Source of the DNA: Methanococcus voltae PS
GTDB taxonomy: Archaea > AGJL01 > Methanococci > Methanococcales > Methanococcaceae
Direction of reading: 5' to 3'
NCBI RefSeq assembly: GCF_024807035.1
Contig: NZ_JANUCQ010000004.1
Span: 62,001-126,000 of the forward strand
Length of the DNA stretch: 64,000 nucleotides
In this document: positions 1-64,000 of the stretch, one piece after another
Layout of the letters: the number at the start of each line of letters is the position of its first letter
How positions within the stretch are numbered: position 1 is the first letter of the stretch
The notes under the pieces: generated by a model
Told to the model about the DNA's origin: nothing
What the model saw: only the letters and a program-made list of their open reading frames with translations
The model's database searches: none
Position numbers and translations under genes: made by a program

Positions 1-1357
1 CCATAGCTTTAGTTAAATAACTCATACCCTCATCAAGTTTACCCAATTTTGAAAGGGATAAACCCATACCTTTATTAAGATAAGCATCGTCAGGAGCGAT
101 TGAAAGAGCTTTTTCATTTACCATTTTTGACTTTTCGTAGTTGCCCAACATAAAACTTACAAAGCCTTGATAACTTAATAATTCGGTGTCTTCTGGACTA
201 ATAGAAAGTGCCTTGTCTAACGCCATACTTGCAATTTGATAATCGCCTGCTCGGGTAAAGTTACCTGCTATACTTTTTAAAGTATCAAAATCATTTATAT
301 TATCCAACCATTTTAATGCCTTATTCATTGCTACAACGTATGAACAATAATTATTTTCTGAATAAATCGTACCATTCATTGTTAATCTTGTATTTGGACA
401 ACCTCCCAAACACATTTGCCCGTAAATACATTCATTACATAGTCCTCCTAATTTGGATTTTTCCATAGTCCTACTCCATGAAAAATTATCCTCATTTTCC
501 CAAATCTCACGCAGTGGAGTTTCTCGGGCGTTTCCTTCAATGTATTCTCGGTCTCTAATAGAAGTACAACCTAAAATCTCACCATTGTGTAATATACCAA
601 AACTACGTTTACCAGCAGTACATCCTTTCCATGTAACATCGTATTCCGCAGGATAAGCCTTTCTACGAACTTCTAGCTCTTTAAGATTATAGTAACCTAT
701 ACAATCAGCCGGGAATATGACAATATCGTCTTTTAAAGAATCGTGTGCAAAATCAATTATCTTATTAACGTCTTCAGGCTTCATAATCATTTCAGGATGG
801 TTTACAAAGTTACCCATCGGCAAACCTATTTGCATTTGCCAAAGTTTTACACCTTTGTCAATCAATACGTGTTTAAGTTCTTCGAGTTCATTTATATTTT
901 TGTTGTGAATTGTTGTTATTGCGCCTGCTGTAACATTAGAATCCCTCATAAGTTCAAAAGCATTCATAATTCTATCGTACGAACCATTCATACGCATATA
1001 ATCGTGAGTTTCTTTTAAACCGTCGAGACTTATTGCCATAGTACCTATTTCTGTCTTTTCAGCTTTTTTTAATATATCTTCGTCAAAAAGCCATCCGTTA
1101 GTAATCATATTTGGGATAACACCATTATCCGTTAATTCTTGGGCTATTACATGCCAATCTTTTCGTACTAAAGGTTCTCCCCCGGATAACGTTATCCATT
1201 TCAACCCCAAATCCCCAATTTCCTGAGATAACTTCACTGCTTCCTCAGTTGTTAATTCATCAGGTAATGGCTCTTTACAACTTGAACCGCAATGTTTACA
1301 TCGCATATTGCAAGCCATAGTAATTTCCCAAACTGCCGTTATTGGTTTATATTCCAA
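1..1357 (-). CDS. Radical SAM/SPASM peptide-maturase-like protein with C-terminal TPR repeats (3' end cut by window edge)
   Basis: 452 codons are visible; the stop lies beyond the left edge. I start it at a TTG (1357-1355) with a GGGGG Shine-Dalgarno 5 nt upstream. The radical SAM cluster motif is C16-x3-C20-x2-C23 (ACNMRCKHC), followed by a GGEP motif. A SPASM domain follows: C-x12-G-x4-C, then C-x2-C-x5-C-x3-C (CNECIYGQMCLGGC) and a later Cys, enough for two auxiliary Fe-S clusters. The last ~110 residues are TPR-like (repeated A-x-x-x-x-P-D/E helices), probably for protein binding. SPASM enzymes usually modify ribosomal peptides or proteins (thioether, C-C or C-O bonds); an anaerobic sulfatase maturase-like role is the alternative, but no sulfatase is near. 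It follows the YG-repeat gene on the same strand after a 205-nt gap, so that protein is its likely substrate. The family is well supported; the substrate is inference. Confidence 0.88.
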   Translation of the reverse strand, partial: MEYKPITAVWEITMACNMRCKHCGSSCKEPLPDELTTEEAVKLSQEIGDLGLKWITLSGGEPLVRKDWHVIAQELTDNGVIPNMITNGWLFDEDILKKAEKTEIGTMAISLDGLKETHDYMRMNGSYDRIMNAFELMRDSNVTAGAITTIHNKNINELEELKHVLIDKGVKLWQMQIGLPMGNFVNHPEMIMKPEDVNKIIDFAHDSLKDDIVIFPADCIGYYNLKELEVRRKAYPAEYDVTWKGCTAGKRSFGILHNGEILGCTSIRDREYIEGNARETPLREIWENEDNFSWSRTMEKSKLGGLCNECIYGQMCLGGCPNTRLTMNGTIYSENNYCSYVVAMNKALKWLDNINDFDTLKSIAGNFTRAGDYQIASMALDKALSISPEDTELLSYQGFVSFMLGNYEKSKMVNEKALSIAPDDAYLNKGMGLSLSKLGKLDEGMSYLTKAM

Positions 1358-1378
1358 AATATCCCCCTAATAATCTTG

Positions 1379-1397
1379 ATTATCATTTATTGATAAT
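1379..1397. promoter_or_regulatory. Inverted repeat upstream of the radical SAM gene
   Basis: 7-bp perfect arms (ATTATCA / TGATAAT) around TTTAT lie 22-40 nt before the TTG start, inside the gap after the repeat-protein gene. It could be an operator, an mRNA processing hairpin or a partial terminator that separates expression of the two genes. The three imperfect copies of an ATAATTTAAACCTA-like unit at about 1465-1510 sit in the same gap. Confidence 0.35.
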
Positions 1398-1562
1398 ATT
1401 TTAACTTATGTTACCTTATTTAGCATATTTTATTAAATAAATAAGAAAGATTAAACTTAAAAATTTAAACCTATAATTTAAACCTAATAATTTAAACCTA
1501 ATAATTTAAAATTTAAAAGTTAAAAAATATGATAGTTAATGAGTAATTAAAGATTTATTATT

Positions 1563-2606
1563 TTATTTGTACGTCCCATCTGGGAATCCGTACTTAACTA
1601 TACAGTTTGGATGCTCAATGAAACCCACAGGGAATCCGTATTTTAAGTTACATTCATTGGCATTCTTAGCAATACCGCTTGGAGTTCCGTATTTTACAAC
1701 GCAACGTTCTGAATCTTCAGTAGTTTTTTCAATACGCACAGGGAATCCGTATTTTAGTATACAATCATCACCTTGTGCATTTTCACAGTCAAATATTGGA
1801 GCTCCGTATTTTAGTATACATTCTTCAGAATTTCTAGATATACCCCATGGTGTACCATATTTAAGTAAGCAATTTTCCTTGCTTTCTATTACCATAGGCG
1901 CAGCGTACAACATTTGGGTTTGTAATCCCCCTACATTTGCAACTGCAGTGTTAGGTGCGCAATTTACGCCGTATGCCACAATTGGGTCGTAGAATTGTCT
2001 TGAAAATCCATACGGTGGAATACATATATTATTAGTTGCCACAGATAAACAAGGTATTCCATACAGTAGCGGAGGTATTGTACCGGCGTTCTCTGTTAAA
2101 CAAGGTACGCCATAATCTGTCACAGGGTCTGGTGGCGTTGGTGCCCCGTAGACTACAATTATACCGCCTGTTTCAGGGTCCTTGTAAGCTTGAATGTTCT
2201 TTTCATTTACGAGAGTGCTCAGTGCTTCAGGAGCAATTTTTAAGAATTTGCTGTCTCCCATAGCAGCGTTTAAACTTCTCATTTCATTTTTAGCTCGGCT
2301 AGTGGTTGGCGATTCAACGATTAATGCGTAGGAAACTTCTTCTGCTACCTCAAAATCTCCAAAAGGTTGTACAAGTTTGAATCCCAAATAATCCTGACCT
2401 TTTTCCATTGCTAAAAATTCAAATGTTACCTTTACCCTTCCCCCAGGTTTTGGGTCAATAACGGTTGTCGTTTTATCCACAAAAGCCACAAAATCAGGAA
2501 TATATGTTATTCCCCATACATACGGGATACCTCCGTTTGTATAAAGGTCAACTTTAAACCTTTCTTTTGCATTTACGTTTATGTCTCCAATTTTCTTATT
2601 CTCCAT
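1563..2606 (-). CDS. Chagasin-like (I42) domain protein with C-terminal YGxP / CxxKYGxP repeats; candidate multi-core RiPP-type substrate
   Basis: 347 aa, no signal peptide or membrane segment, so probably cytosolic. Residues ~10-97 resemble a chagasin/inhibitor I42 fold: the three inhibitor loops are represented by LYTNGGIPYVW (NPTTGY-W loop), PGGR (GxGG loop) and VQPF (RPW loop). Residues ~98-150 form a helical linker. From 150 to the end there are twelve Tyr-Gly-type repeats, with Tyr at 153, 165, 182, 199, 212, 234 (here YAAP), 250, 267, 286, 306, 323 and 339. The last six have the strict form C-x-x-K-Y-G-x-P, with Cys at 246, 263, 282, 302, 319 and 335, spaced 16-20 residues apart. This leader-like domain plus repeated core pattern, directly upstream of a SPASM radical SAM gene on the same strand, is what a multi-core modified peptide system looks like. 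Function is unproven; a free protease inhibitor or metal-binding protein is the alternative. The start ATG has a GGGG Shine-Dalgarno. Confidence 0.7.
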   Translation of the reverse strand: MENKKIGDINVNAKERFKVDLYTNGGIPYVWGITYIPDFVAFVDKTTTVIDPKPGGRVKVTFEFLAMEKGQDYLGFKLVQPFGDFEVAEEVSYALIVESPTTSRAKNEMRSLNAAMGDSKFLKIAPEALSTLVNEKNIQAYKDPETGGIIVVYGAPTPPDPVTDYGVPCLTENAGTIPPLLYGIPCLSVATNNICIPPYGFSRQFYDPIVAYGVNCAPNTAVANVGGLQTQMLYAAPMVIESKENCLLKYGTPWGISRNSEECILKYGAPIFDCENAQGDDCILKYGFPVRIEKTTEDSERCVVKYGTPSGIAKNANECNLKYGFPVGFIEHPNCIVKYGFPDGTYK

Positions 2607-2859
2607 CTTTTCCCCCTATTTAATTTATATTATTTAAACCTCTCAATTAGGCAATTATGTCCCGTCAATCCTCTTTTTAGCCCATTAAAATATATAAAAT
2701 AATACCATTATATAATTTGTCATATTTTTAGATTTGCATATTTAAATATGTAAAAATATTGAATTAATTGACTAAATAATATAAAAATTATAAAATAAAA
2801 ATTATAAGATAAAAGTAAATAAAAATTAAAAAAGATAATAGTTTAAAGTAAATAATGGA

Positions 2860-3696
2860 TTATTCGTATTTCCTTCTAACCAATTCTTCGATACTTTCTG
2901 TTAATTCATCTAAACCCTGTTCACTTAAAGGGGTTGGAATAGTAGTTTTTTTATTCTCATAAATAGAATTTGCAAGTTCTCTGAATTTATTTGCAATTTC
3001 AGAGTCTGGAGCGTACTCTATTGTAGTCTGTTTTCTAAGTTCTGCTTTTGTTATAATGTTACTCATAGGCACTTTACCCATAACTTGAGAGTTTATCCCT
3101 TCTACAAATTTATCGATAATTTCTGGCTCATCTACAACACTCCTACCGTTGTATATAATACCGCCGAGTGCTATTTTACCCCTGTTTCCGTATCTTTTGA
3201 TACCCTTACAAATATTATTTGCTGCGTAAATAGCCATGGGGTCACAAGTTGTTACAATGTAAACGTCCTCTGCGAGCTTCTTTTGAAGTGGCATTGCGAA
3301 ACCACCACATACAACGTCCCCCAAAATGTCATAAATAACTACATCAGGTTTTAGTTCATCATAAACACCTAATCTATCTAGCATATCAACAGCTGTGATA
3401 ACACCACGTCCCGCACAGCCAACACCTGGCTCAGGACCACCACTTTCGACACAGTAAACGCCATTAAAACCTTCGTAAACAATATCTTCAATTTTCATGT
3501 ATTCCGGACCTTTATCTCTAAAGGTATCTAAAACGGTATTTATCTTTCCGTGCATTAATGTCCTTGTAGAGTCTGCTTTAGGGTCACAACCGACTACCAA
3601 AACTTTTTTACCATCTTCTGCTAAAGCAGCCGCCATATTGCCTACATTTGTGGATTTTCCGATTCCACCTTTACCATATATACAAAATTTCCTCAT
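2860..3696 (-). CDS. cfbC: CfbC, NifH-like Ni-sirohydrochlorin a,c-diamide reductive cyclase reductase component
   Basis: 278 aa. I start at ATG 3696 ([11 protein letters not shown]), 5 nt after GGTG; a GTG two codons upstream overlaps that site. The Walker [10 protein letters not shown] (residues 8-16) and the two Cys contexts that hold a subunit-bridging [4Fe-4S] cluster ([18 protein letters not shown] and [14 protein letters not shown]) are NifH-type. Sequence style and the lack of nifDK next door point to the class IV NifH family, whose methanogen member CfbC donates ATP-driven electrons to CfbD for F430 biosynthesis in the cytoplasm. A genuine nitrogenase reductase is the alternative; it would need nifDK nearby. 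Two methyltransferase genes lie upstream on the same strand, but with a 330-nt gap. Confidence 0.8.
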
Positions 3697-4025
3697 AATC
3701 ACACCTAATATCTATTATATTTTATTTATTCTATTTCAATATCACAATTAATAGTATGCCATATTATATAATATTATTAATATTATTATTAACATTAATA
3801 AAAGTTACTTTAATTATTATAAAAATATATTTATTTAAATTTAAGTATATTAGCTTTTAGATATAGTATAAAAAATAGGTAATAATTTTATTTTGGAAGG
3901 TAAATCTATTACTAAAAAAAGTCATCGATTAGAGGAATAGTATTAATTAAAAAAGTATTATTTATTATTAATTATTTATTATTTATTATTTATTATTAGT
4001 TAATTAATACTAAATAATTAGTATA
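3697..4025. other. 329-bp intergenic region, no gene seen
   Basis: Very AT-rich, with TTATTA-type simple repeats at about 3950-4005. It should hold the cfbC promoter (minus strand) and the 3' end of the methyltransferase message. I see no conserved structure. Confidence 0.5.
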
Positions 4026-4895
4026 TTACCACCAAATTAATGCTTCCTTCGAATCCATATTATATTCCCATCTATCCTCATTTTTCGTTAAAATCTTACT
4101 CAAAAGTTCTTTTACACTGTCTTTTTGGTTTTCCGATAGTTTCAAATCTCTTGTCCTATCATAATCCGTTATGTATTTGCTAAATGCTTCGTCAATGCTT
4201 TCAAAATATTGGTAAAACTGACCCTCGTAAACGTTCACATTTGCAGGAATGCCATACTGGTCAAGTATATTAAGAAGTAAAATATGACTAAGTGACAATT
4301 TAGCTTTTTTACTATTTTCAATATTTAATAAGTCGCCAATTTTACAGTAAATGTCTTTATGAACTGGAAAATCTGCAGATGTTAAAATTCCACAATATTT
4401 ATTTTTTGATTCATTCATTTTTAAAAGACTTTCACCCATGTCATCTACTATTAAAGAATAAGAAGAAAAAACCAAATCGTGCTTTTCAAAATCCTTATTT
4501 AACTCTACATCATCCCATCTTTTAGGTATTATGGTTATATTATCTAAATTTTCTTCCTTAGCTCGTTTTAATAGTATTTTTGCCATTCCTTCAGCAGGTT
4601 CGACAACGGTTATTTTCTTTACAATCTTTGCGAGAGGTATCGTATAGGTACCAGGTCCTGGACCTATTTCTAAAATAGTGGTATTTTTATCTAGATTAAA
4701 AATTTTATTAAATCTTTTAACGTTTTCATTTATTTGAAAAGTTGCTTTTTCGTTGTTAAGTACGTATTTTGCGTACTTTTCCGAAAATTTATCCCAAAAA
4801 TTAGGGTCATAATCCCTAGGTTTATCTACTTTATTGGCTTGAGAATATGTATTAATCCAATATTCCGACCAATCTATATCTTCCATACTAATCAT
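4026..4895 (-). CDS. Class I SAM-dependent methyltransferase, copy 1 of a tandem pair
   Basis: 289 aa. SAM-binding motif I is clear (ILEIGPGPGTYTIPLAK, ~residues 75-91), followed by the acidic VVEPAEGM strand for the ribose. N-terminal WSEYWINTYSQ and C-terminal ALIWW are shared with the next gene. The start ATG follows GGTG by 5 nt. The substrate is unknown; the pair lies upstream of cfbC on the same strand, which allows a corrinoid, F430 or peptide substrate but does not prove one. The paralog at 5197-6057 is about as long and identical over long stretches. Confidence 0.8.
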   Translation of the reverse strand: MISMEDIDWSEYWINTYSQANKVDKPRDYDPNFWDKFSEKYAKYVLNNEKATFQINENVKRFNKIFNLDKNTTILEIGPGPGTYTIPLAKIVKKITVVEPAEGMAKILLKRAKEENLDNITIIPKRWDDVELNKDFEKHDLVFSSYSLIVDDMGESLLKMNESKNKYCGILTSADFPVHKDIYCKIGDLLNIENSKKAKLSLSHILLLNILDQYGIPANVNVYEGQFYQYFESIDEAFSKYITDYDRTRDLKLSENQKDSVKELLSKILTKNEDRWEYNMDSKEALIWW

Positions 4896-5196
4896 TATTA
4901 CACCATTGTGTAGTAAATGGTATTGATATTATTAAAAACTTTAAAGTATATCAAAACCTTATTAATAGTATTTTTACCCAATAATATATAAACAATTAAC
5001 AACCGAATTAAATAAAAACTAATGAGATAAGGTAATTTAAAAATAAAAAGGAATTTAAAAAAATAATATAATATAATTTATAATATAATATAATATAATA
5101 TAATTTATAATATAATATAATATAATATAATTTATAATATATGATAAATATTTATATAACCATATAAATTATAAATATGGTCATAACTACTTAGAT
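4896..5196. other. Intergenic region with a tandem AT repeat
   Basis: 301 bp between the two methyltransferase genes. Inverted arms ACCATT / AATGGT at about 4907-4922 lie just upstream of copy 1. Positions ~5062-5142 are a tandem array of a ~27-bp unit built from ATAAT and TTTATAAT blocks, about three copies. Confidence 0.5.
5062..5142. repeat. ~27-bp AT-only tandem repeat, about 3 copies
   Basis: The unit is ATAATTTATAATATAATATA plus ATAATAT-type extension, repeated nearly exactly. It sits between the duplicated methyltransferases and ends near the stop of copy 2. It is probably replication-slippage DNA. Confidence 0.6.
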
Positions 5197-6057
5197 TTAC
5201 CACCATAAGAAAGCTTCTTTTGATTCGGTATTATAAGTCCAGCCATCTTTGGTTTTTGTAAGTGTATCCTCTAAAAGTTTTTTTACATCATTTATTTGGT
5301 CTTCAGATAGTTCTAATTCTCTTGTTTTGGTATATCCGGACTTATATTTTTTAAAGGCTTCCTCTATGTTATTGAAATATTGGCAAAATGATTTTTCGTG
5401 AATATTTATGTTTGCATAGATTTCATATTGGTTTAAGATATTATTTATTAAAATATAATTAAGACTAAAATCGCCCTTTTTAGTATTTTCTAGATTCAAT
5501 ATGTCACCAATTTTAACATATATATCTTTATGAACAGGTAAATTTCCAAAAGTTAGAATCCCACAATATTTATTTTTTGATTCGTTCATTTTTAAAAGAC
5601 TTTCACCCATATCTTCCACAACTAGTGAATACGATGAAAAAACCAAATCGTGCTTTTCAAAATCTCTATGCAACTCTACGTCATCCCATCTTTTATTAAT
5701 AATAGTTATATTATCTATGTTTTCTTCCTTAGCTCGTTTTAAAAGTATTTCCGACATTCCGGTCGATGGTTCGACAACGGTGATGTTTTTTACAATCTTT
5801 GCGAGAGGTATCGTATAGGTACCAGGCCCTGGACCTATTTCTAAAATAGTGGTATTGTTATCTAGATTAAAAATTTCTTTAAATTTCTCCACATTTCTTT
5901 TTATATCGCCGTTTAAATTTTCATTCGTGAGAATGTGCTTTGCATAATTTTCGGAAAATTTATCCCAAAAATCTACCAAATCTTCCTTAGATTTGTGATT
6001 AATACCCGAATAATTATTTGCCCAGTACTCTGACCAGTTAAAATTTATTAAATCCAT
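5197..6057 (-). CDS. Class I SAM-dependent methyltransferase, copy 2 of a tandem pair
   Basis: 286 aa, collinear with the protein at 4026-4895: WSEYWANNYSG at the N-terminus, motif I ILEIGPGPGTYTIPLAK, the VVEPSTGM acidic strand, WDDVELHRDFEKHDLVFSSYSL, and a C-terminal AFLWW. The start ATG has GGTG 5 nt upstream. Motif I and the FEKHDLVFSSYS region are nearly identical to copy 1, while the ends have diverged, suggesting duplication with later gene conversion or strong constraint on the catalytic core. Substrate unknown. Confidence 0.8.
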   Translation of the reverse strand: MDLINFNWSEYWANNYSGINHKSKEDLVDFWDKFSENYAKHILTNENLNGDIKRNVEKFKEIFNLDNNTTILEIGPGPGTYTIPLAKIVKNITVVEPSTGMSEILLKRAKEENIDNITIINKRWDDVELHRDFEKHDLVFSSYSLVVEDMGESLLKMNESKNKYCGILTFGNLPVHKDIYVKIGDILNLENTKKGDFSLNYILINNILNQYEIYANINIHEKSFCQYFNNIEEAFKKYKSGYTKTRELELSEDQINDVKKLLEDTLTKTKDGWTYNTESKEAFLWW

Positions 6058-6601
6058 TTTTACACCTTTATGTCAAACTTCAACAACATTTTAAATTGAA
6101 TTATACGCCATGTATTATTGTATAATGTATTATAATACACCATACTCTAGTATAATAATACTATTATCTAAATTAATATTACGATTATATATTCTTTAAT
6201 TTACCCCTATTAATAACTACGTATATGATATTTGAGTAAATATTGATAAAAATAGCCAGAATAAACAATGAATTATAAATGACAAAGCAAAATTAATTTA
6301 CTAAAAAAAAGATATATTTGTATATTATATATTAGTGTGCTAAATGTGTATTTTATAAAGTTATTCAATTTCCGTTTGTAGATTACTAATTTGTGACTTA
6401 TTAGGCAATATTCATTTTAGGCTTATGTCTATTACCTTTAAAATATAATTTTCAACATATTACTAATATTACTAATATTATGAATTATATGATTGAGATT
6501 GGGGGAATTGGTTTGAGTCATAGTAATTATGACCCAAACATTATATTTATGATTTATGTTGTACTATTTTATTTCTATTAATTTCTATTATTTAGATATT
6601 T
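6058..6601. other. 544-bp intergenic region with palindromes and a hairpin
   Basis: It holds the presumed promoter of the methyltransferase at 5197-6057 (minus strand): perfect palindromes at 6126-6139 (TGTATTATAATACA) and 6148-6163 (TAGTAT-AATA-ATACTA). The 12-bp hairpin at 6511-6539 belongs to the fdhB 3' side. No open reading frame is supported. Confidence 0.5.
6511..6539 (-). terminator. Stem-loop downstream of fdhB
   Basis: On the minus-strand RNA it forms a continuous 12-bp stem including one G-U wobble (the plus strand would have an A-C mismatch there), closed by a 5-nt AUUAC loop, ending about 60 nt after the fdhB stop. The wobble implies that the minus-strand transcript is the functional form. 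It could be a terminator, a 3'-end stabiliser or a recoding-related structure; it lacks the GAA/A internal loop of an archaeal SECIS. Confidence 0.45.
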
Positions 6602-7735
6602 TTACTTGCTATTGCCAAAAAATGGCATTTTGCTATCTACACCTGGAACGTAACCAAGAGCATCTCTTAACTTTAATTGTGACTTATGGAATAATTTAGA
6701 AATAGGTATTTCCATAGGACAGACATCTTCACATTGACCACAGTTTATACAGCTCATTGCAACGTGAGACAACCTTACACCTTGGAAAAACGAAGGTTCA
6801 GGTGCCATCATACCTTTTTCTAGGATATCTTGGTTTAAAACGCACTCTTTGCAGGAACATACTGGACATACGTCTCTACAACCGTAACATTTTACACATC
6901 TATCCCAATATTCATCCCACTTTTCGTCAGTTGGATATTCAGCTTCTAAGTATTTAGCTTGTAATTTTTTACCGAGCTTAATCATTGATTGTTCGATTTT
7001 TCCACGAATAATCATTGCTTTTTCAGCTGGTTCTTTTGTTTCAATGTAACCTGCTTTTTCAGCATCTTCAATTAATGTTCTGCCTTTTTCAGATGTAATT
7101 TCCACAAAAGTCCAACCTTTTTCAGCTCCCCAATTACCGCATGCAAGGTCTGCGTTTCTTGGGACTTTAAGCTCACATCTTTGACAGTTTTCCCTTCTAC
7201 CGTAGCCGTTTTCTTCTAACTCATCGATTTTAATAGCTTTTTCGGTTCCGTCTTTCAATTCAATGATAAACTTACCTTTGTCTATTTCTTCTTTGATTAC
7301 GTCAAATGGGTCTACTTCGTAGAATAATTCTATCATTTGTTGAGCAACCATTGGTGGAACAGTTCCACCACAGTTTAAACCAATTGTATAAACTTTGTCT
7401 TTGTTTATTTGGTGTCTTTTCTCTAATTCGATTATTGCCATGGCGTCACATGGTTTTACAGCTACTGCAAGGTTCATATCATTCAAGTGCTTATGAATAA
7501 GGCTTCCAAACATTGTAGGAGCACAATGTAAGGAACCACAGCTATTAACAAGTTCTTCTGAATTGTTGATAAGCGTAGGAACTCCGTCATAAACGTCTGC
7601 TCCTTTTTCGAGTGCTAACACTCCGTCAACCACTTTACTGTCTAGAAGATACTTGAATAATGCAGTAACAGCTCCACCACATTCACCATATTTTAAAATA
7701 TCTTCGTCAGTTGATTTAATTAGAAGATAATCCAT
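6602..7735 (-). CDS. fdhB: F420-reducing formate dehydrogenase, beta subunit FdhB
   Basis: 377 aa, cytoplasmic iron-sulfur flavoprotein that passes electrons from FdhA to coenzyme F420. The N-terminal F420-binding FrhB/FdhB domain carries [25 protein letters not shown] and LNCGGTVPP. Two ferredoxin-type clusters lie in the C-terminal third: [19 protein letters not shown] and [12 protein letters not shown]. The length fits the family. It lies 155 nt downstream of fdhA on the same strand. The start ATG follows GGTGATA. Confidence 0.93.
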
Positions 7736-7890
7736 ATTATCACCTTTGATTTTGATATTATGTTAAAATATGAGTAAATTATTTAGATTAAAATATGTGT
7801 GGAATAATTTATTGAAATTAATGGAATAATCAGTGTTTTAATTAATATATTAATCAAGATATTATCAAGATATTAATCAATGACAATTAA

Positions 7891-9924
7891 TTATTCAATT
7901 TTTTCAACTTTTACAGCACATATTTTAAGTTCTGCGGTTTTTGAAACTGGATCGTATGCAGAATTCGTTAATTTGTTAGTAGGTTCTTCATTAAAGTGGA
8001 ATGACATGTATACTACGCCTTTTACAATATCGTCAGATACTCTCGCAATAGCTTTTACGTCGCCTCTTTTTGATGAAACTTTAACAGTTTCGCCAGCTTT
8101 GATACCTAAATTGTTAGCGTCTTCGATGTTCATTTCTATGAAGTTCTCATCGATTTCGTTTGTGATGCTTTCACATCTTCTGGTCATAGTTCCTGAGTTA
8201 TAGTGGAATATGATTCTACCAGTTGTTAATATCAATGGATATTCTTCACTTGCCATTTCTGCTGGGTCTTTGTGCTCAACAGGGCAAATTTTACCTAATC
8301 CGTTAGGTCTTAAGAATTTACCTTCGTGTAAGAATACGGTTCCAGGGTGGTCTGGTGTTTTACAAGGCCATTGTAAACCGTCGATACCTAATCTTTCGAA
8401 TGACATTCCCGCATATTGTGGGATTACTTTTGCCATTTCGTCGAATATATCGCTTGCACTTTCGAAAGCGAATTTATCGCCGTATCCCATTCTTTGAGCA
8501 AGTTCTTTAACAACTACCCAATCAGGAACAGCTTCTCCAGGAGCTTCTACAGCTTTTCTGATTCTTTGAACTCTTCTTTCAGTGTTTGTGAAAGTTCCGT
8601 CTTTTTCAGCCCAACAAGCAGCAGGTAAAACTACGTCAGCTAATTTTCCTGTATCAGTTAAGAAAATATCTTGAACTACGAGGAAATCTAACTCGCCTAA
8701 GGCGTGTTTAACGTGGTTTATATCAGCATCTGCCACCATTGGGTCTTCACCCACGATGTGTAAGTATTTGAATCCTTTACCCATTCTTTCGAACATTTCA
8801 GGACCCATTAAACCTACTTCTGGGCTTAAACCTTCAACGCCCCATAATTCTTCTAATTTTGAGGTCATTTCGCCTACTTTTTGGTAACCTGGGTATACAT
8901 TAGGTAATGCACCCATGTCACATGCACCTTGAACGTTATTTTGACCTCTTAATGGGTTAACACCAGCTCCTCTTTTACCGAGGTTACCAGTAATCATTGC
9001 AAGGTTACAGCATGATTTAACGTTATCTACACCGAATGTATATTCAGTAACACCTAAACAGTACATGATAGCTGCTTTATCCGCATTTGCGTATAATCTT
9101 GCAGCTTCTCTGATTGTTTCTGCAGGTATTCCTGAAATTTTAGCAACTTCTTCAGGTGTGTATTTTGAAACTACTTCTTTTAATTCATCGAAGTTTTCAG
9201 TTCTATTTTTGATGAACTCGTCATCTGTTAAACCTTCTGTAATAATAACGTTCATTATAGCGTTCATTAAATCAATGTTTGAACCAGGAATTAACTTCAT
9301 ATGGATATCTGCCATTTTTGAAGTGTGTGTTTTCCTTGGGTCAATTGCTATAATTTTTGTTCCGTTATCTTTAGCTTTCACGATACTTCTTGCAACTAAT
9401 GGGTGTGCTTCAAAAGTATTGGAGCCGTAGATAAATAATACGTCTGCTTCTGCCAAATCTCCGATGGAGTTGGTCATTGCACCAGAACCAAAGCATTCGC
9501 CAAGTCCTGTAACAGTAGGCGCGTGTCATATACGTGCACAGTGGTCTACGTTGTTAGTTTTCATAACCACTCTTGCAAATTTCTGGAGTGCGTAACTTTC
9601 TTCGTTAGCACCTCTAGCACAGGAGAAGAAACCTACTTCGTCAGGGTTGTATCCTTTTAATTTACTTGCGATTAAGTCTAATGCTTCTTCCCAAGTTGAT
9701 TCAACCAATTCGCCGTTCTTTCTGATTAAAGGAACAGTAAGTCTATCTTCACTGTGTACAAACTCGTAGCAATAGTTACCTTTTATACAAACTTTCCCTT
9801 GGTTTACAGGGTGTCTTTTAAAAGGGTGGGTGTCTACAAGTTTGCCGTCTTTAACTACTAAGTCAATACCGCAACCAGTACCACAGTAAGGGCACACAGT
9901 ATGGACTACTTTAAATTCAGTCAC
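7891..9924 (-). CDS. fdhA: Formate dehydrogenase alpha subunit FdhA, selenocysteine-containing
   Basis: 677 aa when the in-frame TGA at 9528-9526 is read as selenocysteine (U133): [25 protein letters not shown]. The same reading frame continues with strong FdhA similarity on both sides, so this is not a frameshift. It is a molybdopterin (W or Mo) enzyme oxidising formate to CO2; U133 is the metal ligand. The N-terminus holds a [4Fe-4S] motif (CPYCGTGCG...CIKGNYC). The C-terminal molybdopterin-dinucleotide domain includes [17 protein letters not shown]. The start is GTG 9924, 5 nt after GGTGAT. fdhB follows. No canonical SECIS hairpin was found in the 149-nt gap after it or just upstream. Confidence 0.95.
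9526..9528 (-). other. fdhA: Selenocysteine UGA codon of fdhA
   Basis: Minus-strand TGA within VDHCARI-U-HAPTVTG, the known position of the Mo/W-ligating residue in formate dehydrogenases. Cys homologs have C here. Confidence 0.93.
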
Positions 9925-10558
9925 TATATCACCGTTTAAATGAATAGTTCTTAAAAAAAGCTAAATTAGAAATTCAAGGTATAAACTACGATAATACGTA
10001 AAAATAAAGCATATGACCTTATATATTATATTAAATTCGTGTAGGGATTGAACTTTAATATAAAATATAGTATGCTTATTTATTTTTTTATTTTTTATTT
10101 TTAGGGTCCGTATTATCCGTTATATTATTTTGAATTAACCAATTTAAAATATTTTAAGAAAATAATTCATATATGGGTTGTTAAATTAATTTTAGCAATT
10201 TATTAGTATTTATTTATCAAAGATTAATTAATTTAGATGTTATTTTTATATGGTTATTCTATTTTCATTATTTTTTATATTCTTCATCAAATGTTATTCA
10301 AAACACATACGATATATATGTGAATATAGTGGTCTTGTGGGACACTACCCTCACATATGTTATTTATAATATATCCAAATGTCGAATTAATTTAAAAAAA
10401 AAGGTTTAAATATAATGTGTAACCATATATGATTATAATACTATACGATGTAAGTATATATAGTTAACTATTTTTTATAATAATACATTATTAAACGTAT
10501 TTAAACTTAAAAATGAATAAATTTGTTTTTTTTAAATATTAAAAAGTTTTAAAAAGTT
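9925..10558. other. 634-bp region upstream of fdhA with a structured element
   Basis: No gene. On the minus strand, TATA-like CTATATATAC lies near 10450-10465, which could start the fdhA transcript and would leave a ~0.5-kb leader containing the compound hairpin at 10316-10358. The hairpin is far more GC-rich than its surroundings. Confidence 0.5.
10316..10358. ncRNA. Compound hairpin upstream of fdhA (candidate leader RNA structure or small RNA)
   Basis: Outer 8-bp arms (ATATGTGA / TCACATAT), a 3x3 internal loop (ATA opposite CCC), an inner 5-bp stem (TAGTG / CACTA), a bulged base and two further pairs closing a 6-nt loop. It is symmetrical enough that either strand could fold. It is about 390 nt before the fdhA start. 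It does not match the archaeal SECIS consensus that I know (GAA opposite A below a short GC stem), so I call it only a structured element. Confidence 0.4.
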
Positions 10559-11500
10559 TTATATTAAAATTACATCTTTTGATAATTTTTTAGCCTTTTC
10601 TAAAAACTTTTCAGGCGCCATATTTGGAAAAAGGTCCACAAAACATATATCTATCGAATTGGAACCATTAATATCGTTAATACCTAATAATATATCTGAA
10701 GGCATATTGTTAAAATTTAAATCCATAAAGTCCGAGTGAATTATTTCAACCTTGTTATTTTCAAATATTTCTTCACCAAAATTTATCTTCAAATTGTACT
10801 CTAAATCATAAAGTGCTATTTTATTTATGTCTGAAAAAATAACTTTTTTAGCACCTTTTTTTAAAGCTACCATCCCTAGGGTACCACAGCCACAGAAACC
10901 ATCTAATACCACCTTATCTTTTAAATTTAGTCGTTCTATTTTATTTATTTTTGGATTAAATGGTCTAGGAAATTCAATATGTAATTTTGATTGATTTTTG
11001 CACGCTATAACGCACGTAGATAGTGATTTTAATGTAAATATATCACATCGAAAGTCGTCCCCAACAAGCAACTCGTTTAAATTTTCAGAATTATTCGCCT
11101 TTTTTTCTTTGGAATTGGATATAACAGATTTTACTTCGGGTATTTTTATAATTTCATTTGCACAGTCCTTTGATACGTAATTATTTAACAAAACTAAATC
11201 ATTTTTCGATAAAACAGGGGCATATTTTAAAGGATAACCTGCTTCAATCATCGGCATACCCAAATCTTTTAAGGCTATATTATCCCCATTTACCCCGTCG
11301 GGTAGTTCATTGTAGTCCATTATTACATTGGCAACGTCTAACATTACATCATCTATTTGAGCACGTCCACAGTTACAATTTCGCTTTCTTTCATTTAAAT
11401 TAAGTTTTTTTATTGGAATAGTCTTTGAAATTGGCGTATTGCAATCGTCACACGGTTTATATGACTTTATTTTTTGTATGATTTCGCCCCTTGATATCAT
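10559..11500 (-). CDS. Cys-rich SAM-dependent methyltransferase-like protein
   Basis: 313 aa. The C-terminal half has a SAM-binding motif (VVLDGFCGCGTLGMVALKKGAKKVIFSDIN, ~residues 190-220) in the Met-10/TRM5-like style, then a FVDLFP motif in the usual catalytic strand position. The N-terminal half carries two close Cys sites (CDDC and CNC), likely to bind zinc or an Fe-S cluster, and NIALKDLGMPMIEAGYPLKYAPVLS, which I do not recognise. The start ATG follows GGTGGG. An RNA methyltransferase role is a reasonable guess; substrate unknown. Confidence 0.65.
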   Translation of the reverse strand: MISRGEIIQKIKSYKPCDDCNTPISKTIPIKKLNLNERKRNCNCGRAQIDDVMLDVANVIMDYNELPDGVNGDNIALKDLGMPMIEAGYPLKYAPVLSKNDLVLLNNYVSKDCANEIIKIPEVKSVISNSKEKKANNSENLNELLVGDDFRCDIFTLKSLSTCVIACKNQSKLHIEFPRPFNPKINKIERLNLKDKVVLDGFCGCGTLGMVALKKGAKKVIFSDINKIALYDLEYNLKINFGEEIFENNKVEIIHSDFMDLNFNNMPSDILLGINDINGSNSIDICFVDLFPNMAPEKFLEKAKKLSKDVILI

Positions 11501-11664
11501 AATTTCCCACCAAATAAAATTACTGAATTAATATCACAAATTAAGTTACATCATATACTGAATTAATATAATTTTGTAAAAACAGTTATATCTATATTAT
11601 TAAATAAATCAATTGAGAAACTATATAAATCAAAACAAAAAATTATAAAAAAAGTAAAAAATAA

Positions 11665-13836
11665 TTATCGATATTTATTCATAAATTCAGGAATAAATTC
11701 GATTGCATCTTTTTTCGTAAGTGTCATAAATCCATTTTTAAGATATTTACGACTCACCATTTCTTTACCGACCCATTCAGAGAATCTACGGTCTTGAATT
11801 ATCACAACTCCGTAGTCATCTTCAGTTCTTATTAATCTACCTATCATTTGGACAACTGTTCTAGACATTATGTGGAAAGAAGTCATTAAAAATGCTCTCC
11901 AATGTGCATTTGGTACTCTTCTTCGTAATTTATTCTCTATTAAGCTTTGCTCTTTATTTAAAAGTGGTGTAGGTACTGGGAATGGTAAACTATCAATTAT
12001 TACTGCAGTTAGGGCTTCTCCTGGTATATCAACACCTTCGGCAAATCTACCAGTTGCAAGTAACAAACCGCCGTATTTTTCGAAGTCGCTTTTTAATTTT
12101 TTGGCTTCTTTGCCGTCCATCCCTTGTTGATAGCAATGTATATTGTTTTTATACCCTTTCATTAAAAAGTAATTATAAGCTGAATTTAAGTCCCCAAAAC
12201 TTTTAAAAAGTATTAGTGTGTTACCATCACAAGCTTTTACTAATTTGTACAGATTTTCATTAGAATTTTTACGATTTGTTATATTATCATCGCGTGATTT
12301 AAATTTCATATCTACGCCATCAGATAATGCAATTATCTTTCGTCGTTCTTTGGAAAACGGACTATCTAGTACTAAATTAGTAGTTTTATCCATTCCCGTT
12401 TTCATTGCGTGAATATTTAAATCCCCTAATGTAGCAGAACAGTGTATTACGGACGCTCCGTCGTATAAATTCTTTAATATGGAAGATACCAGTACAGGTT
12501 CACATAAAACCTTATTCTCATTTCTATAAATTACGTAATTACTATTTACGTTTCTTAAGCCCATTACATCATCAATAAAGTCTGAAAGTGGCATATCGTT
12601 TATTCTCTTTTCAGTTACGAACTGCAATTCTAATGGGACTAAAGCATTATTCTCTATTTTAAATTTAAAGTCTTTTCTATCTAACTCAACATTTTCTTCA
12701 AATTTCTTAATTTTCTTTTGAATATCGCTAATTTCATAATATCCTTCGAGTAATGTGCCTAAAATTGCTACATCTTCTTTCATTCCGAAAGATGTTATTT
12801 TTTCACCGTTATGTACCAAAAATTGTTTGAAATCTTTGTCCTTTCCAAAAGTGTGTACATAATTTTCGATTATTTCCCAGAATTGTTTATCTGATGCGCC
12901 TTCATCTCCGTAACCGTATCTATCAATTGCTTTTCTAATTCTAAGCGGTGCATAATTATAGGCCATATATCTAAGTCTACCGAGTGCCATTTTCGGATTA
13001 ATAGTTATTGTAGCCGAATTTCTGATACTACCCTCTAATTTATGGGCTTCATCTACAATTACTATATTTGTCCTCTTCTTTTTGTCGATTTCCTCTTTTA
13101 AATAGTAATATATACTGTTATTCATAATTACGATATCTGCATCTAAACAATCTATTTTTACTTTTTGGTACTCACAAGCACATATTGGACAATAATACCT
13201 AACATAATCGTCACTTAACCGTAATTCTTCTTTTTTTGTCCCACACTCGCAAATTGGCTTTCGATTTGGTCTGTATCTACAGTGTCTATTTAATTGGCAG
13301 TATAAACGATTTGCTTTGTCTCCTTTTGATTTACAGAAGAAATTTCCCTTCCCCATCATAAATGATACTTTTAAATTGTGCTTTAATGAATTTAAATCTT
13401 CCAATATACGCTCTTGCTGGTCTATTGTTTCGGTGAGTATTATAATCCTATTACCTCGTTCTGCGAAATATAGAGAAGGTATAAGGTAAGATAAGGTTTT
13501 TCCCACTCCAGTAGGTGCTTCAACTACTAAATTTTTATGAATTTTTAAATTAGATGTTTTATTATTGCCATTACTCCCATCTTCATTGTTTTTGGAATTT
13601 TTTGACTTTAAAGCGTTATCTAATTCATTTTTCCTATTATTTACGATGCAATTATATATATTTTCCATAAAAGTTATTTGCTGTGGTCTCATACTATTGT
13701 ATGGGAATTTGTTATTAATATATTCCTTAAATTCATAAAAATCATAATTTTTAGATGATTTGTAAGATTTAGAGTCGTAATCATTGGAATCTTTTGTATA
13801 TGTATCTAAATTATTATTTTTATTGTTATAATTCAT
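11665..13836 (-). CDS. XPD/DinG-type superfamily 2 DNA helicase with Fe-S domain
   Basis: 723 aa. Motifs in order: RPQQ (Q-like), Walker A APTGVGKT (~110), Fe-S/Cys-rich insertion (several Cys between ~175 and 225, including CRYRPNRKPICECG and CPICAC), DEAH box VDEAHKLEG, SATLGDL, LLATGRFAEGVDIPG, and motif VI VVQMIGRLIRTEDDYG. This is an ATP-dependent 5'-3' DNA helicase of the DEAD_2 family, acting in DNA repair or replication. The N-terminal ~35 residues are low-complexity (Asn/Tyr/Ser/Lys). The start ATG follows GGTGATTTA. The extra Cys pairs suggest a zinc site beside the Fe-S cluster. Confidence 0.88.
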   Translation of the reverse strand: MNYNNKNNNLDTYTKDSNDYDSKSYKSSKNYDFYEFKEYINNKFPYNSMRPQQITFMENIYNCIVNNRKNELDNALKSKNSKNNEDGSNGNNKTSNLKIHKNLVVEAPTGVGKTLSYLIPSLYFAERGNRIIILTETIDQQERILEDLNSLKHNLKVSFMMGKGNFFCKSKGDKANRLYCQLNRHCRYRPNRKPICECGTKKEELRLSDDYVRYYCPICACEYQKVKIDCLDADIVIMNNSIYYYLKEEIDKKKRTNIVIVDEAHKLEGSIRNSATITINPKMALGRLRYMAYNYAPLRIRKAIDRYGYGDEGASDKQFWEIIENYVHTFGKDKDFKQFLVHNGEKITSFGMKEDVAILGTLLEGYYEISDIQKKIKKFEENVELDRKDFKFKIENNALVPLELQFVTEKRINDMPLSDFIDDVMGLRNVNSNYVIYRNENKVLCEPVLVSSILKNLYDGASVIHCSATLGDLNIHAMKTGMDKTTNLVLDSPFSKERRKIIALSDGVDMKFKSRDDNITNRKNSNENLYKLVKACDGNTLILFKSFGDLNSAYNYFLMKGYKNNIHCYQQGMDGKEAKKLKSDFEKYGGLLLATGRFAEGVDIPGEALTAVIIDSLPFPVPTPLLNKEQSLIENKLRRRVPNAHWRAFLMTSFHIMSRTVVQMIGRLIRTEDDYGVVIIQDRRFSEWVGKEMVSRKYLKNGFMTLTKKDAIEFIPEFMNKYR

Positions 13837-13997
13837 TAAATCACCGATAATTAAAATATTAAAAGTTGAAATAAAATATGGATTAAATAAATATTGAATA
13901 TATCGTATAAAAATTTGTCTAATTATTTTAAACTATACTCTAAAAAGGTTTATATATAAACTAAAAATAAAAAATAAGATAAAAAAATAAAGATATT

Positions 13998-14690
13998 TTA
14001 TTCATAGAATTTGATAGTACTATGATATTCGTACGGGTTTGCTTGTACATATAACCTTCCAGTACCAAAGTTCGAAATATGAAGATATCCAGAGCCCGTG
14101 GTCGATGTTGCTACAAACCTATCATCCATATATCTACTAGATACTGGCCAAAGGTCCACGGATACCACATAAAACAATGTAGGGATAGGTTCTGCGGTAA
14201 ATTCTACGATATTTGGCAATATTGTATCGATATCATTGGAAACCACCCTACCGTCACTAGATATGACGTTTCCTTCGATAACGGTATATTCTATACCATT
14301 GCTATCCACTGCTCTAAATTTGCTATCAACGGGGTTTGAAGAATCATAGATTTTACAGAAACCCATCCATAACTCTCCCGTATAGGTACCCGAAGGTATT
14401 TCTGGCGTGTTATTGGTATTATTCGTGTTATTTGTTGGTGGTGTTGGAGTATCGCCACCCGTATTTGTATCATTTGTATTATTTACAGGATTATCGATAG
14501 TGTCGTTGGTATTATTCGTAGAGATTAAATCTTCTGTCTGGTTAAAAAAACCATCGACAAATTTCGTGCTATTTATGGGAGCCATAGATTCCTTAACTCC
14601 TGAAACGTAAGTATAGCCCGCTATAGAAGCCACAGCAATTGCTACAACCACTAATACTATTATTTCAAGAGATATTTGTCCTCGTTTCAA
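13998..14690 (-). CDS. Class III signal peptide (type IV pilin-like) protein, paralog 1
   Basis: 230 aa from a TTG start at 14690 with GAGGG 5 nt upstream; this gives the usual short N-terminus MKRGQISLE. The class III signal is KRG/QISLEIIVL, cut after Gly by EppA, and the hydrophobic pilin helix follows (to ~residue 25). Residues ~45-95 are a Thr/Asn/Pro-rich linker with repeated NNTN blocks (N-glycosylation sequons). The C-terminal domain (GELWMGFCKIYDSSNP...AVDSNGIEYT...SSDGRVVSND) is shared with the proteins at 17153-17824 and 26470-27141. Secreted surface filament or adhesin role is inferred. Confidence 0.8.
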   Translation of the reverse strand: MKRGQISLEIIVLVVVAIAVASIAGYTYVSGVKESMAPINSTKFVDGFFNQTEDLISTNNTNDTIDNPVNNTNDTNTGGDTPTPPTNNTNNTNNTPEIPSGTYTGELWMGFCKIYDSSNPVDSKFRAVDSNGIEYTVIEGNVISSDGRVVSNDIDTILPNIVEFTAEPIPTLFYVVSVDLWPVSSRYMDDRFVATSTTGSGYLHISNFGTGRLYVQANPYEYHSTIKFYE

Positions 14691-14955
14691 ATTAACCCTC
14701 TTAAAATGTAATAATTTGTAAAATATAATATATAAATATATACTCATATAAAAATCATATTAAAAAATATACAACGTTTATCAAAATACGTAATTAGTAA
14801 GTTAGTAGTGTGTTAACAATTAAATATTTATGATTCCAACTTATTTTACTTTATTAAGAATATTATATATAATTTATTATATAATCCTTTAAAAATATAA
14901 AATACCTTAAAAACTAAAAAATTAAAAAATAAATAGAAAAATAAATAATAGTAAA

Positions 14956-15453
14956 TTAATCTAAATAATTGTTTTCAATATCCTTATATTCACTATATTT
15001 TACAAAATATTGCTCAATTTCTTCAGATTTGATGGTATAAAGATATTCTTTTAATAGCTCATATGCGCCTAATAACTTATCCCGAGGAGCTTTCTCAAAA
15101 ATTTCCTTGGATAAACATATTGAAGCCATTAAATCCTTATAAATTAACTTATTGCCTTTAAACGTTAAATGAATTTGATATTCTCGTTTATCTTTTTCTG
15201 ACTGCGATTTACATACATAGCCTTTTTTATATAATCTATGGTACATTTCTGTTACAGAAGAATTTGCAACATTCATATGTTTTGCAATATCTGAAAAAGA
15301 AGGACTATTTAGTGTATGTATCGCATATAAATAGTCTAACTGTATTATTGTAAGCTTTGAATACTCTTCTTCGATATTTGGAAAATTTTTTTTAGAAATT
15401 TCAATTTGTCGACCCATCAACATATGTAAAAATATTCCAAAATCCTCAATCAT
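14956..15453 (-). CDS. MarR-family transcriptional regulator
   Basis: 165 aa. A winged-helix DNA-binding core is visible: SFSDIAKHMNVANSSVTEMYHRLYKKGYV (recognition helix), then the wing SEKDKREYQIHLTFKGNKLI. The ends are helical and should form the dimer interface. No strong Shine-Dalgarno precedes the ATG at 15453. It lies between a pilin gene and the EppA-like gene on the same strand, so it may control surface genes, but the target is not shown by the sequence. Confidence 0.8.
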   Translation of the reverse strand: MIEDFGIFLHMLMGRQIEISKKNFPNIEEEYSKLTIIQLDYLYAIHTLNSPSFSDIAKHMNVANSSVTEMYHRLYKKGYVCKSQSEKDKREYQIHLTFKGNKLIYKDLMASICLSKEIFEKAPRDKLLGAYELLKEYLYTIKSEEIEQYFVKYSEYKDIENNYLD

Positions 15454-15742
15454 CGATTCGTGGATTGTAACATCGCAATTAACGTCGTTAATAACCTTAT
15501 TTTTTTTGGTTATAAGTTTATTATTTTTAGCCGTATTATCCCACTTTTAAGTTTTTAAATAAGATTAAATAAGATTATATAAGATTAAATAATTTTAAAA
15601 AATATAACTATTTAATTTGTCATATATTTAAAACATATTTAATTAATATATAATTCTTATACCTATTTGCTATTTAACGTTTTAGTTATATGTTTTAGTC
15701 TTAGAAGTGGTTATGACATTATTTATTTTTTATTTCCGCCGT

Positions 15743-16681
15743 TTAATGAACTAAATTATCTATAAGTAGGAATAATATAGGTTTTTTTACAAACCAAAAT
15801 ATTATGTAAGACATTGTAATAAACAACATGAATGGAATATGGGGGGTAACCCATACTTTTTTGTCTTGGATTTTTGAATTTTCCAATAGTGCGTTATCAT
15901 AGCTAAGCTTGTGCTTCATACTAGTTGATAACTCACCAATTTCCGAAATATCGATATAATTTTCATTATTTAAATTAAAATTATCTAACTTATTTGTATT
16001 GCCCTGATTACTTAAATTACTTAAACTATCTAAATTAATTAAACTATCTAAATTACTTAAATTATTCATATAAGGATTTCTAACCTTATTTTTAAATCCT
16101 GCGCTTATCAAAGACTTTTTATCATAACATACTACATTATCTGTAGGTTTTACATCTTTCTCGCTTTTTTTAATCGATGTAGCCAACCTTGAAAAACTTT
16201 GTAAGCTAAGGTCTTCATAATCCGACGGGTCATTTTTGTAATTTACAATTAGGAAATAAAGTGGAATAGGAATTACAAAAAGCACTGAATCCAAAAATAT
16301 CGACGAAGAAATAAGGAAACCGCTTAAATAAGATAATCCTATTAAATACTTTGTTTCTTGTCCATCCATCAAATTGCCATGGTAAAGTGCCAACGCAATG
16401 AAGTAGTACATTATTAATGATAATGCGTAATAAGAACCAGACATTACGAAAGATGCAATAAATAAAACTATACCTAAATTTGCAAGTATTTTGGCGTAAC
16501 TTTTAATGTAATTTGCAAGTGTTAATATCAGTATTCCTAAAAATTCAATGCTGTTGAAGTGAATTAATGCACCTAAATAAAGCATTGATATCCAAAAGAT
16601 GTCATAAAATTTCTTTCCTCTTAATTCAAAATATAGTCCTGCAATTATGCAAAAAAAACCATAAATATATTCTATGCTCAT
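15743..16681 (-). CDS. EppA-like archaeal prepilin peptidase (A24-type membrane aspartyl protease)
   Basis: 312 aa with about six membrane helices before residue ~145 and one at the C-terminus (~285-305). The membrane layout, the ELRGKKFYDIFW segment after helix 1 (the first catalytic Asp position of A24 enzymes) and DGQETKYLIGLSYL (aligned with GGADAKALxALxxL, the second) suggest EppA, which cleaves class III signals. At the second site I read Glu where Asp is expected; alignment by eye could be off. A ~110-residue cytoplasmic loop contains a Leu-Ser-Asn repeat (NLSNLDSLINLDSLSNLSN), encoded by slippage-prone DNA. It sits between two QISLE pilin genes, which fits. Confidence 0.6.
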   Translation of the reverse strand: MSIEYIYGFFCIIAGLYFELRGKKFYDIFWISMLYLGALIHFNSIEFLGILILTLANYIKSYAKILANLGIVLFIASFVMSGSYYALSLIMYYFIALALYHGNLMDGQETKYLIGLSYLSGFLISSSIFLDSVLFVIPIPLYFLIVNYKNDPSDYEDLSLQSFSRLATSIKKSEKDVKPTDNVVCYDKKSLISAGFKNKVRNPYMNNLSNLDSLINLDSLSNLSNQGNTNKLDNFNLNNENYIDISEIGELSTSMKHKLSYDNALLENSKIQDKKVWVTPHIPFMLFITMSYIIFWFVKKPILFLLIDNLVH

Positions 16682-17152
16682 AATATCATCATTTTTGGGG
16701 ATAATTCAATAATATATGTTTTTATACTAAATTTATACTAAATTAATACATAATCTTTTTATACTTAATCTTAAATTGCTTAAATTTTTAAAATAGTTAA
16801 TATATTCAAAATAATTAAAATAATTAAGAAATATTCCTTTATTAAATTATATAATACATTTTGATTATTATTCGGAGATATTACTTTATAAATGTATTAT
16901 AATATTATGTATCTAGGACTATATATAGTTTTAATTGTATCGTAACTATTAATTAAGTTAAAAAAATTAAAACCTTTAAATTCTAAAATACCTAAAAATA
17001 TTGGTTAAAAATTAATTAGGATTTTAAATACCCGGTTTTTTATATTGTTGTTATGTTTGCATTCGATAGTCTAATATATGGCGTATGTAATATATATTAT
17101 CATAAATATATATTATACTAATTATAGTGATTTTATGTTACAAGGTGATACT
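16682..17152. other. 471-bp divergent intergenic region
   Basis: It separates the EppA-like gene (minus) and a pilin gene (plus). AT-rich, with several TATA-like stretches. I see no strong symmetrical site and no open reading frame. Confidence 0.45.
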
Positions 17153-17824
17153 TTGAGACGAGGACAAATATCTCTTGAAATGATAATTATTACCTTGGTT
17201 GTATTAGGTTCTGTATCGATACTAGGATATACATACATTAACGGAGTTGAAGAAACATCTGCCATCTTAGCCAATACCTCTGTAATAAGTGGTTATTCCG
17301 TGGGTGGTCCCAGTAACTCAAGTAATATAGATACTGAAGACCCTAATGAAACCGATGATGATAATGATGAAGAAGATTCTGATGAAACCGATGATGAAGA
17401 CGAATATGAAGGGGAAATACGGATTAAAAATTGTTTACTAGATAGTTCAAATTTCCAAGCTACGAGCAAATACGATGTTGTATATACAATAAAAGATGGT
17501 GAAGTGGTGTCAAACGACGGTTCAGCAGTTACGACACAACCTGAGAAAAAGGGTAATCATTACGTATTATATAATATTGAAGAAATATCTGTGAAGCCAT
17601 TATATAATAAAAATTATCAAATTCAAGTTGATAACAAAAAAATACCCAATATTCAGCAGAGAAGTTTTGAAGCCGAAATAGACGATAATGAAGACGAAAG
17701 TACACTTGGAATTATTCACGTTAAAATATTCAATAACGGAGACATTATATTATATATCTTGCCACACAATTTCATAGGCGAGTTGGACTTTGATGATGAA
17801 GACGATGATGAAGACGATGATTAA
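17153..17824 (+). CDS. Class III signal peptide (pilin-like) protein with acidic repeats, paralog 2
   Basis: 223 aa from TTG 17153 with AAGGTGAT just upstream, giving MRRGQISLEMIIITL, a typical class III signal and N-terminal pilin helix. Residues ~65-95 and the extreme C-terminus are runs of Asp/Glu (DETDDDNDEEDSDETDDEDE; C-terminal DDEDDDEDDD). The middle domain GEIRIKNCLLDSSNF...VVYTIKDGEVVSNDGSAV matches the other two paralogs. The acidic tails could bind cations at the cell surface. The GRxQISLE start is near identical in DNA to the copy at 14690. Confidence 0.8.
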   Translation: MRRGQISLEMIIITLVVLGSVSILGYTYINGVEETSAILANTSVISGYSVGGPSNSSNIDTEDPNETDDDNDEEDSDETDDEDEYEGEIRIKNCLLDSSNFQATSKYDVVYTIKDGEVVSNDGSAVTTQPEKKGNHYVLYNIEEISVKPLYNKNYQIQVDNKKIPNIQQRSFEAEIDDNEDESTLGIIHVKIFNNGDIILYILPHNFIGELDFDDEDDDEDDD

Positions 17825-17949
17825 TTATAAAATTAAAAATAAATTAAAATAAATGGATAATTAAAAATAATTGCATTTAAAACTTTAAAACTTTAAAACT
17901 TTAAATTCTATTTTTTTCATTATTTTTTCGAAATTTTTTTATTTAGATA

Positions 17950-18004
17950 GGTATTTATACCGAAAAGTCTTATCTTAATACTATTATTTAGGGATTACCT
18001 AAAT
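17950..18004. promoter_or_regulatory. Two inverted repeats upstream of the MATE gene
   Basis: GGTATTTATACC at 17950-17961 is a perfect palindrome, and 17986-18004 has 7-bp arms ATTTAGG / CCTAAAT around GATTA. They lie 44-98 nt before the start of the exporter. Likely operators for a drug- or metabolite-responsive repressor; the MarR protein at 14956-15453 is one candidate, unproven. Confidence 0.4.
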
Positions 18005-18047
18005 ATTAATTTACATCAATAAAAATACTTTACACACAGGTGAACTT

Positions 18048-19415
18048 ATGACTAATTACGACTTGAATACTACGCCGATTCCTAAATTAATAGCTCGGTA
18101 TAGTATCCCCGCGATAATTGGATTCGTAATTAATGGAGTATATACCATTATAGACGGTATATTTATAGGTCATTGGGTGGGTTCTGAAGCTATTGCGAGC
18201 ATTACACTCTCGTTCCCGATAAAATTAATGATGATATCTTTCGCAATTATGATTGGAGTAGGAGCTTCTGCGCATATATCCATTAGTTTGGGCAAACAGG
18301 ACCCCAAAAAAGCTGAGGAAATATTTAAAAATGCTTTTTGTATTTTATTACTATTAGGCGTAGTCCTAACAGTTGTTGGATTATTAGCAATAAAACCATT
18401 ACTAACAAGCTTCGGAGTCGAAGGAACCCTACTAACTTTATCGTTAACCTATTTAGGAATAGCATTTATTGGTGCAATGGGTTCATTATTTAACGTTGGA
18501 CTTGAACCCATTATTAGAAACGATGGATTCCCGCAAAAAGCTATGAAAGTAATGATTATATGTGCATTAGTGAATATCGTATTTGATGCATTGTTTATAA
18601 TTGTATTTCAATGGGGGGTTGCAGGTGCAGCAATCGCTACATTGATGGGAGAAACACTTGGAGCAATGATATTTTTACATCACTTTATAGCAAAAAAATC
18701 TAACTTAAAAATAGAAAATTTAGGTTATCGAGTAAAAAATATACTTAATTTTAAAACATACGACAAAGATATTTTAAAATTGGTACTTTTAACCGGTATA
18801 TCTCCATTTTTAATGGAATTTTCTTCCGCAATCGGTTCGTTAGTTTACAGCACCCAATTCTTAAAATATGGCGGTTCTTTGCACGTTTCCGCATTTGGTA
18901 TTGTTATATACCTATTTATAATCCTATTTATGACAGTTTTAGGGTTATGTAGTGGTGTGCAGCCACTTATAAGTTATAACTACGGGGCTAAACGATTTGA
19001 CAAGGTAAAAGAGATTTTAAAAATCACTGGGGGGTTATGTGCAACTGTAGGCGTAATTTCGTTTATATTATACAACCTATTCCCTACATACCTAATTAAT
19101 ATATTTAATTCCACGGACATGGCGTTAATTGAAACCGCTACAACAGGACTAAGTATATTTTCATTTGGTACTTTAGTGTTAGGGCCAGTATTCCTAATAA
19201 TCATCTATTTCCAATCTATAGGAGATAGTAAAGTAGCGAATACGTTAGCACTACTTAAATCTTTTGGATTTATATTGCCTTTATTGTACTTATTACCAAT
19301 GTATTTCGGAGTTATCGGCATATGGTATGCTGAACCGCTTTCTGGACTATTAACACTGATTATAGGTTCTTTCTTTATCTATAGAGCCTTTAGATATCAG
19401 TTAAAAGAAAAATAA
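18048..19415 (+). CDS. MATE-family multidrug/metabolite efflux transporter
   Basis: 455 aa, 12 predicted membrane helices. N-terminal PIPKLIARYSIPAIIGFVINGVYTIIDGIFIGHWVGSEAIASI is the classic MATE signature; the pseudo-repeat (YGGSLHVSAFGIVIYLF...GLCSGVQPLISYNYGA) begins near residue 270. It exports organic cations or other compounds in exchange for Na+ or H+. Start ATG has AGGTGAAC upstream. Two palindromes precede it. Confidence 0.88.
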   Translation: MTNYDLNTTPIPKLIARYSIPAIIGFVINGVYTIIDGIFIGHWVGSEAIASITLSFPIKLMMISFAIMIGVGASAHISISLGKQDPKKAEEIFKNAFCILLLLGVVLTVVGLLAIKPLLTSFGVEGTLLTLSLTYLGIAFIGAMGSLFNVGLEPIIRNDGFPQKAMKVMIICALVNIVFDALFIIVFQWGVAGAAIATLMGETLGAMIFLHHFIAKKSNLKIENLGYRVKNILNFKTYDKDILKLVLLTGISPFLMEFSSAIGSLVYSTQFLKYGGSLHVSAFGIVIYLFIILFMTVLGLCSGVQPLISYNYGAKRFDKVKEILKITGGLCATVGVISFILYNLFPTYLINIFNSTDMALIETATTGLSIFSFGTLVLGPVFLIIIYFQSIGDSKVANTLALLKSFGFILPLLYLLPMYFGVIGIWYAEPLSGLLTLIIGSFFIYRAFRYQLKEK

Positions 19416-19498
19416 AATAATAAAAAATAAAATAGTATATTATAATTAATAATAAAAAAAGTAAAATAGGATATAAATTTAGAGTTTTACTATACTAA

Positions 19499-20020
19499 TT
19501 AAAATAACTCTAAAAATTTTTTATTTTTTTTCATTAAATATTTTTGGTGGTATTCTTCAGCCTTATAGAATTCTCCTGCCTTTCTAATTCGTGTAACAAT
19601 CTTTTTATCGATTTTCATATCCTTAAGGGTATCCTGCATTTTTTTTAAAGACTTTTTAGCTAATTTATATTGTTTTTCTGTCGTGTAAAATATTGTAGAA
19701 GCGTATTGCTCGCCTCTATCCCATCCTTGCCGATTTAATGTAGTAGGGTCGTGATTAATCCAAAATGTATCTAATAAATCCCCATAATCAACTGTATTTA
19801 TGTCATAAATTATAGTAACTACTTCAACATGTCCGGTATCACCCTTACAAACTTCTTCATAAGTTGGGTATTTGGTTTTACCGCCCATGTAACCCACTTC
19901 AGTATCCAAAACTCCGTCTATAGTCCTAAATAATTCTTCGGAGCCCCAAAAACAGCCCATTCCAAATATTGCAATATCATAATTTGGATTACTTATTTTT
20001 AAGTTAGTTTCGACACCCAT
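19499..20020 (-). CDS. msrA: Peptide methionine sulfoxide reductase MsrA
   Basis: 173 aa from ATG 20020 (MGVETNLKI), which follows GGTGAT by a few bases; upstream in-frame ATG/GTG codons overlap that site. Catalytic GCFWG at ~30 is present, with the GYMGG and EEYHQKYL (C-terminal substrate region) motifs. It repairs Met-S-sulfoxide in proteins. No resolving Cys is obvious in the C-terminal tail, so thioredoxin or another thiol may reduce it directly. Confidence 0.92.
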
Positions 20021-20360
20021 TATCATCACCCGCACCATGTGTATGTTAACAACTTATGATAGGTATTAGCTAAATAAATTAATTATCCAAATTGGTTAAA
20101 TTAAGTGTAGATAAAATATATTTAAAATAATTGATGTAATTAAAATTAATTAATATCTTCATATATATTTATGATTTGATACTTATAAATAGATATTTTT
20201 GGCTAAATTGGACAACCTTAATACGTACAAAATTATTTGGAATAATGTATATATAAATAACTTAGATAATAAATAATTATTATCTACAAAACTAATTTAA
20301 CGTTCTTAACGTTATTGACTTTATTTAATTCAATTTATGATTTAATATAGGGGTGAAAAT
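20021..20360. other. 340-bp divergent region between msrA and the EFR1 gene
   Basis: It holds the EFR1 promoter and operator-like palindrome (20248-20286) on the plus side. The msrA promoter must lie in the left part, but I see no clear BRE/TATA there. Confidence 0.5.
20248..20286 (+). promoter_or_regulatory. TATA box and perfect 10-bp-arm inverted repeat before the EFR1 gene
   Basis: TATA-like TATATATAAATA at 20248-20259 with purine-rich GGAATAA upstream as BRE. Positions 20263-20286 are a perfect inverted repeat, TAGATAATAA-ATAA-TTATTATCTA, covering the expected start of transcription, a position suited to repression. Confidence 0.55.
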
Positions 20361-21353
20361 TTGAATAAAAGTATTGATAATGATAAAAATACGGAAATTA
20401 TTGAAAATAATGAAAATAATGAAAAGATGCAGACGGTAAAAATAAAACCAAATACTGTTGAAGAGTTATCCAAAATAAAAGAAGAAATAAAAAGTAGCCT
20501 AAAAGAAGAAATAAACGTTATATATTACTTTTCAGGTACGGGTAATTCATATTATGTTGCAAGAGAACTCGCCAAGGTACTTTCAAACAATAACGGTAAG
20601 GGAACTAAAACCAATACCAAAATTATTCCCATTGCAAATGAGATAAAAAAAGAGCAAATAACCTGCGGTTCCGATAGAATAATATTTATATACCCAGTTT
20701 ATGGTTTTGGAGTACCTGAAATAGTTGAAAGTTTTATAAAACGTTTAAATATGGAAAGAAACCCTAAAATATACAGTATAGCCACTTGTGGAAAAATGGC
20801 AGGGGGAGTGCATTGCCAAGTGGATAAATTGTTAAAAGAGAAAAAACAGCAATTAAATGCAGGTTATACGGTTCAAATGCCTAGTAATTATATTTTAGCG
20901 TTTAGTGCCCCATCTCAATCTAAAATAATAGAGATTTTAGATGATACAGACATAAGGGTTAAAGAATTAGGGAATTTAATACAATCTAATGAAAAAAATA
21001 ACGCAATGGATTCAATAATTGCTAAAATATCAACGGGGGCATTCTACCCATTCTGGAAAAAGAGTTTGTATAAATTTGATGAAAAATTCAAAATATCAAA
21101 AGCTTGCAACCTTTGTGAGAATTGCGTTGAAATCTGCCCTGTTAGCAATATAGAAATAGTAGATAACGAAAAATTGGAAAATAACGATAGAATAATCTAT
21201 AAACATAAATGTCAGGAATGTATGGGTTGCATACAAACTTGCCCGACCCGTGCCATAATATATGGAAGTAGTGCCAAAAGAAAAAGCTACTTTAACCCGC
21301 GAGTTGAGATTAATGAGTTAATTGAAGCTAATAAAGGGATAATAAATCAATAA
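20361..21353 (+). CDS. EFR1-family ferrodoxin (flavodoxin domain plus two 4Fe-4S clusters)
   Basis: 330 aa; TTG start at 20361 with GGGGTGA upstream. After a 50-residue charged, low-complexity N-terminus comes a flavodoxin-like domain (VIYYFSGTGNSYYVARELA), then YPVYGFGVPEIVESFIKRL. The C-terminus has two [4Fe-4S] motifs, CNLCENCVEICP and CQECMGCIQTCP. Such proteins carry electrons, probably in the cytoplasm; the partner is unknown. Its operator-like palindrome suggests tight regulation. Confidence 0.85.
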   Translation: MNKSIDNDKNTEIIENNENNEKMQTVKIKPNTVEELSKIKEEIKSSLKEEINVIYYFSGTGNSYYVARELAKVLSNNNGKGTKTNTKIIPIANEIKKEQITCGSDRIIFIYPVYGFGVPEIVESFIKRLNMERNPKIYSIATCGKMAGGVHCQVDKLLKEKKQQLNAGYTVQMPSNYILAFSAPSQSKIIEILDDTDIRVKELGNLIQSNEKNNAMDSIIAKISTGAFYPFWKKSLYKFDEKFKISKACNLCENCVEICPVSNIEIVDNEKLENNDRIIYKHKCQECMGCIQTCPTRAIIYGSSAKRKSYFNPRVEINELIEANKGIINQ

Positions 21354-21511
21354 ACTAGATTATATCTTATAATTTTAGATTATACTTTAGACTATATTTT
21401 ATATTTATATTTATATTTATATTTTATATTTATCTAAATAAATAATTTATTTTTTAAATTTGAAGTCATTACTATTTGTATTGTGTCATTATATATGGGG
21501 GGTTGGCTATA

Positions 21512-22780
21512 ATGGGATTTACTAAAAATTTAAAAAAAATTTATTTAAATGGTCAAATGGGTGTTAATGACGAAAATATGGAAGAATTAAACAAAATATA
21601 TAATATAATTAATTTAAACAATAATAATAAGCATGATGATAATACTCATAAAAATGACATATACAACAAAGCAATTTTGTCAAATATATTGGAATTTCAA
21701 AATTTAAATATCGAATATACCTTTGAAAGAGGAATAGTATTTGCAATTGTCACTATATTATTTTTAGGACTTGCTAGTATCTCGATTACTAATATACTGA
21801 CCATTATTTCTGCATTATTTCTCGGAATTTATGGTGGTCTATTGTATCCCGTATATTCTTTTAGTTTCCTATTATTGATACTATATCTGGCTTATACGAA
21901 TAATTTGTACAGCAAATTTATAGTTATTATGTTTATTACTTCAATACTGATTAATTATTATTTATATTATATATTTGGATTTTTAGACTCTGTAATCCTT
22001 TATTCCGCATGTATTGGTGGAATATTAGCAGTAATGACCTACGTTTATCTTAAATACCGGTTAATCTCGAGAGATAAAAAATTAGCATATCATACTATAG
22101 AATCAATTTTTAAGCTAAATTTACCTATTGAAAGTAGCTTACGATATAGGGTAGCTATTTGTAGGGAATATGCAAAAATAACTGCTATGTTGTTGAACAA
22201 AGCAGGTTTTAAAGATATATATTACTTTACGGTAATTGGACACGTTGCAACAGGCTTAAAATTGAATAATAAATACTATGTGTTAGACCAAAGGTTACCG
22301 ATATTATCGCTGAATGATTGGTTGTATAAAGTTGGTCGTAAAAATGTAGATGCTTATAAGCTGAAATTCATGGATGTTACAGATTTAAACCGTAATTTGG
22401 ATTCTAAAAATCATAACGAACATTTAAAAATAGAATTAGAAGATATAAACACTATTTATCGGGATTATGACCATGATGAAAATTTATATCGAGAATTAAA
22501 TTACAAAGATATGTCAAATAAGCTTTTAAAATTATTAAACTGTAATCCAAAACCAATTTTAAATAAAAAGCCGGATTTTAACATTACTTTGAAATACTAT
22601 ATTCGTGAAATTGATGAAGTTATAGAATACAGTATTTTAAGAATGCTTTATTTAGAAATTGGAAAAAAATTTGGGAGTAATATCTCTAAAATATCAAATA
22701 TCGAGATATACAAGAGTGAAATCAATAAAAATGAGTTAGTAATTAACATATGGATTAATAATAAAGATTATACGGAATAA
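21512..22780 (+). CDS. Membrane protein with transglutaminase-like cysteine protease domain
   Basis: 422 aa from ATG 21512, with GGGGGG upstream. Residues ~60-180 have about five to six hydrophobic segments. The C-terminal soluble part holds the transglutaminase-like triad order: Cys in AICREYAKITAMLLNKAGF, His in VIGHVATGLKL, and Asp in YYVLDQRLPI. Family members act as peptidases or amide-bond enzymes. The substrate is unknown; no partner gene is close enough to name. It lies 158 nt after the EFR1 gene. Confidence 0.65.
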   Translation: MGFTKNLKKIYLNGQMGVNDENMEELNKIYNIINLNNNNKHDDNTHKNDIYNKAILSNILEFQNLNIEYTFERGIVFAIVTILFLGLASISITNILTIISALFLGIYGGLLYPVYSFSFLLLILYLAYTNNLYSKFIVIMFITSILINYYLYYIFGFLDSVILYSACIGGILAVMTYVYLKYRLISRDKKLAYHTIESIFKLNLPIESSLRYRVAICREYAKITAMLLNKAGFKDIYYFTVIGHVATGLKLNNKYYVLDQRLPILSLNDWLYKVGRKNVDAYKLKFMDVTDLNRNLDSKNHNEHLKIELEDINTIYRDYDHDENLYRELNYKDMSNKLLKLLNCNPKPILNKKPDFNITLKYYIREIDEVIEYSILRMLYLEIGKKFGSNISKISNIEIYKSEINKNELVINIWINNKDYTE

Positions 22781-22851
22781 TATAATAAAAAATTATAAGA
22801 TAGTAAGTAAATAAGATAGTAAGTAAATTAGAATATTTACTTTTCTACATA

Positions 22852-24315
22852 TTATCTTTTTTGGCGCTCAATTCTTTGTTTTAGTATACATGGACCGCCC
22901 CTATTTCCGCCTATTGGGTGTTTTGGAGTCCCTAAACAATTCATACATCTTGCCATTACGCCTGCACCGAGTGCTAAACCATCTTCAACAAATACGACGT
23001 GGTCGTTTGGTTCATCCCATATGTTCAAAGATTTCAGCATTTCGATTAAAACGTCAGGTTTTTCTCCAGTTATACCCGCTCTTCCAGTTATGCCTACTGC
23101 GGATTTTTCCGTAACTAAACCATTGTCTTTAGCTATTTTTATGACCCTACAAGCCACCCTAGCCGATACTAAATCTAAACAATAAAGCAAAGTGTTAATA
23201 TTTGATTTTTCATATAGTTCTTTTCCAATGGATTCCAACTTTATTAAATCGCTACCGTTTTCACCTACATCGCACCCAATTAAGTAAGTACCTGCTTTTT
23301 CAGCAGCTTCAGTATCCAATGGTACAGTACCGTATCTTGTACGCCCCATAGGTACACGCTCAACGCTAACGAATTCGTGAACTTTGTCGGAATATTCTTT
23401 TGCGAGTTTCTTATCTATCTTACCGGCCTTATTTTTGATATCTAAAACGGCTCCACCTTTTTTACTAACAAGTCCAGTGCCTCGAACAAGTGCGTCAGGA
23501 ATAGCACCGGCTAAACCGCATAAATTACCTACAACTTTTGCGTAAGGTAATTCATCATTTATAACCCTACCTGCGAGTGTAGTACCGAAATCAATGGAAA
23601 TACAAGGGTTTCTAAAGTCTACATCCGTCCATTTTGAACCAGATTTTAAACCTGCTGTTACTAATTCTCCTTCCATCTCGTTTGCTACGGCTTCTTTACC
23701 TTTTGGAGGTACTACACCAGTTACTGCACCGTCAAACATTACTTTATCAACTAAACAGTAATTCTGCAATTTTTCCGGAAGTTGTTTTTTAGTCATGATT
23801 GGAGTCATCTTTGAATTTGGAATTCCTGCGTTTCTACAACCTTCTGCAAGTGCAACTATCATATTTCCAACTTCTTCAGGAGATGCAAAACCTGCAGTAA
23901 CCCCTGTACTTCTAACTACGAAATGAATATCATCGGGTGTTAAATGTGCCTTTTCTAAAGCTCCGAGCAATACGTCCCTAACCATATCAGATACAGCTTC
24001 TTTGGTTAATTCAATACCCCAAATTGTAGTACCAAATACGTTTTCGCCTTTTTTAGGGCCTCTTACATCCCTAGTCATTCTTACATCTTTACTTACTAAG
24101 TAAGTAATACCTTCTTCCATATCCGTTGCTGTTATAATCGCTTTGGTAGTTGTATTACCTAATTCAACAGAAGCTACAACATAATAAGGTTTTACGTGTT
24201 GATTTGGACCCACTTGTCGGGGATTTAAGTCCATTAAATCAACTGTTTTAGACATTGAGTAATTTACTTTTTTAGATTTGTTAAATATGGATTTTATAGA
24301 GTCCATAATACCCAT
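22852..24315 (-). CDS. Methanogenesis marker protein 14 (ASKHA-like)
   Basis: 487 aa, start ATG 24315 with AAGTGAT. Contains nucleotide-fold motifs of the acetate-kinase/Hsp70/actin type: ASVELGNTTTKAIITATD (phosphate 1-like), CISIDFGTTLAGRVI, and TYLIGCDVGENGSD. The rest is conserved only among methanogens (family methan_mark_14). Its biochemical role is not known; a cofactor-maturation or activation function is inferred from its methanogen-only spread. Marker 12 lies at 44608-45621 in the same window, a second ASKHA-like marker. Confidence 0.75.
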   Translation of the reverse strand: MGIMDSIKSIFNKSKKVNYSMSKTVDLMDLNPRQVGPNQHVKPYYVVASVELGNTTTKAIITATDMEEGITYLVSKDVRMTRDVRGPKKGENVFGTTIWGIELTKEAVSDMVRDVLLGALEKAHLTPDDIHFVVRSTGVTAGFASPEEVGNMIVALAEGCRNAGIPNSKMTPIMTKKQLPEKLQNYCLVDKVMFDGAVTGVVPPKGKEAVANEMEGELVTAGLKSGSKWTDVDFRNPCISIDFGTTLAGRVINDELPYAKVVGNLCGLAGAIPDALVRGTGLVSKKGGAVLDIKNKAGKIDKKLAKEYSDKVHEFVSVERVPMGRTRYGTVPLDTEAAEKAGTYLIGCDVGENGSDLIKLESIGKELYEKSNINTLLYCLDLVSARVACRVIKIAKDNGLVTEKSAVGITGRAGITGEKPDVLIEMLKSLNIWDEPNDHVVFVEDGLALGAGVMARCMNCLGTPKHPIGGNRGGPCILKQRIERQKR

Positions 24316-25246
24316 AGTATCACTTCCACATACCGCTATATAGAGAATAAAATAATTAAAAAATACTTAAAATACTTAATTAAGTATATATTTAAACGAC
24401 AATAATATATAATAACATAATAAAATAGGTTTAAAAAGTATAAATATGTATTTAATTTAATTTTAAAATAGTTACATTAAAAATCTTAAATTAAAAAATC
24501 CTAAAATATTACCTATTTACGAAATTAGAGGGCAATAAATAAATTTAATTCAATAGATTTATATAATATAAAATACACGAGTATATTTGCACATATGTGT
24601 AAAACATTTTGAAATACTCCAAAATGTGATATATGTTTGTGCATGCTATAAATCTATAATTATGGTAACTAAATACTTATATAATATGCGACACCCAAAA
24701 CAATTTAATAATTTTAGAGACGTAAAGTAATAAATAACTAATTATTAAAGAGAGAACTTAAAACTGCTTTTGCAAAATTATTAACTATCTAATAGCATAA
24801 TAATACCTCAATATCTATATGCTATATCTTAAATTATGTACTTAAATTATGTATTATGTAACATATACTTAATGTATTTTGAGTTATATATTGTACTATG
24901 TATGTCTGTATAGTCTATTCTATTTTATTTTAATTTTTTTTGTTAGATAATTAAATTAATCAATAATTAGCTATTTAAATTAGTTAATTAAGTAGTTAAC
25001 TTAATGTTAGTTAATTTACTATTTGTTGTATTATCTGTTTTTAATTTATTGCCTATTTTATATTTGTTTTATATTTGTTTATCATTATTTGACTATTTTA
25101 ATTTTATATAGTATAATTACATAATATATACCAAATTATAAATTATAAATTATAAATTACAACTTAAAATGATATTATAAATTATATTATAAAGTATATT
25201 ATAAATTATATTACATAGAATAATTAAAATTTAAAGACGAGATAAC
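24316..25246. other. 931-bp intergenic region with a large hairpin
   Basis: No open reading frame of note. A compound inverted repeat at 24589-24642 and a TATA-like ACTTATATAATAT at about 24675-24688 are the only features; together they might mark a small RNA. The bioB promoter should lie toward the right. The region from 24900 to 25246 is nearly pure A/T. Confidence 0.5.
24589..24642. ncRNA. Compound inverted repeat, candidate structured RNA or protein site
   Basis: Outer GCACA / TGTGC (24589-24593 with 24638-24642), middle ACATAT / ATATGT, and inner perfect 8-bp ACATTTTG / CAAAATGT (24604-24611 with 24620-24627) around an 8-nt loop. The flanking CACATATGTG is itself palindromic. It contains an ATATGTG half similar to that in the hairpin before fdhA. 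Confidence 0.4.
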
Positions 25247-26311
25247 ATGAATAAAGAACTAAAAAACGAAAATGATGACGTAGAAAATTCAGAAGATATA
25301 AAAGAGGAAGTAAATAGCGATATTGATATTTCCGAATTAAATGTACTTGATGAAGAACTTTTAAATTCCTCTTTGGAAGGTATTTCTCATAAAAAATCTT
25401 TAGAATTATGGGATTTAGATTTAGATGTGCTATTAAATACAACAAATAATTTAAAAATTATCTGTGGAAACAATAAAAAGCCAAAAATGGATTTATGTTC
25501 GATAATAAATGCAAAATCTGGCAAATGTACTCAAAATTGTTCATTTTGTGCTCAATCTATCCATAATACCTGCGAAATAGATGAATATGGATTAAAAACC
25601 CCTCAAGAAATATTGAAAAACGCAAAAGGAATGAAACAATACTGTAACAGGTACTCGATAGTTACCAGTGGTAAAAAGGTATCTGATGAAGAATTTGAAA
25701 CAATTCTCGAAACTTTAGTTGGTATACAAAAAGAAACAGGATTAAAAACTTGTGCATCGTTAGGAATACTATCAAAAGACCAAATAAAAGCTTTTTCAGA
25801 AAATAAAATAAGATTGCATAATAATTTGGAGACTTCAAAAGAATACTTCGATAAAATTTGTACAACTCATAGTTATAAAGATAAATATGACGTTACAAAA
25901 AAAGCCAAAAAATACGGGGTTAGTGTATGTAGTGGCGGTATTTTTGGTCTCGGGGAAACTAAAAAGGATAGACACAGTATGATATACGATTTAAAGGAAC
26001 TTGGTGTAGATAGTATAGCATTAAACTTGTTAAATCCTATTAAAGGTACTAAAAACTATGAATTAATAGATAATAAAGTTTACACGCCAATTGGAGTCAT
26101 AGAAGCGTTGAAATCTATTGCAATCGCAAAAATAATTTATCCACAAAGTAGCGTGAGACTATGTGGTGGCAGAGAACACGTCTTAAAAGATTTGCAAAAT
26201 TTAGCGTTTTATTCGCTTGATGGTCTTATGGTGGGCAATTATTTAACCACAGATGGTCAGAGTCCAGATAAAGATTTAAAAATGTTAAAAGAGATGGGTT
26301 TTGAGATTTAA
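25247..26311 (+). CDS. bioB: Biotin synthase BioB (radical SAM), variant auxiliary-cluster site
   Basis: 354 aa. The radical SAM motif is CTQNCSFC (~residue 95). BioB hallmarks follow: KTCASLG, HNNLETSKEYF, VCSGGIFGLGET, and RLCGGRE. In classical BioB the [2Fe-2S] ligand after the SAM motif is Cys in a YCIV/FCMG context; here the segment reads RYSIVTSGK, with Ser. This suggests the variant BioB class of strict anaerobes that uses a different auxiliary cluster. The N-terminal ~45 residues are acidic and extra. No other bio genes are near. Start ATG has a weak GAGATAAC. Confidence 0.85.
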   Translation: MNKELKNENDDVENSEDIKEEVNSDIDISELNVLDEELLNSSLEGISHKKSLELWDLDLDVLLNTTNNLKIICGNNKKPKMDLCSIINAKSGKCTQNCSFCAQSIHNTCEIDEYGLKTPQEILKNAKGMKQYCNRYSIVTSGKKVSDEEFETILETLVGIQKETGLKTCASLGILSKDQIKAFSENKIRLHNNLETSKEYFDKICTTHSYKDKYDVTKKAKKYGVSVCSGGIFGLGETKKDRHSMIYDLKELGVDSIALNLLNPIKGTKNYELIDNKVYTPIGVIEALKSIAIAKIIYPQSSVRLCGGREHVLKDLQNLAFYSLDGLMVGNYLTTDGQSPDKDLKMLKEMGFEI

Positions 26312-26376
26312 TACCCTTCTAAATAATAACTATAAAATAATTATAAAATAATTATAAAATATAAAAATTTAAATTC

Positions 26377-26422
26377 TATTTTATTTATTTTACTTTATTT
26401 CCTTATTTTTATTTTTTATTTC
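26377..26422 (+). terminator. Poly-T-rich terminator region after bioB
   Basis: Repeated T5-T6 tracts on the plus strand follow the stop, the usual archaeal termination signal, between two convergent genes. The minus strand is A-rich here, so it would not stop the opposite gene. Confidence 0.4.
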
Positions 26423-26469
26423 ATTAGTTCATTAATTATTTAATTTTCATTATTCTAAGATTATTAGCC

Positions 26470-27141
26470 CTAATTTTCATAGAATATTAGCGAACCATAA
26501 AAGTCATGCGGTAGTGTGTAAATATAAACACCATATTGCGGGTATATTTTAACATCTATCGTGCCATCTTCGTTTATTGCAGTGGCTAAATACCTATTTG
26601 TACCATATTCGTCGACTAAATCCGTGTTATTTAATTTTAACACATAATTTGCTTGAGGTAATGGTTGATTAACGTTATCTATTGGTTTTACCATGAAATA
26701 TTTAATATTATGCAATCTGTAGACTACACCAGTATTACCTGGGATACTTGTATCGTTCCCTATTAGTTCCGGCTGAATGGTTCCATTACTTTGGACTAGA
26801 CCATCACTATTTAACGTATATGCGATACCATTCGTATCTACGGCTATAAAACCCGATTCATAAGCAGTTTGTGGGTTCGAAGGGTCGTAAATCCAACAAG
26901 CACCTATACGCACATTACCAACTAAGGGACCCAGAACGGTTTTATTTGTAGCATTTTGAACGTCTCCGGTTGAATAACCACCTAATATATCAATATTACT
27001 TAAAATTCCGGAGCTTTCGGCAACGTCGTTTAAAAATATATATGCCAAAATTGATGCAGAGAGTATTACGACCAATAATAGCAGTATTAACTCTAAAGAT
27101 ATTTGCCCCTTTTTGGATTTTTTTAGTTTATTTAGTTTCAA
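26470..27141 (-). CDS. Class III signal peptide (pilin-like) protein, paralog 3
   Basis: 223 aa; TTG start at 27141 with GGGGTGAC upstream. Class III signal KSKKGQISLELILLLLVVILSASILAYIFL, cut between Gly and Gln. The mature domain GNVRIGACWIYDPSNP...FIAVDTNGIAYTLNSDGLVQSNG is homologous to the proteins at 13998-14690 and 17153-17824, and the C-terminus LPHDFYGSLIFYEN mirrors LPHNFIGELDF. Unlike those, it has no NTN linker or acidic run. Predicted exported to the surface as a minor pilin or adhesin. Confidence 0.8.
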   Translation of the reverse strand: MKLNKLKKSKKGQISLELILLLLVVILSASILAYIFLNDVAESSGILSNIDILGGYSTGDVQNATNKTVLGPLVGNVRIGACWIYDPSNPQTAYESGFIAVDTNGIAYTLNSDGLVQSNGTIQPELIGNDTSIPGNTGVVYRLHNIKYFMVKPIDNVNQPLPQANYVLKLNNTDLVDEYGTNRYLATAINEDGTIDVKIYPQYGVYIYTLPHDFYGSLIFYEN

Positions 27142-27533
27142 AATGTCACCCCTAAAGATTATAACATTTTTAAGGTTTTTAAAGTCTTATAACTTAATTT
27201 TTTCAACTTAATGAGGCATTATATAGATTGAAATTTAAAAATAGGTACTATTAATTTATAAATTTGATTTTTTTATTCTATAATATTATTTATAAAATTA
27301 TTACTATATTAAGTAAGTAGATTAATTTTTACAAAAAAACAAAGCAAAATATCGATAATTTGTAACTTAAAAAATAATTTAAAAATAATTTAAAAATAGT
27401 TTAAAATAACTAAAAATATAGTTATATAGTAATAAAACATAATGGTAACCTTAAATAATAATTTAGAAATAATATAATAATACTAATATAAAAATTAAAA
27501 AATAAAAAATAAAAAATAAAACACGTGACCAAT
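27142..27533. other. 392-bp intergenic region
   Basis: Divergent promoters for the pilin gene and the APC permease. It is AT-rich with many homopolymer runs (AAAAATAATTTAAAAATAG-like repeats at about 27370-27410). No strong dyad seen. Confidence 0.4.
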
Positions 27534-28844
27534 ATGGACAAAACTACTATCGATAATAAAAATACCAGTATCAGTAATACAAACGGGAAAAAATTAGGAA
27601 TATTTACACTTACGGGGCTTATAATAGGCCCTTTATTAGGCTCAGGAATCGTAATAATGCCCCCTTTAGTTCACGAAACACTCGGAGACTATTCAGTTTT
27701 TGGCTGGATATTTATGATGATATTAAGTGGAATTTTTGCATATATTGCAAGTAAATTATGTATATTATTCCCTGGAGACTCTGGTTTAGCAGATGTTGTA
27801 GAGTATTCCTTTGGAAAATCATTTAGGAATTTAACGGCCACATATTTAATAGTTTCAGCATTTTTAGGGCCTGTTATAATACTTATGGTTTCAGGCGAAT
27901 ACTTATCAGCGTTAATTTCAAACTGGGGCTTATCCATACCTCCGGAGTTTTATGCACTTTTATTGCTTTCTTTGGCTTTTATAACTCTTTTAAAAGATAT
28001 TGCACAAGTTGGTAAGATTTCTACGATATTATCAGGCATTATAACGATAGTTTTGTTAGCAGGAGGGTTATTCACAATTGCATTTTACCGAAAAGACCCG
28101 ATATTTGTACCTACGGCAATATCTGGCTACGATATCGGTCATTCATTCTTACTAATGTTTTGGTCAATTTTAGGATGGGAAATCCTGGGGAATTATAGCT
28201 TAGAAGTAAAAAATCCTAAAAAAATAATACCAAAATCGGCTTTACTGACCGTTTTAATTGTTTCACTGGTTTATATCGTTGTTTCATTTGCAATACAAAC
28301 GATAGATATGAATTTGGTAAATCCTCCAAACATGGTTTCTATGCTATCGGTGATTCTATACCCATTATTTGGCGACAATTCAAATGCTTTATTGACAATA
28401 ACAGTTACAGGACTTTGTTTCTGTTCATACATGATGATAATAGGTGGCGTTAGTAGATTAATAACTTCTCAAGCGTTAAATGGGGCTTTCCCTAGCTTTT
28501 TGTCAAAGCCATTGTCATTGCGGAATGAAACAAATGTTCCAATAGGGGGTATTGCATTTTTGTTTATTGCTAATATAATAACCATAGGAGTACTCGCTTT
28601 CAAGTTATTAAGTTTAACAGATATAATTACGATGACAAACGCCTTTTTAATTGGTAATGCGTTATTATCATTGTTAGCGTCGATAAAAATATTTAAAAAC
28701 AGTCTTCCACGATTTGGAGCGATATTGATTTCCATTTGTTTCGCTATAATGTTGATGTACTCTTCCCCCTGGGTTTTGGGTATTTTAAGCCTATTTTTAA
28801 TAATTGCGCTAATTAATTGGTACTTAGATAGGAAAAATAACTAA
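27534..28844 (+). CDS. APC-superfamily amino acid/amine permease
   Basis: 436 aa from ATG 27534 (GTG 27525 is an alternative). About 12 membrane helices, with the APC entry signature GLIIGPLLGSGIVIMPPLV at helix 1 and SILGWEILGNYSLEVKNPKKIIPK (equivalent to the conserved FxGFE loop region). It imports or exchanges amino acids or polyamines across the membrane. Substrate not identifiable. The message ends in an A-rich region opposite vorA. Confidence 0.82.
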   Translation: MDKTTIDNKNTSISNTNGKKLGIFTLTGLIIGPLLGSGIVIMPPLVHETLGDYSVFGWIFMMILSGIFAYIASKLCILFPGDSGLADVVEYSFGKSFRNLTATYLIVSAFLGPVIILMVSGEYLSALISNWGLSIPPEFYALLLLSLAFITLLKDIAQVGKISTILSGIITIVLLAGGLFTIAFYRKDPIFVPTAISGYDIGHSFLLMFWSILGWEILGNYSLEVKNPKKIIPKSALLTVLIVSLVYIVVSFAIQTIDMNLVNPPNMVSMLSVILYPLFGDNSNALLTITVTGLCFCSYMMIIGGVSRLITSQALNGAFPSFLSKPLSLRNETNVPIGGIAFLFIANIITIGVLAFKLLSLTDIITMTNAFLIGNALLSLLASIKIFKNSLPRFGAILISICFAIMLMYSSPWVLGILSLFLIIALINWYLDRKNN

Positions 28845-28988
28845 AAACTAATAAATAAGAATAAAATAATAAAAGTAAAAAATATAAAGAAATATAAAAA
28901 ACTAATAAAATAATATAATAAAATAATATACTAAAATAAAATAATATAATAAAATAATATAAATTAAAGTTAGATTAATTTAATTTAT

Positions 28989-30461
28989 TTAATTTAAATT
29001 CTCTTTTGCCCATTTTTCGCCTGCTTCCAATACCTTAACGTTCATAGGTATTAATTTAGGCTTTTTAGCAAATGTTTTTTCAATTGCACTAACAAAAGTC
29101 TCTTTTGCTAACCCTGTTGTATTTAATGCCATAATTACGCCCAACATAACAGTGTTCATAGCTCTTTCGTTACCCATTTCTCTTGCAAGTTCTAAAGCAG
29201 GTACGCTTATAATTTTAACATCTTTTGAAACTTCCAAATTTAATTCGTCGATATTTCCAATGTTTTCGTCACATAATATAATACCGCCTTCTTTTACATC
29301 TTTTGCAAAGCTTTCTAATGACGGTCTATTGAATGCAACCAATAAATCAGGCGCATAAACTACTGGCGAACCGATATCCTTTCCAGAAATTACAACAGAA
29401 CAGTTTGAAGTCCCTCCTCTCTGTTCTGGACCGTATGATGGATACCATGAAACATTATTTCTTGAACTACAAGCTGCTTCTGCGAGAGTTAAACCCATAC
29501 TTAAAACACCTTGACCGCCAAATCCTGCAATTTTAACGTGTTTTTCACTAAACTCTGGGTCATATATAGCGTTTTCTGCACCGTTCTCAACTTCAAATAT
29601 GTTATTCAAAGATTCGGTTGAAAAATCACTTTCTGGTCTATTGTAAGCTACTGCTTCATCGTAGTTATCCCTATATACACCTAATGGGAATTCTTTTTCC
29701 ATTTGCTCGTTTATAAATTCTTCTGCCATTTTACTATTTTGTTTTAAGTTAGTTGGGCAAGGGCTCAATATTTCAATGAATGAATAACCTTTTCCTTCTT
29801 TTTGAATAGTTAAAGCTTTTTTAATGGATTGTTTTGCTTTCCTAATATGTTTAATGTCCGATACGGACACTCTAGCAATATAAACCGGTGCTTTTAAATT
29901 ACTCAATAATTCACACATGTGAATTGGATATCCTGTGTAATCTGGGTCTCTACCATTTAAACAAGTGGTTGTTTTTTCTCCGATTAACGTTGTTGGTGCC
30001 ATTTGACCGCCAGTCATTCCATAAACAGTGTTGTTTACAAAGAATACGGCCATTTTTTCGCCCCTATTTGCAGCTTGCATTGTTTCGTTTAAACCGATTG
30101 AAGCGAGGTCACCGTCTCCTTGGTAGGACAATACAATAGAATTGTCTTGAGCTCTTGATACACCTGTACCTACTGCTGGAGCCCTACCGTGTGCTACCTG
30201 AATGTTTCCACAGTTAAAATAATAATAGGCAAATACAGCACAGCCTACAGGACTAATCATTACACATCTATCCATAATATCTAGTTCTTCCATTGCTTCG
30301 CCGATTAATTTATGTATAATTCCGTGACCACATCCTGCACAGTAGTGGGTTGCTGTTGGTGCTGAACCGCCTTTTCTTGGGAATTCTTCTAAAAGCCCTT
30401 TTGGGTTTCTTATTACTTTTTCGTTAGCTGTTTCGCACATATTTTCTGTGTTTGTCTTCAT
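28989..30461 (-). CDS. vorA: 2-oxoisovalerate:ferredoxin oxidoreductase VorA (fused beta-gamma subunit)
   Basis: 490 aa. The N-terminal part is the thiamine-diphosphate domain ([48 protein letters not shown]); the C-terminal part from ~315 is the gamma domain ([37 protein letters not shown]). This fused form at ~480-490 aa is the standard VorA of methanogens. With VorB and VorC it interconverts branched-chain 2-oxoacids and acyl-CoA plus CO2 using ferredoxin. It is last in the vorCBA order, 81 nt after vorB. Start ATG follows GGGGAAATT. Confidence 0.92.
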
Positions 30462-30542
30462 AATTTCCCCTAATTATTCATTCGTTATATTATTTAATTA
30501 AAATTCTTGATTCTATTATTTTTTAATAATTATTTTTAATAA

Positions 30543-31592
30543 TTATTTCCTAATTTCTACCATTATTTTTTCAATATCCATTAATTTACCGCCCATGCTG
30601 TTAACTAAAGATACTGGTTTATTGCATTCAATGGCAAGTTTTATATCTTCCATCATTTGTCCGTTACTCATTTCAACTGAAATAAATCTTGTTTCAAATT
30701 CTTTTCTATCTGCCAATTCTTTTAACCTATCTTTTGGGAATGGGTATAATGAAATAGGTCTAAATAATCCTACTTTTAAACCTTCTTGTCTTGCAGTATC
30801 TACAGCACTTTTCGCGATTCTACTACTGATTCCGTAAGATACTAAAATAATTTCAGCATCTTCAACCATATACTCCTCGTAAAGTACTTCGTTAGCCTCT
30901 ACTTCAACGTATTTTTCTTGTAATTTGTAGTTAAATTCTTCCAACTGGTCAAAATCTAAGAAAATTGAAGTTACCAAATTATCCATTGTGTCTTCTGTTC
31001 CACATACTGCCCATGATTTATCTATTTTTGGCTCAACTGACGTTTCAGGGAATTGTAATGGTTCAACCATTTGACCTAAAACACCATCTGCTAAAACTAC
31101 AACTGGATTTTTGTATTTAGTAGACAATTCGAATGCTTTCATTGTAAAATCGCACATTTCCTGAACTGAGTTTGGAGCTAATACAATGTTTCTATAGTTT
31201 CCGTGACCGCCACCTTTAACAACCTGGTTGTAATCGCCTTGTTCTGGACCAATATTTCCTAAACCCGGTCCTGCTCTCATAATATCCACGATAACGCAAG
31301 GAAGTTCTGCACCCGCTAAGAATGAAACTCCTTCTTGTTTTAAACTGATACCTGGACCTGATGAAGCTGTAAGGACTCTGTGCCCTGTTGATGCTGCACC
31401 ATAAACCATATTGATAGCTGCTTCTTCTGATTCAGCCTGTACAAACTTTCTTCCTACCATTGGGAAGTATTTTGAAGCTTCGTGTAATATTTCACTTGCT
31501 GGAGTGATTGGGTATCCAAAATAACAGTCACATCCTGCGTACATAGCCCCGATAATTACTGCTGTGTTTCCTTTTATTAATTGAGTAGCCAT
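30543..31592 (-). CDS. vorB: 2-oxoisovalerate:ferredoxin oxidoreductase VorB (alpha subunit)
   Basis: 349 aa, matching the usual ~350. Motifs: [63 protein letters not shown] and the [14 protein letters not shown] strand typical of the alpha domain. It binds the oxoacid and CoA side of the enzyme. It lies between vorC and vorA on the same strand with Shine-Dalgarno AGAGGT. Confidence 0.93.
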
Positions 31593-31735
31593 ATTTTACC
31601 TCTATGCAATTAATTAAATTATAATTGTTTAAATCGTATTTTTATATATTTTAATTTAATATTTTTGACCTGATATTCTTCATTTTTAATTTAGTACTGT
31701 TTTTTACTATTTTATTGGTTTATTTTTATGGTTTA

Positions 31736-31963
31736 TTATTTTTTACATTTAAGTGGTATGTGCACTTCAATTGCTAAAGGCTCTGGACAGGTATAGTAAC
31801 AGTTAGCACAACCTGTGCAACCTTCGCCATTGTATTTTACAAAATGGTAGCCTCTTTCGTTGAACTCTTCACTCATGTATAATACGTCTTTTGGGCAAGC
31901 AATGATACATCTTTCGCATGCTTTACATTCTAATATATTTATAACAGGGTATGGATTACTCAT
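31736..31963 (-). CDS. vorC: 2-oxoisovalerate:ferredoxin oxidoreductase VorC (ferredoxin-like delta subunit)
   Basis: 75 aa with two [4Fe-4S] motifs, [12 protein letters not shown] and [12 protein letters not shown]. Size and position before vorB fit VorC exactly. It passes electrons to ferredoxin. The start ATG follows AGAGTGAA. Confidence 0.93.
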
Positions 31964-32199
31964 ATTTTCACTCTTTAGGTTAGTATAGTAATATTTTTTA
32001 ATATTTTCATGATTTTTTAAATTCTTTAATTTAATTTATCATATTTAATCATTATAATTAATTTCAAGATATATTATAAAACCATTATATATAAATTTTA
32101 AGAAAATAAAGTTCATATTTAATGATTTTTTAAAGTTGACTCATTTTAATGAGTTAAAAATTAAAATACTAAAAATAAAATTTTTTAGTTTTATTTTAG

Positions 32200-33882
32200 T
32201 TATTCGTTGCATAAGTCCTTATCGTTATGTCTTATACAGTTTCTTCTTATTTTTCCACTTATTGTTTTTGGCAATTCTTCCACAAATTCAACGATTCTTG
32301 GATATTTGTATGGTGCTGTTGTATTTTTAACGTGATTCTGCAATTCTTTCATCAAATCGTCTGAAGCCAAGTAATCTTTTGCTAGAACTATTGTAGCTTT
32401 TACAACCTGCCCCCTAACTGGGTGGGGTACACCAGTTATTGCACATTCTAAAACTGCAGGGTGGGTCATTAAAGCACTTTCTACCTCAAAAGGACCTATT
32501 TTATATCCTGAACTTTTGATTATATCGTCTGTTCTACCCACGAACCATAAATAACCATCTTCATCTTTCCAAGCTGTGTCACCGGTATGGTATATCCCAT
32601 CGTACCAAGCTGATTTTGTTTTTTCTTCATCGTGGTATCCTGAAAACATCCCTACTGGTTTATTTTCTCTATCGGTTAATACTACTATTTCTCCTTCTTC
32701 ACCGATGTCACATTCTTCTCCTGCGTAGTTTAACAATTTTATGTTGTACATAGGCGATGTTTTACCCATAGAACCAGGTTTTGGCTCCATACCTGGGAAA
32801 TTAGCTATTACTGCAACTAATTCAGTTTGTCCAAATCCTTCCATCAATTTTAAACCCGTGTATTCATAAAATTTATTATAAACTTCAGGGTTTAAAGGCT
32901 CTCCCGCAGTTACGGCGTACTTTAAAGTTGAGAAGTTATATTTTGTAAGGTCTTCTTTTATTAAAAACCTGTATACTGTAGGTGGCGCACAAAATGTCGT
33001 AACTCCATGCTTTGAAGCTTTATCAAGCATATGTTTAGCGTCAAATCTCTCATAATCATATACAAATACTGCCGAACCGCATATCCATTGACCATAGAGT
33101 TTACCCCATAAACATTTTGCCCAGCCAGTATCTGCTACGGTATAGTGCAAACCATCTTCTTGAACGTTTTGCCAGAATTTAGAAGTCAATATATGACCTA
33201 ATGGGTACAAATAATCGTGTTTTATCAACTTTGGGAATCCTGAAGTACCTGAAGAGAAATAAGCCACCATCGTGTCTCCTGTTTCTGTTTCACAGTCTTT
33301 TGGCCTAACAAAATCTTCAGAAGTTTTTTCAAACTCTTCTCTGAAATTAAGCCAGTTTTCAACGTCTTTATCCCCAACAGAAACTCTTTGGAACTTTAAA
33401 TCGTCACTAACTTCGTTGTAAGCTTCATCTACATATTGTAAAACGCTTTCATCATCTATACATACAACCATCTTCATTTGAGCTTCCTCAGCCCTGTATA
33501 TAATGTCTCTTGTTGTTAACATATGTGTAGCAGGCAATGCTATTGCCCCTATTTTATGGAGTGCTAGTATGCAAAACCAGAATTCATAACGGCTTTTTAA
33601 GGTTAACATTACCACGTCACCTTTTTTTATGCCTTTACTCAAGAAAAAGTTTGCTGTTTTGTCACTGTACTTTTTTATATCTGCAAATGAGTATATTTTT
33701 TCGACACCTTCGTCATTACACCAAACTAAAGCTTTTTTATCAGGATATTCTTTTGCGTATCTATCCACTATATCGTATGCAAAATTAAAGTTTTCTGGCA
33801 CGTTTATTTTAAAATTTTCCTTAAAATCTTCGTATGATTCAAAATCTAATTTGTTTACATATTCATTTAATAATGAAACCAT
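32200..33882 (-). CDS. AMP-forming acyl-CoA synthetase (acetyl/medium-chain acyl-CoA ligase type)
   Basis: 560 aa. The ANL-family motifs are present: AMP-binding P-loop [65 protein letters not shown], and the C-terminal catalytic Lys in [11 protein letters not shown]. It activates a carboxylic acid with ATP and CoA. Next to vorCBA it likely activates branched-chain or aromatic acids, so that Vor can run reductively to 2-oxoacids for amino-acid synthesis; that is inference. Start ATG has AGGTGAAT. Confidence 0.88.
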
Positions 33883-34169
33883 AAATTCACCTTTTATATA
33901 TTAAGTTAATTAAAATTGATTAAAAATTGATTTAGTATACATTAATTTAAAAAATGAAGATAGTATTGACTATTAATATTTTCAAATATATCAATACTTG
34001 GATATTACCTATTTTATTTTTAAATACTCCAAATTATCCATTTTTTCATTTAAAATTAATTTTTAATCATTTAATCGTTTTTTCCTTTGTTTATTTTTTA
34101 ATTTTTATAATATATTTATCTTAATTTCATAGTATTTTTATTATCTTTATTATCTTTATTTTCCGTGTT

Positions 34170-34724
34170 TTATACAAGTAAATCTAAAAATTTAGCTTTT
34201 TTACCTTCTAAAGCTTCCATTGCGTGTTCATATGTTGAATCAAAGAACATTGAATCGCCTTCATTTAATATAATTTCATTATTATTGATGTAAACTTTGA
34301 GCAAACCTTCAAGTACGTATATAAATTCCTGACCCAAGTGTGAGTTGTCTGATGGTCTTGTACCGTCTTCTCGTGGGTCTACAGTTACTATGAACGGTTC
34401 TGCTTTTTTATGTGTTAAATTAAATGCTAAATTCTCGTATTTGTATTCTTTACGCCTGTTTACTATTACGCCTTGATTTTTACGTGTTACAGAAAATATG
34501 TGCATTTTCGTATCTTTACCGGTCAGCAGTAGACTTAAATCTACATTAAATTTATGTGCTATTTCACATAACATGCTCGCTGGTATATCAGCGTCGCCAT
34601 TCTCGTAGGCGCGATACTGTTCTGAAGTTATATGCAAATATTCTGCCATTTCATCAATGCTAATTCCTGTAATTTCTCTAAACTCAATAATCCTTAAAAT
34701 AATATCTCTAATATTGCTTTTCAT
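34170..34724 (-). CDS. XRE-type helix-turn-helix regulator with cupin domain
   Basis: 184 aa from ATG 34724, following GGTGATT. The N-terminal HTH ([33 protein letters not shown]) is followed by a cupin_2 domain ([44 protein letters not shown]) that should bind a small effector or metal. It is the first gene of the minus-strand run that includes the acyl-CoA synthetase and vorCBA, so it probably controls them. A compound inverted repeat and an 11-bp triple repeat lie upstream. Confidence 0.85.
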
Positions 34725-34774
34725 TGTAATCACCATTTTTGGTTTTGATTGATTTGTTTTGATTTTTATTGCTT

Positions 34775-34807
34775 ACGTTTATTTTACGTTTATTTTACGT
34801 TTATTTT
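34775..34807. repeat. 11-bp direct repeat, 3 copies
   Basis: ACGTTTATTTT occurs three times without spacing, 51-83 nt before the XRE-cupin start. One repeat per helical turn places identical sequences on the same DNA face, which suits cooperative regulator binding; simple slippage is the alternative. Confidence 0.6.
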
Positions 34808-34830
34808 ATGGGTATTTATGTTGATTAATC

Positions 34831-34872
34831 GATAGCAAATTGATTATACTCATATTGTAGTATATTGCTATC
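34831..34872. promoter_or_regulatory. Compound inverted repeat, candidate operator of the vor/acyl-CoA synthetase regulator
   Basis: Outer arms GATAGCAA / TTGCTATC (34831-34838, 34865-34872) with inner ATACT / AGTAT (34846-34850, 34859-34863). It lies 107-148 nt upstream of the start at 34724. Distinct from the surrounding AT-only DNA by its GC content. Confidence 0.45.
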
Positions 34873-35143
34873 TATGAATATAATAAAAAATATAGTATAA
34901 ATAATTAATTATTCGTTAATTGCTAAGTATTTGATATCTAATTTGGCATATACGTTATATCAATTTATATCAATTTATGCCTGATTATTAGCTAGTTGGT
35001 ACATGAATAATACAAAATTAAAAAATTAAAATTAAAAAATTAACTCGAACAATAGCTAAATAATAAACTAAATACTAAAATAAACTAAATAATAAAATAA
35101 ATAAAAATCAAAACAAAAAAAGATATATTAAATTAAAATTAAA

Positions 35144-35899
35144 TTAATAAATCGGTATAACCATTTTTACACCGTTTACATCATGTATGCCTGCTTCAAC
35201 ACCGTAAACTTTTTCGATACTTTCACTGTTGATGGTTTCATTTCCACCTTCTGCGTAAATATTACCATCTTTTAACAGTAAAAATTTATCTGAATACTGT
35301 AAAGCAAGGTTTAAATCGTGCATAACTATTATAGAAGTTATATTTTGAGTTCTTGAGATATCTTTAATAATCTTCATGACTTCAAGCTGATTTTTAAGGT
35401 CTAAATTATTTGTAGGTTCATCTAATAAGATTACCTTAGGTTCTTGAACCAATGCTCGACCTATAATTACTTTTTGCAATTCCCCGCCACTCAATTCATT
35501 TGTGTTTCTCAAAGCGTGCTTTTCAAGGTCTAAAAGTTTTAAAACTCTCTCTGTTATTTCTATGTCTTTATTTGAAACTTCCCACTTTATGTGTGGCTTT
35601 CTACCTAATAGCAAGGTATCAAATACGGTCATATAATTACCTTCTGACCTTTGAGGGACGTATCCAACTTTTTTGGCAAGGTCTAACCTTCCTAAAGTGT
35701 CTAAACTGTTGTTCTCAATCATAATGGTTCCTTTTTTAGGACTTATGATTCTATTTATACATTTTAACAAAGTACTTTTTCCAGCACCGTTTACTCCCAA
35801 TATAGAAACTACTTGTCCTTCGTCTACGTTAAACTGTATATTTTCAAGTATTTTAGAACATTTGTATTTGAATTCTACCCCATCTACTGAAACTATCAT
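35144..35899 (-). CDS. ABC transporter ATP-binding protein, iron-chelate/cobalamin/metal type
   Basis: 251 aa from ATG 35899 (MIVSVDG) with GGGAGAT upstream. Walker A GVNGAGKST, Q-loop YVPQRSEGN, signature LSGGELQKVIIGRALVQ, Walker B ILLDEPTNNLD, and H-switch VMHDLNL are all intact. FecE/BtuD-like. Its likely partners are the lipoprotein and FecCD-type permease at 37918-40427, which have no ATPase of their own, although it is transcribed divergently from them. Confidence 0.88.
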   Translation of the reverse strand: MIVSVDGVEFKYKCSKILENIQFNVDEGQVVSILGVNGAGKSTLLKCINRIISPKKGTIMIENNSLDTLGRLDLAKKVGYVPQRSEGNYMTVFDTLLLGRKPHIKWEVSNKDIEITERVLKLLDLEKHALRNTNELSGGELQKVIIGRALVQEPKVILLDEPTNNLDLKNQLEVMKIIKDISRTQNITSIIVMHDLNLALQYSDKFLLLKDGNIYAEGGNETINSESIEKVYGVEAGIHDVNGVKMVIPIY

Positions 35900-36230
35900 A
35901 TTAATCTCCCAATAAAAAAATTTTGGCATTTTTTATTTTTTATTATTTCCCATGCTTTAAATTTGATTTAATTCTATTAGATTAATTAGTAATATAATTA
36001 AATCAATTAAAGTTAAATTATAATATTATAATTATAAGTGTAATAACTATTATACTATATTATATATTAATACTTTTTATAATTTTGTATTACGAACAAT
36101 ACATAAAAATAATAATTGTAATAATCAGAAGGTAATTTAGAACTAAAAAATAAAATTAAATAGAATACATGGTAAAAATAAAGATAAAATAAAGATAAAA
36201 TAAAGATAAAATAAAGATAAAAATATTAAA
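35900..36230. other. 331-bp intergenic region with an 11-bp repeat
   Basis: AT-rich. AAAGATAAAAT is repeated four times at about 36180-36223, just before the DJ-1-like gene end. No gene seen. Confidence 0.5.
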
Positions 36231-36752
36231 TTATAGATTTTCAATTAATTCGAGAACTTTTTCCCCAAATTCTTTTGCAACTTGCGGTCCTTTTGCAGTT
36301 ACAATATTTCCATCAACTACAACACCATCATTTAATAAGTTTGCCCCTGACTTTTTCATCTCTTCGATACTTTCGTTGTCCTCAAAAACGGTCGCATTCT
36401 TACCATTTAAAATACCTGCATGTGCCAAAACTACCGGGGAAATACAAATAGCGGAAACTACTTTTTTATCGTCGTTAAATTCATTTATAAGTTTTAAAAG
36501 GGTTTCATTGTTCCATAAGTATTCCCTCGAACCTGAACCGCCTACTACCACGATTGCGTTATAATCTGATGATTTTACGTCATCAATTGTTTTATTTGTA
36601 GTTATTTTACGTCCCAACATTCCCACGTGTTCACCTACTTCATTAGACACGACATTTGTTGCAATGTTATTTTTACTTTGGAAAACTTGCAATGGTTCGA
36701 ACAATTCTTCATCCCTAAAATCTTTCTGTGCAATTACTAATAATACAGTCAT
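36231..36752 (-). CDS. DJ-1/PfpI-family protein
   Basis: 173 aa. Nucleophile elbow Cys in VSAICISPVVLAHAG, preceded by VVVGGSGSREYLW and followed by DGNIVTAKGPQVAKEFG, the family core. Members are glyoxalase-like, deglycase-like, chaperone or amidotransferase-like enzymes; substrate unknown. Start ATG has AGAGGGATT. It sits between the ABC ATPase and the divergent FmdE-like gene. Confidence 0.85.
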   Translation of the reverse strand: MTVLLVIAQKDFRDEELFEPLQVFQSKNNIATNVVSNEVGEHVGMLGRKITTNKTIDDVKSSDYNAIVVVGGSGSREYLWNNETLLKLINEFNDDKKVVSAICISPVVLAHAGILNGKNATVFEDNESIEEMKKSGANLLNDGVVVDGNIVTAKGPQVAKEFGEKVLELIENL

Positions 36753-37068
36753 TTAATCCCTCTTGTAATATATATTATTTAATTTATTAAGTTCTGTATA
36801 TTAATTTATTTTTAAACAATTATTTATTATTTATGTATTGTAATTTTATTCTATTTATTCTATTTATTTTATTTTTATATATTCTATTTTTATTAATTAA
36901 TTAATTAATTTTTATTATTGTTTAGTTATTAAACTTAAGTTGAAAATGTATCGGAAATTATATATAGTAATACAATTAATTAATTTTTATTATTATTACC
37001 ATACAACATATAAAATAAATATTACGATTGAATATGCAATATTGAACTATAATAGAAAATGGTGAATT
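36753..37068. other. 316-bp divergent region between the DJ-1 and FmdE-like genes
   Basis: It contains a good BRE/TATA for the FmdE-like gene at 36952-36966. The left part is ATTAATTA-rich with poly-T runs; I see nothing else. Confidence 0.45.
36952..36966 (+). promoter_or_regulatory. BRE/TATA promoter of the FmdE-like gene
   Basis: CGGAAA (BRE-like) followed directly by TTATATATA. Transcription would begin near 36990, giving a leader of about 80 nt. Confidence 0.55.
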
Positions 37069-37659
37069 ATGGACGAAACGTATCAAAAAGTTTTAGAATT
37101 TCATGGTCATGAATGTCCAGGGATTGCTACAGGATATAGAGTAGCAAAATACATATTGGAAAACTTCAGTAAAGAATCAGAAGACGAAGAATTAGTTGCT
37201 ATTGTTGAAAATAACGCTTGCGGTGTAGATGCTATCCAAGTAATGCTTAGTTGTACCTTTGGGAAAGGTAACATTAAGTTTGTAGACCATGGTAAAATGG
37301 CATTTACTTTTTACTGCAGGGAAACCGGCAAAGGTTTAAGAATCTATGTTAAAGGCGTTGAAAGCGATGCAGAAAGAAAAAAATATAGTTACTATCTTGG
37401 TAGAGACTTAAATGAACAAGAAGCTAAAGAATTAGCAGAATTTAGAAAAGATGTTATTTCAAGAATTCTTAATGCTGAAGCTGATGATTTATTTAAAATT
37501 GAAGAAGTAACAATTAAAGAACCTAAAAAAGCAAGAATATACAACTCTTTAGTATGCGAAAACTGTGGCGAATACTTTATGGAAATTAAAGGAAGAACCA
37601 TTGACGATAAAGTAGTATGTAAAGATTGCTTTAATAAAATAGTACATATGGAACAATAA
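37069..37659 (+). CDS. FmdE-family protein with C-terminal zinc ribbon
   Basis: 196 aa. The FmdE core starts FHGHECPGIATGYRVAKYIL (HGHxCPG metal site), continues ENNACGVDAIQVMLSCTFGKGNI and CRETGKGLRI. A C-terminal treble-clef ribbon has CENCG and CKDC. FmdE proteins are linked to formylmethanofuran dehydrogenase or to molybdenum/metal handling. Here the gene leads the cluster with the binding protein and permease on the plus strand, so a metal-delivery role is likely. A second FmdE-like gene lies at 54032-54652 but lacks the CPG triplet. Confidence 0.82.
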   Translation: MDETYQKVLEFHGHECPGIATGYRVAKYILENFSKESEDEELVAIVENNACGVDAIQVMLSCTFGKGNIKFVDHGKMAFTFYCRETGKGLRIYVKGVESDAERKKYSYYLGRDLNEQEAKELAEFRKDVISRILNAEADDLFKIEEVTIKEPKKARIYNSLVCENCGEYFMEIKGRTIDDKVVCKDCFNKIVHMEQ

Positions 37660-37917
37660 GACTACTAATACTAATAAAAATAATAACACTAATTTTATAA
37701 TACATCATTTTTTCATTTTATTACATTACTTATTTTCACAAATTGTATTGAAAAATGTATGCATAAAATGATAATATTTCATAAATGGTTAGTATTACGA
37801 ATAATTTATTTGTGTTATTATTTCTCATATATTGAAAATAATGATTATTTAATGATTGTTATTACCATTATTATATATTGTAATATAATGTTAAAATTTT
37901 GATTACGGAGGGTTATT

Positions 37918-39114
37918 TTGAAATTAACACACTCGAATAATTGGAAAAAAATATCCAAGTTATCCGTTTTTGCAGTCATTATGGCACTTTTAATGGTGAC
38001 AGTTAGCATGGCAGGCTGTATCGGTGGCGGTGCAGATGAAAATGTTAAAACTACAGGAACAGATGCTGGAAACAAACAAGTTGGCGCAGATGCTTCAAGT
38101 GACTTAATAGAAATTGTAGATACGCAGGGAAGAACAGTAAAAATACCTAAAACGGTGAATAGAGTTGTTTGCTCTGGAGCCGGTGCTTTGAGACAAATAT
38201 CATATTTAAAAGCTACTGATTTAGTTGTTGGTGTTGAAACAATTGACCACGACAGCGCTTTTGGTAGGCCATACACTATTGCAAATTACGAAACATTTAA
38301 AGAATTACCAATCACCGGTTTAGGTGGTGGTAAAGACGTAGGAAATGGTCCTTACCCAGAAGCTACATTAGTTGTAAAACCTGATGTAGTATTCGTAGTA
38401 AACATTGATGCTACAAAAGCAGACAGCATTCAAGAAAAATTGGGCATTCCAGTTGTAGTTTTAGCATACGATGAAATTACAAACTTCAATGATGAAAAAT
38501 TATTTAATTCCCTTACAATAGCAGGTAAGATATTAGATAGAAACGAAAGAGCTGAAGAACTCATTAATATATTTAAAGATTATCAAGCAGATTTAACCAA
38601 AAGAACTGCAGGAGTTACAGAAAAACCAACTGTTTATGTTGGAGGTATTTGTAACAGAGGTTCACACGGTGTAGACAGTACAAAAGGTATTTTCCCACCA
38701 TTTGAAGCTATAGGACTTCACAACATTGTAACCAAACCAGGACACAGCTTTATTAATCCTGAAACATTGGTTGCTGAAAACCCTGATTATATATTCATAG
38801 ATGAAGGTAGCTTTGAAAACATTGAAAAAGACTACAACGAAAACCCTGAATACTATGCTTCATTGGGTGCATTCCAAAACGGAAAAGTTTACTGTACATT
38901 GCCATACACCTACTACAGTACTAATTATGGTACTGCAATCGTAGACGCTTACTATATTGGTAAAGTTGTTTACCCTGAACAGTTTGCGGATATTAATCCA
39001 GAAGAAAAAGCAGACGAAATCTACACTGCAATTGTAGGTAAACCTGTTTACAATGAAATGGCAAAAACCTACGGTGGATTTGCTAAATTCGATGAATTAG
39101 TAAATAAAAATTAA
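37918..39114 (+). CDS. ABC transporter substrate-binding lipoprotein, iron-chelate/metal type
   Basis: 398 aa; TTG start with GGAGGG upstream. Signal peptide to ~residue 33 with lipobox MAGC, then a Gly/Asp-rich linker. The mature domain begins IEIVDTQGRTVKIPKTVNRVV, the usual FecB/BtuF entry, followed by LVVKPDVVFVVN and YGTAIVDAYYIGKVVYP. It binds an extracytoplasmic metal chelate or corrinoid. Cluster: FmdE-like upstream, permease downstream. Confidence 0.88.
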   Translation: MKLTHSNNWKKISKLSVFAVIMALLMVTVSMAGCIGGGADENVKTTGTDAGNKQVGADASSDLIEIVDTQGRTVKIPKTVNRVVCSGAGALRQISYLKATDLVVGVETIDHDSAFGRPYTIANYETFKELPITGLGGGKDVGNGPYPEATLVVKPDVVFVVNIDATKADSIQEKLGIPVVVLAYDEITNFNDEKLFNSLTIAGKILDRNERAEELINIFKDYQADLTKRTAGVTEKPTVYVGGICNRGSHGVDSTKGIFPPFEAIGLHNIVTKPGHSFINPETLVAENPDYIFIDEGSFENIEKDYNENPEYYASLGAFQNGKVYCTLPYTYYSTNYGTAIVDAYYIGKVVYPEQFADINPEEKADEIYTAIVGKPVYNEMAKTYGGFAKFDELVNKN

Positions 39115-39201
39115 AATAATTAATTATTTCCTTTTTCATTAATTATTTTTATATTGATTGATTAGATGGACTAATGAAATAAATTTAAATAGTATTAGTA
39201 G

Positions 39202-39315
39202 TATTAAATAAGATTAATAATATTAAATAAGCTTAATAATATTAAATAAGATTAATAATATTAAATAAGATTAATAAATTTAAATAAGATTAATAAATTT
39301 AAATAAGATTAATAA
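39202..39315. repeat. 19-bp tandem repeat, 6 copies
   Basis: Six contiguous units of TATTAAATAAGATTAATAA (one with GC instead of GA, the last two beginning ATT instead of TAT) lie between the binding-protein and permease genes. The size is exactly 6 x 19 = 114 bp. It probably varies in number between strains. It is not a CRISPR: there are no spacers. Confidence 0.8.
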
Positions 39316-39362
39316 TATTTATATTTTACATTATACATTATATGTTATAAAAAAGGGGTATT

Positions 39363-40427
39363 ATGGACTCTAATAATTCAAACGATATATTAAAATTATA
39401 TAAGAAGAAAAATTTACAAAAAATAATCCTTGGATTAATTTTGATAGTATTGTTAATAATCGTGAGCATTTACTCGATATGTACTGGAGAATATCAACTT
39501 TCAATTATGGATATAATAAATTCCATATTGGGAAACGGTAGTGTGGCTTCAGACCTAGTTATTTGGAATATCAGGATTCCTCGAGTTCTTGCAGCAATTG
39601 TCGCAGGGATAAGCCTTGCAGTTTCTGGTGCTGTTATGCAGTGCGTACTTAGAAACCCACTTGCTTCACCATTTACAATGGGTGTTTCACAGGGGGCAAT
39701 GTTTGGTGCCTGTGTTGCAATTATGCTTTTAGGTGTAGGAAGTGCAGATAGTCACGGTTCAATTGTAGTGGATAACTTTCAAGCAGTTTCATTGTTTGCA
39801 TTCCTTGGTTCATTAATTGGGGTTTTCGTAGTATTGGGGTTAACCAAGTTAAGAAGATTATCACCAGAATCTATGATTTTAGCAGGGGTTGCAATGAGCT
39901 CCTTATTCACTGCAGGTACAACATTATTACAATACTTTGCAGATGAAATGCAACTTGCAGCTATGGTATATTGGACCTTTGGGGATTTAGGTCGTGCAGG
40001 TTGGACTGAAATAATGGTTATGTTTGGTATTGCGATTATTTCGATGATTTACTTTATATATAAGCGATGGGACTACAATGCCCTCGAAAGTGGTGAAGAA
40101 ACAGCTAAATCAGTAGGCGTTAACACAGAAAGAACAAGATTAGTAGGTATGATAATGGCGTCACTTGTAACGTCTGTTTGTGTTTCATTCCTGGGAATTA
40201 TTGGGTTTATTGGTTTAATTTGTCCTCACTTGGTTAGAATTGTAGTAGGTGGAGATTATAGATATTTAATACCACTTTCTGCCCTTGTAGGTGCAGTAAT
40301 TGTTACCTTCTCAGATGTGATTTCTACAACAATTCTTTCACCGATAGTATTACCAGTAGGTATCCTAACTTCATTCTTAGGTGCTCCGATGTTCCTTTAC
40401 TTATTAATGAGGATGTATAAGAAATAA
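39363..40427 (+). CDS. FecCD-type ABC transporter permease
   Basis: 354 aa with ~9-10 membrane helices. Family signatures are RIPRVLAAIVAGISLAVSGAVMQCVLRNPLASPFTMGVSQGAMFGA and FLGIIGFIGLICPHLVRIVVG. It forms the membrane channel for the lipoprotein upstream. The ATPase is most likely the one at 35144-35899. Start ATG follows AAGGGG. Substrate could be iron chelate, corrinoid or Mo/W complex. Confidence 0.9.
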   Translation: MDSNNSNDILKLYKKKNLQKIILGLILIVLLIIVSIYSICTGEYQLSIMDIINSILGNGSVASDLVIWNIRIPRVLAAIVAGISLAVSGAVMQCVLRNPLASPFTMGVSQGAMFGACVAIMLLGVGSADSHGSIVVDNFQAVSLFAFLGSLIGVFVVLGLTKLRRLSPESMILAGVAMSSLFTAGTTLLQYFADEMQLAAMVYWTFGDLGRAGWTEIMVMFGIAIISMIYFIYKRWDYNALESGEETAKSVGVNTERTRLVGMIMASLVTSVCVSFLGIIGFIGLICPHLVRIVVGGDYRYLIPLSALVGAVIVTFSDVISTTILSPIVLPVGILTSFLGAPMFLYLLMRMYKK

Positions 40428-40442
40428 AATAACAAAATTTAT

Positions 40443-40513
40443 ATTTTTATATTTTTAACTTTTTTATTTCCTATTTTATTTTTTCTTTTATTTTTTCTTT
40501 TATTTTATTTTTA
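40443..40513 (+). terminator. T-rich terminator after the permease gene
   Basis: At least six T4-T6 tracts on the plus strand just after the stop, as in archaeal intrinsic termination. Confidence 0.45.
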
Positions 40514-40582
40514 AATTTGATATTATCATTAATATTGGATTTAGTTTTATTCTAATATTCCATTCTTTAATGCAAAATACAC

Positions 40583-40594
40583 AAATTATATAAA
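40583..40594 (+). promoter_or_regulatory. proS: TATA box upstream of proS
   Basis: AAATTATATAAA, 119 nt before the ATG, with AT-rich flanks. Moderate match. Confidence 0.35.
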
Positions 40595-40712
40595 CTTATT
40601 TTGTATAGATATACTTATATTTTAATAGTAGTATTTCAAAAAAATAGTTTTAATTTATAATATCATATACTATCATTAATATCATATATTGATAAAATTT
40701 TATGGTGAATAA

Positions 40713-42164
40713 ATGAGTAAAGAAACACAAAAAGTCAAAAAACAGGACAAGGACATATCACTAAATGACATGGATAGCTTGGAATTCTCCGAATGGTATG
40801 GCGAAATCTTAGAAACTGCTAAAATATACGATTTAAGGTACCCTATTAAAGGTTGCGGAGTATATTTGCCATACGGATTTAAAATAAGAAGATATTCATT
40901 TGAAATACTTAGAGATTTGTTGGATTCTACAAATCACGACGAAACACTATTTCCTATGTTAATACCTGAAACTTTACTTGCAAAAGAAGGCGAACACATT
41001 AAAGGATTTGAAGACGAAGTATTTTGGGTAACACACGGCGGTAAAAACGAATTAGATGTTAGATTAGCTTTAAGACCTACCTCAGAAACAGCTATTTACC
41101 ATATGATGAAACAATGGCTTAAAGTTCACACTGATTTACCATTTAAATTATACCAAACCGTTAACACGTTTAGATACGAAACAAAGCACACGAGACCTTT
41201 GATAAGACTTAGAGAAATTATGACCTTTAACGAGGCGCACACAGCTCATAGTACCAAAGAAGAATGTGAAGCTCAGGTTAAAGAAGGAATGTACGTATAC
41301 AGTAGTTTCTTTGAATCTCTCGCAATCCCTGTTTTAATTTCAAAAAGACCAGAATGGGACAAATTCCCAGGTGCTGAATACACGACCGCTTACGATACAA
41401 TATATCCAGACGGAAAAACCATGCAAATCGGTACAGTGCACAATTTAGGTCAACATTTTGCTAAAACCTTTGACTTAGAGTTTGAAACTGCAGAAGGCGA
41501 AAAAGACTACGTTTACCAAAGTTGCTACGGTATTTCCGATAGAGTTATTGCTTCAATTATTGCAATTCACGGCGATAAAAACGGACTCGTAATTCCTCCA
41601 AAAGTTGCCCCAATTCAAATTGCAATGGTTCCTTTATTATTCAAAGGCAAAGAAGAAATAGTTCTTGAGAAATCTAATGAATTATATGATAAATTGAAAA
41701 AGTTCGCAAGAATTGAGTTGGATACAAGAGATATTAGACCAGGACGTAAATTTAATGATTGGGAGTTAAAAGGTGTTCCATTAAGAATCGAATTAGGTCC
41801 AAGAGATTTAGAAAATGACAAAGTAATGATATTCAGAAGGGATACAAACGAAAAATTCGACGTAGCCATTGCGGACTTAACCGCCGAATATCTTGTTGAT
41901 TTAATGGAAACAGTTACTTCAGATATGGCCAAAAAAGCTTACGACGCATTCTTAGGACATATTGAAATATTGAATATCGAAGGTATTGATAACGAATCAT
42001 TAGTTGAAACCATAAAAGAAGCTTTAAACAATAGAAAAGTTGTATTAATTCCATTCGATGAAAAATTGTACAATGAAGAATTTGAAGAGCAAATTGGTGC
42101 TTCGATACTCGGAGAATGCGAATTTGAAGGAACAAAATATATTTCAATTGCGAAAACATACTAA
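40713..42164 (+). CDS. proS: Prolyl-tRNA synthetase, archaeal/eukaryotic type
   Basis: 483 aa. Class II motifs: motif 2 [30 protein letters not shown], motif 3 [24 protein letters not shown]. The short N-terminus and C-terminal zinc-binding-like extension fit the archaeal type. It charges tRNA-Pro. Start ATG 40713 with GGTGAAT. Confidence 0.95.
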
Positions 42165-42424
42165 AAACATATTAATATGTTAAAGATAATTTATTAATTA
42201 TTCTGTAACATATAATTCTCTTTAATTTTAAATCAAAAGTAATATATTAGTTTAAAAATATAGATTATTACATAATACAAAATTATAATACAAAATTATA
42301 ATACAAAATTAATAGTAAAATAAAATAAAATAAAACTTATAAAAAATTATTTGAATTTTATAATAGCTCAAAATATTCGAAATATTTAAAAAAATTATTT
42401 AAAAAGACAGCGGGTGATTTTACA

Positions 42425-43072
42425 ATGTCTGAAGAATACAAATATATGAAAGGTACTACAACAGTAGGTATTGCTTGTACTGACGGCGTAGTGTTGGCAA
42501 CAGATAAAAGAGCGACAATGGGAAACCTTATTGCAGATAAAGAAGCTAAAAAATTGTACCCTATCGATGAGTATATTGCAATGACAATTGCAGGTAGCGT
42601 TGGAGATGCTCAGTCACTTGTAAGAATTATATCCGCAGAAACAAAAATCTACAAAATGAGAACTGGTAACAATATGTCACCTTTGGCTTGTACAACCTTA
42701 ATGAGTAATGTTTTACACGGTAACAGACATTTCCCATTAATGAACCAGCTTATAGTTGGCGGTTACGATGTTTGTAACGACGAACCTCAATTATACTCAC
42801 TTGATGCAGTGGGTGGAATTAATGAAGAAACAACCTTTACGTCAACTGGTTCAGGTTCGCCTACCGCTTACGGTGTTTTAGAATCAGAATACACTTCTAA
42901 AATAAAAACAGCGGGTGCTTTAAAATTAGCTGTAAGGGCTATATCATCAGCTATGAAAAGAGACGCTTATTCAGGAAATGGAATTTCACTTGCTAAAATC
43001 GATAAAAATGGCGTAAAACTCTATTCTGAAAAAGAAATTGAAACTATTTTGAAAAAAACAGAAAAGAAATAA
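42425..43072 (+). CDS. psmB: Proteasome beta subunit (archaeal 20S)
   Basis: 215 aa. The short propeptide [10 protein letters not shown] is removed before the catalytic Thr in [24 protein letters not shown]. Ser/Asp/Lys partners are in place ([16 protein letters not shown]). It forms the central rings of the cytosolic 20S protease. Shine-Dalgarno GCGGGTGAT upstream of the ATG. Confidence 0.95.
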
Positions 43073-43143
43073 GTGAAATAAGTGAAATAATTAACTAATT
43101 AAATAATTAACTAATTAACTAATTAAATAAAATAATTAAATTT

Positions 43144-43196
43144 ACTTTTTTAATTTTATTTTTCTCTTTATTTTATTCTAATTTATTTTTAATTTT
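43144..43196 (+). terminator. T-rich terminator after psmB
   Basis: Repeated T4-T6 tracts between convergent genes psmB and the DUF354 gene. Confidence 0.4.
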
Positions 43197-43200
43197 AAGA

Positions 43201-44259
43201 TTATCTACTCATTTTTTCACAAATTTTTTGGAACATTAACTCAGTTGGGTCTTCTAAATCAGCCACCTTATTTTTAACACCGATATTGGTTATTGCATAA
43301 TCTATAATCTCACTTAAATCGGTTGTATGAACCATATAACCCTTTTCAGTTAAATATTCGTCTACCCCAAGCAAAGTTTCCGGATAACATGAAATTGTAG
43401 GAATGCCCATTACTGCAGCCTCTCTATTCATTGTACCGCCTGCACCTATCATCATATTTGAAAAATGCAATAACGAAAGTGCGTCTATGGTCTTGGGGAT
43501 AATAATATTGTCATATTTTGAGTAAATTTCCCTTTGTTTCCTAGTTCTTGGAAATACAACAAGATTACAACCTATTTTGTCAAGTAATTCTTCAATGATT
43601 TTTGGTAATAAGTCTGTTTTTCCAGTACAGTATGAAGAATTAGGGCAAGAACGTAACACAATGGTTGGTAATTCTGTATCAATACCTAATTCATATAATA
43701 TGGCATTATCAATTGGATATTTGTCACTTTTTGACCTAGAATTTATGTTTGCAACTTCACAGGTGCCCTCAAATGATAAAATACTGTTTATATCAAAATA
43801 AGATATATTTTTATTTTTTTGGATAACATCTAATTTATTTTTCGTACCTATCGGACATATTAGTTCGTCTACGAGAGGTAACGTCAATTTATTTTGAGCT
43901 ACAGCTGTTTCATTGTCTAAAACGAATATTGAAGGTATATTTAAACCAAAAGAAACCCTTGGAAGCTCCACAGAGTGTTTAGCTACAGCTACCTTGGGTA
44001 CATTTTCTTTCCTAGAAATAAATTTTGTAAGCTCCATTATCCGGTTTGTAGAATTTACGAGCTTTCCACTTAAAGTACTTGAGTGTTCCCCAAAAGAAAC
44101 GTACTCATAGCCGTAAATATTTATTAAATCCTCTAAACTTTGAAATTTACGAGCCGTTAATATATATTCGAGTCCTTCTTTCTCTAACTTTTCTATTAAC
44201 CTTGAAAAGTAATGTATATGAGGGGAATTTGTTAAATCAATCCATACGTCAGTAGTCAT
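43201..44259 (-). CDS. DUF354-family glycosyltransferase-like protein
   Basis: 352 aa from ATG 44259 (MTTDVWIDLTNSPHIHYF) following GGTGATTTA; an upstream in-frame start lacks such a site. The GT-B-like fold features are the N-terminal LTNSPHIHYFSRLI loop and C-terminal MIGAGGTMNREAAVMGIPTISCYP. COG1817 proteins are common in archaea and bacteria, of unknown reaction; role in glycan or cell-envelope synthesis is guessed. Confidence 0.75.
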   Translation of the reverse strand: MTTDVWIDLTNSPHIHYFSRLIEKLEKEGLEYILTARKFQSLEDLINIYGYEYVSFGEHSSTLSGKLVNSTNRIMELTKFISRKENVPKVAVAKHSVELPRVSFGLNIPSIFVLDNETAVAQNKLTLPLVDELICPIGTKNKLDVIQKNKNISYFDINSILSFEGTCEVANINSRSKSDKYPIDNAILYELGIDTELPTIVLRSCPNSSYCTGKTDLLPKIIEELLDKIGCNLVVFPRTRKQREIYSKYDNIIIPKTIDALSLLHFSNMMIGAGGTMNREAAVMGIPTISCYPETLLGVDEYLTEKGYMVHTTDLSEIIDYAITNIGVKNKVADLEDPTELMFQKICEKMSR

Positions 44260-44607
44260 TAAATCACCGATACTACATATAATAAACATTAAATCTAATA
44301 TAATATGAAATTTACTAATTTAAAAATAATATATCCTAAACCCTAAAAATCAGAATAAAATTTACAAATCTGTAATTTACAATTTTTAATTTACAATTTT
44401 AAGTTATAAGTATTATTCTATGTTTAAGTCTATGATTATGCACAATCCTCGATTTTAAATATTAAAATACTTTAACACGTTTTTAAAATATATTTTTAAT
44501 AAAATAAATAGTATTGTTTATATATAATTATTTTCATTTAATACATATATATTAAAAAAATAAAAATAGTATTAATAATAATATTAATTTTAGTTTTACG
44601 TGAAAAA
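44260..44607. other. 348-bp divergent region between the DUF354 and marker 12 genes
   Basis: A TATA box GTTTATATATAATT lies at about 44516-44529, about 85 nt before the marker 12 ATG. I see no dyad or open reading frame. CAATTTTTAATTTACAATTT-like repeats lie near 44365-44400. Confidence 0.45.
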
Positions 44608-45621
44608 ATGGCATTTGTAGGAATAGACCACGGCACATCTGGCGTAACAACCTGTATCGAATATAATAACGGAGAAAAGAAATTTTTTAAGTTAAAGAGA
44701 ACCGAACTTAAATCAAAATCAAAATCATACATAGAAGAATTAAAAAAGTATGTGGATTTAAATGAAATTAAATTAATGGGCGTTTGTTATTCAATGGGGG
44801 ATGGAATAAATAAAATAACTGACATACAAAAAGTTTCAAACCGAGGGGTTTTAAATCTTGAAGGAATCGGCGAAAAAGTGGGCGGGGGAACTATCGTATA
44901 CGATGAAATAAAAGATTCTGGAATACCTGCGGTTTTAATACCGGGATTACATAAAAACGTTGCTTCAATGGATAAAAGGTTCAATGCGCTCTACTCGCAT
45001 ATTGCTTCACCGGAAAAAATATCTATTGCCTACAATGCTTTTAAAACATTTGGTTACAATGACTTCGTACTTTCAGATATTTCATCAAATACTGTGACTT
45101 TGTTAATAAAAGATGGTATGATATTTGGGGGCTTTGATGCTTGTGTCGGTGCTTCAGGTATTTTGCATGGTCCTTTGGACTTAGAATTAATTAGGGAAAT
45201 TGACTTAGGTAAAATTGACGCTAATAGTGCTTTTTCTAAGGCTGGAGTCGTTAAAATTGCTAATTTATATGAAGGTGTCGAAGATACCAAAAAAGCCATA
45301 ATGGGAAAATACAATAGCGACGAAAATTGTAAATTGGCACTTGATAGCCTAGTTTTAAGTGTTTGTATGGAGATAAATTCTTTAATGTTTTTAAATTCCT
45401 CGAATAAAGTTGTTTTAGCTGGTTCAATTGGAACTTGGAAAGATGAAAAAGAAAATATCGACGTATCAAATATGATAGATGAAATGTTAAATAAAAATAA
45501 AATTGATATTTCAGTATTAGATGGCGAAAGTGCCGCAGAAGGCAGTGTTTTAATTGCAAAAGATATATACAATGGCGTAAAAGATATTTTAGGCATAGAA
45601 ATTGATTATTCAATAAATTGA
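44608..45621 (+). CDS. Methanogenesis marker protein 12 (DUF1464-like ASKHA protein)
   Basis: 337 aa. Starts FVGIDHGTSGVTTCIEYNNGEKKFFKL, a phosphate 1 nucleotide-binding loop, with GGGTIVYDEIK, GGFDACVGASGILHGPLDLELIREID and KVVLAGSIGTW further on. The family (methan_mark_12) is confined to methanogens. The reaction is unknown. Its TATA box lies in the gap upstream. Confidence 0.8.
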   Translation: MAFVGIDHGTSGVTTCIEYNNGEKKFFKLKRTELKSKSKSYIEELKKYVDLNEIKLMGVCYSMGDGINKITDIQKVSNRGVLNLEGIGEKVGGGTIVYDEIKDSGIPAVLIPGLHKNVASMDKRFNALYSHIASPEKISIAYNAFKTFGYNDFVLSDISSNTVTLLIKDGMIFGGFDACVGASGILHGPLDLELIREIDLGKIDANSAFSKAGVVKIANLYEGVEDTKKAIMGKYNSDENCKLALDSLVLSVCMEINSLMFLNSSNKVVLAGSIGTWKDEKENIDVSNMIDEMLNKNKIDISVLDGESAAEGSVLIAKDIYNGVKDILGIEIDYSIN

Positions 45622-45762
45622 TTTAATTGATTTAATTGATTTAAAACATATTATTTTTAATTTTATCAGATATTTTAATATCATTTTAAAAATAAAATTT
45701 AAAAAGAGAAAAAAGAAATATCTATTTTTTATTATATTATTCTATTTTTTATTTACTTTTTA

Positions 45763-48700
45763 TTAGTATGTTACTTTATATGTGTCACCATATCTTTCGA
45801 CCAATAAAGGAAGGCTTGGTTCTTCTTCCATTTGTCTAAAGTATTCTATGGCTACCCTAGTACCGGTTCTATCAGAACCTGCAATATAGTACACAGTATG
45901 GTTATTTATCTTTTGAATTTGAATATATCCTTTCCCAATTCCGGGGTATTCGTTAGTTATTCGCTCTGCGAATCTATTTTGGTATGTTTTGGCATATAAA
46001 TTAACTACGGGACCGCCCACAATTACCATATCGGAATTAACCGTTATATTTGATATACTCATACCTTGAGTTCGGCAAACATTCGTAGTTAAATACTTAC
46101 CATAGCCTACATCGATTTCAGAACCTGCAACCACTACAGAGTTGGTCATAAAAGACGTTATCATCTTTGAAAGTTGTAATTGAGGGTCTGAAATTTCGTC
46201 TACAATGCCCGAACCTCTACTACTGCCCGAACCATAAGAGTTTGGTTGCGTGGTGTCAATTATTATCGATTCCAATACCTTTTTGAATATTACATCGATT
46301 TCAGGGTCTTTTACAACCGTTATTTCTACGATAGTGTCGTCAACTATTGTATACCATCCTATGGTACTTCCTACATCGTTTAATTTTAACTCATATTTGG
46401 TACCATTTTGTGTTGCATAAATACCTTTGATTTCTAAATCACCCTTTGGTATTTGCAATATTAGAAATCCTTTTTCGGTAGTGTTATTTGCAATTATTTT
46501 GAGTTTTGATTGTAATTCATTATCTTCTTTTTTGGTTTCTGAAGATATATTTGATATATTAAATCCTGCATTCAATATAATTTTAATATTATTTTCTAAA
46601 TTTTTTGTAACGTTCTCCATTTGAGATTCATTGGTAACATTCGAATAGTTCATATTCGATGCAACTTCTGCGACATTGCTCATATTTAACAATGTTTCAT
46701 TTGTAATTGGTATCGAAACATTTGCCACATTTGGAATTATCAATGTTCTATTCTTTTTACTATTATCATTAGCATTTTTAATCTTAAATTTTATCTTTGT
46801 AGTTTTATAATTAGTATGATTTTCTGTTTCAATATCTTCGCTTTCGTTTTCAATTTCGTCCCAAACTTCACTACTTAAATTAATATTTCCAAGTTTTTCC
46901 GTTGTTGTAGTATTTATCACATTAAAAGTTAGTTTATCATATCCTTTGTTGGTGCATATATCCAAAACTTCGAATGAAACTTTATAACTACCTACTGGTT
47001 TAGTTGATGTAAAAGTTATCCAGTGTATTAATCCATTTCTATTTGTAATATTCCAAGTCTCATAACCTTCTACAGTCACCTTTAAGGACTGGTTATTCAC
47101 TTCTATATTATCACTTACCTTGCAAGTTAGATTTATGACTGTATTAGTGGTATTTATACCGTTTGGCGATATTTTTCCGTCAATTACCGGTGGTTCGGTA
47201 TCAATCAATACTGTATTAAACTTATCAATTGTAAAAGATAGTGGTTTATCTTTTGCGTGGCTAGTTATTGTAATATTACTTATTCTCATCCTTTTTTGTT
47301 GTACTAATGTATTATTTTGTAATATTACTACCATATGGTCTTCAATTTCTTCTTCAGTCATGCCATACAATATTTCATCTACATTATAAAATTCAATATT
47401 TGCAGATTTATTTTCAAACTTATTTTCAAATCCTGAAGTTTTTAATAATGTCATATTCTGATTTTCAATTTTTATTAATTCATTGATGTTCTTTAATTGA
47501 TTTTTGAACTCTGAGGTTATATTAATTGAATCCGTAATTGTTAATTTTCCATATTCATTTTTGAAGTATAAGTTACTGAAATTTTGGTAATTATCTTTAT
47601 TTACTTCATCTAAATTATTTTCGTAACCTTTTTCTTCACAAATTTCGGAAATAGTTGTAAATTCGTAATTTACTTTATCAGTAATTCTTATAAGAGAATT
47701 CATATTTTTTGAAAGATAATAAGGTAGTATTTCAACATTTCCGTTTATTTTATCAATTATTTCAGGGTAATTAATTGTTCCCCAATAGCAATGCGTTGCA
47801 TTTAGCATAAAATTGTTATTAGGTACACCGTTTACAGTTACTCTTGTGAAATCCTCCATATTATTTTCTGTAAATGTTATGTTGCTTGTAATATTATATA
47901 CTGGTGAAACTCCCCCGTGGTAATTTTCTTTCAAATCTATTTGGATATCATCCCAATTATTATTTTTAAAGATATTATTTTGAATTAATACATCTTTTAT
48001 AAAAGGGCCGGCATATATTCCAAATTGTTTGTTATTGTAAATATTGTTGTTATATATCGATACATTTTTCATTGGTAATACATTATTCTTTGTTTTTTCG
48101 CTACCTATTCTTATGAGTGCAATACCATTTCCGTATTTGTAATTTGAACCTTGCGTATCGTCTCCTTCGTTACCATTATCGTGTATATCATTATTTCTTA
48201 TTATTATATTTTTAATGGCTCCTGCGATTTCAATTCCTGAACGTCTGCTTCCATATATATCATTATATTCGATTACAGTACCATACAAATCACCTGCAGG
48301 GTCTCCTAAATAATCCCCCCATATGAAAATGTTGTTACCATTTCCACCAGAGCCAAATATTTTATTTCTTGAGAAGGTACTATTTGTTATCGAATTATTA
48401 CCATAGTGTGGAACTATGTATAACCCCATTCTACCTTTATTTTCAGGGTCATCTAGGTTAGTATTAGGTCCTATGATGTTATTTTGAATAGTTATGTTGT
48501 TAATATTGGTACTATCTGCTATAACACGCAATAATTGCCTATTACTAGTTTCAGTGTATAAGTTATCTAGTATAAAACCTTTAAATACTACATCATCAGT
48601 ATTGGCTATATCAACCGTTATACCATCAGCACCGGGATTTGTTGACCGGATAACACTTTCAATTGTCGTATTCCAGTTGTAATTTTCAGGCACAGTATAA

Positions 48701-49053
48701 TCATTATCTTTTTGTATGTCGTGTGTAGCACCTAAAATTGTTAAAGGCTTGTTAATTGTTATATCTCCATTGTATAAACCAGGTGCTACATAAATTGTAT
48801 TATAATTATGTGCGACGTTTATTGCATCCCTTAATGGATTTGCCGAAATTGTTGTATTTATAATACTATCGTGTTCGTCTATCCATGAGTAAGTTGAGTC
48901 TGTTACATTTAAAACGTCTGAATAAACAGGCGCAGGCGCAGGATTTGGATTATAATTTGGGTCTACAGCCATACATACGTTGAGTACACATAGTAAACAT
49001 AAAACATATGTCATAATCCTTAAATTTCCCCCTAAAAAATTATTCTTTTTCAT
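45763..49053 (-). CDS. Large secreted S-layer-like protein with right-handed beta-helix and C-terminal S-layer domain
   Basis: 1096 aa from ATG 49053, with GGGG 7 nt upstream; signal peptide MKKNNFLGGNLRIMTYVLCLLCVLNVCMA. Residues ~70-450 have repeats typical of a parallel beta-helix (NosD/PbH1-like: NITIQNNII, NIIIRNNDIHDNG, VSIYNNNIYNN, VLIQNNIF). The middle (~450-900) is Asn/Thr/Ile-rich with many N-x-S/T sequons. The C-terminal ~130 residues (SVVVAGSEIDVGYGKYL, MVIVGGPVVN, TVYYIAGSDRTGTRVAIEYF) match the methanococcal S-layer C-terminal domain, which anchors or assembles in the lattice. It is likely a glycosylated surface adhesin or glycan-binding protein. Confidence 0.82.
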   Translation of the reverse strand: MKKNNFLGGNLRIMTYVLCLLCVLNVCMAVDPNYNPNPAPAPVYSDVLNVTDSTYSWIDEHDSIINTTISANPLRDAINVAHNYNTIYVAPGLYNGDITINKPLTILGATHDIQKDNDYTVPENYNWNTTIESVIRSTNPGADGITVDIANTDDVVFKGFILDNLYTETSNRQLLRVIADSTNINNITIQNNIIGPNTNLDDPENKGRMGLYIVPHYGNNSITNSTFSRNKIFGSGGNGNNIFIWGDYLGDPAGDLYGTVIEYNDIYGSRRSGIEIAGAIKNIIIRNNDIHDNGNEGDDTQGSNYKYGNGIALIRIGSEKTKNNVLPMKNVSIYNNNIYNNKQFGIYAGPFIKDVLIQNNIFKNNNWDDIQIDLKENYHGGVSPVYNITSNITFTENNMEDFTRVTVNGVPNNNFMLNATHCYWGTINYPEIIDKINGNVEILPYYLSKNMNSLIRITDKVNYEFTTISEICEEKGYENNLDEVNKDNYQNFSNLYFKNEYGKLTITDSINITSEFKNQLKNINELIKIENQNMTLLKTSGFENKFENKSANIEFYNVDEILYGMTEEEIEDHMVVILQNNTLVQQKRMRISNITITSHAKDKPLSFTIDKFNTVLIDTEPPVIDGKISPNGINTTNTVINLTCKVSDNIEVNNQSLKVTVEGYETWNITNRNGLIHWITFTSTKPVGSYKVSFEVLDICTNKGYDKLTFNVINTTTTEKLGNINLSSEVWDEIENESEDIETENHTNYKTTKIKFKIKNANDNSKKNRTLIIPNVANVSIPITNETLLNMSNVAEVASNMNYSNVTNESQMENVTKNLENNIKIILNAGFNISNISSETKKEDNELQSKLKIIANNTTEKGFLILQIPKGDLEIKGIYATQNGTKYELKLNDVGSTIGWYTIVDDTIVEITVVKDPEIDVIFKKVLESIIIDTTQPNSYGSGSSRGSGIVDEISDPQLQLSKMITSFMTNSVVVAGSEIDVGYGKYLTTNVCRTQGMSISNITVNSDMVIVGGPVVNLYAKTYQNRFAERITNEYPGIGKGYIQIQKINNHTVYYIAGSDRTGTRVAIEYFRQMEEEPSLPLLVERYGDTYKVTY

Positions 49054-49423
49054 AATTTCCCCCATGTATTATATATTAAATAGTTAAATACAGATAAAAA
49101 TTAGCAGTTGAAATAATTAATATAAATATTAAATATAGATGTGTAACTTCAAAATTGATAGTCAATGATTGTCATTTTTAATTGATTGATATGATTGATA
49201 TGATTGATAAATACTATATGTCATTAAATATTATTTTTTTAATTAAATATAAACATGATGTATTCAACTATATCAATATATTAAAAACTAAGATTATTAA
49301 AAAATAAAATAAAAATAAAATAAAATAAAATAAAATAAAAAATATGGATAAGATAGATAACTAGATAGATAACTATGTATTAAATTAATCAATAATTAAG
49401 AAAATCTTTAATTTGGTGATATT
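49054..49423. other. 370-bp intergenic region
   Basis: A TTGATTGATATGATTGATATG-like 10-bp repeat occurs at about 49181-49210, upstream of the surface-protein gene on its strand. Otherwise AAAATA homopolymer-like sequence near 49300-49340. No gene seen. Confidence 0.4.
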
Positions 49424-49858
49424 ATGTATTATACTTCAATAGTTATTGTTATACTTTCAAATATATTTTACCACATATTTCAAAAATCAATTTCTCAGGA
49501 AGTTAATCCATTTATTTCATTGTTTGTAACTTATTTAATGTCCCTATTTGCATGTATTGTCATAATGCTATTTCAATGCCATACTGGGGAATTAAACTTT
49601 TCAAATCTATTAACTAACTTTAAGGGGCTAAATTGGGCTTCTTATGGGCTAGGATTTGTAATAGTAGGTTTAGAATTGGGCTTTTTATTAGCTTATCGAG
49701 CAGGTTGGAATATTAGCATTGCTGCATTAACCACATATATTATAGTTGCTTTGTTGCTATTGCCTATCGGCGTATTCATCTACAACGAAGGTATATCATC
49801 CCTTAAAATAATGGGGATTTTATTATGTTTATCGGGTCTTTTTTTGATTAACAAGTAA
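49424..49858 (+). CDS. Small EamA/DMT-type membrane protein (4 helices)
   Basis: 144 aa, four predicted membrane helices, ending with ISSLKIMGILLCLSGLFLIN, a common terminal helix of DMT/EamA proteins. Small size suggests it works as a dimer, like SMR transporters. Shine-Dalgarno GGTGATATT. Substrate unknown. Confidence 0.7.
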   Translation: MYYTSIVIVILSNIFYHIFQKSISQEVNPFISLFVTYLMSLFACIVIMLFQCHTGELNFSNLLTNFKGLNWASYGLGFVIVGLELGFLLAYRAGWNISIAALTTYIIVALLLLPIGVFIYNEGISSLKIMGILLCLSGLFLINK

Positions 49859-50053
49859 TCATAAGGGCGTATTATTAAAATTATTAAAGTATTACACGAA
49901 TAAATGTATTTCAAAAATACCCCATAATCTATTTTTTTATGACAATATCTATTAAAAATTAAAATAAAGCGTATATTGGCTTTTTTTTATTAATTAATAT
50001 TTTATATATTATCTATAAATTCGACGATAAACGTGACATACTATGTTAGTTAT

Positions 50054-50070
50054 CGAAAAATATATAAATA
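50054..50070 (+). promoter_or_regulatory. BRE/TATA promoter of the acetate permease gene
   Basis: CGAAAAA followed directly by TATATAAATA, the best match to an archaeal core promoter in the window. Transcription start is predicted at about 50092-50096. Confidence 0.65.
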
Positions 50071-50095
50071 AAAAAAATTATCTTTTTTTCTGTAA

Positions 50096-50125
50096 ATATT
50101 TATCATTATTATTAATGATAAATAT
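50096..50125 (+). promoter_or_regulatory. Perfect 13-bp-arm inverted repeat at the start of the acetate permease transcript
   Basis: Arms at 50096-50108 (ATATTTATCATTA) and 50113-50125 match perfectly around a 4-nt TTAT spacer. Position right at the predicted transcription start suggests an operator for a repressor, or a stable 5' hairpin in the mRNA. Confidence 0.6.
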
Positions 50126-50158
50126 CGTTTATATCCCTTAAAATATGGAGGTAAGAAT

Positions 50159-50704
50159 ATGAATTTAAATGAAAAATTAGCAAACCCTGCACCATTAGGT
50201 CTTATGGGCTTTGGAATGACGACTATACTTTTAAATCTTCACAATGCCGGTCTTTTTGAACTTGGTTCTATGATATTAACCATGGGTATATTTTACGGCG
50301 GACTTGCACAGGTTATCGCGGGAATCTTAGAATTTAAAAAAGGAAATACTTTTGGAACTACTGCTTTTACGTCATATGGTATGTTTTGGCTTTCGTTAAT
50401 AGGTTTAATACTATTACCAACATTAGGATTAGGACAAGCTCCTGAAAACATTGCGATGGTATCCTATTTAGGTATTTGGGGCTTATTCACATTAGGAATG
50501 TTTTTAATAACATTAAAAGGAAGTAACAAACAGTTACAGTTGATTTTTGGAACTTTGGCGCTTTTATTCTTCTTATTAGCACTTGGCGACTACACAGGGA
50601 GCGCTATGATAAAAACTTTAGCAGGATATGAAGGTATATTCTGTGGTATGACTGCAATAGGCTCTGCATTATATCAGGTAAAAGAAAGTGTTGTAAACCC
50701 TTAA
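50159..50704 (+). CDS. GPR1/FUN34/YaaH-type acetate (SatP-like) transporter
   Basis: 181 aa with six membrane helices. Entry motif [23 protein letters not shown], then [35 protein letters not shown], both family signatures. It takes up acetate or succinate. Shine-Dalgarno ATGGAGGT. A perfect palindrome and strong promoter precede it. Confidence 0.88.
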
Positions 50705-50784
50705 ACTTCTTAAAATCTTTAAAAATAACATTATAATCTTTTTAAATTTAAATAACTATTAAAAAACTATTAAAAAATAAGAAT

Positions 50785-50829
50785 ATTTTATTTTTATTTT
50801 TATTTTTATATTATATTTTATTATTTTTT
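50785..50829 (+). terminator. T-rich terminator after the acetate permease gene
   Basis: Repeated T5 tracts between convergent genes, ~80 nt after the stop. Confidence 0.4.
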
Positions 50830-50852
50830 CATAATAATATTAATTATAGATA

Positions 50853-51275
50853 TTATTCGTTTAAATATCTGTCAAGTATTCCCTTTAACATTTTAGCGTG
50901 TCTTGCTTCGTCTCTTGAACTTTCTTCAAAGAAATCATGTACGTGCTCTAAATTATGGCTTTCTGCCATATCTGCTGCAGCTTTTTTCTCTTTGTTAGCC
51001 ATCATTTCGCCTTTGTACATCATTTCAATGTTTTCTTTTAATGTTGGCTTAATTACTTCGTTCATTTCAGCAAATTTTGAAGCGTGTTCTGCTTCTTCCC
51101 ATGCCATTGTTTTTAAAACTTCTGCGATTTCTGGGTAACCTTCTCTCTGAGCTTGTCTTGCCATAGCTAAATACATACCTACTTCTGCACATTCTCCTTT
51201 AAAGTTAGCCATTACCTCTTTTTCCATAGGGGTGTCTTTTGAAACTCCGATTTTGTGTTCGTTCACTAATTCCAT
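50853..51275 (-). CDS. Ferritin-like diiron protein (rubrerythrin without rubredoxin domain)
   Basis: 140 aa, four-helix bundle. The repeated E-x2-A/H ligand pattern is visible in [27 protein letters not shown] and [13 protein letters not shown]. It likely reduces peroxide or buffers iron. The C-terminal Cys-x2-Cys rubredoxin part of true rubrerythrin is missing. Start ATG with GGTGATTTC. Confidence 0.85.
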
Positions 51276-51511
51276 GAAATCACCGTTTTATTTTTAAGCT
51301 ACCTTTATATTTTAAACTATATATACTATTCGGATTGATTTAAGACGTAAAAATCAATATATCCGAATTTAAGGAGTTAATTTAAAATTTTAAGGGTATT
51401 TCGTACGATAGATACGTATTTCGTATTACTATAAAACTTTATAAAAAATTAAAAAAAGTATATTTAAATTATTTTTATTTTATTATTTTAGTATTATTAT
51501 TATTTTATTAT

Positions 51512-52330
<819 letters not shown>

Positions 52331-52574
52331 TTATTATTTTTATTTAATTTTGAGTATTTTGAGTTTTGTTTTTTTAAAAAACTGTTTTTTATTATATTTT
52401 GTACTATATTTTGACACTAAAACAGTATAATAAAATACGTCATAATATATAAAGGTTATGCAATTTATCATTATTAATCATTATAATTAATTATTAATCA
52501 TGACAAATATGAACAAATTAAAAAAAAAGAAAAAAGAAAAAGAAGAATAATTTTTAATGTTTAACATATTTTAT

Positions 52575-52901
52575 TTACTGCACTTTATAATTATAGTTTA
52601 ATTTTACCCTCAACAATCTACCAAAAAATAGACCCAGTGTAAAAAGCCCGATTCCTGCTATTGAAAATATTACGCTATACAACACGAAATTATGGAACAA
52701 ATTCAGTGCTAAAACTATATTAAACGATGTTATAGCATTTAACACGTCAATAGATTGTATGGAAACCTGTAATATTATAATAACAACTGCTATATTTAAC
52801 GTATATTTAAAAATATCGTCAAATAAATAGCCCGATAAGGTACCCAGTAGGAGTAAACTTGGAAATACGAGATATTGTAATATCGTATATTCAAATATCA
52901 T
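52575..52901 (-). CDS. Small hypothetical membrane protein
   Basis: 108 aa from ATG 52901 (MIFEYTILQYLVFP), with GGGG 6 nt upstream; four hydrophobic stretches. Not recognised. Tail basic (RLLRVKLNYNYKVQ), probably cytoplasmic. Confidence 0.55.
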   Translation of the reverse strand: MIFEYTILQYLVFPSLLLLGTLSGYLFDDIFKYTLNIAVVIIILQVSIQSIDVLNAITSFNIVLALNLFHNFVLYSVIFSIAGIGLFTLGLFFGRLLRVKLNYNYKVQ

Positions 52902-54031
52902 AAAAATCCCCATTATTTTAATGAGTTTTTAACGATAATTCTATGACATAATAGGAAATTAAAAATTAATAAAATAGAATAATAATTAGTTATTGATTTA
53001 ATATTGATTTAATAGCCTTAATTACTTATTTTATTTATTTTATTTATTTTTTTATTTAACCTAGTGTTTGACCCTAAATTTTAAATTGGTGTTATTTATT
53101 TGATATTATAAACATACTGGATAGTTAAAGATGCATACTTAACTAAAATTTAGCTAAAAATATCAATCTTCCTCTTCACACCTCTTCAATATATTGTATA
53201 TCGTATAATATATATAATATTTTGTAAAAAACTATAAAAATACACTATTTTTTAATTTAAAACCTCGTCATTTACTTAAAACTTATTAAAAGACCATAAT
53301 ACCATTTAATTGAATTTTACTGTTTAATATAATTTAATTGTACAATATATTGATATTTGTAATGCCATTTCTAATTTTATTATAATGCTATTTTTGATAT
53401 GAAGATTTTAAGAGATTTAAATTCAATTTTAAAGTATAATTATATTTAAAAATCCAAATCTTCAATTCTAATATATATAATTTTCTTCTTAATTTAAATG
53501 CAAAGAAATATCATTATTAAAAAGAGATAAGGTAATCATATTAATTTACATACATTATATAATGTCAACATATTAAGTAATATTAGTTAACACAAATATC
53601 CGTTAAAATTGATAATAATGTCAAATAAACCGGCATGGGACATAATAAGTTTGAAAAATATCTTGTTTACTGATTAGATACCACAGGGCTAAATAATTAG
53701 GTAAATAATCGTTATTAAGATTTTTAAATTTATTAAAATGTTGCATAACGTGTTATATTCAATAATGTCAATATATTGTCATATTATATTGAAATTATTA
53801 GTATTGTACTTTATAGAATATGAATAAATAGGAATAAATAGGAATAAATAAGATGTCAAAATACATGTATAACCAAATAAAAGCTAAATAAAAGCTAAAT
53901 TACAGTTGATGGCCTATAGTCTTAGTATATAGAGTTATTTTGTAATTCTGTAATTAAATAATTAAATAAATTGTAAATTATTAAAATAGCATAGGGTAAA
54001 ACAGTATTACTCAATGAACTATGGTGTTTAT
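52902..54031. other. 1.13-kb gene-free region upstream of the formylmethanofuran dehydrogenase operon
   Basis: Mostly AT-rich, without open reading frames of length. A locally less AT-rich stretch at ~53618-53700 (with ACCGGCATGGGACA and GATACCACAGGGC) can encode only a 19-residue peptide, MSNKPAWDIISLKNILFTD, and may be a gene relic or RNA. GAATAAATAG repeats occur at 53819-53848. The operon promoter should lie near the right end. Confidence 0.45.
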
Positions 54032-54652
54032 ATGAACAAAAATGCAAAAGCAGTAAAAATTGAAGACTTACCAGAAATGAAAATTGTTTTAGAAAATATC
54101 GCTGACGATGAATATATAGAACAAATAAGAAAAGTATTCGATTTTCACGGGCATATATCAACTGGAGCGTTTATCGGTCTTCAAATGTACAGAATCGCTA
54201 AAAGAGAAATGAAACTTGAAGATGGAGAAACCGTATACGTAATGTGTGAGTGCAAAAATTGTATGCCTGACCCATTCCAAATTTTAGCAGGCGCTACTAT
54301 TGGTAACAACAAGTTAAAAATATACAATATTGGCAAAATGGCAAGTACATTTAACAAATTTGGAACAGTTGGCGACAATGTTAAAGGTTTAAGAATAATA
54401 TTAGACGCAAACAAAATGCAGGACTACCCTAAATTATACAACTGGTATATGAACATTGAAAAAGTTCCACATACGGACGCTATTTTCGATTTAATTAAAG
54501 CAGGAGATTCCGTTTATTCATGGGAGTATGTGGATGTTGAAGTACCTCCAAAAAATAAAAAGGATGTAAAACTCTGCGAAGTATGTAAAGAATCATATAT
54601 TAGCTACGATGGTAGTCCAATTTGTGAAACATGCGCTAAAAAGAAAAACTAA
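54032..54652 (+). CDS. FmdE-family protein at the head of the formylmethanofuran dehydrogenase operon
   Basis: 206 aa from ATG 54032 (5 nt after GGTG). FmdE core FDFHGHISTGAFIGLQMYRIA, CECKNCMPDPFQILAGATIGNNKL and C-terminal zinc ribbon CEVCKESYISYDGSPICETC. The usual CPG after HGH is STG here, so one metal ligand is lost. In Methanothermobacter fmdE opens the fmdECB operon, so the context fits a role in Fmd/Fwd assembly or function. Confidence 0.82.
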   Translation: MNKNAKAVKIEDLPEMKIVLENIADDEYIEQIRKVFDFHGHISTGAFIGLQMYRIAKREMKLEDGETVYVMCECKNCMPDPFQILAGATIGNNKLKIYNIGKMASTFNKFGTVGDNVKGLRIILDANKMQDYPKLYNWYMNIEKVPHTDAIFDLIKAGDSVYSWEYVDVEVPPKNKKDVKLCEVCKESYISYDGSPICETCAKKKN

Positions 54653-54827
54653 TTAATTAACTAAGTAATTAACATATAATTAACCAATAGGCAATAATTA
54701 ACAATTAATCGATAAATAATTGGTTAATAATTGGTTAATTTCAATAATTATCGTAAATAACAAATTGATAACCCTAATATTAATCATATATTAATGATAT
54801 CTAAAATTCAATTTAGATGGTGGTACA

Positions 54828-56573
54828 ATGACCAAAATGATTATTAAAGGAGGTCATGTTTACGACCCACTTAATGGTGTGGACGGAGAGGTAATGGACA
54901 TCTACATCAAAGATGGCAAGATTGTCGAAAGCCTTTCGAGTGACGAAATAAAGGAAGCAAAAGTATTAGACGCAAAAAATAAGGTTGTAATGGCTGGTGG
55001 TGTTGATGCACACACTCACATTGCAGGACCTAAAGTAACCGTTGGTAGGGTAATGTTCCCAGAAGACCACTACAAGTGCGTAAGACCAAAAACACACAAT
55101 ACACATTGTGGAACTGGTGAAATCGTACCTTCTACTTACATGCAAGGTTACAAATATGCAACTATGGGTTACACAACTACCTTTGAGGCAGCTGTTCCGC
55201 CTATGATTGCAAGACACACACACGAAGAGTTAAAAGCACTCCCTATTCTCGATAAAGCTGGTTACTTACTTTTAGGTAACAACTGGTTTGTTATGAAATA
55301 CTTAAGAGAAGGAGACATCGAAAAAGCTGCATCATACGTTGCTTGGGCTTTAGATGCTACAAAAACTTACGGTATTAAGTGTGTTAACCCAGCAGGTGTT
55401 GAAAACTGGGCTTGGGGTAAAAACGTAAACTCTTTAGATGAGAAAAACATCCACTTTGACGTTTCAGCAAGACAAATTGTTGACGGATTGGCTCAAATTA
55501 ACGAAATGTTAGGTCTTCCAATGTCAATTCACTTGCACGCTAACAACCTTGGTCACCCTGGAAACTGGGAAATTACCAAGGAAACAATGGATGTAACCAA
55601 AAACATCAAAGTTAACGTAAAAGATAACATCTACAACGAAGTTAAAACAAAATTCGACAGTAGAAGAAAACAATCTGTTTATATGACTCACGTTCAGTTC
55701 CACTCATTCGGTGGTACAAGCTGGAAAGACTTTGAATCAAAAGCAGATGACGTTTCAAAACACATAAACAAGTCAGACCACGTTGTTATTGACAGTGGTT
55801 GCGTTCCATTCGGTAAAGCTATTTGTATGACTGGAGACGGTCCAGGTTTATACGATATCGCTACAATGAACGGACAAAAATGGACAAACTGTGACGTTGA
55901 GTTAGAATGTGGTTCAGGTATCGTTCCATTCAACTACAGTATGAAAAACAAAGTACACAGCGTTCAATGGGCAATTGGACTTGAATTATTGTTATTAGTT
56001 GACCCAGCGAAAGCAATCTTAACAACAGATAACCCTAACGCAGGACCATTCACCAAGTATCCAAAAATCATGAAATGGTTACTCTCTAGCAAAGCAAGAG
56101 AAGATACTATGAAAGAATGCCACAAATGGGCTGGTGAAAGAAGTACACTTCCAAATATTGACAAAGAGTTAAGCCTCTACGAATTAGCACAAATTACAAG
56201 GTCAACCCCTGCAATTGCTATTGGTATGGGATACAGAAAAGGTCACTTAGGAGCAGGTGCTGACGCAGATGTTACAATCTACGATATTACACCAGATTAC
56301 AACTCTAACGACTACGAAATGCTCGAAAAAGTATTTACCACAACCGCTTACACAATCAAAGACGGTCAAATTGTTTCAAAAGGAAACGAAATTGTTGAAA
56401 CACCAAGTGGTAGGTCATTCTTCGCAAATGTACAGATGAAAGAAGAAATCCAAAAACCAGTTCTGGACGATGTTAAGGACTTCTTTAAATACTATACCGT
56501 TGGATTCAACAACTATTCAACTCCAGATGAGTATTTAACAAGACCTACACCTATGGATATCGACTTAAAATAA
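54828..56573 (+). CDS. fwdA: Formylmethanofuran dehydrogenase subunit A
   Basis: 581 aa. Amidohydrolase-type binuclear metal site: DAHTHIAGPKVTVG, GIKCVNPAGVENW (Lys region), MSIHLHANNLGHPGNW, and TTDNPNAGPFTKYP. FwdA hydrolyses or forms N-formylmethanofuran from formate delivered by subunit B. Second in the operon; Shine-Dalgarno GGTGGT. It lacks a partner fwdD gene next to it because D is fused to C. Confidence 0.95.
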   Translation: MTKMIIKGGHVYDPLNGVDGEVMDIYIKDGKIVESLSSDEIKEAKVLDAKNKVVMAGGVDAHTHIAGPKVTVGRVMFPEDHYKCVRPKTHNTHCGTGEIVPSTYMQGYKYATMGYTTTFEAAVPPMIARHTHEELKALPILDKAGYLLLGNNWFVMKYLREGDIEKAASYVAWALDATKTYGIKCVNPAGVENWAWGKNVNSLDEKNIHFDVSARQIVDGLAQINEMLGLPMSIHLHANNLGHPGNWEITKETMDVTKNIKVNVKDNIYNEVKTKFDSRRKQSVYMTHVQFHSFGGTSWKDFESKADDVSKHINKSDHVVIDSGCVPFGKAICMTGDGPGLYDIATMNGQKWTNCDVELECGSGIVPFNYSMKNKVHSVQWAIGLELLLLVDPAKAILTTDNPNAGPFTKYPKIMKWLLSSKAREDTMKECHKWAGERSTLPNIDKELSLYELAQITRSTPAIAIGMGYRKGHLGAGADADVTIYDITPDYNSNDYEMLEKVFTTTAYTIKDGQIVSKGNEIVETPSGRSFFANVQMKEEIQKPVLDDVKDFFKYYTVGFNNYSTPDEYLTRPTPMDIDLK

Positions 56574-56757
56574 TTTAATTTAATTTAATTTAATTATTTG
56601 TGTATTGAAGAAAAATTATAATATTATATTAAAAAATATTATGATTATATTTCTAAATACGGCTATAACTTACTAAATTTAATAAATTAAACTAATAAAT
56701 AAAAATAAATTACTTAATTTGCATTTATGGCAAGGTAATTGCAAGTACGGTGAAACA

Positions 56758-58035
56758 ATGGGAGAAATTATATTAACTCCAAAATATGATGATAAATTTC
56801 CTGTTGAATGTGACATGATTACCCCTGATAACTTCTTTGGTAAATCAGAAGAAGAAATCAAAGAAATAAAACTTTGGAAAAGCTCTGTACAATACCCATT
56901 GTCAGAATTCTTCGACGTAAAGGGCGATGGTCAAGGTGCACAATCAGCATCAGACATTCACATCATAATTGATGGAACAGTACCAAAAATGAAATTAATC
57001 GGTTATGCAATGACCACCGGTAAAATTACAGTTAATGGAGATGTAAACTACCACATTGGCTGTGAAATGAAAGGTGGAGAAATTGAAGTAAACGGTAACG
57101 CAGGCTCATGGGCTGGTAGAGAAATGGAAGGCGGAAACATTTTAATCCACGGTAACGCAGGCGACCACATCGGTGGCAGTTACAGAGGTAAATGGGACGG
57201 TATGCTTGGCGGTAGAATTGTTATCGACGGTAACGCAGGTAGTAGCGTTGGTGACGGCTTAGTTAAAGGTACCATCATTGTAAAAGGAAATGTTGAAGCT
57301 TTCTGCGGTATAAGACAAACTGGTGGTTTAATATACGTTGGTGGAAACGTTTTAAGAACCGTCGGCGTAGAAATGAAAAAAGGTACAATTATCGTAGAAG
57401 GTAAAATTGAACACTTTTCACCAGGATTCTTCGAACAAAACTTGTTAACAAGTAACGAAGTTCCAAGTGAATTATATGAAGAAATCTTACCTTACGGGGC
57501 TAACCTTTATTCAAAAAGCTATGTTGAATACAAAGGAGACCACGCATTCTATAATAAACCTAAAGGAAAAATGTACATCTCTGCAAATAACAACGAGTAC
57601 CTATTAAGCTGTGAAGGTTCAGTTGATAGACCTATCGAGTTTAAAGGAGAAGCTTTAAAAGTTATCTTGAATACAGGAAGTACAATTGAACAAGGTAGAA
57701 TTATTAAAGGTGGGGATAAATACAGCCCAGAATATAAAGACGTATGTGCTGTATGCCATATTCACCCAGATGACTATCAATTGTTGGGCAAGCCTGAAAA
57801 AGTTAAAGTTTCAAGCCCTGACGGAAATAGAACAGTTGTAGTAAGAGCAGAAATGAAAGATAACGTTCAAAGAAGAAATATTTTCATACCAAGAAGTGTT
57901 TGGGCGAACGTTATTGTTGATGCTCAGTCTGTTAACTCAGGAGCTCCAATCTACAAAGGTGGCGAAGTTTACGTACAACCTAGTGATGATGAAATTTTAG
58001 AAGCACCATACATCATTGAACAACAATACAAATAA
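56758..58035 (+). CDS. fwdC: Formylmethanofuran dehydrogenase subunit C fused to subunit D
   Basis: 425 aa from ATG 56758 with GGTGA 4 nt upstream. Residues ~60-250 are FwdC-like right-handed beta-helix with Gly-rich repeats (NGDVNYHIGCEMKGG, GNAGDHIGGSYRGKW, KGNVEAFCGIRQTGG). The C-terminal ~130 residues (DDYQLLGKPEKVKVSSPDGN, RRNIFIPRSVWANVIVD, NSGAPIYKGGEVYVQP) are the FwdD molybdopterin-dinucleotide domain. The same C-D fusion is known for FmdC of the molybdenum enzyme. The fused form explains the lack of a separate fwdD. Confidence 0.88.
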   Translation: MGEIILTPKYDDKFPVECDMITPDNFFGKSEEEIKEIKLWKSSVQYPLSEFFDVKGDGQGAQSASDIHIIIDGTVPKMKLIGYAMTTGKITVNGDVNYHIGCEMKGGEIEVNGNAGSWAGREMEGGNILIHGNAGDHIGGSYRGKWDGMLGGRIVIDGNAGSSVGDGLVKGTIIVKGNVEAFCGIRQTGGLIYVGGNVLRTVGVEMKKGTIIVEGKIEHFSPGFFEQNLLTSNEVPSELYEEILPYGANLYSKSYVEYKGDHAFYNKPKGKMYISANNNEYLLSCEGSVDRPIEFKGEALKVILNTGSTIEQGRIIKGGDKYSPEYKDVCAVCHIHPDDYQLLGKPEKVKVSSPDGNRTVVVRAEMKDNVQRRNIFIPRSVWANVIVDAQSVNSGAPIYKGGEVYVQPSDDEILEAPYIIEQQYK

Positions 58036-58074
58036 AATAATTAAATAGATAGATGCTAAATCTTAGGTGAAATA

Positions 58075-59415
58075 ATGGCTGAAAAGATTTTTAAAGACAT
58101 CATGTGCCCCGTATGTGGTGGTACTTGTGATGACATTGAAATCGTCTGGGATGAAGAGAATAGAAAAATTGAAGTAAGGAACGCTTGTAAAATGGGTGCA
58201 GCTAAATTTAACGAGATAGTTAGTCACCACAGGATTATGAGCCCTTTAATCGCAGACAAGGAAAAAGCAGAAAAAAGAGAAGCAGAATGGGACGAAGCAT
58301 TGACCAAAGCTGCTGAAATATTAGCAAACGCTAAAAGACCTTTATTATTCATGGGAGCAGAAACCTCCTGTGAAGCAATGACTGTAGGATTACACATGGG
58401 AGAATACCTTGGCGGTATTGTAGACTCCAATTCCACAATATGACACGGCCCTTCCTTAATGGGAGTTCAAGAAGCTGGTAAACCTGGTTCAACAGCAGGG
58501 GAGACCAAGAACAGAGCCGACTTGATAATATATTGGGGAACCAATCCTATGGACTCAATGCCAAGACATTTATCAAGGTATGCAGTATTCCCAAGAGGAT
58601 ACTTTACAGAAAAAGGTAGAAACGACAGAAAAGTTATTACTGTCGACCCAAGAAGGTCAGCTACCGCACAAGCATCTGACTTGCACGTTCAGTTGAAACC
58701 TAATTCCGATTACGAATTGTTCTCAGCTTTACTCGTAGCAGTTAGGGGAAAAAGACCACATAAAAGTATAGAACAGGTAACTGGTGTACCTGTTGATACA
58801 ATTATGGAAATGGCAGCTATGATGAAAAAAGCTAAATTCGGTTCAATTTACGGCGGTTTAGGTCTAGCTTCATCATACGGTAAACACAGAAACATTGAAT
58901 GTGTTATGACCTTAGTAAAAGAATTACAAAGATACACTAAATTTACCATTGGTTTAATCAGAGGACACTGTAATGTTGCAGGATTTAACGTTCTTGCTTC
59001 GTACTTATACGGTTTCCCATTCGGTATCGACTTTTCAAGAGGATACCCTAGATATAACCCAGGGGAATTTACTACAAACGACTTGTTGAGAGAAAAAGAA
59101 GTTGATGCTGTACTTGTAATGTGTGCTGACTTAGGTGCCCACTTACCACAGGACTCATCAAAGTATTTAAACAAAATACCAGTTGTATGTTTAGATATTG
59201 CTCCTTGTCCAACAACTTCAACAGCAAACGTTGTATTGCCTGGTGTTATCGATGCAATTGAATGTAACGGTACATTCTATAGATTCGATGAAATACCAAT
59301 GCACTACAGACCATTTGCTGAATCTCCATTCCCATACACCAAAAGCAACGAAGACACTATGAAACAATTGTTTGCTAAGGTAAAAGAGATTAAAGAAGGA
59401 CAACCAAATCTATAA
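58075..59415 (+). CDS. fwuB: Formylmethanofuran dehydrogenase subunit B, selenocysteine-containing (FwuB type)
   Basis: 446 aa reading through TGA 58441-58443 as U123: SNSTI-U-HGPSLMGVQEAGKPG. The Cys of other FwdB proteins occupies this site and binds W or Mo. The N-terminal [4Fe-4S] site is CPVCGGTCDD plus NACKMG. Later GLIRGHCNVAGFNV and VLVMCADLGAHLPQDSSKYL fit the family. It reduces CO2 to formate for subunit A. Last gene of the operon; Shine-Dalgarno AGGTGAAAT. No hairpin resembling a SECIS in the 167 nt before the convergent gene. Confidence 0.95.
58441..58443 (+). other. fwuB: Selenocysteine UGA codon of fwuB
   Basis: In-frame TGA between STI and HGPSLMG, the metal-ligand position. 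Continued homology on both sides excludes a pseudogene. Confidence 0.93.
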
Positions 59416-59449
59416 AAAAATAATTGATAAATTAAATTTCAATTATTTA

Positions 59450-59468
59450 CTTAATTTTTATTTTTTTA
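59450..59468 (+). terminator. T-rich tract after fwuB
   Basis: T5 and T8 runs 35-50 nt after the stop. Usual archaeal termination signal. Confidence 0.4.
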
Positions 59469-59582
59469 GATTATTTTCAAAATAATATATCAATTTTAAC
59501 AAATTATTTTAAAAATATTTAATATATAAAAAAAGTATTTTTATTAGCTTATATTTTATTATATCATTACTATATTTTATTA

Positions 59583-60548
59583 TTATTTAAAAGTTGAATT
59601 TCCTTTTATTAATCCTTTAAAGAATCCATAGGAAATTAAACAATGGAATAGGAACAATAATATAGGTAAAGCTATGTATAAAGGTTCTCGAGTCTTAATT
59701 AATAATCTAATCGTATCAATTAATATGGCCATAATATAAATAAATATCAATAATCCTGTTATAATTATGGATAATAGCATAAATAAAAATCCGAACGGAA
59801 ACAGCCATAATATATTAAAATAACCCTTTCTAATCATTAAACCTTTTGCAGCTCCATAACTTATGGTTTGTTTTATGAATTTTTTTACACTCGAACGTGT
59901 ATAATAAGAGCTAACTATATTTGGATTAGTATATAATTTAAAACCTTCTTTTATAAGATGTAAGTTAAATTCAAAGTCCTGACCAGTTATAAAATCAGTG
60001 TCAAACAAAATTTCACTTTCTTTTATCATTTTGGTGTCATACATACCATAAACTACAGTATTTGAGAAAAATCCTTCTTTTGCATACCAAAAGGAACTAC
60101 CGCCCGATAAAGGTGTAGAGTAAATAACTTTTGCAATTTCAGCGCTCATATTTTCGGATATCTTGTTTATAATACCCCCAACACCCGCAAGTTTTGGTTC
60201 TTCTTTTTTTATTCTTTGATATGTCTCTATGTTATTTTTTAAAAAATCCTGTTCAGGATATGCATGTGCCCCAAAAATTATAAAAAAATCCCCATTTGCG
60301 TTTTTAATTCCTTCGTTAAATGCGTAGACCTGCTTACGCTTTTCATTTGTATAAATCTTTATATTTTCAAAATTATGCTTTTTTTGTAACTCTTTAATTA
60401 CGTCTAATGTTTTATCAGTACTTTTTCCATCAAAAATTAGTATTTCATAATTTTCTTTTGGATAATCTTGATTAAACCAATTTTCGAGACATTTTGTAAT
60501 ATATTTTTCTTCATTGAACGTAGGAATTATTATTGAAATAAAATTCAT
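59583..60548 (-). CDS. Glycosyltransferase family 2 (membrane-associated)
   Basis: 321 aa. GT-A start SIIIPTFNEEKYITKCLENWF, DGKSTDKTLDVI and GANGDFFIIFGAHAYP (metal-binding region; H in place of the usual DxD is notable), then two or three C-terminal membrane helices. It transfers sugar to a lipid or glycan chain, for example for N-glycan or cell-envelope synthesis. Start ATG after AAGGT. Confidence 0.8.
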   Translation of the reverse strand: MNFISIIIPTFNEEKYITKCLENWFNQDYPKENYEILIFDGKSTDKTLDVIKELQKKHNFENIKIYTNEKRKQVYAFNEGIKNANGDFFIIFGAHAYPEQDFLKNNIETYQRIKKEEPKLAGVGGIINKISENMSAEIAKVIYSTPLSGGSSFWYAKEGFFSNTVVYGMYDTKMIKESEILFDTDFITGQDFEFNLHLIKEGFKLYTNPNIVSSYYTRSSVKKFIKQTISYGAAKGLMIRKGYFNILWLFPFGFLFMLLSIIITGLLIFIYIMAILIDTIRLLIKTREPLYIALPILLFLFHCLISYGFFKGLIKGNSTFK

Positions 60549-60590
60549 AGTATTACCTTTTTATTTTTATTTCTTCTTTTTTTCTTAATT

Positions 60591-61346
<756 letters not shown>

Positions 61347-61522
61347 AATCTAACCAATCTAACCTTTTAATTTCCTATACCTATCATATTCTTTTAAATT
61401 ATATATTAAATTATAGGATATAATTTTAAAAATAAGATAAAAATAAAAGTAAATAAAATAATAAAATAATAAAATAATAAAAATTTAATAATAAAATAAT
61501 GGAATAAAAAAATAAAATAAAA

Positions 61523-62956
61523 TTAATTATTTTCTTTTTCTTCAAAAACTAATGCGTAATTGCAAATATGTAAATCAACGTTTCCTTCTTCAGCCAAATT
61601 TTTTAAATGGAATCCTTTTTTGGCAGTTTCAATGATTAAATCTTGATTATCGCCTTTACAAGTACCAATATCTAAAATTATCCTTTTTGAATTTAAACCG
61701 GAGTTATTAACGCTTTTAATTCTAGCATTTAATACCTGTGCCTTACAATCTGAACATTTTGTACAGTTTAGAGTTTTTCCTTGTGCTTCCAAACATATGT
61801 TTTCAGGTCTAATACTAAAATATATGTCATAATCGTTATTTAATGAAGTTATAAGTTTACCATATCCGTTATTCTCGGTTATATCTGCGTTTAAATCAAT
61901 ATTTTTAATATTTAGTGAATCTAAGGAGTTTACCCGATTTGAAGAATATAGTCCATTTAAACTACATAAGCTATTTAAACTATCCAATAGTTTTTTTCGC
62001 GGAATTTTGACGCATAATGATTTACTTTTAAAAATTATTTCATTGTCATCAATATAGAATTTTCCATTATAGATATTTTTGAAGCCCATAAATTTTGCCA
62101 CATATGTATTAATTGGTTGTTCCAAAATATCATCTAACGTACCAAATTGCTCAATTCGTCCATTTTTAATAACACCCAAGTGCTTTGAAAGTACTATTGC
62201 TTCATTGAAGTCGTGAGTAACGTGTATAAAGCAAGTATCAAGTTTTTCATGGATTTCCTTTAAATCGTATAATAATTTATCATAAGTCAATTTATCTATT
62301 GAACTCAATGGTTCATCTAATAAAACTACTTTTGGATTCATTGAAAGCGTCATTGCAAGGGCTACCCTTTGCTTCTCTCCAGAACTTAAATTAGCCGGTT
62401 TTCTATCTAATGTGTGCTCTATTTTTAGTAATTTTGCAATATTTTCAATTTTTTTATCTGTTTTTGACTTAATATCTTTTTTAGATTTTAATTTATTTTT
62501 CATTTTTTCAAAATAACCTAATGATTTTGAATTTTTTTCATTATCGTTATTTTTATCGTTATTTCCCTTATCTTCTCGAGTATGGATTTTAAAGTCTTCG
62601 GGATTCTGCATCTCTTTTATAGCCATGTCATTATAAGTATCTGCATATAATGCCTCTAAGGTATGTTTATATCCAAAACCTATGTTTTCTCGTACTGTGA
62701 GGTGAGGAAATAAGTAGTTACCGTTACAGAGCAGTATTTTTCGCTTGTTTATTTCTTTATTGGTTATATCTTCGCCATCTAAAAATATACTGCCTTCGTC
62801 AGGTTCTCTAAAACCTGCCAATAATTCCAATAATGTTGTTTTACCACTACCACTTAAACCCACCAATACACAATAATCATGGTCTTCTATTTCTAAATTA
62901 TTAATTGTTAGGGTAAAGTCGGACAATTTCTTTTTTAAATTCTTTATTTGTATCAT
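61523..62956 (-). CDS. Molybdate/tungstate-type ABC transporter ATP-binding protein with insertion
   Basis: 477 aa from ATG 62956 (MIQIKNLKKK), 6 nt after GGTG. Walker A GLSGSGKTT, signature LSSGEKQRVALAMTLSMNP, Walker B VVLLDEPLSSID, H-switch VTHD. Compared with ModC/WtpC (~350 aa) there is a ~80-residue Lys/Asn/Asp-rich insertion between the Walker A and signature halves, and the C-terminal regulatory part has a SLNSLCSLNG-type repeat and CTKCSDC (C-x2-C-x2-C), which could sense metal or redox state. The membrane and binding-protein genes are not in the window. Confidence 0.78.
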   Translation of the reverse strand: MIQIKNLKKKLSDFTLTINNLEIEDHDYCVLVGLSGSGKTTLLELLAGFREPDEGSIFLDGEDITNKEINKRKILLCNGNYLFPHLTVRENIGFGYKHTLEALYADTYNDMAIKEMQNPEDFKIHTREDKGNNDKNNDNEKNSKSLGYFEKMKNKLKSKKDIKSKTDKKIENIAKLLKIEHTLDRKPANLSSGEKQRVALAMTLSMNPKVVLLDEPLSSIDKLTYDKLLYDLKEIHEKLDTCFIHVTHDFNEAIVLSKHLGVIKNGRIEQFGTLDDILEQPINTYVAKFMGFKNIYNGKFYIDDNEIIFKSKSLCVKIPRKKLLDSLNSLCSLNGLYSSNRVNSLDSLNIKNIDLNADITENNGYGKLITSLNNDYDIYFSIRPENICLEAQGKTLNCTKCSDCKAQVLNARIKSVNNSGLNSKRIILDIGTCKGDNQDLIIETAKKGFHLKNLAEEGNVDLHICNYALVFEEKENN

Positions 62957-62983
62957 TAAAACACCGATTACTGCATTTATCAA

Positions 62984-63208
62984 ATTAATTAACTTATTTT
63001 ACGTTTTAATTGCCATTATTTTTATTATTTTTATTATTTTTATTATGGTACATTATACTATGTTATTCGTATTATTTGTATATTTCAGTAAAGCTAATTG
63101 TAAATTTTAAAAATTATAATTATGAATTCCACGTATTCCTTTAAAATGAAAAGTTATAATAAAATATATAGATTAGGAGGTAGGAATATAATAATAGTTA
63201 AGGGGCAA
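62984..63208. other. 225-bp intergenic region
   Basis: Between two minus-strand genes. Includes repeated TTTTTATTA at about 63018-63045. A short plus-strand reading frame from 63122 overlaps the DUF364 gene and is not supported. Confidence 0.4.
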
Positions 63209-63988
63209 TTATTCACTACCGTATGCGCAAAATCGTTCTATAGGGTATATTTTAGCGAAACCTGCTACTGTTGTACCGTAAAAAATTATTTTCTTACCGT
63301 ATTTCTCAGCTAAATTTATTAACTCAATTATAGTGCCGTTTGCTGTTGTACTACCGGTAGCAAGTACTACGTCAGAGTTTTTTATTAAATATTCGTTCAT
63401 ATCAGCGTGCATAACAAATATTCCGTTTTTCATCCTTCCAATATTATTTACGTCTAAATCTGTGTTCATAACATTTTCAGCACCAAAAGTCTTGACCATT
63501 TGTTTAATTATGGCAGGATGGTATCCAATAATTCCTATTTTTAGAATGTCGTCATCTGTATAATTATATGTCTTTATAAGATATTTTGATAAATCTTTAG
63601 CACACTTTTCAGGGTCGGAACCTTCGCAATGTTTTGTCCTATCGGTTTTTTTCAAGTGCTCCATCACTGCATTGAAAGTTGCGAGTATCTTTTGATTATC
63701 GCCAGATTCGATTACTTCTAAAATTGTACCATTGAATTCAGCGAGGTTTTCCAAAGTTGTGAACGCGTCACCAACAGAATTTTTAAAGAATGCACGTAAT
63801 AAAAATTCTTTACCATTTAAAAGGGGGTAATCTTTAACGTTTTTAGTATCTAAATTTACATCTATTGGTTTTATTTCAATTTCTTCGTTTAAAAGATTGT
63901 TCTCTTCGCATAATTTTATCAATATTTCTTTTAAAGCTTTTTGCAAATCAAAATTTTCATCTTTTATTTGAGGGGTTTCAAGTTTCAT
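63209..63988 (-). CDS. DUF364 family protein (putative metal chelation)
   Basis: 259 aa, complete; a GGTATTATT Shine-Dalgarno lies at the very edge. The C-terminal part has IGIIGYHPAIIKQMVKTFGAENV, DVVLATGSTTANGTIIELINLAEKYGKKIIFYGTTVAG, typical of DUF364/PF04016. The N-terminus adds an enolase-N-like domain. Members often sit near metal transporters, as here beside the ABC ATPase; molybdenum, tungsten or another metal could be the ligand. Confidence 0.75.
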   Translation of the reverse strand: MKLETPQIKDENFDLQKALKEILIKLCEENNLLNEEIEIKPIDVNLDTKNVKDYPLLNGKEFLLRAFFKNSVGDAFTTLENLAEFNGTILEVIESGDNQKILATFNAVMEHLKKTDRTKHCEGSDPEKCAKDLSKYLIKTYNYTDDDILKIGIIGYHPAIIKQMVKTFGAENVMNTDLDVNNIGRMKNGIFVMHADMNEYLIKNSDVVLATGSTTANGTIIELINLAEKYGKKIIFYGTTVAGFAKIYPIERFCAYGSE

Positions 63989-64000
63989 AATAATACCATC

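Follow-up and report, generated by a model that had tools for sequence, protein, structure and literature searches.

The PlpA/PlpXY spliceotide system of Pleurocapsa was reportedly described by Morinaka in 2018. In this system, PlpXY excises tyramine (C8H9NO, 135.0757 Da) at XYG (PMC10533398; PMC11002830), and working PlpXY tags include cores that resemble PIRPLYGLPI (PMC10533398). PlpX, the founding splicease, is placed in IPR026482 (PMC11002830). The spliceotides have been reported as protease inhibitors (PMC11117315, PMC10373908). Here, we analyzed a 64,000-nucleotide stretch of the Methanococcus voltae PS genome (the window), at the left edge of which two genes encode a chagasin-domain protein with a repeat-rich tail and a radical SAM enzyme. 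We think it likely, if short of certain, that the pair is a spliceotide-like module on the scale of a whole protein, with a splicease as the enzyme, a spliced tail that is retained, most likely a multi-warhead protease inhibitor as the product, and a bacterial origin.

A chagasin-domain protein with a repeat tail

The predicted splicease substrate is a 347-amino-acid chagasin-domain protein with twelve Y-G/Y-A units, encoded at positions 1563–2606 on the minus strand and delineated by ORF, domain, and motif analysis. No signal peptide was seen on inspection of the sequence by eye. Residues 10–96 (positions 2319–2579, minus strand) match the chagasin domain, Inhibitor_I42, with an E value of 6.3e-8, above the Pfam cut-off. 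The chagasin fold is that of a cysteine-protease inhibitor. In an AlphaFold model built from an eight-member family alignment, the first ~100 residues are folded with fair confidence (pLDDT about 60–83), and residues 102–347 are disordered. A Foldseek search with this model ranks EhICP2, a chagasin-like inhibitor from Entamoeba, first and also matches T. cruzi chagasin, with TM-scores on the target of about 0.6–0.7 for the chagasin-type matches. The modeled N-terminal fold thus appears chagasin-like. Elsewhere in the host, chagasin-domain proteins occur without the enzyme (G000:C1:377373–379178, C1:615928–616497, and C2:130411–130680), and one host chagasin ORF of about 700 amino acids contains six I42 matches.

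The tail is made up of six irregular units (VVYGAP, TDYGVP, LLYGIP, PPYGFS, VAYGVN, and MLYAAP) in residues 151–237 (positions 1896–2156, minus strand), followed by six strict C-x-x-K-Y-G-x-P units in residues 246–342 (positions 1581–1871, minus strand), which start at residues 246, 263, 282, 302, 319, and 335. Both sets were located by motif analysis. The first-pass annotation, which was made from the sequence alone, had described twelve YG(x)P repeats. The number of units holds, but eleven are Y-G and one is Y-A (LYAAP), and only nine are strict YGxP. Its chagasin domain and its six strict CxxKYGxP units are borne out by the I42 match, the fold match, and the motif positions.

We calculated dN/dS across the three Methanococcus genomes that carry the gene pair. 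The values for the six strict units are 0.016, 0.044, and 0.041, the lowest of any part of the protein, with 0.07–0.13 for the chagasin domain. Each of the six strict units has a Cys at the same position, and this Cys is constant across the three Methanococcus species. Because the strict units have the lowest dN/dS despite their predicted disorder, and because the arrangement recurs in several phyla, the repeat architecture is not a product of chance. A tail that is disordered and at the same time the most constrained part of the protein has the look that would be expected of a modified core.

The radical SAM enzyme

The enzyme gene follows the repeat-protein gene on the same strand after a gap of 205 bp. 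Domain matches identify it as a radical SAM/SPASM/TPR enzyme, the predicted splicease, at positions 2–1357 (minus strand), where it runs off the left edge of the window; the complete enzyme is 511 amino acids long (L004:15823–17358). Its start codon is TTG, behind a GGGGGAT ribosome-binding-like site. The radical SAM CxxxCxxC motif (C16, C20, and C23) lies at 1289–1312, the SPASM domain at 344–622 with all seven cluster cysteines present (C246, C264, C307, C310, C316, C320, and C338), and the TPR tail, which begins at about residue 368 and continues past the window, at 2–256, all on the minus strand. The description of a same-strand radical SAM enzyme with complete SPASM ligands and a TPR tail, given at first reading, is therefore accurate.

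The top NCBIfam models for the window enzyme are TIGR04103 (nif11-class maturase 3) and TIGR03913. TIGR04103 is the best-scoring model at 216 bits, though this falls far short of its cut-off of 725 and is not much higher than the scores for other SPASM families (TIGR04133 189 and AhbD 172 bits), a point against the splicease reading. We take IPR026482, the entry that includes PlpX, to be the TIGR04103 entry. The window enzyme forms a single group with the TIGR04103 (PlpX-type) and TIGR03913 (GDL-type) enzymes, set apart from 19 other radical SAM proteins with an SH-aLRT value of 99.8. A W[QNH]xQ..MGN signature is present in 64 of the 66 group members and in 0 of the 19 other proteins. Of 66 relatives, 64 have the complete SPASM pattern, and contig ends interrupt the other two. 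The window enzyme is thus kin to the PlpX-type spliceases. We also considered whether the TPR tail is tied to multi-site substrates, and dropped this idea because one-site NHLP precursors also pair with TPR-tailed enzymes.

The neighborhood of the module has features of its own. In all three genomes, the gene after the enzyme encodes a right-handed beta-helix (NosD-like) protein of ~940 amino acids with an S_layer_C domain (L004:12567–15380, just left of the window). One of the three has a second peptide system past the enzyme and beta-helix genes (L006:4857–8161), which is absent at that place in the other two. It consists of two ~300-amino-acid proteins with a common N-terminal region, one of them with a dense Cys/Gly/Ala repeat tail, and then a TIGR04463 radical SAM/SPASM RiPP maturase (789 bits vs. 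a cut-off of 525). Upstream of the module, at window positions 4026–6057, are two tandem paralogous SAM-dependent-methyltransferase-like genes; the other two Methanococcus genomes have one such gene at that place.

Pairing and distribution of the two genes

Of 36 Methanococci genomes, 3 have both genes, and neither gene is found in the other 33. With the enzyme as query, GTDB contigs yielded dozens of full-length homologues, 41–58% identical with the TPR tail included, mostly from Clostridia and also from Bacteroidales, Spirochaetales, and Thiodiazotropha. The repeat protein as a query gave no match in a pattern scan of genome contigs or in a plasmid search, and its relatives were reached only by way of the enzyme homologues. 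Proteins with a chagasin domain and a Y-rich repeat tail adjoin the enzyme at loci L022, L029, L030/L108, L038, L041, L045, and L047, and an I42 match was obtained for seven of the eight aligned chagasin-plus-repeat proteins. The bacterial hosts of such pairs are Clostridia, Bacteroidia, and Thiodiazotropha.

We searched with a profile of the repeat protein in 786 genomes drawn evenly within classes. The 391 Clostridia yielded two repeat-bearing proteins, one of them new (L114, with 16 YG), and both adjoin the enzyme. The 395 Bacteroidia likewise yielded two, one of them new (L118, with 6 KYGYPC/KYGYPG units), again both adjoining the enzyme. Three weaker matches in Clostridia are plain chagasin proteins without repeats. 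Across the 36 Methanococci, the GTDB enzyme loci, and the 786 sampled genomes, no repeat-bearing chagasin protein was seen without an adjoining enzyme. The first-pass annotation had proposed a check of co-occurrence and had named repeat proteins widespread without the enzyme as evidence against a partnership; every repeat-bearing chagasin protein found adjoins the enzyme, and the adjacency recurs in bacteria. The converse is not strict, as many enzyme relatives adjoin small GG-leader or NHLP precursors. The Sporomusa enzyme (L023:6001–7539), which falls inside the chagasin-linked group, had no substrate beside the gene or by genome profile search, and we count this against our best explanation.

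In a quick tree of the enzymes, in which several forks are weak, the chagasin-linked enzymes cluster (3 changes vs. 11.3 after shuffling). The enzymes of the three Methanococcus genomes are nested among those of Clostridia and Thiodiazotropha. This position fits transfer from bacteria, and the module apparently came to the Methanococcus clade from there.

Could an ordinary low-complexity protein simply lie by chance beside a radical SAM gene? The 205-bp gap would allow it, as would the fact that no other pathway genes are conserved alongside. Against this stand the strict co-occurrence and the adjacency in several phyla; the independent pairs refute a chance arrangement in practice, and we give it almost no weight. 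Very probably, one gene encodes an enzyme and the other its substrate, and the two form a real mobile module. The enzyme-substrate pair with a multi-site core that had been proposed at first reading is upheld, as is the remark that a radical SAM enzyme is not usually paired with a chagasin domain.

Related enzymes also occur beside much smaller peptides. Methanosarcina MAGs (L075:5508–5639 and L077:5564–5701) have a kin enzyme and a 43–45-amino-acid peptide ending PVP(I/L)YG(V/I)VRPLYGVPL(E/K), a second and minimal archaeal case. Agathobacter rectalis (L018) and Blautia caecimuris (L064) have a near-identical enzyme accompanied by an MFS transporter and by a short peptide that ends in PVMYGTGVRM, and this near-identity points to recent transfer among gut Lachnospiraceae. 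The Agathobacter record is labelled a plasmid, yet it carries rpoC, rpsL, fusA, and tuf.

Substrate motif and predicted chemistry

We counted 91 units, which by definition contain Tyr, in ten chagasin-type substrates. Gly comes directly after Tyr in 68 units, Asn in 11, Ala in 7, and Met in 5. Lys precedes Tyr in 48/91, the second residue before Tyr is Leu, Val, Ile, Met, or Phe in 72/91 (background 22%), and the third residue after Tyr is Pro in 64/91. In the GG-leader relatives, Gly follows Tyr in 64 of 67 units. Instead of YG units, the Anaerobacterium chagasin protein (L030/L108:1462–2046) carries repeats of VKYMAP, and these are informative on enzyme specificity.

A raw frame-level count of the YG motif was too noisy, and we used an ORF-based adjacency test in its place. 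By this strict automatic test, YG-bearing ORFs on the sense strand adjoin 45 of 62 enzyme genes; the corresponding figures are 6 of 62 for the antisense strand and 6 of 20 for the loci of unrelated radical SAM genes. Among the 17 genes that failed the test, several have Y-G, Y-A, Y-N, or Y-M precursors on visual inspection, some of which sit past an ABC transporter. A YG motif is found beside a bona fide TIGR04103 family member: a Nostoc enzyme that scores 853 bits, well above the cut-off, adjoins a Nif11 precursor that ends SIALYGLPPELF (ALYGLPPELF).

The kinship of the enzyme with TIGR04103 and related families, together with the YG(L/I)P motif, argues for tyramine excision and not for a thioether or crosslink. 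The most likely modification by the predicted splicease would therefore be a loss of 135.076 Da per site. The first-pass annotation had instead predicted a Cys thioether or Tyr crosslink with a loss of 2 Da. Cys thioethers of the sactipeptide/ranthipeptide type, or Cys/Tyr crosslinks, in every CxxKYGxP unit would account for a Cys that is fixed in the six strict units and constant in three species, and SPASM enzymes often make thioethers. However, most relatives (Saccharicrinis, both Bacteroidales, Anaerobacterium, and G410) have units that keep Tyr and are without the CxxK-position Cys, which favors Tyr as the residue acted on; the thioether maturase models StsB (119 bits) and PapB (77 bits) also score lower than TIGR04103. 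The earlier prediction is probably wrong, and we hold such crosslinks to be quite improbable.

Another possibility is that this branch is not a true splicease and that Tyr undergoes some other reaction at Y-G, Y-A, Y-N, and Y-M, such as a C-C or ether crosslink, C-alpha chemistry, or epimerisation. Radical SAM families that are close kin can catalyze different reactions, and the enzyme lies at a large distance from TIGR04103. Residues other than Gly also follow Tyr, and ORF inspection recognized no PlpY/RRE partner beside the enzyme in the window or at the other chagasin-type loci, though PlpX works with PlpY; both points also count directly against the splicease reading. Set against these, the prevalence of Gly after Tyr in both the chagasin-type and GG-leader units is the splicease motif, and YG(L/I)P is common to PlpX-type precursors. 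A different Tyr reaction seems to us unlikely. If the enzyme is a splicease, its TPR tail may substitute for the PlpY/RRE partner.

Predicted product and function

In the mechanism that we propose, the TPR-tailed radical SAM/SPASM splicease would act at every X-Tyr-Gly unit, and perhaps at X-Tyr-Ala too. The tyramine part of Tyr would be cut out and the backbone rejoined, leaving alpha-keto-beta-amino acids in an uncleaved protein. The tail would be neither trimmed nor exported but would remain on the chagasin domain, and the product would be a multi-warhead protease inhibitor in which each site is a reactive ketone. Ketoamides are reversible traps for serine and cysteine proteases, and a hydrophobic residue followed by Lys, ahead of the ketone, would match the preferences of papain-like proteases and of those that favor Lys.

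A comparison of the chagasin-type loci showed no common peptidase, transporter, or RRE-like gene; several of the GG-leader relatives adjoin a C39-type ABC transporter. Since no peptidase or transporter is conserved at the chagasin-type loci, the product is probably the uncleaved protein. Two fates had been offered at first reading. For the same reason, the release of about six small rings lacks support, and we retain the other fate, in which the repeats stay attached, as more likely.

The chagasin domain itself gives mixed signals on inhibition. Bacterial relatives retain the STGYxW loop (L022, L029, L038, and L108, the last with STGYSW and also RPWEP). The Methanococcus domain has lost the canonical TGYxW loop, its counterparts of TGYxW and RPW being degenerate (GGIPYVW and QPFG), and a search of the host genome for a papain-family self-target gave no Pfam Peptidase_C1 match. 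Both of these points weigh against the inhibitor reading; with a degenerate loop and no Peptidase_C1, the target would be an outside protease or one of another class. They would also suit a chagasin domain that is a mere leader or scaffold for the enzyme, perhaps for its TPR tail, and a spliced tail that serves a non-inhibitory role such as carbonyl capture or self-crosslinking of ketones with Cys/Lys, all the more as every ketone predicted in the strict units has Cys and Lys next to it. The chagasin-like loops of the bacterial relatives and the reported inhibitory activity of spliceotides speak against this arrangement, which we regard as somewhat doubtful.

For the multi-warhead inhibitor, a broader proposal can be put forward tentatively, at a little below an even chance. 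The module may represent a class of uncleaved hybrid inhibitors, each with a chagasin domain and up to sixteen ketoamide warheads, made by a PlpY-free, TPR-tailed splicease in several bacterial phyla and an archaeon, possibly with splicing at Y-A, Y-N, and Y-M. If so, backbone splicing would equip a folded protease inhibitor with reactive groups at many sites, in a methanogen too, and inhibitor fold and chemical warhead would come together in one gene product. The enzyme would be a splicease that possibly does without an RRE partner, and there would be a tool for multi-site ketone installation. What began as a vague RiPP-like guess becomes a prediction of a specific mass shift.

Comparison with known systems

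PlpA/PlpXY of Pleurocapsa is like the window module in that its SPASM radical SAM enzyme belongs to the same larger group and its X-Tyr-Gly units are often YG(L/I)P, with several sites per precursor spliceable. However, its leader is NHLP/Nif11 and not chagasin, and PlpX works with PlpY, which was not seen here. The TIGR04103 relative from Nostoc is without the TPR tail of the window enzyme and only about 31% identical to it. The TIGR03913 GDL-motif enzymes found with DUF1843 peptides (Azospirillum and Aureibacter) are also kin, at 31–34% identity, and their substrates, small and in tandem, carry PYG, LYG, LYA, or MYA/MYM close to the start, but these are short peptides with a Y-X10-GDL motif and without a chagasin domain.

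The GG-leader/NHLP systems of Acetivibrio, Pseudobacteroides, and Syntrophomonas have enzymes that are 50–55% identical, TPR tail included, and LYGI or KYGV units that are often repeated. Unlike the chagasin type, they have small precursors with cleavable-looking leaders, several of them beside a C39-type peptidase-transporter, and mostly Pro-Leu ahead of Tyr where the chagasin type has Leu/Val-Lys. The I42 inhibitors EhICP2 and T. cruzi chagasin have the N-terminal fold in common with the repeat protein, and the TGYxW loop is kept in its bacterial relatives, whereas the Methanococcus domain is without this canonical loop. To our knowledge, the known I42 inhibitors have neither a YG-repeat tail nor a modifying enzyme.

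The Scott 2022 survey is said to hold 939 predicted systems. Our literature search, which lay outside that survey, found no account of chagasin/I42 or KYGxP repeats with a radical SAM enzyme, nor of archaeal spliceases. Spliceotides as such are already known; what is unusual here is that the carrier has an inhibitor fold, that the sites are so many, that PlpY is apparently absent, and that the host is an archaeon.
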